This document shows positions 1 to 29,232 of a stretch of DNA of 29,232 nt, one piece after another. This DNA comes from a virus. The stretch covers positions 1-29,232 of the IMG/VR virus record IMGVR_UViG_3300034106_002467; one strand, 5' to 3'. The notes beneath the pieces were generated by a model. That model did not search any database. It saw nothing but the letters and a program-made list of their open reading frames with translations, and was not told the DNA's origin. The translations under genes and the position numbers were made by a program. How positions within the stretch are numbered: position 1 is the stretch's first letter; each line of letters starts with the position of its first letter.

Positions 1-1692
1 GCTATCACGCTGTCTGGAAGCACGTCAGGCAAGGTGCTGACGACGAATGGTGTTGCGTTGGCATCGTCTATTACGGTGAATGGGGTTGGGTGTGAGTGGA
101 CGTTGGGGAGTGCTTTAGATTTGAGCACAGTAGGGGGCTTTACGTTAGTTAATGGAGTTTTTGATTGTGTAACGTACAATTTGACATGCGGGGGAATTAC
201 CTGCAGTTCTTCTAATATAAGAACCTTTGACTTTGGGTCCGGGACTATAACGACTTCTGGTAGTAGTGGCGCATTTGCGTTTGGAACTACGGAAACTACA
301 TCTGCTGATCTTACGATTGTTGCCGGAACTGCGCAAATTAACTGCACTGGAAGCAACCCAACCTTTTCAGGAAATGGCAAAACCTTCTATAACGTCGCAT
401 TTACTGACACATCCGCAGGCACCGTCACCATCAACGGAGCCAACAGCTTCAACAACCTGTCCTTCACCGGCATCACCTCTGCTGGCTTGAAGGTCATCAG
501 CGTCACAGCCAACCAGACCATCACAGGCACCTTCACCTGCTCAGCAGGCACCAACGCCACGATGCGTCACTTCGTTCGCTCTGACACCATAGGCACCACA
601 CGCACGCTCACCTGCGCGGCTGTGTCCTTGACCGACGTTGACTTCAGAGACATCACCATAGCCGGTGTAGCCGCGCCAGCGACAGGTACGCGCATCGGAG
701 ACTGCAAAGGCAACAGCGGCATCACGTTCACGGCTGCGGCAAACAAGTACTGGAACCTCGCTGCTGGCGGCAACTGGGGCGGTGCTATTGGTTGGGCTAC
801 GTCAAGCGGCGGCTCTCCTGCCATCAACAACTTCCCTCTGGCACAGGACACCTGTTTCTTTGAAGCTACGGGGTTGAACAGCGGCGCTACCATCACCATC
901 AACCAAGCCTACAACATCGGCACCATCGACATGTCGGCTAGGACGACGAATACGATGACGTTGGCGACGGGTTCAACCACACCAGCAATCTACGGCAACT
1001 GGATCAACGGTACTGGAACTACGTTGACGGGAACGGGAACGCTGACTTTTTCTAATCGTGGTTCGCAGACAGTTACCAGTGCCGGAAAGACGTTTAATCA
1101 AACATTTGACATTAACACGCCTAATGGTTCTGTAACACTGTTAGATGCAATTACTGTCAACGGTGGGGTTAATCATATAGCGGGTACATTTGACGCTAAT
1201 GGATATAATTTCACCAGTTCGGCAAGTTTTTTTGCAAACGCTGGAAATCAAGTAAGAACCTTGGCGATTGGTTCTGGTTTATGGACTATTTCTAGCTCAT
1301 CAAATCCTTGGAACGCGGCGTCCACCAACCTCACCGTGACAGGCACCGGCACCATCAGCCTCACCTCCGCATCAGCCAAAACCTTCGCAGGCGGCAACGT
1401 CTCCTACAGCGGCATCACCCTTAACCAGGGCGGCAACGGCACTCTTACCATCAGCGGCAACAACACCTTCAAGACCATTAGCAGCACTGCCGCTGGTGCC
1501 AACACCATTGCAATGGGCACCACCACACAGCGTGTCACAACGTCGTGGACAGCCTCAGGCAGCGCTGGCAACATCCTCACCGTCCAAGGCTCTTCAGCAA
1601 CTTCGCCTTGCACCTTAGTCTTCACAGGCAGCGGACAAGCTGCTGATGTTGACTACCTAGCCATTACAGGTGTTAGAGCATATCCGCTATGA
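1..1692 (+). CDS. Beta-rich repetitive virion protein, 5' truncated
   Basis: The frame is open through the left window edge, so the gene is partial; 563 codons remain and the internal GTG at 34 is not a convincing start. The protein is rich in Thr, Ser, Gly, Asn and Ala with short alternating beta patterns (NLTV, GTIT, LTISGNN), as in parallel beta-helix or adhesin-like virion proteins. Two parts resemble each other: about nt 240-560 and 1250-1620 both run from a GSG-x-IT stretch through a NLT/DLT strand to a TINGANSF or TISGNNTF strand. GC content alternates along the gene, with AT-rich 100-400 and 1030-1310 and GC-rich 400-900 and 1320-1620. Its stop overlaps the next start (ATGA), so the two are probably coupled. 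Function is unknown; a capsid-surface or collar appendage is possible given its place before the scaffold gene. Confidence 0.8.
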   Translation, partial: AITLSGSTSGKVLTTNGVALASSITVNGVGCEWTLGSALDLSTVGGFTLVNGVFDCVTYNLTCGGITCSSSNIRTFDFGSGTITTSGSSGAFAFGTTETTSADLTIVAGTAQINCTGSNPTFSGNGKTFYNVAFTDTSAGTVTINGANSFNNLSFTGITSAGLKVISVTANQTITGTFTCSAGTNATMRHFVRSDTIGTTRTLTCAAVSLTDVDFRDITIAGVAAPATGTRIGDCKGNSGITFTAAANKYWNLAAGGNWGGAIGWATSSGGSPAINNFPLAQDTCFFEATGLNSGATITINQAYNIGTIDMSARTTNTMTLATGSTTPAIYGNWINGTGTTLTGTGTLTFSNRGSQTVTSAGKTFNQTFDINTPNGSVTLLDAITVNGGVNHIAGTFDANGYNFTSSASFFANAGNQVRTLAIGSGLWTISSSSNPWNAASTNLTVTGTGTISLTSASAKTFAGGNVSYSGITLNQGGNGTLTISGNNTFKTISSTAAGANTIAMGTTTQRVTTSWTASGSAGNILTVQGSSATSPCTLVFTGSGQAADVDYLAITGVRAYPL

Positions 1693-2282
1693 CTTGGTAC
1701 GCAGGTAATAACTCCACCAACAACGGGTCGTTGGGGTGGATATTTGCGCCCGGCGGAGTTGTTTACGAAATAGATGCAGAATCTGGCTCGTACGCGATTA
1801 CCGGCCAAGCAGCAACGTTTGTAGTTGAGGCAAGTTTTGACGCTGCCGCGGGCTCTTACGCCGTCAGTGGGCAATCGGCAACATTGTCGGCAAACCGACA
1901 GGTCAACGCTGAAGTTGGTTTGTACGCGCTTGCCGGTCAGGCGGCAACGCTTCTTGCTGACAGAACAATAGCGACAGATGCCGGCATCTACAATGTGTCT
2001 GGGCAAGCGGCAACGCTGGAGCTTGAACGCATATTCAATGCTCAAGTCGGAAGTTACGCAGTTGCCGGCCAAGACGCTGAGTTTGCAAAAACTGCCGTAA
2101 TTTTTGCCGAAGCTGGGGTGTACGCAATTGTTGGACAACCAGCAGCGTTCGCGATAGTTCTTGAGTACCCGTTGCCCCAAGACGTCAGAAGCGGTGTACA
2201 GTACGGCCCTGGTGGCATTTACGTCGGCACCATGCCGCCGGATTCCAGGGTGCCAATCCGGTCTTTCACTGGGAGTTTCTAA
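1689..2282 (+). CDS. Protein of six tandem 22-residue repeats
   Basis: This 197-residue protein begins at an ATG overlapping the previous stop. Residues 31-162 are six consecutive repeats, each exactly 22 residues, with consensus xxGxYAxxGQxAxxxxxRxxxA. Tyr5, Gly9 and Gln10 are almost invariant; one unit has Asn after the Tyr instead of Ala. The tail, after about residue 163, is a short Pro/Gly/Tyr-rich segment ending SFTGSF. Similar G-S-Y-x-x-x-G-Q-x-A repeats are familiar from uncharacterised phage structural proteins. The strict spacing suggests a repeated beta-hairpin fibre or spacer. It is followed without a gap by the 101-residue gene. The role is unknown; a partner of the preceding beta-rich protein is an inference from the coupling. 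Confidence 0.8.
   Translation: MTWYAGNNSTNNGSLGWIFAPGGVVYEIDAESGSYAITGQAATFVVEASFDAAAGSYAVSGQSATLSANRQVNAEVGLYALAGQAATLLADRTIATDAGIYNVSGQAATLELERIFNAQVGSYAVAGQDAEFAKTAVIFAEAGVYAIVGQPAAFAIVLEYPLPQDVRSGVQYGPGGIYVGTMPPDSRVPIRSFTGSF
1779..2174 (+). repeat. Six 66-base in-frame coding repeats
   Basis: Six head-to-tail units of 66 bases encode the 22-residue repeats. Protein spacing is perfect while the DNA has diverged strongly, for example tacgcgattaccggcc versus tacgcgcttgccggtc. This implies an old duplication kept in register by selection on the protein rather than a recent slippage expansion. Confidence 0.85.
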
Positions 2283-2588
2283 ATGTCCATGAACCTCAAG
2301 GCCGTTACCACACGGCTGGGTTACGAACAGATCACCGGCCTAAGTTCCGCCAAGAGCCTCACCGTTCCGACCAGAGACGTCAACGGTCTGTCATGCAAGC
2401 CGTCCATAGCGTTGATTGTTGCAGAATCGACAGCCGTTCGTTGGCGAGACGACGGCGTTGCGCCCACCGCATCTGTTGGGATGCCGTTGGCAGCAGGTGT
2501 GACTTTGCAATACGACGGCGACCTGACATACATTCAGTTCATTGAGCAAAGCGGAAGCTCCAAACTCAACGTAAGCTATTACGCTTAA
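2283..2588 (+). CDS. Conserved phage protein, unknown function
   Basis: A 101-residue protein starting at an ATG 7 bases after a GGGAG ribosome site. It contains a SLTVPT segment, then SIALIVAESTAVRWRDDG and a GMPLAAG turn, ending in a predicted beta-rich IQFIEQSGSSKLNVSYYA-type strand. This looks like a small beta-barrel protein and matches a pattern I recall from many podovirus and siphovirus structural regions, usually annotated as hypothetical. It is packed directly between the repeat protein and the coiled-coil protein ahead of the scaffold, so a minor virion role is likely but unproven. Confidence 0.8.
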   Translation: MSMNLKAVTTRLGYEQITGLSSAKSLTVPTRDVNGLSCKPSIALIVAESTAVRWRDDGVAPTASVGMPLAAGVTLQYDGDLTYIQFIEQSGSSKLNVSYYA

Positions 2589-2598
2589 GGACAGCGCC

Positions 2599-3096
2599 AT
2601 GAACGTTTTTGGCGATTTTGGACAGATCGACACTGACAAGTTTCTTGACTACATCGCCAGGCAGCTGCCGGCAGATGTAGCCACGCTGGTGCAAGCGCGG
2701 GATGAGATTGCGCTTCGTCAAGGCGCGTTGACCGCTGTGCAAGACGCAACAAAATTGCGCGCCGACGCCAAGGCGGAGCTGGACGCAGCCAAAAAAGACG
2801 CAGCCGGCTTGGTTGCGGAAGCGCAGCGCAAACTGGAAGAAAACAAGCTGTTGCAAGATGAACTGAATGCCAACTTGCAGGCTTATGATCTTCAGGCCGA
2901 ATCGTTCAAACGCGACTCAACCGCCAAATGGTCTGAGCTTGCAGCTAGAGAAAAAGCGGTTGCTATCAAAGAAGCAGACGTTGCTTCACGCGAAGAAAAG
3001 ATGCGTTTTGCGCAAGATGATTTGCAAGCAGAGCGCGAGCGACTTGATGCCCGGATCAAGGCGTTTCAAGACAAAGTTGCATCGCTCAGTATTTAA
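2599..3096 (+). CDS. Coiled-coil protein upstream of scaffold
   Basis: A 165-residue protein with an AAGGA ribosome site 7 bases before the ATG. After a short start (about residues 1-30), nearly all of it is Ala/Glu/Lys/Gln-rich with heptad spacing, predicting a long coiled coil from about residue 45 to 160. There is no signal peptide or membrane segment. It lies immediately before the scaffold gene. A scaffold partner or assembly accessory is possible, but no family was recognised. Coiled coils make weak homology evidence, so the function is left open. Confidence 0.8.
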   Translation: MNVFGDFGQIDTDKFLDYIARQLPADVATLVQARDEIALRQGALTAVQDATKLRADAKAELDAAKKDAAGLVAEAQRKLEENKLLQDELNANLQAYDLQAESFKRDSTAKWSELAAREKAVAIKEADVASREEKMRFAQDDLQAERERLDARIKAFQDKVASLSI

Positions 3097-3149
3097 TGCG
3101 GTACACTGCCGCTGTACCGGCCCGTTGACCGGGGATTCCACGGAATCAA

Positions 3150-3920
3150 ATGGACGCAGATCAACTGCCCGTAGCGGACACCGCGCCAGCGGAAACCGTG
3201 CAAGCGCCCGAGGTGACGGCCACCCCGGATGTCGCTACTGATGCGCCGGCTGAACAGTCAAAGACTTTTTCGCAAGAGGAAGTCGACGCACTGATCACCA
3301 AGCGGCTCGCAAAAGAGCAGCGCAAGTGGGAAAGGAAGCTCACGCAACCTGCCCAGCAACGACCCGTTTCAGCCCCCGCACCTACTGCGGATCAGTTCGC
3401 CAACGTCGACGAGTACGCGCAAGCGCTCGCCGAACGTAAGGCGCAAGAACTGGTTCAGCAGCGTGAGCAGCGGCAGCAACAGGAAGCCCTGCTGGAGAAC
3501 TATCAGGAGCGCGAAGAAGCGGCCCGGGAAAAGTACGACGACTTCGAGCAAGTCGCACTGAACCCGAAGCTGCCGATCACGACTCTGATGGCGCAGACCA
3601 TCCAAGCCTCTGACGTGGGGCCGGATGTTGCGTACTACCTTGGGAGCAATCCCAAGGAAGCGGAGCGGATTTCTCGGCTGCCGGCTTATTTGCAAGCCAA
3701 GGAAATCGGTAGGATCGAAGCCAAAGTGCAGTCGAGCCCGCCGGCAAAGAAAACCTCTGCGGCCCCCACGCCGATCACGCCTGTTACCGCCAGGTCTGCG
3801 TCTACGACGTACGACACCACTGATCCGAGGTCTGTGAAAAACATGACCACCAGCCAGTGGATCGAGGCCGAGCGGCAGCGGCAGATGAGGCAGTGGGAAG
3901 CCAAGAATCGCGTTCGTTGA
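3150..3920 (+). CDS. Capsid scaffolding protein
   Basis: A 256-residue hydrophilic protein with a Pro/Ala/Thr-rich acidic N-terminus (about 1-35), then a KTFSQEEVDALITKRLAKEQ segment that is a hallmark of phage scaffolds, and a long Gln/Glu/Arg-rich helix to about residue 135. The C-terminal part is basic, as expected for coat binding (TSQWIEAERQRQMRQWEAKN). It sits immediately before the coat gene, the order used by P22 (gene 8 then 5). The ATG is preceded by only a weak CGGAA ribosome site. Scaffolds guide procapsid assembly and then leave the shell. The assignment rests on composition, motif and gene order. Confidence 0.85.
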   Translation: MDADQLPVADTAPAETVQAPEVTATPDVATDAPAEQSKTFSQEEVDALITKRLAKEQRKWERKLTQPAQQRPVSAPAPTADQFANVDEYAQALAERKAQELVQQREQRQQQEALLENYQEREEAAREKYDDFEQVALNPKLPITTLMAQTIQASDVGPDVAYYLGSNPKEAERISRLPAYLQAKEIGRIEAKVQSSPPAKKTSAAPTPITPVTARSASTTYDTTDPRSVKNMTTSQWIEAERQRQMRQWEAKNRVR

Positions 3921-3936
3921 TTGAAAGGAATTTGTC

Positions 3937-5148
3937 ATGGCTCAAAATCTGTTGACCATCGACATGATCACCAACAAGGCGTTGGAGATCTTGGAGAACA
4001 ACCTGGTCATCACCCGCAACGTGAATCGTCAGTACGACGATTCGTTCGCCGTCGAAGGCGCCAAGATCGGCGACACGCTGCGCATCCGCCTGCCGGATCG
4101 CGCTCTGGTCACCGACGGTGCTGCGCTGCAAGTGCAAGAGGTGCAGCAGCAGTTCACCACGCTGACGATCGCTTCGCAGAAGCACATCGGCGTCAACTTC
4201 ACCTCTGCCGAGATGGCCCTGTCGCTGGACGACTTCGCTGATCGCGTGCTCAAGCCTCGGGTTTCGCAACTCGCGGCCAGCATCGACGCCGATGTTGCCA
4301 ATTCGTACAAGGACATCTTCCAGTCTGTCGGCACCCCCGGCACGACGCCGGCTACCTCGCTGGTGCTACTGCAAGCGCAGCAGAAGCTGAACGAGGCAGC
4401 TGCTGTCATGTCGCCGCGCTACGCCACCGTCAATCCGGCGGCCAACGCGGGCTTGGTGGAAGGCATGAAGGGCCTGTTCAACCCGACCAGCACGATCTCG
4501 CGCCAGTTCAAGAACGGCATGATGGGCGAAGGCATCCTCGGCTACGAGGAGATCAACATGTCGCAGTCCATCAAGGTGCACACGACCGGCTCGGCCTTGC
4601 GCTCGGACACCCCGATTGTCAAGACCACGCTGACCAACGGTGCGACCAAGCTGACGCTGGACAACGTGACCGACGGCAACACGCTGGTCCCGGGCGACGT
4701 GTTCACCATTGCTGGTGTGTTTGCGGTCAACCCGCAGACCCGCGAGTCCACCGGCTCGCTGCAGCAGTTCGTGGTGCAGAACACGGTCACCTCGGCTTCC
4801 ACCGAGTTCGTGGACGTGGACTTCCTGCCGGCCGTGTACGCGCCCACGCAAGCCTTGGCCACGGTCAGCAAGCTGCCGACCGCCAGCGATATCGTCACCT
4901 TCTTGGGTGCGGCTTCGACGGGCTATCCGCAAAACCTGATCTACCACAAGGACGCGATCACGTTTGCCACCGCTGACCTGATGCTGCCGCAAGGCGTCGA
5001 CATGGCCAGCCGGAAGGTTCACAACGGGATCTCGATGCGGATCGTGCGCCAGTACGACATCAACAACGACCGGATGCCGTGCCGGATTGACGTGCTGTAC
5101 GGGTACAGCGTCATCCGCCCGCAGATGGCCGTTCGCATGTGGGGGTGA
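3937..5148 (+). CDS. Major capsid protein, P22 coat type
   Basis: A 403-residue protein with an AAAGGAA ribosome site. It begins with ITNKALEILENNLVITRNVN and carries the DSFAVEGAKIGDTLRIRLP and HIGVNFTSAEMALSLDDF stretches that resemble the P22 gp5 coat family (HK97-like fold with an inserted domain). The length is close to P22 gp5 (430 residues). The mid-region around 215-290 is beta-rich (LTLDNVTDGNTLVPGDVFTI), consistent with the inserted domain. The C-terminus YGYSVIRPQMAVRMWG is also typical. It follows the scaffold by 16 bases and its stop overlaps the next start. It forms the icosahedral shell. Confidence 0.93.
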   Translation: MAQNLLTIDMITNKALEILENNLVITRNVNRQYDDSFAVEGAKIGDTLRIRLPDRALVTDGAALQVQEVQQQFTTLTIASQKHIGVNFTSAEMALSLDDFADRVLKPRVSQLAASIDADVANSYKDIFQSVGTPGTTPATSLVLLQAQQKLNEAAAVMSPRYATVNPAANAGLVEGMKGLFNPTSTISRQFKNGMMGEGILGYEEINMSQSIKVHTTGSALRSDTPIVKTTLTNGATKLTLDNVTDGNTLVPGDVFTIAGVFAVNPQTRESTGSLQQFVVQNTVTSASTEFVDVDFLPAVYAPTQALATVSKLPTASDIVTFLGAASTGYPQNLIYHKDAITFATADLMLPQGVDMASRKVHNGISMRIVRQYDINNDRMPCRIDVLYGYSVIRPQMAVRMWG

Positions 5149-5402
5149 TGAAAATGCCGAACACCAAAGCAATTGGTGTGGCATTCGAGGATCCCGAACT
5201 CGACGGTGCAATCATCGGCAAAGCCGGTGGCACCGCCGGGTTCTACGGAACCACGCCTGTCACGCAACGCTCCAGCGCAGCCCAAGCAACGTCCGCCGTT
5301 GGCACTGCCAGCAGCGCGGACGTGACGACTGCCCTCAAGGCCGCCGTCATCGAGATCATGAACACGCTGCAGGCCATCGGTCTGTGGAAGGGTGGCGCAT
5401 AA
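5148..5402 (+). CDS. Head-fibre-like small protein, copy 1
   Basis: An 84-residue protein that begins at the ATG overlapping the coat stop (TGATG), after a run of five G. The second half contains GTAGFYGTTPVTQRSSAAQA, then SAVGTASSADVTTALKAAVIEIMNTLQAIGLW. A GFYGTTPV motif followed by an amphipathic C-terminal helix recalls the phage head-fibre family of phi29 gp8.5, and small capsid-decorating proteins. The same C-terminal module recurs in the next gene. Assignment to capsid decoration is inferred from the motif and from its position immediately after the coat gene. Other in-frame ATGs at 5154 could also be used. Confidence 0.75.
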   Translation: MKMPNTKAIGVAFEDPELDGAIIGKAGGTAGFYGTTPVTQRSSAAQATSAVGTASSADVTTALKAAVIEIMNTLQAIGLWKGGA

Positions 5403-5420
5403 GCGCCAGAAAGGAACATC

Positions 5421-5714
5421 ATGTCCAACGCAAACTTTGAAGCGCCCAAGATTGGCGACGGCCAGCAAATGGGCGATGGCAACGTCGAGGAAACCCTCAA
5501 CGTCGGCCGCAGCGGCCAGCCCGTGCAGATGCAACCCACTGCCACCGGCAAGGTCGGCTTTTACGGCACGACGCCGATCACGCAGCGCACCGCTGCCGTT
5601 GCCACCTCGGCAGTCGGCACCGCGTCGTCTGCTGATGTCACCACGACGCTGAAAGCTGCCGTGATTGACATCATGAACACGCTGGCCGTTCTTGGCTTGG
5701 CCAAGGCTGCGTGA
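5421..5714 (+). CDS. Head-fibre-like small protein, copy 2
   Basis: A 97-residue protein with an AAAGGA ribosome site. Its C-terminal 55 residues closely match the preceding protein: GFYGTTPITQRTAA, SAVGTASSADVTT and AVIDIMNTLAVLGL. The N-terminal about 40 residues differ (NFEAPKIGDGQQMGDGNVEE), so only the C-terminal module is shared. The TGA stop overlaps the GTG start of the methyltransferase gene (GTGA). The shared module probably trimerises or attaches to the capsid, while the variable start could carry the exposed part. This is inference from the head-fibre-like pattern. Confidence 0.75.
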   Translation: MSNANFEAPKIGDGQQMGDGNVEETLNVGRSGQPVQMQPTATGKVGFYGTTPITQRTAAVATSAVGTASSADVTTTLKAAVIDIMNTLAVLGLAKAA

Positions 5715-6220
5715 TCAAGGTGCTTCATGCGGGATGCGGTGGGTCGCCGCTTCCCGAATGGATACAGGGTCAGGAGACTCGTCTGGACATTGACCCAGGC
5801 GTCTCTCCTGACTTTGTTGCTCCCATGACCGACATGGGGGACATCGGCCAATACCACATCGCATACTGCTCGCATGTGCTGGAACACATGCCGCCGCACG
5901 AAATCGTGCAAGCGTTGAGCGAACTGCACCGCGTGCTGATGCCGGGTGGGTTTCTCATCGCTGTGGTGCCGGATCTGGAGGGCATCAAGCCCGACAACAC
6001 CGTCGTCTACGAGTCGCCAGCAGGCCCGGTCACGGGGCTGGACATGTACTACGGGATGGCCAGACTGGTGCAGAGCAATCCGTACATGGCGCACAAATAC
6101 GGGTTCGTCCGCAAGACGCTGATCGACTTTGTCGAGCACGCCGGGTTTAAGGTCCGCCATGCTGGCCCGTCCATCAATCACCAACTCATGATCACCGCAC
6201 AAAGGCCCGTGACGCAATGA
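5711..6220 (+). CDS. SAM-dependent methyltransferase, class I
   Basis: A 169-residue protein starting at GTG that overlaps the previous stop. It shows the class I motifs in order: VLHAGCGG near residues 4-10 (SAM-binding loop), RLDIDPG with the acidic residue near 27, HIAYCSHVLEHMPPHE (post-motif region of the UbiE/Methyltransf_11 type) and LMPGGFLIAVVPD. The late stretch FVEHAGFKVRHAG is the usual final strand region. The substrate cannot be told from sequence. It is followed with a 4-base overlap by a glycosyltransferase-like gene, so modification of a glycan or of a virion surface sugar is a reasonable inference. Confidence 0.85.
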   Translation: MIKVLHAGCGGSPLPEWIQGQETRLDIDPGVSPDFVAPMTDMGDIGQYHIAYCSHVLEHMPPHEIVQALSELHRVLMPGGFLIAVVPDLEGIKPDNTVVYESPAGPVTGLDMYYGMARLVQSNPYMAHKYGFVRKTLIDFVEHAGFKVRHAGPSINHQLMITAQRPVTQ

Positions 6221-6906
6221 AAATCGTCTTGTGTGTGCCTACCCTTACCCGCCCGCATTCCGCGCTTCTGGAGGCCATAGAGGCCGCCGTACCGGCACTG
6301 GATGCGGCGGGCATCACGCACCAGATGGTAATGGAGGTGGGCAATCCCTACATCAGCCAAGCGCGCAACGTCATGCTGCGCAAGGCGCTGGATGCGGGCG
6401 CGGATCAGATCATCTTCCTTGACCACGACGTATCGTTCCCGCCGGAAGCGCTGCTGAAGCTCATCCAGACGGAAGGCGACGTTGTGGCCGGAACGTACCG
6501 TTTCAAGCGGGACGAGGAAGACTACATGGGCTGCCTGTTTACCGACGCGGGTGGGCATCCCATCGTGCGCCTGGCAGACGGCGCTATCCACGCAGAGTGG
6601 GTGCCTGCCGGGTTTTTGCGCGTGACCGAAGCGGCAGTCGAGAAGTTCATGCGTGCGTACCCGCACCTCATGTACGGCAAGGCGCACAAGCCGCACGTTG
6701 ACCTGTTCAACCACGGCGCGCACAAAGGCATCTGGTACGGCGAGGACTACTCTTTTAGCCGCAACTGGAACGACTGCGGTGGATCTATCTGGCTGATCCC
6801 CGACGCGGACATCACGCACCACAGCGCCGACAAAGCGTATCCCGGCAACTATCACATGTACCTGCGCCGCAGGCCCGGAGGCGACCTATGCCCGTCATCT
6901 ACATGA
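6217..6906 (+). CDS. Glycosyltransferase-like protein (GT-A type)
   Basis: A 229-residue protein starting at an ATG overlapping the methyltransferase stop (ATGA). The N-terminus KIVLCVPTLTRPHS and the NPYISQARNVMLRKALDAGA segment are typical of phage family 2-type transferases. A DHD motif (residues 69-71, IIFLDHDVSF) fits the metal-binding DxD. VVAGTYRFKR and later GEDYSFSRNW fit the acceptor side of the active site. It probably transfers a sugar to a protein, lipid or phage DNA acceptor. Nothing in the window identifies the acceptor. It lies inside the capsid module, which favours a virion or host-surface target. Confidence 0.8.
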   Translation: MKIVLCVPTLTRPHSALLEAIEAAVPALDAAGITHQMVMEVGNPYISQARNVMLRKALDAGADQIIFLDHDVSFPPEALLKLIQTEGDVVAGTYRFKRDEEDYMGCLFTDAGGHPIVRLADGAIHAEWVPAGFLRVTEAAVEKFMRAYPHLMYGKAHKPHVDLFNHGAHKGIWYGEDYSFSRNWNDCGGSIWLIPDADITHHSADKAYPGNYHMYLRRRPGGDLCPSST

Positions 6907-7079
6907 AGCACCCGATCCACGGCACCAAGGTTGCCACGATGGATCTGGAGGCAGAAGAAGATGAACGCAACGGGTGGGAAAGGTATACTCCGGGCGAGGA
7001 ATCGCCCCAGGTTGCCGTCAACGAACTGACTGCGCGCAGGCGGCGACGGGAGTCCGCCGATGTCTACCACAGCCGGTGA
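6888..7079 (+). CDS. Small conserved phage protein
   Basis: A 63-residue protein. The ATG at 6888 has a GGAGG ribosome site 7 bases upstream and overlaps the transferase gene by 19 bases; an in-frame ATG at 6903 overlaps the stop as ATGA but lacks its own ribosome site, so 6888 is preferred. The N-terminus MPVIYMKHPIHGTKVATMDLEAE, with a W at residue 30, resembles small proteins found next to gp4-like genes in related phages. The end is strongly basic (TARRRRRESAD). It overlaps the next gene by 20 bases. Function is unknown. Confidence 0.7.
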   Translation: MPVIYMKHPIHGTKVATMDLEAEEDERNGWERYTPGEESPQVAVNELTARRRRRESADVYHSR

Positions 7080-7779
7080 CCAGATCAACGCCGCACTGCG
7101 GCTGATCGGCCAGCTTGCCGAGGGCGAAACGCCCTCCGCCGCCACGTCACAGGATGCACTGGCGGCTTTGAACCAGATGCTCGATTCGTGGAGCATTGAG
7201 CGCCTAGCGGTGTACGCCACGCAGGATCAGGTGTTCACTTGGCCGTCCAACACGGCCACGCGCACGCTCGGGCCGACGGGCAACTTTGTCGGAACGCGGC
7301 CGGTGCTGCTGGACGATTCGACGTACTTTCGCGACACCGAATCTGGCGTGTCGTTTGGCATCGCCATGATTAACCAGCAGCAGTACAACGGTATTGCGCT
7401 AAAGACCGTGGGGTCGACGTATCCGCAGGTCATGTTCACCAACATGACGTTCCCCGACATCACGATGACGCTGTACCCGGTGCCCAGCAAGGATCTGGAG
7501 TGGCACATCATCAGCGTGCAGGAACTGTCGCAGCCCGCGCTGTTGAACACCACGCTGTCGTTTCCGCCAGGTTACCTGCGGTGCTTCAAGTACAACCTGG
7601 CCTGCGAGATCGCGGCCGAGTTTGGCGTCGAAGCGCCGCCCACGGTGCAGCGCATCGCCATGTCGTCCAAGCGCAATCTGAAGCGCATCAACAACCCGGA
7701 TGACCTGATGAGCATCCCGTACAACCTCGTCAACCGCAGGCTGCGCCGGTTCAACGTGTACGCGGGTACGCCGACGTGA
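7060..7779 (+). CDS. P22 gp4-like head-completion protein
   Basis: A 239-residue protein with a GGGAG ribosome site 7 bases before the ATG. The N-terminal half shows the gp4/tail-accessory pattern: QINAALRLIGQLAEGE, then DALAALNQMLDSWSIERL and QDQVFTWPSN. In P22, gp4 plugs the portal vertex and is the first tail accessory factor (166 residues). This protein is longer because of the beta-rich second half ending NLVNRRLRRFNVYAG. It overlaps the gp10-like gene by 4 bases, matching the P22 order 4 then 10. The family assignment is good; whether it carries a peptidoglycan-cleaving activity is not visible. Confidence 0.82.
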   Translation: MSTTAGDQINAALRLIGQLAEGETPSAATSQDALAALNQMLDSWSIERLAVYATQDQVFTWPSNTATRTLGPTGNFVGTRPVLLDDSTYFRDTESGVSFGIAMINQQQYNGIALKTVGSTYPQVMFTNMTFPDITMTLYPVPSKDLEWHIISVQELSQPALLNTTLSFPPGYLRCFKYNLACEIAAEFGVEAPPTVQRIAMSSKRNLKRINNPDDLMSIPYNLVNRRLRRFNVYAGTPT

Positions 7780-9206
7780 AGACGCCCATCCTCGGATCGT
7801 CCTATGTGGCGCGGTCGGTCAACGCGGCCGACAGCCGCATGGTCAACCTGTTTCCCGAGGTGGTGCCCGACGGCGGCAAGGAACCTGCGTTTCTCCAGCG
7901 GTGCCCGGGGCTGCGTCTGGTGGTCACCGTAGGCGACGGGCCGATCCGTGGGATGTGGAAGTTTGGCGATTTCCTGTACGTCGCATCTGGCGGCAAACTG
8001 TACCGCGCTGACGGAAATTTCGCCGTGACGGAACTGGGGCTGATCAACGGCAGCGGGCCGGTGAGCATGTCGGACAACGGCACGCAGCTGTTCGTCGCCT
8101 GCAACCCTGACGCGTTCATCTACAACGCCAGCACGGGCGTATTCGCGCAGATCAGCGACCCCGACTTTCCGGGCGCAGTCACTGTGGGCTACCTTGACGG
8201 GTACTTCGTGTTCAACGAACCCAACAGCCAGCGGTTCTGGGTTACATCGCTGAACGACGGCACGCAGATTGACCCGCTGGACTTTGCCAGCGCTGAGGGC
8301 AACCCGGACAACATCGTGTCGCTGATGGTCGACCACCGCGAAGTATGGCTGTTCGGAAATAACACCATTGAGGTCTGGTACAACGCCGGCTTGGCTGACT
8401 TCCCGCTGGCGCGCATTGACGGCGCGTTTATGGAGACGGGTTGCCTCGCCCCGTACAGCGTTGCCAAGCTGGACAACAGCGTGTTCTGGCTGGGTTCGGA
8501 CGCCCGCGGCAACGGCATTGTGTACCGGAACAACGGGTACAACGCGCAGCGCGTTAGCACGCACGCTGTGGAGTGGCAGATCCAGCAGTACGGCGTGCTC
8601 AACGATGCCATCGGCTATTCGTACCAGCAAGACGGGCATTCGTTCTATGTGCTGACATTCCCGACCGCTAACGCGACATGGGTGTTTGACGTCTCCACTG
8701 GGGCGTGGCATGAGCGTGCGGCGTGGGATGGGGTGGAGTTCCGTCGGCACCGCAGCAATTGCCAAGCCAATTTCGCCGGCGAGGTGTTGGTGGGGGACTG
8801 GGAAAACAGCAACGTCTATGCGTTTGACCTTGAGGTGTACAAGGACAATGAAGAAGTGCAGCGTTGGCTGCGGTCTTGGCGCGCGCTACCCACGGGACAA
8901 AACACGCTAAAACGCACGGCGCATTATGCACTGCAGTTGGATTGCGAGTCGGGAACAGGGCTAGTTACTGGGCAAGGCGCTCAGCCCCAAGTTATGCTTC
9001 GTTGGAGCGACGACGGCGGCCACACCTGGTCCAACGAACACTGGGCCAGCATGGGCAAGCTTGGCGAGTACGGCAAGCGCGTGATCTGGCGCCGGCTGGG
9101 CATGACTATGAAGCTGCGGGATCGCGTGTACGAAATTAGCGGCACCGACCCGGTGAAGATCGCCATTATGGGCGCCGAATTAACGGCGACGCCGACGAGC
9201 GCCTGA
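7776..9206 (+). CDS. P22 gp10-like packaged DNA stabilisation protein
   Basis: A 476-residue protein, the same length class as P22 gp10 (472 residues), starting at a GTG overlapping the previous stop. The N-terminus carries SYVARSVNAADSRMVNLFPE and CPGLRLVVTVGDGPIRGMW. Repeated beta strands follow (YVASGGKLYRAD, PVSMSDNGTQLFVACN) and then VEIWLFGNNT-like strands around residue 190 (EVWLFGNNTIEVWYNAG), typical of this family. The C-terminal region has RWSDDGGHTWS. In P22, gp10 forms the middle layer of the tail hub between gp4 and the needle. Together with the coat gene it is one of the strongest morphotype markers here. Confidence 0.92.
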   Translation: MKTPILGSSYVARSVNAADSRMVNLFPEVVPDGGKEPAFLQRCPGLRLVVTVGDGPIRGMWKFGDFLYVASGGKLYRADGNFAVTELGLINGSGPVSMSDNGTQLFVACNPDAFIYNASTGVFAQISDPDFPGAVTVGYLDGYFVFNEPNSQRFWVTSLNDGTQIDPLDFASAEGNPDNIVSLMVDHREVWLFGNNTIEVWYNAGLADFPLARIDGAFMETGCLAPYSVAKLDNSVFWLGSDARGNGIVYRNNGYNAQRVSTHAVEWQIQQYGVLNDAIGYSYQQDGHSFYVLTFPTANATWVFDVSTGAWHERAAWDGVEFRRHRSNCQANFAGEVLVGDWENSNVYAFDLEVYKDNEEVQRWLRSWRALPTGQNTLKRTAHYALQLDCESGTGLVTGQGAQPQVMLRWSDDGGHTWSNEHWASMGKLGEYGKRVIWRRLGMTMKLRDRVYEISGTDPVKIAIMGAELTATPTSA

Positions 9207-9207
9207 G

Positions 9208-10170
9208 ATGCAAACGCTGCCCCGCGTCCCAGCATCCCGCGATCCGCTGGTGGACCGTGGGGCAATCACCACGCGCGCGTGGTTTCGGTTCTTCTCGCTG
9301 CTGCAAGACAGCATTGGCCAAGCCAGCAGAGAGACGTTCACGCTGGTGCAGAACTCTACTGGCGCAACGCTGCCCAAGGGCACTGTGGTGGGCTTTGCCG
9401 GCGTCGGCGCGGCCAACGTATTGTCGGTGTCCAAGTACCTTGCTGACGGCTCCACGCCGTCGCTGTACATCCTCGGCGTGCTGGACGAAACCATCCCCGA
9501 CAGCGGCTCCACGGGCCTGTGCAGCGTCTGGGGGAATGTTAGCGGCATCGACACCAGCGCGTTCAACGTGGGCGACATCCTGTACGCCAGCCCCACGGTG
9601 GCGGGTGCGTTTACCAACGTCAAGCCCACGGCGCCGGATAACGTAATTCCGATGGCGGCAGTGCTAGTGGTCAACGCCACTGATGGCGTGATTTTCGTGC
9701 GGCCGACGATCGAGCAGCAGAAGTATTACGGCGAGTTCACTAAGACCACGGACCAGACTCCCGCTTCGACGAACACGGCCTACGCGCTGACGTTCGACAA
9801 CACCGAGATTGCTGAGGGCGTCAGCATCGGCTCGCCTGCGTCGCGCATTGTGGTGGTGCAGTCTGGCCTATACCAATTTGACGCCACCGTTCAGATCGGC
9901 AGCAGTAGCAGCAGCGCCAAGACGGTTTGGCTGTGGTTCCGCAAAAACGGCACGGACATTGCCAACTCTGCTAGGTTGGTGACAATCAACATCAACAACG
10001 GCTACGTCCCGATGGCGCTGGCCGAGTTTTTTTCGCTTGCCGCCAACGATTACATCGAGATCATGTTTGCCGCAGACGCTACGGCCATCACGGTGGATAA
10101 TGTCGCAGCCACGGCTTTTGCGCCAGCAGCACCTGCCGTCGTGCTGGCGGTAAGCCAGATTCAACAGTGA
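9208..10170 (+). CDS. Needle/fibre protein with probable jelly-roll knob
   Basis: A 320-residue protein starting two bases after the gp10 stop, with no clear ribosome site, so coupling is likely. The N-terminus RDPLVDRGAITTRAWFRFFS is a short helix, followed by a beta domain (residues 40-165, TLVQNSTGATLPKGTVVGFA then GDILYASPTVAG). From about 172 to 320 it reads like a C1q/TNF-type jelly roll: alternating strands such as YALTFDNT, SRIVVVQSGLYQFDATVQIG, KTVWLWFRKNGTDI and DYIEIMFAAD. It occupies the place of the P22 tail needle (gp26). The Sf6 needle is known to end in such a knob, so needle or fibre is a fair inference, though no long coiled coil is seen. Confidence 0.75.
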   Translation: MQTLPRVPASRDPLVDRGAITTRAWFRFFSLLQDSIGQASRETFTLVQNSTGATLPKGTVVGFAGVGAANVLSVSKYLADGSTPSLYILGVLDETIPDSGSTGLCSVWGNVSGIDTSAFNVGDILYASPTVAGAFTNVKPTAPDNVIPMAAVLVVNATDGVIFVRPTIEQQKYYGEFTKTTDQTPASTNTAYALTFDNTEIAEGVSIGSPASRIVVVQSGLYQFDATVQIGSSSSSAKTVWLWFRKNGTDIANSARLVTININNGYVPMALAEFFSLAANDYIEIMFAADATAITVDNVAATAFAPAAPAVVLAVSQIQQ

Positions 10171-10177
10171 GAGCACC

Positions 10178-11449
10178 ATGAGCGTTTCGCTTTCCCCATA
10201 CGCTGGCGCCGGGGCGCAGTTCTTCGACAACAACGGCAACCCGCTGGCCGGGGGTAAAATTTTTACTTATGCCGCCGGCACGACGACGCCGCTAGCAACC
10301 TACACGGATTACACGGGCAACACGGCTAATCCCGTGTATCCGGTGGGCATCGTGCTGGACAGCGCCGGACGAACGCCCGCGCAGATCTGGCTGACGGAAG
10401 GATCGTCGTACAAGTTCGTGCTGGAAACGGCTCTTGGCGTCACGATCAAGACCGACGACAACATCTTTGCGTCGTACGAATTGGCCAAAGCCGTCGGTAT
10501 TGCTGTCGGTTTGGGCGCCGGCAGCGTTCCGACCAACATCGCTGTGGGCGACACGGCGCTGGACAGCAACACCACGGGCTCCAACAACACCGCAGTGGGC
10601 TACAACGCCCTGACGGCCAACACGGACGGCTTCCAGAACACCGCCGTTGGCTCCGAGGCGCTGGATGCGAACACCTCGGGCGACTACAACACTGCGGTGG
10701 GCTTCCAAGCGCTGACAGCGGCCAACATTGCAAACTACAACACTGGCGTGGGCTATCGGACGCTAAATGCGGCCACTACCGGCGCAAACAATACTGCGTT
10801 GGGTAGCGATGCGCTGTTGTTGGTGTCCACGGGCTCTAACAACGTGGCGGTGGGGTACTCGGCGCTGGACGCTTACACCGGCAGCGATGCCGTGGCCGTG
10901 GGGGCTCTTGCGCTGGGAGCAAACACCAACGGCCCAGGCAACACTGCGGTGGGCAGAGGTGCGGCGCAACTGGTGGTTACGGGCGCGTACAACGTTGCCG
11001 TTGGGTGGGCTGCGCTGGATGCGGCTACCACCAGCAACAACGTAGCGGTTGGTGCAGACGCCTTGGGCGCACTGACAAGTGGGGACAACAACACCGCAAT
11101 AGGGTTTCAAGCCGGCAGTTCTATTGTGTCCGGCAGCGGAAACATTGTTATTGGCCATAGCGCCGCCGCATCATCCTCAAGCGTCAGCAACGAAATGACG
11201 CTGGGCAGCACCAACATTACGTCAATGCGCGTGCCGGGTTTGTTTATGACGGTCGGTCAGAAATGGATCAACAACAGCACACTCACGGTGGCGATTTTGC
11301 TTGCTAGCGCGCCAGCTGCTACTGTCGGCGCAGGCGCTCGCGCCGTAGTAACGGACGCCAGCGCAACGACTTTTCATTCGATCGTAGCCGGCGGCGGCGC
11401 GAACGTCGTGCCCGTGTTCAGCGACGGCACTGATTGGCGGATTGGGTGA
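10178..11449 (+). CDS. Tail fibre with YadA-type repeats
   Basis: A 423-residue protein. Residues 11-100 form a virion-attachment-type domain (FFDNNGNPLAGGKIFTYAAG, then SAGRTPAQIWLTEGSSYKFVL) common to podovirus fibres. About residues 115-336 hold roughly 13 repeats of about 17 residues with core NxAVGxxAL, like the YadA head left-handed beta-roll. The C-terminal 85 residues include GARAVVTDASATTF and end VFSDGTDWRIG, a common phage tail end. The protein is most likely a trimeric receptor-binding fibre. There is no visible tailspike enzyme domain, intramolecular chaperone or adjacent reverse transcriptase, so no diversity-generating system is indicated. Confidence 0.83.
   Translation: MSVSLSPYAGAGAQFFDNNGNPLAGGKIFTYAAGTTTPLATYTDYTGNTANPVYPVGIVLDSAGRTPAQIWLTEGSSYKFVLETALGVTIKTDDNIFASYELAKAVGIAVGLGAGSVPTNIAVGDTALDSNTTGSNNTAVGYNALTANTDGFQNTAVGSEALDANTSGDYNTAVGFQALTAANIANYNTGVGYRTLNAATTGANNTALGSDALLLVSTGSNNVAVGYSALDAYTGSDAVAVGALALGANTNGPGNTAVGRGAAQLVVTGAYNVAVGWAALDAATTSNNVAVGADALGALTSGDNNTAIGFQAGSSIVSGSGNIVIGHSAAASSSSVSNEMTLGSTNITSMRVPGLFMTVGQKWINNSTLTVAILLASAPAATVGAGARAVVTDASATTFHSIVAGGGANVVPVFSDGTDWRIG
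10520..11185 (+). repeat. About 13 YadA-type coding repeats
   Basis: In-frame repeats of about 51 bases encode units such as GSNNTAVGYNALTANTD and GDYNTAVGFQALTAAN. The core is N-[TV]-[AG]-[VL]-G followed by AL or similar. Units vary from 16 to 19 residues and the DNA is well diverged, so the array is not a recent slippage product. Confidence 0.8.
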
Positions 11450-11457
11450 GGTGAATC

Positions 11458-13695
11458 ATGGCAAAGCTAACGTCAAAAGGCACTTACGCCGTTTCTGACT
11501 GGTCGAACGTTGACGCCCTGTTTCCGAAAACGCGGATGGGGACTGGCGCGGAAGACTCTGACGTCACCTACCAGAATGACGCCTACACGCAATTCAAGAA
11601 CCTAGAGAGCGGCTACTGGCTCCAGTTTTTGCCGCAACTTGGGTTTACTGGGCCGACTACCAAAGAGGTTGTCAACTTCCCCGGCACGGTAGACGAAGAA
11701 AGAACGACGACGATTTCCGACGAGGCCGCTGCTGCAATCCAGCAGTTCAAGGCGCAAGGTTACGATGTTGTCATCAATCCCAATAAGATTGATTCTGGCA
11801 GCAAAAGCGTAACCGAATTTGCGTTTAAGACGCCAGATGGCAAGTTTCAAAAGACTTGGGAATACACCGGTGGCGCATGGTACGAGCAAGTTGCTCCGTA
11901 CCTTGGGCTTGTGCTGCCCGGAATTCTCGGCATGGCGGGCATCAGCGCCGGCAGTCTTGGCGCGTCTATTACCGGGCAAACGTCCAACGCTCTGTTAAAC
12001 AACGCGGTCGGCGGCGCGATTATTGGCGGCGCAAAAGAACTGATTACCAGCGGCGGCGATGTTGAGTCCGCCATCAAGGGCGCGCTGACTGGCGGCGCGC
12101 TGGGTGCTGCGGCAGAGTTGGCGCAGCCATACATCAAGGACGCCGCAAACGCGCTATCCAATCTGACCGGCGAACAAGTCGCGCAGTTGGCCAGCACCGA
12201 TGTTGCGGCGACAGACGTTGCCGGCAGCGTGGGCGACGTGGATGTGGGTGGCGTGGGGGATGTGGGTGTGCCCGCAGGGGTTGAGCAAATTGCTTCTGTG
12301 GCTAACTTTAGCCCAGAGGCAATGCAAACCTACGCTAACGAAATCGCGGCGGGCGCATCCAGAGATCTTGCCTACACAAGAGCAGTGTTGGTGGAAAACC
12401 AGCTGCAAGCCGCGCAGTCTATTTACGACCGCACCATGACCCCAGACGTGGCAGATGCCATGTTGGCTGGGGGATCTGCACCGCCAGTGGTGAACAACCT
12501 GGCCGGAACGGCGGCGCCAGTTACGCCTCCGCCTGCAAATGCGTTGACCGGCGGAACCATTACTCCAGAGGTGGCAGATGCCATGCTGGAGAACAATCTG
12601 ACGACGCCGATTTCCGTTACCCCACCCGGCGGCGTGGCAACCGTTGATTTGACTGCCGGCCAAACCGCCGGGCAAGCCGCAGGCGCAGGCACTGTTGCCG
12701 ACACCGGAGCCGGCCTTGGTGCCGCAGGCACTGCCGCAGGCGTAGCGGGAGCGGGTGTGGCGGCCGGTGCTGCCGGAGCCGGCACGGCAGCGGGCGTGGG
12801 CGGCCAGATGACTGCAGCCGATATTGCAGGACTAGACCCCAACCTCACGCTAGGCGGCGGCTCTGACGTGCTAGGCGGCACTGATGTCGGCGGCGGCACA
12901 GGCGCAATCATCACGGGCGCAGCAGGCGGCGCTGGTGCGGGCGCTGTCACTGCGGGTGGCGCTACTGCCGGCCTCACCGGCATCCCCGTCGTCGACGACT
13001 TCCTCAAGTACATCGGCACGCCCGCAGGCGCTGCGGCGCTGGGTGCGTTCGGCAGCTTGGCAGGCGGGTATCTGACGGGCCAGGCGGCGAAAGACGCGGC
13101 AAACATCCAAGCGCAGTCGGCGGCAAACGCTCTCAAACTGCAGCAAGATCAGTTTGATTACCAGAAAAGCCTGCTGGAGCCGTATCGCGCGCGTGGCGAG
13201 TCTGCGCTGAACCGCTTGGCCGGCGTGATGGGCCTCGACGGCCAACCCGCCCAGCCCCAGCAACTGCTGGACATGGACCCCGGCTACGCTTTCCGCTTGG
13301 GCGAGGGCATGAAAGCGCTGGAGCGCGTGCAGGCCGCGCGGGGCAACATGCTGTCTGGCGGGGCGATCAAGGCAGGCCAGCGGTACGCGCAGGACTTCGC
13401 CTCGGGCGAGTACGGCAACGCGTACAACCGGCTAGCCAACATCGCCGGATTGGGGCAAACTGTCGGCGGTCAGTTGGGCTCTGCGGCCCAGCAGTTTGGC
13501 CAGACGGCAGGGGAAACGATGTCTCAGGGCGCGAATGCACTAGCGGCGGGGCGGATCAATCGCACCAGCGGTTACATGGGTGGCGTCGGTGGCGCTGTAG
13601 GCGCCTATCAGAACTACCAGAACCAGCAGCAGCAGAATCAGTTGTTCGGAAAGTTTATAGACATCTACGGCCGCTCCGTCGGCGTTGGGGGCTGA
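11458..13695 (+). CDS. Large internal/ejection-type virion protein
   Basis: A 745-residue protein with a GAGGTG ribosome site. The N-terminal 130 residues are ordered and charged (SNVDALFPKTRMG, YWLQFLPQLGFTG). Residues about 140-250 and 398-450 are Gly/Ala-rich, including long runs of GAGTAAG-type sequence that could contact membrane. A short motif, (M/I)TP(D/E)VADAML, occurs twice at nt 12436-12465 and 12559-12588. The C-terminal 150 residues, with QDQFDYQKSLLEPYRARGE, DMDPGYAFRLGEG and RGNMLSGGAIKAGQ, match a tail region common to phage DNA-transfer proteins. The position after the fibre genes corresponds to P22 genes 7, 20 and 16, whose products enter the host with DNA. The role is inferred from this. 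Confidence 0.75.
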   Translation: MAKLTSKGTYAVSDWSNVDALFPKTRMGTGAEDSDVTYQNDAYTQFKNLESGYWLQFLPQLGFTGPTTKEVVNFPGTVDEERTTTISDEAAAAIQQFKAQGYDVVINPNKIDSGSKSVTEFAFKTPDGKFQKTWEYTGGAWYEQVAPYLGLVLPGILGMAGISAGSLGASITGQTSNALLNNAVGGAIIGGAKELITSGGDVESAIKGALTGGALGAAAELAQPYIKDAANALSNLTGEQVAQLASTDVAATDVAGSVGDVDVGGVGDVGVPAGVEQIASVANFSPEAMQTYANEIAAGASRDLAYTRAVLVENQLQAAQSIYDRTMTPDVADAMLAGGSAPPVVNNLAGTAAPVTPPPANALTGGTITPEVADAMLENNLTTPISVTPPGGVATVDLTAGQTAGQAAGAGTVADTGAGLGAAGTAAGVAGAGVAAGAAGAGTAAGVGGQMTAADIAGLDPNLTLGGGSDVLGGTDVGGGTGAIITGAAGGAGAGAVTAGGATAGLTGIPVVDDFLKYIGTPAGAAALGAFGSLAGGYLTGQAAKDAANIQAQSAANALKLQQDQFDYQKSLLEPYRARGESALNRLAGVMGLDGQPAQPQQLLDMDPGYAFRLGEGMKALERVQAARGNMLSGGAIKAGQRYAQDFASGEYGNAYNRLANIAGLGQTVGGQLGSAAQQFGQTAGETMSQGANALAAGRINRTSGYMGGVGGAVGAYQNYQNQQQQNQLFGKFIDIYGRSVGVGG

Positions 13696-13696
13696 C

Positions 13697-15112
13697 ATGC
13701 CGATTGACGCAAGCATCATCTCGCAAGCGCGAAACATTCCGCAGATCCGGTATCAGCCGGAGTCGCAGTTTGAGTCGTTCGCCAAGATCCAGCCGACGCT
13801 GAATGCGATGCAGCAGATGAAGCAGCGTGCGGTTGCGGCTCGCGGTGCGGCTGAGATTGAAGATTTCATGCGCTCTCGCGGGCATAACATCAACCTTGGC
13901 GAGCTTGGCGCCTTGATGGTGCGCGTTGGCAAAACTGAAGAAGGCGCAAGGCTAATTGCCGCAGACAACGAGCGAAAGCAAATAGAAGCGGCGCTTGGCG
14001 GCATGGGGCTTGGCCAACAGGCCACCGAGCCGACTGGCGTAAATGCTATGGCTGCCGCGCCGTCCGCAAACGCGATGGCACAGCCCGCTGCGGCGCAGCC
14101 TTCTGTCCCGAGTCAGGCGGTCACTGCGCCTCCTATGCCGGCTACCGCGCCGAGCATGGCTACGCAGGGTCAGCCCGCAGGCTTTAGGACGACGCCGCGG
14201 CAACTGGCGCAACTGGCGGCAAGCGGGCAAGCTGGCGCTAGGGTTGCAAGTGCGATGGCGCCGTTTGCGGAAAAGCCGCAACCCGTACCGGAAAAATTAC
14301 GCCTGATGCGGCAATTTGGTTTTCCGGAAACCCAAGAAGGTTATCGGCAGTTTGAAGAATTTAGTAGGGCGCCGCAAGATACCAGAACGTCTGACGAAAA
14401 GAATTACGAAACAGCGCTCAAAGGCGGGTTTAAGGGGTCGTTTTACGAGTACCTGACTGGATTGCGCAAAGCTGGCGCTCCGAACACATCGCTTAATTTG
14501 GCTACAGAAAAAGCAGAAAAAGTTGCCCGCGCACAACAATTAGTGAAAGACTACGATCAAGTTTCACAGACTGCCAGAAACGCTAGGCGATCTTTGACAT
14601 CAATTGAAGGCGCACAGCGCGTTCTTGACAGAGGTTTTACAACTGGGTTTGGAACGGAAACTATTGGCGTTGCAGCATCTGTGCTTGCTTCGCTCGGAGT
14701 TCCTTCGGCAGAAAAATACGCCACCAATTCACAGGCATTTTTGTCAGCAGCAAGAAACGTTTTGCTTGACCGCCAGTTGGATCAAAAAGGCCCGCAAACA
14801 GAAAACGACGCAAAACGCATTGAGGAATCTTTTGTCAGGCTTGGGAACACTACTGCGGCAAACAAATTCATTCTTGCCGTCGCCAAGGCTCAGGCGGAAA
14901 TGGCATCAGCGCAGCAAAAAGCGTATTCCGCATACTATCGGAAAAATGGAACTTACGATGGCGCGGAAGAAGAATGGCTTGCCGGAGAAGGAAGCAAGTC
15001 TATTTTTGAACATCCGTCAATGAAACAGTTTTCTGATGCTGCGGCAGAGCCAACTGGCCGACCTTCGCTAGAGCAAATATTGGGTCCGCGTCCTGCAAAT
15101 CTTGGGAAATAG
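13697..15112 (+). CDS. Second internal/ejection-type virion protein
   Basis: Start chosen at the ATG at 13697, just after the preceding stop, with a GGGGG ribosome site; the TTG at 13685 is inside the previous gene. The 471-residue product begins PIDASIISQARNIPQI and has a helix-rich first 110 residues. A Pro/Ala/Met-rich linker follows (about 115-165), then a largely helical domain with RRSLTSIEGAQRVLDRGFTT and TNSQAFLSAARNVLLDRQLD, which is a segment I associate with podovirus internal proteins. DNA from about 14290 onward is noticeably less GC-rich than its neighbours. Function as an ejection protein is inferred from context. Confidence 0.75.
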   Translation: MPIDASIISQARNIPQIRYQPESQFESFAKIQPTLNAMQQMKQRAVAARGAAEIEDFMRSRGHNINLGELGALMVRVGKTEEGARLIAADNERKQIEAALGGMGLGQQATEPTGVNAMAAAPSANAMAQPAAAQPSVPSQAVTAPPMPATAPSMATQGQPAGFRTTPRQLAQLAASGQAGARVASAMAPFAEKPQPVPEKLRLMRQFGFPETQEGYRQFEEFSRAPQDTRTSDEKNYETALKGGFKGSFYEYLTGLRKAGAPNTSLNLATEKAEKVARAQQLVKDYDQVSQTARNARRSLTSIEGAQRVLDRGFTTGFGTETIGVAASVLASLGVPSAEKYATNSQAFLSAARNVLLDRQLDQKGPQTENDAKRIEESFVRLGNTTAANKFILAVAKAQAEMASAQQKAYSAYYRKNGTYDGAEEEWLAGEGSKSIFEHPSMKQFSDAAAEPTGRPSLEQILGPRPANLGK

Positions 15113-15114
15113 CC

Positions 15115-16686
15115 GTGGCCGACTTGCGTGATCAAATTAATTCAGCCCGGCGCGCCGGTTATTCCGACTCGGATATTGCGGATTTTCTCAAACAAAGAGA
15201 TCCCAACATCGGAAAAGCTCTGGAAAGCGGCTATTCGGCAGATGAAGTAATGCAGCATTTGGCACCGCCGCCGACCGTAATGGAACGCGCTGTCCGCCAG
15301 ACTGGTATTGCTGCTCGCGGCGCTGCGCCTGGGGCACTAGGCGCCACTGCTGGTGGCGCATTAGGCGCCGCCATCGGCGGCCCGCCTGGCGCCGCAATTG
15401 GTGCGTTGGCCGGCTCTCTGTACGTCCCCGCCGCAGATGCGCTGGCAAGCGCATACCGAGGCATCACTGGCAGGGATGTAAAGCCGTTGTCGCAGGCCAT
15501 TTCTGAACGCCTTCCCGGGCCGCGTGCCGAAACTTCGGTCGAGCGCATGGTAGAGGCCGCTGGCTCTGCGCTTGGCGGCACGGTGCCACAAGTTGCCGCA
15601 GGGCAACGCATGGCGCAAATGGCCGGAGGCGCCGGCGCCATAGGACGCGAAGTAAGCCGCGTGCCTCTGACGCAGGTTTTGGCCGCGCCCGCCGCCGGCG
15701 CTGCGGCGCAAGGCACTGCTGAGGCCACTGACAGCCCTTTGGCTGGCGTTGTCGCTGGGGTTGCAACCGCAGCGATTCCCGGATTGCGAGCCACCAAACG
15801 CGAGGCGGCGCCTACGGAAGCTGAACTGAAGGGTCGGTCTAAAGCAAACTACGACATTCTTCAACAGTCAGGATTGCAGCTTTCTAACTCTCAATTTCGC
15901 CAATTTGCAAATTCTTTGCCGGCGCAGCTTCGTGTTTCGTCGGGTTACGTCCCCGCGGCGTATCCAAAAATTTCCGCAGTGATTGGCGAAATGGTTAAAG
16001 GTGGGCCAAAAGATGTTGCTGAATTGCAGGCGTTGCGAAAGATGATTGCCGGCGCAGGCAAAAGCGCGGACGCGCAAGAGAGGCTAATTTCTCATGAATT
16101 GCTTGACGCATTCGATGATTACGTCTTGAACGCTCCGCCAAGCGCAATTGTTGGTGGCGATAAAACCGCCATTAAGTCGTGGAATGAAGCGCGCGCCGAC
16201 TACGCAAAGATGAAAAAAAGCGAAATTTTTACCGACATGATTGAAAAGGCGGAACTTGACACGGCCAGCAAGGTTGCGTCCCTTAGTCGCCAGCTTTCTT
16301 CCTTGGCGCGAAACGACAAACGCATGAGGGTGTTTACGGCCGATGAACGCAAGGCTATTGAAGCGGCGGCTAAAGGCGGAAAGATGCAAGACATGCTCAA
16401 CGTTGCCGGCAAGTTCACTCCGATGACGCCCGCTGCAGCAATTTTCGCAGCCGTTGCGCCGTATGGAGCCGCCGTCGCCACTGCAGGCCTAACGTCGCGT
16501 GAACTTGCTACGCGCCTCAAACAGCGCGACATTGGTCGCCTATCGCAACAAATGCGTCTTGGGCGAGAACCTTCTGTTCTTGAGTCGCCACTGGCAAATA
16601 TTCCAATCATGTCTGCCAGAGGATTGCTTTCCGGCCAAAATGAATTGATTGAACCAGTCCGCAACCGCAACGCCCTCACTCAGTGA
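15115..16686 (+). CDS. Third internal/ejection-type virion protein
   Basis: A 523-residue protein starting at GTG two bases after the preceding stop. The N-terminus has two short repeats of a GYS(D/A)(S/D)(D/E) motif (AGYSDSDIADFLKQ and SGYSADEVMQHL), a pattern often seen at the start of phage internal proteins. Residues about 65-105 are a Gly/Ala-rich hydrophobic segment with repeated G-x-x-x-G spacing (GALGAAIGGPPGAAIGALAG) that could insert in membrane. A long helical remainder ends with a second hydrophobic stretch (AAIFAAVAPYGAAVATAG). It is last in the structural block, where P22 has gp16, which promotes DNA entry. No lytic transglycosylase motif was found. Confidence 0.75.
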   Translation: MADLRDQINSARRAGYSDSDIADFLKQRDPNIGKALESGYSADEVMQHLAPPPTVMERAVRQTGIAARGAAPGALGATAGGALGAAIGGPPGAAIGALAGSLYVPAADALASAYRGITGRDVKPLSQAISERLPGPRAETSVERMVEAAGSALGGTVPQVAAGQRMAQMAGGAGAIGREVSRVPLTQVLAAPAAGAAAQGTAEATDSPLAGVVAGVATAAIPGLRATKREAAPTEAELKGRSKANYDILQQSGLQLSNSQFRQFANSLPAQLRVSSGYVPAAYPKISAVIGEMVKGGPKDVAELQALRKMIAGAGKSADAQERLISHELLDAFDDYVLNAPPSAIVGGDKTAIKSWNEARADYAKMKKSEIFTDMIEKAELDTASKVASLSRQLSSLARNDKRMRVFTADERKAIEAAAKGGKMQDMLNVAGKFTPMTPAAAIFAAVAPYGAAVATAGLTSRELATRLKQRDIGRLSQQMRLGREPSVLESPLANIPIMSARGLLSGQNELIEPVRNRNALTQ

Positions 16687-16687
16687 C

Positions 16688-16915
16688 ATGGACACCCAAA
16701 CCCTATTCAACGTGGCCGTCACGCTGGCAGGCGGCATGGGCGGCTGGATACTGAACAACATCTACCAGTCGATCCGGATGCTGGACAAAGACGTGCGTCA
16801 GATGCCGAGGTTGTACGTCACGAAGGAAGACTACAAGGCCGATGTCGCGGAGATCAAGCAGATGCTGAGCAAGATCTTCGACAAGTTGGACGAAAAGGCA
16901 GACAAGCGGACATAA
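16688..16915 (+). CDS. Small membrane-anchored coiled-coil protein
   Basis: Start at the ATG one base after the previous stop; a longer frame reading from 16649 lies inside the upstream gene. The 75-residue product has one N-terminal membrane segment (LFNVAVTLAGGMGGWILNNI, residues 5-24) followed by a charged helix (VTKEDYKADVAEIKQMLSKI) ending in Lys-rich residues. Similar proteins occur ahead of lysis genes in many proteobacterial phages and remain uncharacterised. Topology is N-in or N-out with a long cytoplasmic or periplasmic helix. A holin, antiholin or accessory lysis role is possible but not shown. Confidence 0.75.
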   Translation: MDTQTLFNVAVTLAGGMGGWILNNIYQSIRMLDKDVRQMPRLYVTKEDYKADVAEIKQMLSKIFDKLDEKADKRT

Positions 16916-16916
16916 G

Positions 16917-17351
16917 ATGCTGGCAGAACTCGCCGCAGCCAACGCCGCCTACGCAGTAATCAAAGAGGCCATCAGCAACGGTGGTGACATCCTGGCGGCG
17001 GGCTCGAAGCTCGGCGAGTACTTTGGCCTGAAGAGCGAGATCTCAAAGCGGGCCAGCCAGAAGGGCAACGGCAGCGAAGAGTTCTGGGCACTTGAGAAAC
17101 TGCGCCAGCAGGAAGAAGACCTCAAGATTCTGATGATCTACCAAGGCCGTCCTGGCCTGTGGCAAGACTGGCTGGAGTTTCAGTCTCGGCAGCGCAGGGA
17201 GCGAGAAGCCGAGGAGTTGCAGGAGCGGCTGAAGGTTGCTCGACGCAAAGAAGTCGTTCAAGCGATTTTGGTTGCACTGATGGTTGCGGTCATCGGTCTG
17301 TCGTTGATTGGCGTCGTTCTGATGGCGGCGATTGCATCGAGGAAAATGTGA
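16917..17351 (+). CDS. C-terminal-anchored phage protein
   Basis: A 144-residue protein starting one base after the preceding stop. The N-terminal 45 residues are Ala-rich (LAELAAANAAYAVIKEAISN) and a charged helical middle follows (residues 60-115, REREAEELQERLKVARRK). The C-terminus is a single membrane segment (AILVALMVAVIGLSLIGVVL) with a basic tail. Its stop overlaps the next start (TGATG). It looks like a tail-anchored or i-spanin-like topology in reverse. I recall similar sequences in lysis regions of related phages, annotated only as hypothetical. Confidence 0.75.
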   Translation: MLAELAAANAAYAVIKEAISNGGDILAAGSKLGEYFGLKSEISKRASQKGNGSEEFWALEKLRQQEEDLKILMIYQGRPGLWQDWLEFQSRQRREREAEELQERLKVARRKEVVQAILVALMVAVIGLSLIGVVLMAAIASRKM

Positions 17352-17518
17352 TGCGATGGCTCATTCTGTTTGTGCTGCTGACGGTGGTAGGGTGCGAGGA
17401 CCGCTTCCGCTACCCATGCCAAGACCCGGCCAATGCCGGGAATCCCGAGTGCCAACTTGAGGCCTGCAAGGCCACCAGAACCTGCGCGGAGATGATGACC
17501 AATGGACCGCAAAAGTGA
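17351..17518 (+). CDS. Small phage lipoprotein
   Basis: A 55-residue protein whose ATG overlaps the previous stop. It has a short signal peptide (MRWLILFVLLTVVGC) with a lipobox VVGC, so Cys15 should be lipidated. The mature part is Cys-rich (four more Cys) with the sequence DRFRYPCQDPANAGNPECQ. It lies between membrane proteins of the lysis cassette and overlaps the next gene by 17 bases. An outer-membrane spanin role is conceivable from the lipobox and location. The mature part is short and Cys-rich, however, so a superinfection-exclusion or other envelope function is equally open. Confidence 0.75.
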   Translation: MRWLILFVLLTVVGCEDRFRYPCQDPANAGNPECQLEACKATRTCAEMMTNGPQK

Positions 17519-17759
17519 CCTCGACGCGTGGCTGCGCTTCATCGTCGGCGTGACGCTGGCGCTGCTGCTGGCTATCATCGTGGGCGTGGTACTGTACTCC
17601 CTAGTCTTCGTCACGCAACCGCTCGATGCGCTGGCCCCAGCGGACAGTGAGTTCTTCAAGCTGATCACCCCATTGGCGACTTTCATCGCAGGCGCACTGG
17701 GCGGGGTCATGGCCAGCGGCAACGGCAAGTCGAAGTGCAAGGAGAAGGACGATGCTTGA
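17502..17759 (+). CDS. Two-TM small membrane protein, holin candidate
   Basis: An 85-residue protein starting inside the lipoprotein gene. It has two membrane segments: about residues 11-37 (FIVGVTLALLLAIIVGVVLY and following) and about 53-71 (LITPLATFIAGALGGVMASG), joined by an acidic loop (DALAPADSEFF) and ending in a Lys/Glu-rich tail. Length and topology fit a class II holin. The next gene encodes a separate 3-TM holin-like protein, so one of the two may act as holin and the other as antiholin. The start is supported only by the frame; the ribosome site is weak. Confidence 0.75.
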   Translation: MDRKSDLDAWLRFIVGVTLALLLAIIVGVVLYSLVFVTQPLDALAPADSEFFKLITPLATFIAGALGGVMASGNGKSKCKEKDDA

Positions 17760-18246
17760 AATCCTTGGTGGCGGTGTTCTCGGCAGTCTGCTGGGCGGCG
17801 TGTTCCGCCTTGCGCCCGAGGTGCTGAAGTGGCTCGACAAGAAGAACGAGCGCAACCATGAGTACAGCATGTTCGACCGCCAGTGCGCCCTTGAGCAGCA
17901 GCGCGGCGAACAGAAGCTGGCCGAGATCGGGGCGCAGCGCGAGGCCGCTGTCGACACTGGCGCAATGGATGCGTTCAACGCCGCCATCCAGCAGCAGACG
18001 CAGATGGTGAAGGCCGCAGGCGGGTGGGCGGCCAGTCTGTCGGCGAGCGTCAGGCCCATCGTCACGTACTGGATCTTGCTGATCTGGTCGTTCGTGCATG
18101 TCTGGTTCGCGTGGCAGTCTTGGCGGGCCGGGATGCCGCCCGAGCAAGTGTTCAAGCTGGCGATGAGCCCGGACTTCAGCGCGCTGGTGGCGGGGACGCT
18201 CAACTACTGGTTCCTCGACCGCACCCTGTCCAAGAGGGGCCTGTGA
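17752..18246 (+). CDS. 3-TM holin-type protein
   Basis: A 164-residue protein starting at an ATG with an AAGGAG ribosome site and overlapping the previous gene by 8 bases. It has an N-terminal Gly-rich hydrophobic segment (LEILGGGVLGSLLGGVFRLA), a helical stretch with KWLDKKNERNHEYSMFDRQC, and then the conserved SVRPIVTYWILLIWSFVHVW membrane segment. A final region AGTLNYWFLDRTLSK follows. The RP-x-x-TYW motif and NYWFLDR end are typical of the 3-TM holin family first described for gene transfer agents. Its position just before the lysozyme gene supports a lysis role. The lysozyme start overlaps its stop (GTGA). Confidence 0.85.
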   Translation: MLEILGGGVLGSLLGGVFRLAPEVLKWLDKKNERNHEYSMFDRQCALEQQRGEQKLAEIGAQREAAVDTGAMDAFNAAIQQQTQMVKAAGGWAASLSASVRPIVTYWILLIWSFVHVWFAWQSWRAGMPPEQVFKLAMSPDFSALVAGTLNYWFLDRTLSKRGL

Positions 18247-18683
18247 AACTCGACCTCGCGGCAGACCTCTGCCGCCATTTCGAGGGCTTTTCGTCGAAGC
18301 CCTACATCTGCCCGGCTGGGTACGCCACCATCGGCTACGGCACGGTCTACAAGCCCGGTGGCCAGAAGGTGACGATGCAGGATCTGCCGATATCCAAGGC
18401 GCTGGCCGAGGAGTGGCTGATCCACGAACTGCGGCATACCTACGCACCTGGCGTACTGCGGGCCTGCCCTGCGGCGGCCGCCAACGAGCGCGTGTTCAAC
18501 GCGCTGGTGGACTTCTGCTACAACTTGGGCGTCGGCCGGCTCCAGACGTCTACGCTGCGGCGCGTGGTGAATGCGGGTGACTGGCAGGGCGCGAAAGAGC
18601 AGCTGATGCGCTGGACTCGAGGTGGCGGCCGAGTGTTGCCGGGACTGGTTAAGCGCAGGGCGGCGGAGTGTGCGCTAATATAG
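18243..18683 (+). CDS. GH24 endolysin (lysozyme)
   Basis: A 146-residue T4-type lysozyme starting at a GTG that overlaps the holin stop. The catalytic region reads HFEGFSSKPYICPAGYATIGYG, with Glu14 as acid, Thr29 matching T4 Thr26 by spacing, and Cys23 in the place of T4 Asp20. A Glu-Cys-Thr arrangement is also seen in other phage lysozymes with a CPAG-x-x-TIGYG motif. Later ALVDFCYNLGVGRLQTSTLR and GGGRVLPGLVKRRAAE are standard. No signal peptide or anchor is visible, so it needs a holin to reach the peptidoglycan. It is the last gene of the late module. Confidence 0.93.
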   Translation: MKLDLAADLCRHFEGFSSKPYICPAGYATIGYGTVYKPGGQKVTMQDLPISKALAEEWLIHELRHTYAPGVLRACPAAAANERVFNALVDFCYNLGVGRLQTSTLRRVVNAGDWQGAKEQLMRWTRGGGRVLPGLVKRRAAECALI

Positions 18684-18702
18684 GCTCCAGCACGCGCATC
18701 TG

Positions 18703-18748
18703 CCCGCATTCCATCCTGCGGACAATCCGTTGCTCGGCGAGATGCGGG
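18703..18748. other. Weak inverted repeat between convergent operons
   Basis: In the 76-base gap between the lysozyme and the leftward regulator gene, cccgcat (18703-18709) pairs with atgcggg (18742-18748) around a 32-base loop. Neither side is followed by a clear T run, so it may be a bidirectional terminator of poor type or chance. Confidence 0.25.
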
Positions 18749-18759
18749 GTTTGGATGAC

Positions 18760-18972
18760 TTAGGCATCTGGATGGTTCCAGTGGTAGACGTGGTGCCTGC
18801 TGACTTTTTCGCAGCGCAACAAGCCCTCCTCTTTCATGAGGCGCAGCCACCAGTGCAGCGCGGTGCGGTCCATGCCCGTCAACTCAGATAGCTCGGCTAT
18901 CGTGCGCGGTGCGCGGACCAACAGCCCCAGCATGTCCACGATTTTTGACCGATTGGGTGCAATTCTGGTCAC
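18760..18972 (-). CDS. Winged-helix DNA-binding protein
   Basis: A 70-residue protein from a GTG start with GAGG eight bases upstream. The sequence KIVDMLGLLVRAPRTIAELSELTGMDRTALHWWLRLMKE is a helix-turn-helix (tri-helical core, about residues 10-50) followed by a wing GLLRCEKVSRHHVYHW. It resembles ArsR/MarR-like minimal regulators. It is the most distal gene of the leftward early operon, so it may act on late or host genes. The target is unknown. It overlaps the upstream gene by 89 bases, more than the other junctions here. Confidence 0.7.
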   Translation of the reverse strand: MTRIAPNRSKIVDMLGLLVRAPRTIAELSELTGMDRTALHWWLRLMKEEGLLRCEKVSRHHVYHWNHPDA

Positions 18973-19123
18973 TTGGTATCCTCATTTCGCACGGAACGCC
19001 CTCCAGTTCCCAGGGACCAGTCCATGTCTGCCGCTCATGCGGCGGGTCGGTGCGGCGTCGGCAGGTTGCGCACTCTGGCAGGTCAGTGCCCAGGCAGCGG
19101 GCAACGGCGGCGGGGAGGGTCAT
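18884..19123 (-). CDS. Small Cys-containing protein
   Basis: A 79-residue reading frame whose ATG overlaps the preceding stop (ATGA), which supports translation. The N-terminal half has CLGTDLPECATCRRRTDPP and later VPCEMRIP, a Cys arrangement (residues 10, 18, 21, 45) that could bind zinc. The final about 27 residues overlap the regulator gene in another frame and look less natural. Function is unknown. Confidence 0.5.
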   Translation of the reverse strand: MTLPAAVARCLGTDLPECATCRRRTDPPHERQTWTGPWELEGVPCEMRIPSDQNCTQSVKNRGHAGAVGPRTAHDSRAI

Positions 19124-19272
19124 GCGACGCTCCCATACACATCACGCAGCGCATCACTGATTTTGCGTGCAACGGCTCGCCAGTCTGCAATCATCTTGCG
19201 CCTGCGGGCCGCGTAAATCCACCACGGGTAGAGATGGGCTTTCATCTTGCGGATGCGGGTGCGTTGCTTCAT
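19120..19272 (-). CDS. 50-residue basic protein
   Basis: The reading frame from ATG at 19272 to TGA at 19120 encodes 50 residues, strongly basic (MKQRTRIRKMKAHLYPWWIY, then ARRRKMIADWRAVARKISDA). Both ends are tied to neighbours by 4-base ATGA overlaps, the standard junction in this operon, which makes it a credible gene despite its size. No domain was recognised. Basic and Trp-rich composition suggests nucleic acid or membrane contact. Confidence 0.65.
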   Translation of the reverse strand: MKQRTRIRKMKAHLYPWWIYAARRRKMIADWRAVARKISDALRDVYGSVA

Positions 19273-19607
19273 GGCTTGCTCCTTGCGCGGATGACCGCCT
19301 CAACCTCCAAGCCTTCCGAAATCTGCGTGCCGAGGTGGTCCAGCAGGTCTTCGATGGTGTCGCCGTGGCCGGTGGCGTAGCCCATGCTGCGCATCCAGTG
19401 GGCGACTTTCTCGCGCTCTGCTGCGGCACCGGCTCTGCCTGCAAGGGGGGGTGGCAAATTGCCCCCTCCCTTTGGCTCATCCTGCTGCGCCAGCGCGGCG
19501 CGGAGGGCGTCAATTGCTTGGCTTGTCTTCCAAATAGACCGCGTTTGCTCAACGTGGTACTCCATCGCCTCCAGCGCCTGTTGGGCGGCGGTTCGTAGGT
19601 TACTCAT
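19269..19607 (-). CDS. Conserved phage early protein
   Basis: A 112-residue protein starting at ATG 19607 after the upstream stop overlap. The N-terminal half (LRTAAQQALEAMEYHVEQTR, then TSQAIDALRAALAQQDEP) is a motif common in small early proteins of Burkholderiales and Pseudomonas phages. The C-terminal half AEREKVAHWMRSMGYATGHG, with a following IEDLLDHLGTQISEGLEVEA, is seen as a separate module in other phages, so this may be a two-part fusion. A Gly/Pro linker (PKGGGNLPPPLAGRAG) joins them. Function is unknown. Confidence 0.72.
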   Translation of the reverse strand: MSNLRTAAQQALEAMEYHVEQTRSIWKTSQAIDALRAALAQQDEPKGGGNLPPPLAGRAGAAAEREKVAHWMRSMGYATGHGDTIEDLLDHLGTQISEGLEVEAVIRARSKP

Positions 19608-19786
19608 CCCGCCACCCCCAGCGCCACAGCCAGCGCAGCAATGGTGACCGCAGCGGCCACCCAGCACAGCACCTCAAACACCACGTCGCGCTTCGGCCGA
19701 GGCGAGTCCTCCAGCGTACAGGCCTCGCGGTACGGGCAAGAGCGGCCCTGTTCGCACAGGCCGTCGCAGCAGTTTCTGTCGGTCAT
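19604..19786 (-). CDS. Cys-rich single-TM protein
   Basis: A 60-residue protein with a strong AAGGAGG ribosome site. The N-terminus CCDGLCEQGRSCPYREACTL holds six Cys in a cluster, followed by a basic stretch (RPKRD) and one C-terminal membrane segment (VLCWVAAAVTIAALAVALGV). The C-D-G-x-C-x-x-G-R-x-C-P pattern is one I recall from small early phage proteins of unknown function. The 4-base overlap with the next start fixes it in the operon. Confidence 0.72.
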   Translation of the reverse strand: MTDRNCCDGLCEQGRSCPYREACTLEDSPRPKRDVVFEVLCWVAAAVTIAALAVALGVAG

Positions 19787-19932
19787 TTGATCCTCCTTGC
19801 CGGCACCGCCAGCAGCCAACGGTCACCCAGCAAGCGGATCGCGCGGATCCACTGCCGGGTGTTGTGTCGATCCGTCCGGCGGTCGCCGGATGCCCACAGG
19901 GCGCGTGCGCGGCGCAGCATCCGGGTGTTCAC
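19783..19932 (-). CDS. 49-residue basic protein
   Basis: The reading frame from GTG at 19932 to TGA at 19783 encodes 49 residues (NTRMLRRARALWASGDRRTD, followed by RHNTRQWIRAIRLLGDRWLL). It starts inside the upstream stop region and ends with a 4-base overlap with the next start, where its final codons also serve as that gene's ribosome site. It is basic and Trp-containing, like the 50-residue protein downstream. I recall similar short proteins in other phages; function unknown. Confidence 0.65.
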   Translation of the reverse strand: MNTRMLRRARALWASGDRRTDRHNTRQWIRAIRLLGDRWLLAVPARRIK

Positions 19933-20507
19933 TCTGCTTGCTCCTCAAAACGCGTCACGCGGAAAGTGCCGAACGGGCCACGCTTCTCCGGGCGGAAGTC
20001 GCCGATGCCAATGCTCAGGCCGGACTGCTCCAGCAGCATCTGCGCGTCTTCGACCTTCATCAGAGTATCGTCCACGCCGATGCTGAACTTCAGCCCCCAG
20101 CAGTCAAACCTGGGGCGGTGCCGCATCACGCGACCCTTGGTGGCGGGGATCGTGACCGGCCGTGAGTCCACCTCGTAATCGGTAGCGGGGCCGGAGCCGT
20201 TCATCACCGTGATGGTGGGCTCAAAGATGCGAATCGCACTGGGCACGATAAACCGCATCGACTTGCGCGACCCGGGCATTTTGTAGTTCGTGCCGGCCGC
20301 CCCCATCGCGTTGGGGATGGCGAACGCGCTGATGTAGAACGTGCCATCGGGGTGCCGGTAGGCAACCTTCTCCGCCTGCTCGCGTGGGGTGCCTCGGTTC
20401 TGCACAACGCCGCGCGCCTTGCCACTGCTGGAGGTTTCCGCTTCCTCGCCGAAACGGTGCATCAGAAGAGGTTGAATGCCACGAATTTCAATGTTGATCA
20501 GTTTCAC
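19929..20507 (-). CDS. RAMP-like protein in the recombination operon
   Basis: A 192-residue protein. The GTG at 20507 is preferred because GGAG lies eight bases upstream; an upstream GTG at 20534 has no such site. It begins KLINIEIRGIQPLLMHRFGE and contains TPREQAEKVAYRHPDGTFYI, then FAIPNAMGAAGTNYKMPG, and ends GLSIGIGDFRPEKRGPFGTF. A beta-rich body plus a Gly-rich loop with a terminal FG-x-F strand resembles RAMP-fold proteins such as Cas7, by eye only. It lies in the operon with the exonuclease and RecT-like protein, where many phages encode a single-strand DNA-binding protein. A nucleic-acid-binding role is the leading guess. Confidence 0.7.
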   Translation of the reverse strand: MKLINIEIRGIQPLLMHRFGEEAETSSSGKARGVVQNRGTPREQAEKVAYRHPDGTFYISAFAIPNAMGAAGTNYKMPGSRKSMRFIVPSAIRIFEPTITVMNGSGPATDYEVDSRPVTIPATKGRVMRHRPRFDCWGLKFSIGVDDTLMKVEDAQMLLEQSGLSIGIGDFRPEKRGPFGTFRVTRFEEQAE

Positions 20508-20550
20508 GTCAAATCTCCGTTGGTTAAAACACACTCACATTTGGGCGAAA

Positions 20551-20862
20551 TTGCCCTGCCACGCCTCGCCACGCCTTGCCTCGCCGCGCCTCGCCACGCC
20601 TCGCCTTGCCTAGCCAAGCCTCGCCACGTACCATGCCTTGCCTTGCCGTGCCGCGTACCTTGCCTTGCCAAGCCTCGCCAGGCCATGCCACGCCTCGCCG
20701 CGCATCGCCACGCCAGGCCGTGCCTCGCCACGTACCATGCCTTGCCTTGCCGGGCCTTGCCGGGCCCCGCCCAGCCATGCCAAGCCTCGCCATGTACCTT
20801 GCCTTGCCACGCTTCGCCGCGCATCGCCTCGCCTTGCCCCGCCTCGCCAGGCCATGTACCAC
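20551..20862. repeat. GGCNN pentanucleotide array
   Basis: About 310 bases consist almost only of NNGCC pentamers on the plus strand (GGCNN on the minus strand), roughly 60 units. The GCC is nearly constant while the two other bases vary widely. Four 7-base units of the form (A/G)(C/T)GTACC shift the phase. It fills the gap 20508-20864 between the excisionase-like gene and the RAMP-like gene. As stop codons are rare in this pattern, many artificial frames cross it. Low-complexity tracts of this type are something I recall from other phages; their function is not known to me. Confidence 0.9.
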
Positions 20863-20864
20863 GA

Positions 20865-21041
20865 TCAACGCTCGGCCTCAGCCTCGTAAGCCAGCACGTC
20901 GGCCAAGCGGTAGCGGGCCTGGCCGCCGATCTTCAGCCACGTCGGGCCTTTGCCCTGGTGTCGCCAGTTTTCCAGCGTGCCCACGGCGACCTTCCACCTG
21001 GTGGCCAGTTCTTCGGTGGTCAGCAGTTCGTCTTCGTTCAT
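20865..21041 (-). CDS. Excisionase/MerR-like HTH protein
   Basis: A 58-residue protein from ATG 21041, overlapping the RecT-like stop (ATGA). The sequence LLTTEELATRWKVAVGTLENWRHQGKGPTWLKIGGQARYR is a winged MerR-type helix-turn-helix of the kind used by excisionases and small phage regulators (HTH_17). The Trp pair and RYR wing end are typical. No integrase gene or attachment site is in the window, so an excision role cannot be assumed. Control of transcription or replication is equally possible. Confidence 0.82.
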   Translation of the reverse strand: MNEDELLTTEELATRWKVAVGTLENWRHQGKGPTWLKIGGQARYRLADVLAYEAEAER

Positions 21042-21787
21042 ACCGCGCCCTCCTCGGTGTCAATGATCTCGGCGTCCACGGGCGGTGCCTGCTCGGCGCG
21101 GATCTCGTTGGCGCGGCGCTGCACTGCGGCAACCACGCGGTCGCGCTCCTTGCCCTTGGGCACGCGGCGCATGTCGGGGCGCAACAGATCGAGGAACTCC
21201 AGCGTGCTGGCGTTTTCGATGCTTTGCACCAGTTTGTCCACGTCGATTGCGGCAGGAGGCGGGGGAGGCGCAACCTCCTCTGCGTCACCCATATCGCGCA
21301 CCGTGCGCTGCGGGGCCATGTCCTCGGCTTCCTCTGGCGTGTAGGTGCCGATGGCCACGCCGGGGTAGATGGTGCGGATGCCCTCGCTGATGCACCTGGC
21401 GCGCAGCATCTGGCGCGGATAGGACTTCCACGTCGGGTTGCGGGTCAGACCGGCGCTGACGGCCATGTCGGTCGTCCACTCAATGCGAACGCTGCCGCCC
21501 TGCGGGTGGGTGAACGTGCCGACGACCTTGCGGTCGGTGTACTCGCCCCATTCGACGCGGCCACCAGCCTGCTGGAACCGCGCCAGCATGGCGTCAGCGC
21601 GCAGCGTGGGTCGGCCGTTGATGACGTGATAATCGCGGGCGGCGATGGCGGGGTGCATTCCTTCGGCCTGCGCGATCAGCATCAGGGCCATCGCTTGGTC
21701 TGGCGTCTTGACGCCGAACAGGCCAGACTTGGCGACGGCCATCGCCATACGCTCTACTTGGTCAACGGGGATCAATGCGGTGCTCAT
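21038..21787 (-). CDS. RecT-like single-strand annealing protein
   Basis: A 249-residue protein with a GAGGAA ribosome site. It carries SGLFGVKTPDQAMALMLIAQ, then MHPAIAARDYHVINGRPTLR, HPQGGSVRIEWTTDMAVSAG, and YPRQMLRARCISEGIRTIYP with PGVAIGTYTPEEAED. These match a phage group usually annotated as RecT-family or annealing proteins. A Pro run and a charged C-terminal domain (about 170-249) follow. The nuclease partner lies upstream in the same operon. Together they would resect double-strand ends and anneal homologous strands. Confidence 0.8.
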   Translation of the reverse strand: MSTALIPVDQVERMAMAVAKSGLFGVKTPDQAMALMLIAQAEGMHPAIAARDYHVINGRPTLRADAMLARFQQAGGRVEWGEYTDRKVVGTFTHPQGGSVRIEWTTDMAVSAGLTRNPTWKSYPRQMLRARCISEGIRTIYPGVAIGTYTPEEAEDMAPQRTVRDMGDAEEVAPPPPPAAIDVDKLVQSIENASTLEFLDLLRPDMRRVPKGKERDRVVAAVQRRANEIRAEQAPPVDAEIIDTEEGAV

Positions 21788-21798
21788 TGGCGTGTTCC

Positions 21799-22035
21799 TC
21801 AGCGAGAGATAGAATCAATGTACTGGGCTGCACGCAACGCCTCTTCGGCGTCCTGAGTCCTGCGCCCTCCTGGCAAAACCCAGCCTTCCGGCAGTTGAGT
21901 ACCGTTGTCTCGGTGCAGCGCGCCGGCCCAGAGCAAGCGTCCGCGACCGTACTGCAGGTTATTCGCGTGATGGAACTTCGCGCGCGAAGTTTCGATTGAC
22001 GGCTTCGCGTCGCGTTCGTTTTTGCTGAAATTCAT
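21799..22035 (-). CDS. Small early protein, unknown
   Basis: A 78-residue protein from ATG 22035 with a GGAAAG ribosome site. The first 40 residues are basic (NFSKNERDAKPSIETSRAKF). The second part has LPEGWVLPGGRRTQDAEEAL, and the end is AAQYIDSISR. A GWVLPGG segment recalls small phage early proteins, but no domain was recognised. It is in the same operon direction, between the exonuclease block and the RecT-like gene, with a hairpin just upstream. Confidence 0.65.
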   Translation of the reverse strand: MNFSKNERDAKPSIETSRAKFHHANNLQYGRGRLLWAGALHRDNGTQLPEGWVLPGGRRTQDAEEALRAAQYIDSISR

Positions 22036-22047
22036 AGTGTGCTTTCC

Positions 22048-22065
22048 GGGGCGGCGAACCGCCCC
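22048..22065 (-). other. Perfect intergenic hairpin with UUCG loop
   Basis: ggggcgg and ccgcccc form a perfect 7-base-pair stem around a 4-base loop. Read on the leftward transcript, the loop is UUCG. No T run follows, so it is not a standard terminator. It lies between two early genes, 13 bases before the start of the 78-residue gene, and may affect message stability or translation of that gene. Confidence 0.6.
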
Positions 22066-22073
22066 TGTGGTGA

Positions 22074-22322
22074 TCAGTCAGTCAGGCCCGGGCCTTCTTC
22101 GGCCAGTACGGCTTCGGGCAGGCCCACGGTTTCCACCATGACGCCAGAGGCCATCAGGCTGATGATGTCGTCGTGCGTGGCGGGCGCGATCACGAATTGC
22201 GGCGTGACGTGACGCAGCACGTCGGCCACGGTGTAAGCCCGCACCAGTCGCTCGTTGCCCTCTGCGTCCATCACAGTCCACGCCTTCATCACGCGCGTGT
22301 AGGTGCGCTTCTTGTCGCTCAT
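22074..22322 (-). CDS. Small early protein, unknown
   Basis: An 82-residue protein whose ATG overlaps the exonuclease stop (ATGA). It starts with a basic region (SDKKRTYTRVMKAWTVMDAE), then VRAYTVADVLRHVTPQFVIA and a mixed acidic C-terminus. No known domain was recognised. The tight coupling to the exonuclease suggests an accessory to recombination or a nuclease modulator, but this rests on position only. Confidence 0.7.
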   Translation of the reverse strand: MSDKKRTYTRVMKAWTVMDAEGNERLVRAYTVADVLRHVTPQFVIAPATHDDIISLMASGVMVETVGLPEAVLAEEGPGLTD

Positions 22323-22954
22323 TGCTTTCCTTCCGCAAGACGCCGCAGCGCCTCGACTTTGCTGCCGACCTCTTTGAGGAAAGCCGAGATCCCGAACGCC
22401 AGGTCGGCGATAGCTTTTGGGTCGGCGGGGATGCGCTGGACGTACAGCTGCAGCGGCTCAGGCATACGCGGGTCATACGACACAAAGTCGCACCACTGGC
22501 GGCCGGTGATCCACATCTGGCCCTGCACCTGCGGCATGTGCTCTGCCGGCATACCGCCCAGCAGCGTCTCAATGTGGACCGCACTGTTGTACGGGCACTT
22601 GATCTCAATCAGGCCGTCCCAGTCCACCAGGCCGTCAGGGCTGCAGCCGGCGTACAGGACGTCGTGGGCGACAAAGCCCGTCTCCTCGACCTCAGTGCCT
22701 GTGCTCTGCTCGTAGGCGGCACGCGCTGCGGCTTCCTGCTCGGTGCCCCAGAGCATGGCGGCAGTGGTGAACTTCTGGACGGGCTGGCCGGTCAGGCGCT
22801 CGACGACCAGTTCGGTGAGGTAGTCGCGCTGGGCCTGTGCGGGCTGGCCGTTCTTCAGCGTGGCCATCGCGTCCTTGAACCGGGACGCAGTGGCCTTGCC
22901 GCACCTAGCGGCGTACCAGTCGTCATCGCGCTGGGTGGCGGTTTCTAAGATCAT
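22319..22954 (-). CDS. YqaJ/lambda-type exonuclease
   Basis: Start chosen at ATG 22954; the frame extending upstream to 22993 begins inside the preceding gene. The 211-residue product has QRDDDWYAARCGKATASRFK at the N-terminus, as in this family. The PD-(D/E)xK core is SPDGLVDWDGLIEIKCP, with Asp107, Glu117 and Lys119 as the likely metal-binding residues. QVQGQMWITG contributes the conserved Gln. This is a 5'-3' double-strand exonuclease fold of the lambda exo/YqaJ type. It is coupled in one operon with a RecT-like protein, a normal pair. Confidence 0.9.
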   Translation of the reverse strand: MILETATQRDDDWYAARCGKATASRFKDAMATLKNGQPAQAQRDYLTELVVERLTGQPVQKFTTAAMLWGTEQEAAARAAYEQSTGTEVEETGFVAHDVLYAGCSPDGLVDWDGLIEIKCPYNSAVHIETLLGGMPAEHMPQVQGQMWITGRQWCDFVSYDPRMPEPLQLYVQRIPADPKAIADLAFGISAFLKEVGSKVEALRRLAEGKQ

Positions 22955-22965
22955 GCTGCGCCCCT

Positions 22966-23370
22966 TCAAAACCAAAGGTGTGAATCGTCGCACTCGGCGC
23001 GCTTGAGGTCTTCCTCGTAGCGCTCCCAGGCCCGCGACGTGATGTCGCCGTCTTTAGCCCGCAAATAGCGCACGCGCAACTCATACACTGCGGGAATGAT
23101 GCGGTCAATGTGGCCGGCGAACACCAGGGCGATCAACTGATCGGCAGTGGCCTGCTGCAACTCGGCAGGCACGATCAGCAGATCTACGGGCGTCTCGTCG
23201 GCGGTTGCCTCGTGGGCAAGCCAGTCGACGACGAACAACGGCGTGCGGGCGATCTCGTTTTTGGCCGCCTCGATGTCGAGGTCGATGTCTTCGTAGTCAT
23301 ACCTCGGGTCATGGGGGTGACCCGTGAACGGGCCGTAGTCCGGGTCGTAGTAGGCTTGGCTGATTCTCAT
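22966..23370 (-). CDS. Acidic early protein, first of the operon
   Basis: A 134-residue protein; the ATG at 23370 is preferred because AGGAG lies just upstream, over an extension to 23412. The N-terminus is Tyr/Asp/Pro-rich (YYDPDYGPFTGHPHDPRYDY), followed by a strongly acidic helix. The second half is a mixed alpha/beta stretch (LLIVPAELQQATADQLIALV). The function is unknown. As the first gene after the probable promoter and just ahead of the exonuclease, it may inhibit a host nuclease (as acidic Gam-like proteins do), but there is no sequence similarity to support that. Confidence 0.7.
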   Translation of the reverse strand: MRISQAYYDPDYGPFTGHPHDPRYDYEDIDLDIEAAKNEIARTPLFVVDWLAHEATADETPVDLLIVPAELQQATADQLIALVFAGHIDRIIPAVYELRVRYLRAKDGDITSRAWERYEEDLKRAECDDSHLWF

Positions 23371-23402
23371 CGTCTGCTCCTGTTTTGTTTGGGGACGGAC
23401 GG

Positions 23403-23431
23403 ATGTTGCCACGATGGCCCACGAAGGTCAA
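23403..23431 (-). promoter_or_regulatory. Sigma70-like promoter for the leftward early operon
   Basis: On the minus strand TTGACC (plus positions 23426-23431) is followed after 17 bases by CAACAT (23403-23408). The -35 matches consensus at five of six positions; the -10 keeps the second A, fifth A and final T. The predicted start lies about 25 bases before the ATG at 23370. On the opposite strand TACAAT at 23433-23438 could serve as a -10 for the rightward operon, but its -35 is poor. Confidence 0.45.
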
Positions 23432-23522
23432 CTACAATCGACACAATAACCCACTATTCCACGCGGGCTTTGCGTGCCTCGGCAAGCATGGCATCATTGC
23501 GCCCCCGACGACGAGGACAGAC

Positions 23523-24083
23523 ATGGATAGGAAAACGAAAGCACTGATCGACGGACTGCCTCCCGCGCTGCGCAACTTGCTGTTGACGCGCACCGAGGAG
23601 GAGGGCGAGTGCCTAATTTGGACCGGGATGACGTGCGTGGCGTTTACGCGAGTGCCACGCTGCCATTACGACTACCTCGGCGCGCCGACGAAAGCGTCGC
23701 GCTCGCTGCGGCGCACCATCGTCGAGGCGATGGCAGGCAAGCCGCTGGGAAAGTTCGTGGCGTCCTGCATGTGCGGCACGCCGCTCTGCGTGCATCCCGC
23801 TCACCTCAGTGTAATGACCCGCAAAGCCGCGATGCAGCGGGCGTCGGCCGCAGGCAAGATCAAGGGCGCGGCCACGACTGCACGCAACCGCGTGAGCGGG
23901 CTGCGCAGGCGCAAACTGACCGACGATCAGATCCGGGAGATCTTGGCCCGCAGCGAGGAGTCGCAGTCGCGCCTGGCGCTGGAGTTCGGCGTTTCCCGCG
24001 CGACGATCGGTAGCATCCTGCACCGCAAACGTCGCGCGTCGGACGATATTTGGTCCGCAGTTTTTTGGAGGTTGGCAGCATGA
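23523..24083 (+). CDS. HNH-like protein with C-terminal HTH
   Basis: Start taken at ATG 23523; a longer frame from 23385 is intergenic. The 186-residue product contains GECLIWTG near 28 and then GKFVASCMCGTPLCVHPAHL (about 76-95), the second half of an HNH/zinc-ribbon nuclease. The first His of the motif is replaced (Ser81-Cys82), and the Asn-Pro is HisPro here, so catalytic activity is doubtful. The C-terminal part RKLTDDQIREILARSEESQS, followed by LEFGVSRATIGSILHRKR, is a clear helix-turn-helix. It may be a homing-type nuclease relic or a DNA-binding regulator at the head of the replication operon. Confidence 0.75.
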   Translation: MDRKTKALIDGLPPALRNLLLTRTEEEGECLIWTGMTCVAFTRVPRCHYDYLGAPTKASRSLRRTIVEAMAGKPLGKFVASCMCGTPLCVHPAHLSVMTRKAAMQRASAAGKIKGAATTARNRVSGLRRRKLTDDQIREILARSEESQSRLALEFGVSRATIGSILHRKRRASDDIWSAVFWRLAA

Positions 24084-24364
24084 GCGGCGGCAGCATGAAT
24101 TATCTGTATTCCCGGCTGGAATACGCAGAGTTCACCGCAGACACGCCAGAACGCAGGGCGTTTGCGCAGCATCTGAAGCTGGTGGCGAAAGCCCTGCACG
24201 ACATCGAGTGGGTTGACTCTGGCGACTTCGGCCCCGGCGATGAGAACGAAGCGATCCGCGCCTGTCTAGGCGATGCGGTGATGCTGGCCACAGTGCTGGA
24301 GATGGCAAAAGAGGCGGTGGCGACACTGCAGGCCGAGATCGATAGGGCGGAGGCGAAGCGATGA
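24080..24364 (+). CDS. Small helical protein, unknown
   Basis: A 94-residue protein from ATG 24080, which overlaps the previous stop (ATGA) and overlaps the next start the same way. The sequence is helix-rich and acidic, with AFAQHLKLVAKALHDIEWVD and LGDAVMLATVLEMAKEAVAT. It has no membrane segment or recognisable domain. It lies between the HNH-like protein and the VRR-NUC nuclease. Confidence 0.72.
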   Translation: MSGGSMNYLYSRLEYAEFTADTPERRAFAQHLKLVAKALHDIEWVDSGDFGPGDENEAIRACLGDAVMLATVLEMAKEAVATLQAEIDRAEAKR

Positions 24365-24849
24365 GAGGCCGCAAAACCCTACGCGAGGTGATGCTCGCGC
24401 ACCAGAAATCCGAGGCGCTGTACGCAGCCCTGTCGGGAAAGCCGGTGCGGCAGATCGACATCCCGCCAGAGCCCACGAAACGCGTCAAGCGCGAGCCGGC
24501 ACCGGCAGAGCAGCGGCAGCCGAGCGAGGCCGAGATCCTGCGGGCGATCCTCCAGCTGCTCAAGCGCCACCCGAAAGTCGCCATGTCCTGGCGGCAGAAC
24601 AGCGGCACGTTTCAGGAGCGCAACCGCGACGGGTCAGTGCGCTATATCCGGGCGAACACCCAGCGCGGGATGTCAGACATCATGGGCGCGCTGAAAGACG
24701 GGCGCACGCTGGCCATCGAGGTCAAGAGCCGCACCGGCAGGATGCGCCCCGGGCAGGAGGAGTTCCTTCAGCAGATCCGCGCTGCGGGTGGCGTGGCCGG
24801 GGTTTGCCGTAGTGTGGACGATGCCGTCAGGCTGCTGGGGGACGCATGA
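24361..24849 (+). CDS. VRR-NUC domain nuclease
   Basis: A 162-residue protein from an ATG overlapping the previous stop. The first half is basic and helical (to about residue 70). The nuclease core has VAMSWRQNSGTFQERN, then GMSDIMGALKDGRTLAIEVKSRTGRM, giving Asp106 and Glu120-x-Lys122 as the PD-(D/E)xK triad, followed by GQEEFLQQIRAAGGVAGVCR. VRR-NUC proteins are structure-specific or Holliday-junction-type nucleases in phages. Directly upstream of the primase-helicase, it likely processes replication or recombination intermediates. Confidence 0.9.
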   Translation: MRGRKTLREVMLAHQKSEALYAALSGKPVRQIDIPPEPTKRVKREPAPAEQRQPSEAEILRAILQLLKRHPKVAMSWRQNSGTFQERNRDGSVRYIRANTQRGMSDIMGALKDGRTLAIEVKSRTGRMRPGQEEFLQQIRAAGGVAGVCRSVDDAVRLLGDA

Positions 24850-27167
24850 AACTCGACTTCTCTGCGCTCGCGCAGCGCCTGCTGATCAACAGCGAAACCC
24901 TCGTCCCGCAGTGGCTGCCCGGCGGCAGGCGCAGAGGCCACGAATGGGTCTGCGGCGATCTCAGCGGCGGCGAGGGCACCTCGCTCTCCGTCAACCTGCT
25001 GAGCGGCCGGTGGGCCGACTTCGCAACCAGCGACAGGGGCGGCGACCTGATCTCGCTCTACGCGGCGATCCACGAACTCACGCCCGGCGAGGCGTACCGG
25101 GAGCTAGACGACGGCAGCACGGCCGAGCCGCCAGTGCGACCGACGAAACCGACGAAACCGCAGCGCACCGTGGTCACGCCCGTCCCCGAGGCGGCAGCGG
25201 ACTGCGAGTGCATCCACCCGGCATACGGCGCACCGTCGGCCCGCTGGACGTACTGGGACGGCAACGGCGAGGTACTGGGCTACGTCGCCCGGTACGACCC
25301 GCCTGGGCAGCGCAAGCAGATCGTGCCGTGGACGTACGACGGACAGGGCTGGGGCATGGGCCAGTGGCCGGTTCCGCGCCCGCTGTACCGGCTACAGGAA
25401 CTGGAGGCACGCAGTGCCGATCCGGTCCTGATCGTCGAGGGCGAAAAAGCCGCAGACGCTGCGGCAGCGATCTCGGGGCCGTACGTCGTGACGACGTGGC
25501 CTGGTGGAGGTCAGGCAGTGAGCCGGGCGAACTGGCGGCACGTCCACGGGCGCAAGGTGCTTCTGTGGCCCGACGCCGACGACGCGGGCATCGCAACGAT
25601 GCAGCGCCTGGCAGCAATGCTGGCCGAGCGGTGCCCCGAGGTCAAGGTCATCGACCCGGCAGGGATGCCAGACGGCTGGGACGCTGCGGACAGCGGGTTC
25701 GCGTCGTGGCAGGACGCACGGGCCTGGATCGCGCCACGCACCAGCGTGTTTGCGCAGCAGCCGGAGCCGGAGCCGCCGAAACCGACGGGGCCGGAGCCGC
25801 AGGAGCATTCCGAGGCGCAGGCCGCAGCAGACGAGCGCGACCCATCGTTGCTGGAGGTCGGCGAGTGGCACAAGCGTTTTGCCTACGTCGTGCCTGACGA
25901 CGGGTATTTCGACATCCAGCAGTGCGTGGAATACACGCGCAATTCGTTCAACGCGCTGTACAGGCACGTCCGGTGCCACAGCATCCACGCCAGTGCATCA
26001 GGCGGGGCGCGCCGGGTCGAGGCGGCCACCAGTTACGACGAAAACCGCGCGGCGATGCGTGGCCGGATGCTGCAGGGCATCACCTACGCACCTGGGCGCG
26101 CGGTCCTGTGCGAGCACGTCGGGCAGGTCTACGGGAACAAGTGGCGCAACGCCCGCCCGGACTGCGTGGGCGGCGATCCCGGCCCGTGGCTGGCGCACGT
26201 CGAGCGGCTGATCTCGGACCCTGCAGAGCGGCAGCACTTGTTGGACGCGATGGCGTACAAGGTCCAGCATCCCGGCGTCAAAATCAATCACGCGCTGCTC
26301 ATCGGCGGCGTGCCTGGCGCGGGCAAAGACTCGATGATCGCGCCGCTCCTGTACGCAATCGGCGGCGAAAACAAAACCAACTGCACCAGCGTCGAGGCCG
26401 CAGAGCTGCAGCAGGTCTGGGGCTATTTCCTTGAAAACGAGGTGATCATTTTCAATGAACTGCGGCAGAGCGAAGCTATCGACCGTCGCGCGCTGGAAAA
26501 CCGGCTAAAGCCGATCCTGGCCGCGCCGCCAGAACTGCTGACGGTGCAGCGTAAGGGGCAGCATCCCATATCGGTCGTGAATCAATCGTTGGTCATAGGC
26601 ATGACCAACTACAGGGACGCTATTGCAATTCCGTCGGAGGATCGCCGCTGGTGGGTGACGTGGACCGATGCGCCACGGATGCGCGAACATGATTCGCTTG
26701 CCCTGTGGGCCTATTTCAAGGCCGGTGGGCTGCAGGCCGGTGCGGCGTATCTGCGCCAGCGTGACGTGAGCCAGTTCAATCCGGCCGCAACACCGCCGTG
26801 GACCGACGCCAAAACGATCATGGTCGGCAGCGCGCGCACGGGCGCGGAATCGTGGCTGGTCGAGCGCATCGAGAAAAAGGCGCTGGAATTCCGGCACGGC
26901 TATGCGTGCGGCCCGTGGCAGGCCGTCGTGGACCGGCTGCAGGATCACGCGCCGCAGAATGTCCGGCTCAACGTGCCTGCGCTGCTTCACGCGCTATCTG
27001 AGTGCCAGTGGGTTGACGTTGGCTTGGTGAAGACAAAACGCTATGGCACGCGCCGTCATATCTGGTTGTCGCCAGACTGGCGCGGCACAAAAACCGAGGC
27101 GCGGGACGCTGCGGAGACGGCGCACACTGCGACCGTGCACGCGTTCCGACGCACTGCCGACGACTGA
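24846..27167 (+). CDS. Primase-helicase (TOPRIM plus SF3-type ATPase)
   Basis: A 773-residue protein starting at an ATG overlapping the nuclease stop. The N-terminal 90 residues (WADFATSDRGGDLISLYAAI) resemble primase N-terminal regions. A TOPRIM-like core spans about 190-280 with IVEGEKAADAAAAISG (Glu198) and LLWPDADDAG (Asp243, Asp245). The helicase begins near 480 with Walker A GGVPGAGKDS (Lys494). VIIFNEL (Glu538) serves as Walker B and GMTNYRDA (Asn588) as sensor. RRWWVTW is also typical of this D5/DUF5906-type helicase. It would prime and unwind at a phage origin; no origin is obvious nearby. The terminator overlaps its stop codon end. Confidence 0.9.
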   Translation: MKLDFSALAQRLLINSETLVPQWLPGGRRRGHEWVCGDLSGGEGTSLSVNLLSGRWADFATSDRGGDLISLYAAIHELTPGEAYRELDDGSTAEPPVRPTKPTKPQRTVVTPVPEAAADCECIHPAYGAPSARWTYWDGNGEVLGYVARYDPPGQRKQIVPWTYDGQGWGMGQWPVPRPLYRLQELEARSADPVLIVEGEKAADAAAAISGPYVVTTWPGGGQAVSRANWRHVHGRKVLLWPDADDAGIATMQRLAAMLAERCPEVKVIDPAGMPDGWDAADSGFASWQDARAWIAPRTSVFAQQPEPEPPKPTGPEPQEHSEAQAAADERDPSLLEVGEWHKRFAYVVPDDGYFDIQQCVEYTRNSFNALYRHVRCHSIHASASGGARRVEAATSYDENRAAMRGRMLQGITYAPGRAVLCEHVGQVYGNKWRNARPDCVGGDPGPWLAHVERLISDPAERQHLLDAMAYKVQHPGVKINHALLIGGVPGAGKDSMIAPLLYAIGGENKTNCTSVEAAELQQVWGYFLENEVIIFNELRQSEAIDRRALENRLKPILAAPPELLTVQRKGQHPISVVNQSLVIGMTNYRDAIAIPSEDRRWWVTWTDAPRMREHDSLALWAYFKAGGLQAGAAYLRQRDVSQFNPAATPPWTDAKTIMVGSARTGAESWLVERIEKKALEFRHGYACGPWQAVVDRLQDHAPQNVRLNVPALLHALSECQWVDVGLVKTKRYGTRRHIWLSPDWRGTKTEARDAAETAHTATVHAFRRTADD

Positions 27168-27202
27168 AAAAAAGCCCCCGGGAGCGAACTCAACCGGGGG
27201 CT
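27167..27202 (-). terminator. Intrinsic terminator of the leftward right-end operon
   Basis: agcccccgg (27173-27181) and ccgggggct (27194-27202) form a 9-base-pair GC-rich stem around a 12-base loop. On the minus strand the stem is followed by a T7 run (plus 27167-27173, all A). It ends leftward transcription before it invades the primase gene. There is no T run on the plus side. Two further GC hairpins lie next to it (27206-27219 and 27233-27248). Confidence 0.85.
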
Positions 27203-27205
27203 GAA

Positions 27206-27248
27206 CGGGCTTCCGCCCGAGGAGACAGACGACCGGCCCGCAGGCCGG
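27206..27248. other. Two GC hairpins beside the terminator
   Basis: cgggc-ttcc-gcccg (27206-27219; loop GGAA on the minus strand) and ccggcc-cgca-ggccgg (27233-27248) are perfect stems within the leftward 3' region. Together with the terminator they make a three-stem leftward 3' end, possibly protecting the message or slowing convergent polymerase. Confidence 0.5.
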
Positions 27249-27256
27249 CGCGCGCA

Positions 27257-27319
27257 TTATAAATCGAGCAGCAGGGCCAGCAGGAGCGCGATCAGGATCG
27301 CGATCAGCGCGGCGATCAT
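27257..27319 (-). CDS. 20-residue hydrophobic peptide
   Basis: ATG at 27319 to TAA at 27257 encodes 20 residues, MIAALIAILIALLLALLLDL, almost a pure Leu/Ile/Ala membrane helix. The ATG overlaps the methyltransferase stop (ATGA), the same junction used by known genes here, and the frame ends just before the terminator region. A single transmembrane peptide is predicted. Its small size makes chance possible, but the coupling supports translation. Confidence 0.5.
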   Translation of the reverse strand: MIAALIAILIALLLALLLDL

Positions 27320-27876
27320 GCGTCACCCCACTGAGCGGCCATCGCTGCGGCTATGCCGGCATATGTCGCGCTGCGAATCTTCCAGCGATCCGCTGAGGGC
27401 GGAAGGCGATGAACACGCGCCTCTCGTCCGTCTACAACGTTCGTCGGTTTGAGCGCCGGAAGTCCCTTCAGCCACAGACAGGTCGCCTTCGTCTCGCCGT
27501 GCCCGAACTGCCACGGCTGGATGATCTGGTCGGGCCTGCGAATCCTGCTGCTGATAACGCTCACAGGATTCTCCACGGCAATGCGCGGAATGGGCGCGTC
27601 CATCAGCAGGCGCACAAACGCCAAGGCGTCTTCAGTCAACTGCGGATCTCGCAACCCGCGCCGCGTCCAGTGCATCCCGCTGGCGCTCAGGTATGTGCAC
27701 GGCGGATGCGCGATCATCAGATCCCAACCGTCGCCCAGCACATCCCGCACATCGCCCTGATAGTGCGGACCGGGAACATCTGTCGGCAACAGATCGCAGG
27801 ACATTGCATCGTGGCCGCGCGCGCGGAAAGCATCGCGCACCGTGCCGCTGTATTCGCAGGCGATCAATATTTTCAC
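27316..27876 (-). CDS. Minimal C5-cytosine-methyltransferase-like protein
   Basis: A 186-residue protein from GTG 27876, overlapping the upstream stop. It begins KILIACEYSGTVRDAFRARG (SAM-binding loop), continues SCDLLPTD, and has AHPPCTYLSASG with Pro-Pro-Cys (58-60, catalytic Cys) and AVENP (102-104, motif VI position). A long target-recognition domain is absent, and the sequence ends with a short C-terminal part (SATYAGIAAAMAAQWG) that matches the usual final helix. Small phage proteins of this type are often annotated as DNA cytosine methyltransferases. It may methylate phage DNA, or act on another substrate, as specificity elements are missing. Confidence 0.85.
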   Translation of the reverse strand: MKILIACEYSGTVRDAFRARGHDAMSCDLLPTDVPGPHYQGDVRDVLGDGWDLMIAHPPCTYLSASGMHWTRRGLRDPQLTEDALAFVRLLMDAPIPRIAVENPVSVISSRIRRPDQIIQPWQFGHGETKATCLWLKGLPALKPTNVVDGREARVHRLPPSADRWKIRSATYAGIAAAMAAQWGDA

Positions 27877-28130
27877 GGTTCGAACTCCAACGCAGCCGCA
27901 AGCGGCGCATCGCGCCAGGAGCCGCAGGCAGCGCGCACGGCGGCATCCTCTGCTGCGTACCAGAGGCGCACCAAGGGCGGCGAGAAAATCAGCCCGTCGC
28001 GACGCAATAGCGCGTGCCGGTACGCCACCTCGGGCGAGACGTCGGCGCGCTCGAACACCGCAGCAGCAGCAGCCAGGCCGCGCGCCAGGTCTTCGGGCGG
28101 GCGTTCAAGATTTTTGAACATTAAGGGCAT
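27873..28130 (-). CDS. Small right-end protein, unknown
   Basis: An 85-residue protein. The ATG at 28130 is favoured by GAGG nine bases upstream; a TTG at 28145 is less likely. It starts PLMFKNLERPPEDLARGLAA and is helical and Ala/Arg-rich with RHALLRRDGLIFSPPLVRLW and WRDAPLAAALEFEP. No domain was recognised. Its stop overlaps the methyltransferase GTG, so they are coupled. Confidence 0.68.
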   Translation of the reverse strand: MPLMFKNLERPPEDLARGLAAAAAVFERADVSPEVAYRHALLRRDGLIFSPPLVRLWYAAEDAAVRAACGSWRDAPLAAALEFEP

Positions 28131-28141
28131 GGGGCGGATCC

Positions 28142-28294
28142 TCAAAACAAAGCCGCCGGCGTGTCCGGCGGCGGCGGGCTATAGCGCGGCACAGGGCGCG
28201 CGCAGGGGGGCTGGCTGGGGTAGTCCAGCAGGCGCGCAGGAAACGGCCACACGGGCCGTTCTGCGGGCTTTGCGGGGGGTGTGGCGGGGATCAC
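28142..28294 (-). CDS. Proline-rich 50-residue protein
   Basis: GTG at 28294 to TGA at 28142 encodes 50 residues with 17 Pro (ATPPAKPAERPVWPFPARLL, then CARPVPRYSPPPPDTPAALF). The GTG overlaps the upstream stop as GTGA, and the TGA lies in the GAGG ribosome site of the next gene. The end of the frame contains a strong hairpin, so part of this stretch may instead be regulatory RNA. The proline-rich composition could also be an artefact of GC-rich DNA. Confidence 0.42.
   Translation of the reverse strand: MIPATPPAKPAERPVWPFPARLLDYPSQPPCARPVPRYSPPPPDTPAALF
28152..28172 (-). terminator. Hairpin with T-rich tail, attenuator-like
   Basis: gccgccgg (28152-28159) and ccggcggc (28165-28172) form a perfect 8-base-pair stem with a 5-base loop. 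On the minus strand it is followed by TTTGTTTTG, an imperfect T run that fits an intrinsic terminator or attenuator. It lies directly before the gene at 27873-28130, so it would lower expression of the downstream genes and methyltransferase. Confidence 0.55.
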
Positions 28295-28380
28295 AGGCCG
28301 AACGCCACCAAGGCGCCTAGGGCGAGGCCCAGCGCGCAGGCGAACAGCGCATCGCGCAGGGTCAGGGGGGTGTCGTGCAT
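28291..28380 (-). CDS. 29-residue single-TM peptide
   Basis: ATG at 28380 to TGA at 28291 encodes 29 residues (MHDTPLTLRDALFACALGLA, then LGALVAFGL), with one membrane segment after a short polar start. The ATG shares a base with the upstream stop (TAATG), and the stop forms GTGA with the next start. Function is unknown. Confidence 0.52.
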   Translation of the reverse strand: MHDTPLTLRDALFACALGLALGALVAFGL

Positions 28381-28625
28381 TACGCGACCCCCATGCGGCG
28401 GGCCATGACCCGGTCCGCCTCTATCTGCGCGCCATAGGACACGCCGGGGATGTCATCCCGGCGCCCGTAATACCAATCGAGCCACGGCCCGAGATCCGGG
28501 CCCACATGCCCGCTACGGGCGTACTCCAAGGCCTGATCGCAGGCCCAGCCGTCACCAGCCCGCAGGGCAATGCCGGCCAGCTTGCGCCCGGTGCGGGCGC
28601 GGGCGTAAAACGCGGTTTTTTTCAT
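28380..28625 (-). CDS. Small right-end protein, unknown
   Basis: An 81-residue protein from ATG 28625 with a GGAG ribosome site. It starts KKTAFYARARTGRKLAGIAL and contains EYARSGHVGPDLGPWLDWYY, then YGAQIEADRVMARR. Several aromatic and charged residues suggest a folded small domain, but I do not recognise it. It is the second gene of the leftward right-end operon. A palindrome and a possible promoter lie directly upstream. Confidence 0.7.
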   Translation of the reverse strand: MKKTAFYARARTGRKLAGIALRAGDGWACDQALEYARSGHVGPDLGPWLDWYYGRRDDIPGVSYGAQIEADRVMARRMGVA

Positions 28626-28643
28626 GGTCTATCTCCAGTGAAC

Positions 28644-28658
28644 GCCCCGATTCGGGGC
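28644..28658 (-). promoter_or_regulatory. Perfect palindrome at a putative promoter start
   Basis: gccccga and tcggggc flank one base, giving a near-perfect 15-base palindrome that lies 19 bases before the ATG at 28625 and just after the possible -10 at 28663-28668. It could be an operator or a short 5' RNA hairpin. Confidence 0.45.
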
Positions 28659-28662
28659 AGGG

Positions 28663-28690
28663 ATAGTGTCGGGGGCTAGGCTGACGTCAA
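28663..28690 (-). promoter_or_regulatory. Possible sigma70 promoter
   Basis: On the minus strand TTGACG (plus 28685-28690) and CACTAT (28663-28668) are separated by 16 bases. The -35 matches at five of six positions; the -10 keeps A2, A5 and T6. The -35 overlaps the upstream gene stop at 28687. This promoter would serve the 81-residue protein and downstream genes. Confidence 0.35.
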
Positions 28691-28971
28691 TCTGACGACA
28701 ACAGGCGATGCAGAGTCTCCAGTCGCGCCGTGACGCGCGAATCCTGCCAGCTCAGGGCGCGGAGCTGGGCTTGTTCTCGCAGCAGTTCGGCATTAGCGGC
28801 ACCGCGCAATTTCGAATAGTCGTAATTACGCTTGTGAGCTTCACGCAAACACTGCGTGAAGGTTTCAAACGATCGCATGCGCGCGTCAAGCGGCAAGTTG
28901 CTGTCAGACTTGCGCTCTTCCGCTTCAACCGTGGCCCTCCAGAGTTCAGCGTCAGTAAGTCGGGGTTTCAT
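28687..28971 (-). CDS. Small right-end protein, unknown
   Basis: A 94-residue protein. The ATG at 28971 is preferred because AGGAG lies eight bases upstream; the ATG at 28977 is too close to it. The sequence is charged and helical, KPRLTDAELWRATVEAEERK, RMRSFETFTQCLREAHKRNY and LLREQAQLRALSWQDSRVTA. It has no membrane segment. Function is unknown. Confidence 0.7.
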   Translation of the reverse strand: MKPRLTDAELWRATVEAEERKSDSNLPLDARMRSFETFTQCLREAHKRNYDYSKLRGAANAELLREQAQLRALSWQDSRVTARLETLHRLLSSD

Positions 28972-29013
28972 CGTCATCACTCCTATCGTTATCGGTGCTA
29001 ACCGCACCCACAA

Positions 29014-29029
29014 GCCCCGCACGCGGGGC
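29014..29029 (-). other. Intergenic hairpin downstream of a small peptide
   Basis: gccccgc and gcggggc form a 7-base-pair inverted repeat around AC (in practice a 5 to 6 base-pair stem). It lies between the small peptide gene at 29044-29133 and the gene at 28687-28971. There is no T run, so termination would be weak. Confidence 0.4.
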
Positions 29030-29043
29030 GAGCGGCTAAGGTC

Positions 29044-29133
29044 TTACCAGTCAGACATCACGCCCAAGCAGATTACGCCCACGAGCACGCCCAGGCATCC
29101 AATCAGCATTCCAAATTCAACTGCAATCATCAT
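29044..29133 (-). CDS. 29-residue single-TM peptide
   Basis: ATG at 29133 (a second ATG follows at 29130) to TAA at 29044 encodes 29 residues with one long membrane segment (FGMLIGCLGVLVGVICLGVM). AAGGAG lies immediately upstream at a spacing that suits the second ATG. The strong ribosome site supports translation. It is the most upstream leftward gene visible; the bases to the right edge (29134-29232) hold a G-rich run and no recognised gene. Confidence 0.6.
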   Translation of the reverse strand: MMIAVEFGMLIGCLGVLVGVICLGVMSDW

Positions 29134-29232
29134 GATCTCCTTCATCGGCCACACCGTGCAGCCAGTGAATGCAGTGTCGCGCCCAATCCTTACGCGAACC
29201 TTACAAACGCGGGGGGGGCTAGATCGGGGGGC

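Follow-up and report, generated by a model that had tools for sequence, protein, structure and literature searches.

A punctuated GGCNN pentamer tract beside a phage RAMP protein gene, very probably a VIPR guide array

What a long non-coding tract of pentamers, with a fixed core and a variable remainder, does inside a recombination operon is the question raised by the viral DNA analysed here, positions 1 to 29,232 of IMG/VR record IMGVR_UViG_3300034106_002467 (referred to below as the window). The record encodes a P22-like coat protein. On its minus strand the operon comprises, in order, a protein of unknown function (22966-23412), a YqaJ exonuclease, a RecT-like protein, an HTH_17 protein, the tract and a 192-aa RAMP-like protein. 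A sequence-only reading had already described this setting, with the exonuclease, RecT-like and RAMP-like proteins, correctly.

A system that offers a comparison is VIPR (Viral Interference Programmable Repeat; PMC13142463, a bioRxiv 2026 preprint), in which a phage RAMP protein, Vipr, acts with guide RNAs (vrRNA) composed of alternating GGY and NN. The NNs recognise DNA with one base skipped, usually the wobble position of a codon, and competing elements are repressed. Vipr is a RAMP that weighs about 20 kD and has a glycine-rich loop; the non-coding GGY/NN pentamers number 9–16 per vrRNA and are hypervariable at NN. The arrays are intergenic, flank vipr, are mostly encoded by viruses or proviruses and are accompanied by an accessory vap gene, DNA-binding vaps being carried by types II, VI and VII out of seven. 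Each vrRNA ends in an invariant structured 3′ tail, is expressed and co-purifies with Vipr. VIPR, with its gapped RNA code, has been put forward as an ancestor-like relative of CRISPR (PMC13142463). A literature search found no other VIPR paper.

Structure of the pentamer tract

Read on the minus strand, the 310 bp between 20551 and 20860 consist solely of 55 pentamers and five GGTACNN heptamers, which partition the array into runs of 11, 11, 14, 4 and 15 units (Table 1). The flanks are the stop codon of the 58-aa HTH gene (20865) and the start codon of the RAMP gene (20507). The pentamer core is GGC in 52 units, TGC in two and AGC in one. Six successive GGCNN units, one mismatch being allowed, were matched 30 times in the window, always inside the tract (30/30), compared with 0.00 times in 100 dinucleotide shuffles. 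The tract proposed in the sequence-only reading is thus real and far beyond chance, but its estimates of about 60 NNGCC pentamers and four GTACC-containing seven-base units have to be corrected to 55 and five.

Table 1. Coordinates of the array, its parts and the neighbouring genes (runs and heptamers in order of the minus strand; NN letters given for each run)
Feature	Position	Strand	Basis
Putative vrRNA array, 55 GGCNN pentamers, five runs split by GGTACNN	20551..20860	minus	unit parsing, shuffle test
Putative boundary heptamer 1, GGTACAT, array 5′ end	20854..20860	minus	
Putative guide run 1, 11 units: CT GA GG AA GA GA GC GA GT AA AA	20799..20853	minus	
Putative boundary heptamer 2, GGTACAT	20792..20798	minus	
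Putative guide run 2, 11 units: GA TT AT TG GG CC AA CC AA AA AT	20737..20791	minus	
Putative boundary heptamer 3, GGTACGT	20730..20736	minus	
Putative guide run 3, 14 units: GA AC CT GT GA GC GA GT AT CT GA TT AA AA	20660..20729	minus	
Putative boundary heptamer 4, GGTACGC	20653..20659	minus	
Run 4, 4 units: AC AA AA AT	20633..20652	minus	
Putative boundary heptamer 5, GGTACGT	20626..20632	minus	
Putative guide run 5, 15 units: GA TT TA AA GA GT GA GC GA AA GT GA GT AG AA	20551..20625	minus	
Candidate 3′ tail hairpin GGGC-AATTTC-GCCC, after last run	20543..20556	minus	
Putative vipr, RAMP protein, 192 aa from GTG, phrog_4652, C-terminal glycine-rich loop GIGDFRPEKRGPFG	19929..20507	minus	alignment, AlphaFold, PDB comparison
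58-aa HTH_17 protein, candidate accessory (vap) gene	20865..21041	minus	role inferred
RecT-like annealing protein, operon neighbour	21038..21787	minus	
YqaJ exonuclease, operon neighbour	22319..22993	minus	

The ends of the runs are constant: GGCAA or GGCAT stands ahead of GGTAC, and the final units before it are nearly invariant (AA, AT), which leaves about 7–12 information-bearing units per run. Run 4 is probably a decayed guide. The hairpin behind the last run has a counterpart, GGGCA-ATTTC-TGCCC, in a related contig (L151), and no common or clear invariant tail was found behind the internal runs of the window array. Runs 1 and 3 have GGCGATGCGCGGCGA in common, including a rare TGC core, which suggests that pieces of guides were duplicated within the array. 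A separate repeat, of 51 bp in about 3.6 tandem copies (10534-10719), lies within the gene at 10178-11449.

CRISPR-Cas arrays consist of near-identical repeats of about 24–48 nt with unique spacers between them. The repeating units here measure only 5 and 7 nt, so that the tract is not an array of that kind, and scans for Rfam families and tRNAs gave no match. The tract might also be regarded as a coding repeat, since frames across it are open (a 106-aa or similar ORF, for example ORF 20504-20824). GGCNN can form a stop codon only through a TA unit, however, so that open frames are expected and the ORFs are a by-product; the heptamers, and changes in unit number among relatives, furthermore shift the frame. 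We give a coding origin almost no credence.

The adjoining RAMP protein and its association with arrays in other viruses

The product of the gene next to the array matches phrog_4652, annotated there as of unknown function, and has no matching family in PADLOC, Pfam or NCBIfam. An AlphaFold model computed with an alignment of 40 relatives reached a pLDDT of 85.6 and a pTM of 0.80. In comparisons with the PDB the model came closest to Csm3/Cas7 RAMPs from CRISPR effectors of types III and VII (Foldseek E 2.6e-6; VIA-align Z 11.5 with an rmsd of 4.0 across 160 residues). A glycine-rich loop is expected in RAMPs, and the alignment of relatives shows one, GIGDFRPEKRGPFG, conserved at the C-terminus.

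Whether such arrays generally accompany this protein was addressed with a pattern of eight successive GGCNN units, run against viral contigs and yielding at least 120 loci selected by GGCNN runs only. With a profile derived from the alignment of Vipr relatives, the protein was found in 82 of the 120 listed loci, with the nearest array at most 731 bp away, and in none of 74 control loci fetched with other patterns. Array and Vipr gene lie on one strand in 81 of these 82 listed matches, which points to an RNA. The array is downstream of vipr in 68 of the listed loci and upstream in 14, the arrangement of the window. The remaining 38 of the 120 listed array loci (L019 to L138) gave no match to the profile and may belong to other types of Vipr, lie on truncated contigs or be repeats of an unrelated kind. 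Only two of the 120 listed loci have the GGTACNN layout, which therefore looks clade-specific and appears to be confined to the clade of the window phage. Outside this clade, a GGCNN array adjoins a phrog_4652 gene in the Mycobacterium phages Donkeykong and Quico, and Donkeykong gp49 matches Vipr with an E value of 1.7e-58. In one further locus (L186, upstream of 6001) pentamers near a Vipr gene read NNGCC, on the strand opposite vipr, contrary to the usual orientation.

These associations bear on a second reading, in which the tract would be a platform of double-stranded DNA, with a GGC every half turn, bound by RecT, the HTH protein or another product of the operon at a site of recombination or replication. 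The regular spacing and the adjoining RecT-like, YqaJ exonuclease and HTH genes would fit it, but elsewhere the array stands beside a RAMP gene in many contigs, in its sense strand in 81 of the 82 listed matches, and the codon-like NN letters described below would be left unexplained; we regard it as very improbable. Among the suggestions of the sequence-only reading, a tie to the RAMP-like protein is borne out: the array most likely serves it, as RNA, whereas a role for RecT or a MerR-like protein is unsupported, the arrays of other phages adjoining the RAMP gene. For the same reason, together with the shared strand, its suggestion of a recombination hot spot was rejected, and that of an origin-related tract found no support.

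Constant cores, variable letters

The comparison with homologous phages that the sequence-only reading had advised finds the array at the same place. One contig (L143) has an array identical to that of the window. Five others (L139, L140, L141, L144 and L147), whose Vipr proteins are 99–100% identical, have their array at this place, in the GGTACNN layout and between similar flanks, and differ from the window in NN letters and unit numbers; in L144 one run is present twice. Across ten homologous run pairs, from relatives that are not independent, none of 306 core sites differs, against 31 of 204 NN sites. This bears out the earlier claim that the core is held constant by selection as the remainder diversifies, and also the view that simple slippage is insufficient, core and NN diverging so unequally. 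A degenerate microsatellite, derived by slippage from an ancestral GGCNN unit and without function, could account for the shuffling and duplication of runs (GGCGATGCGCGGCGA in runs 1 and 3, the doubled run of L144), but not for this inequality, nor for a tie to one protein family across unrelated phages, and its likelihood seems to us negligible.

The unit-by-unit composition, also advised earlier, proved informative. The entropy of NN is about 1.7 bits per position, and the two positions differ: among the first 54 units the first N is G in 25, A in 19, C in 5 and T in 5, and the second is A in 27, T in 16, C in 7 and G in 4, a difference reached by none of 20,000 random swaps. When the six codon registers were compared, positions 1-2 in sense were best for the window and for its clade, with log2-likelihoods of -206 vs -221 for the next register in the window and of -1366 vs -1449 in the clade, where the relatives are not independent; the model is the generic composition of the window phage's own genes, so that the test is indirect. 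Within that limit the composition fits guides that were copied from coding sequence and pass over the wobble base, a fit that requires no known target. The variable NN are probably the information, that is the guide sequence, and GGC the scaffold.

A very probable VIPR system with its own array layout

We consider it very probable that the tract serves a phage VIPR system as its vrRNA array and that the gene at 19929-20507 encodes the Vipr RAMP of that system. The basis found here is the structure of the array, the RAMP fold, the linkage and shared strand, the conserved core with variable NN, and the codon-like character of NN. Set against the VIPR features, the RAMP-fold protein is of about 20 kD (192 aa) and carries the conserved loop; the runs of 11, 11, 14 and 15 pentamers lie within the range of 9–16, beside one run of 4; the array is intergenic and flanks vipr on one strand; and the system is encoded by a virus. 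By analogy, the HTH gene is a candidate vap.

Expression of the window copy, the role of GGTACNN as a guide boundary and the identity of the targets we infer from analogy; the formation of an RNP, the one-base skip and repression are carried over from other VIPRs (PMC13142463). Transcription of the minus strand would most likely give an RNA built of GGC/NN units and holding several guides, cut or bounded at GGTACNN, which breaks the five-base register and would mark the limits of guides of about 9–15 units. Vipr subunits would assemble on each run at the GGC positions and leave the two NN bases exposed for pairing with double-stranded DNA in the pattern NNxNNx..., the skipped target base being usually a codon wobble. 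The complex on DNA would then block transcription and so repress genes of competitors, be these phages, prophages or satellites.

The kind of system, VIPR, is already known, if very recent; what is new is an example with its own array layout. As in VIPR, a small phage RAMP stands beside non-coding GGY/NN runs on one strand, with hypervariable NN of codon 1-2 character, whereas the guides of the window form a single compact tract, punctuated by GGTACNN, that follows the RecT/HTH operon and precedes vipr, and a shared structured tail per guide is not evident (PMC13142463). We would propose only tentatively, leaning slightly against it, that GGTACNN serves as a minimal punctuation repeat, seven bases long, between consecutive guides of one transcript, giving a compact multi-guide array like a miniature CRISPR without individual tails. 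Such a layout is not described in detail in the text of the preprint, which mentions staggered overlapping arrays (fig. S18); it may be a distinct sub-variant or correspond to those arrays (PMC13142463). The predicted fold and loop resemble those of type III Csm3/Cas7, which suggests by analogy a backbone on the guide RNA. Type III CRISPR-Cas differs in that the window has no CRISPR repeats of usual length and a single RAMP, of about 11% identity, and in guide periodicity (5 in the window, 6 in type III).

The window offers an independent environmental case of VIPR, in which the turnover of guides can be traced because those of relatives differ letter by letter, and the GGTACNN layout a way to study several guides from one transcript. 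Viral metagenomes commonly contain such arrays, and searching for a plain GGCNN pattern is enough to find them.

Targets were sought with exact one-base-skip probes of 8–9 units from runs 1, 2, 3 and 5 and from runs of two relatives (L149 and L147). Matches in viral contigs numbered 35 for run 3, two for run 2, 31 for run 5 and three for run 1, and two and one for the relatives' runs; none extended clearly above chance. In 36 related phage records the guides matched no better than a reversed control, and no target within the window exceeded control. An all-against-all skip test over about 2.2 Mb of fetched loci gave no convincing target; its skip-1 excess over shuffled guides is confounded, and biased, by loci fetched with the guide pattern itself. 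The targets are likely to be satellites or prophages of the host, and these may be absent from the collections. Among bacterial genomes searched for the host, MAGs gave distant Vipr relatives only, and none of 299 genomes of one phylum held a close RecT relative.

In Pseudomonas phage vB_Pae_LESphi2 of P. aeruginosa LESB58 (L258, 3590-3890) the region upstream of a distant homologue of Vipr contains three GGY/NN runs, and behind each run stands a similar tail, GGCAAGGGCTG-like or GGCGAGGGCTG-like. The gp48/gp49 locus of Donkeykong and that of Quico (Cheoctovirus) resemble the window in that the array adjoins the phrog_4652 protein on the same strand, and differ in that it is interrupted by GGCA and GGCACGACAT, not by GGTACNN, and that its place is downstream of the Vipr gene. 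The annotation of Donkeykong puts the GGCNN array within the gene of a hypothetical protein, gp48 (L017, 5953-6339), which is probably a mis-annotated vrRNA array.
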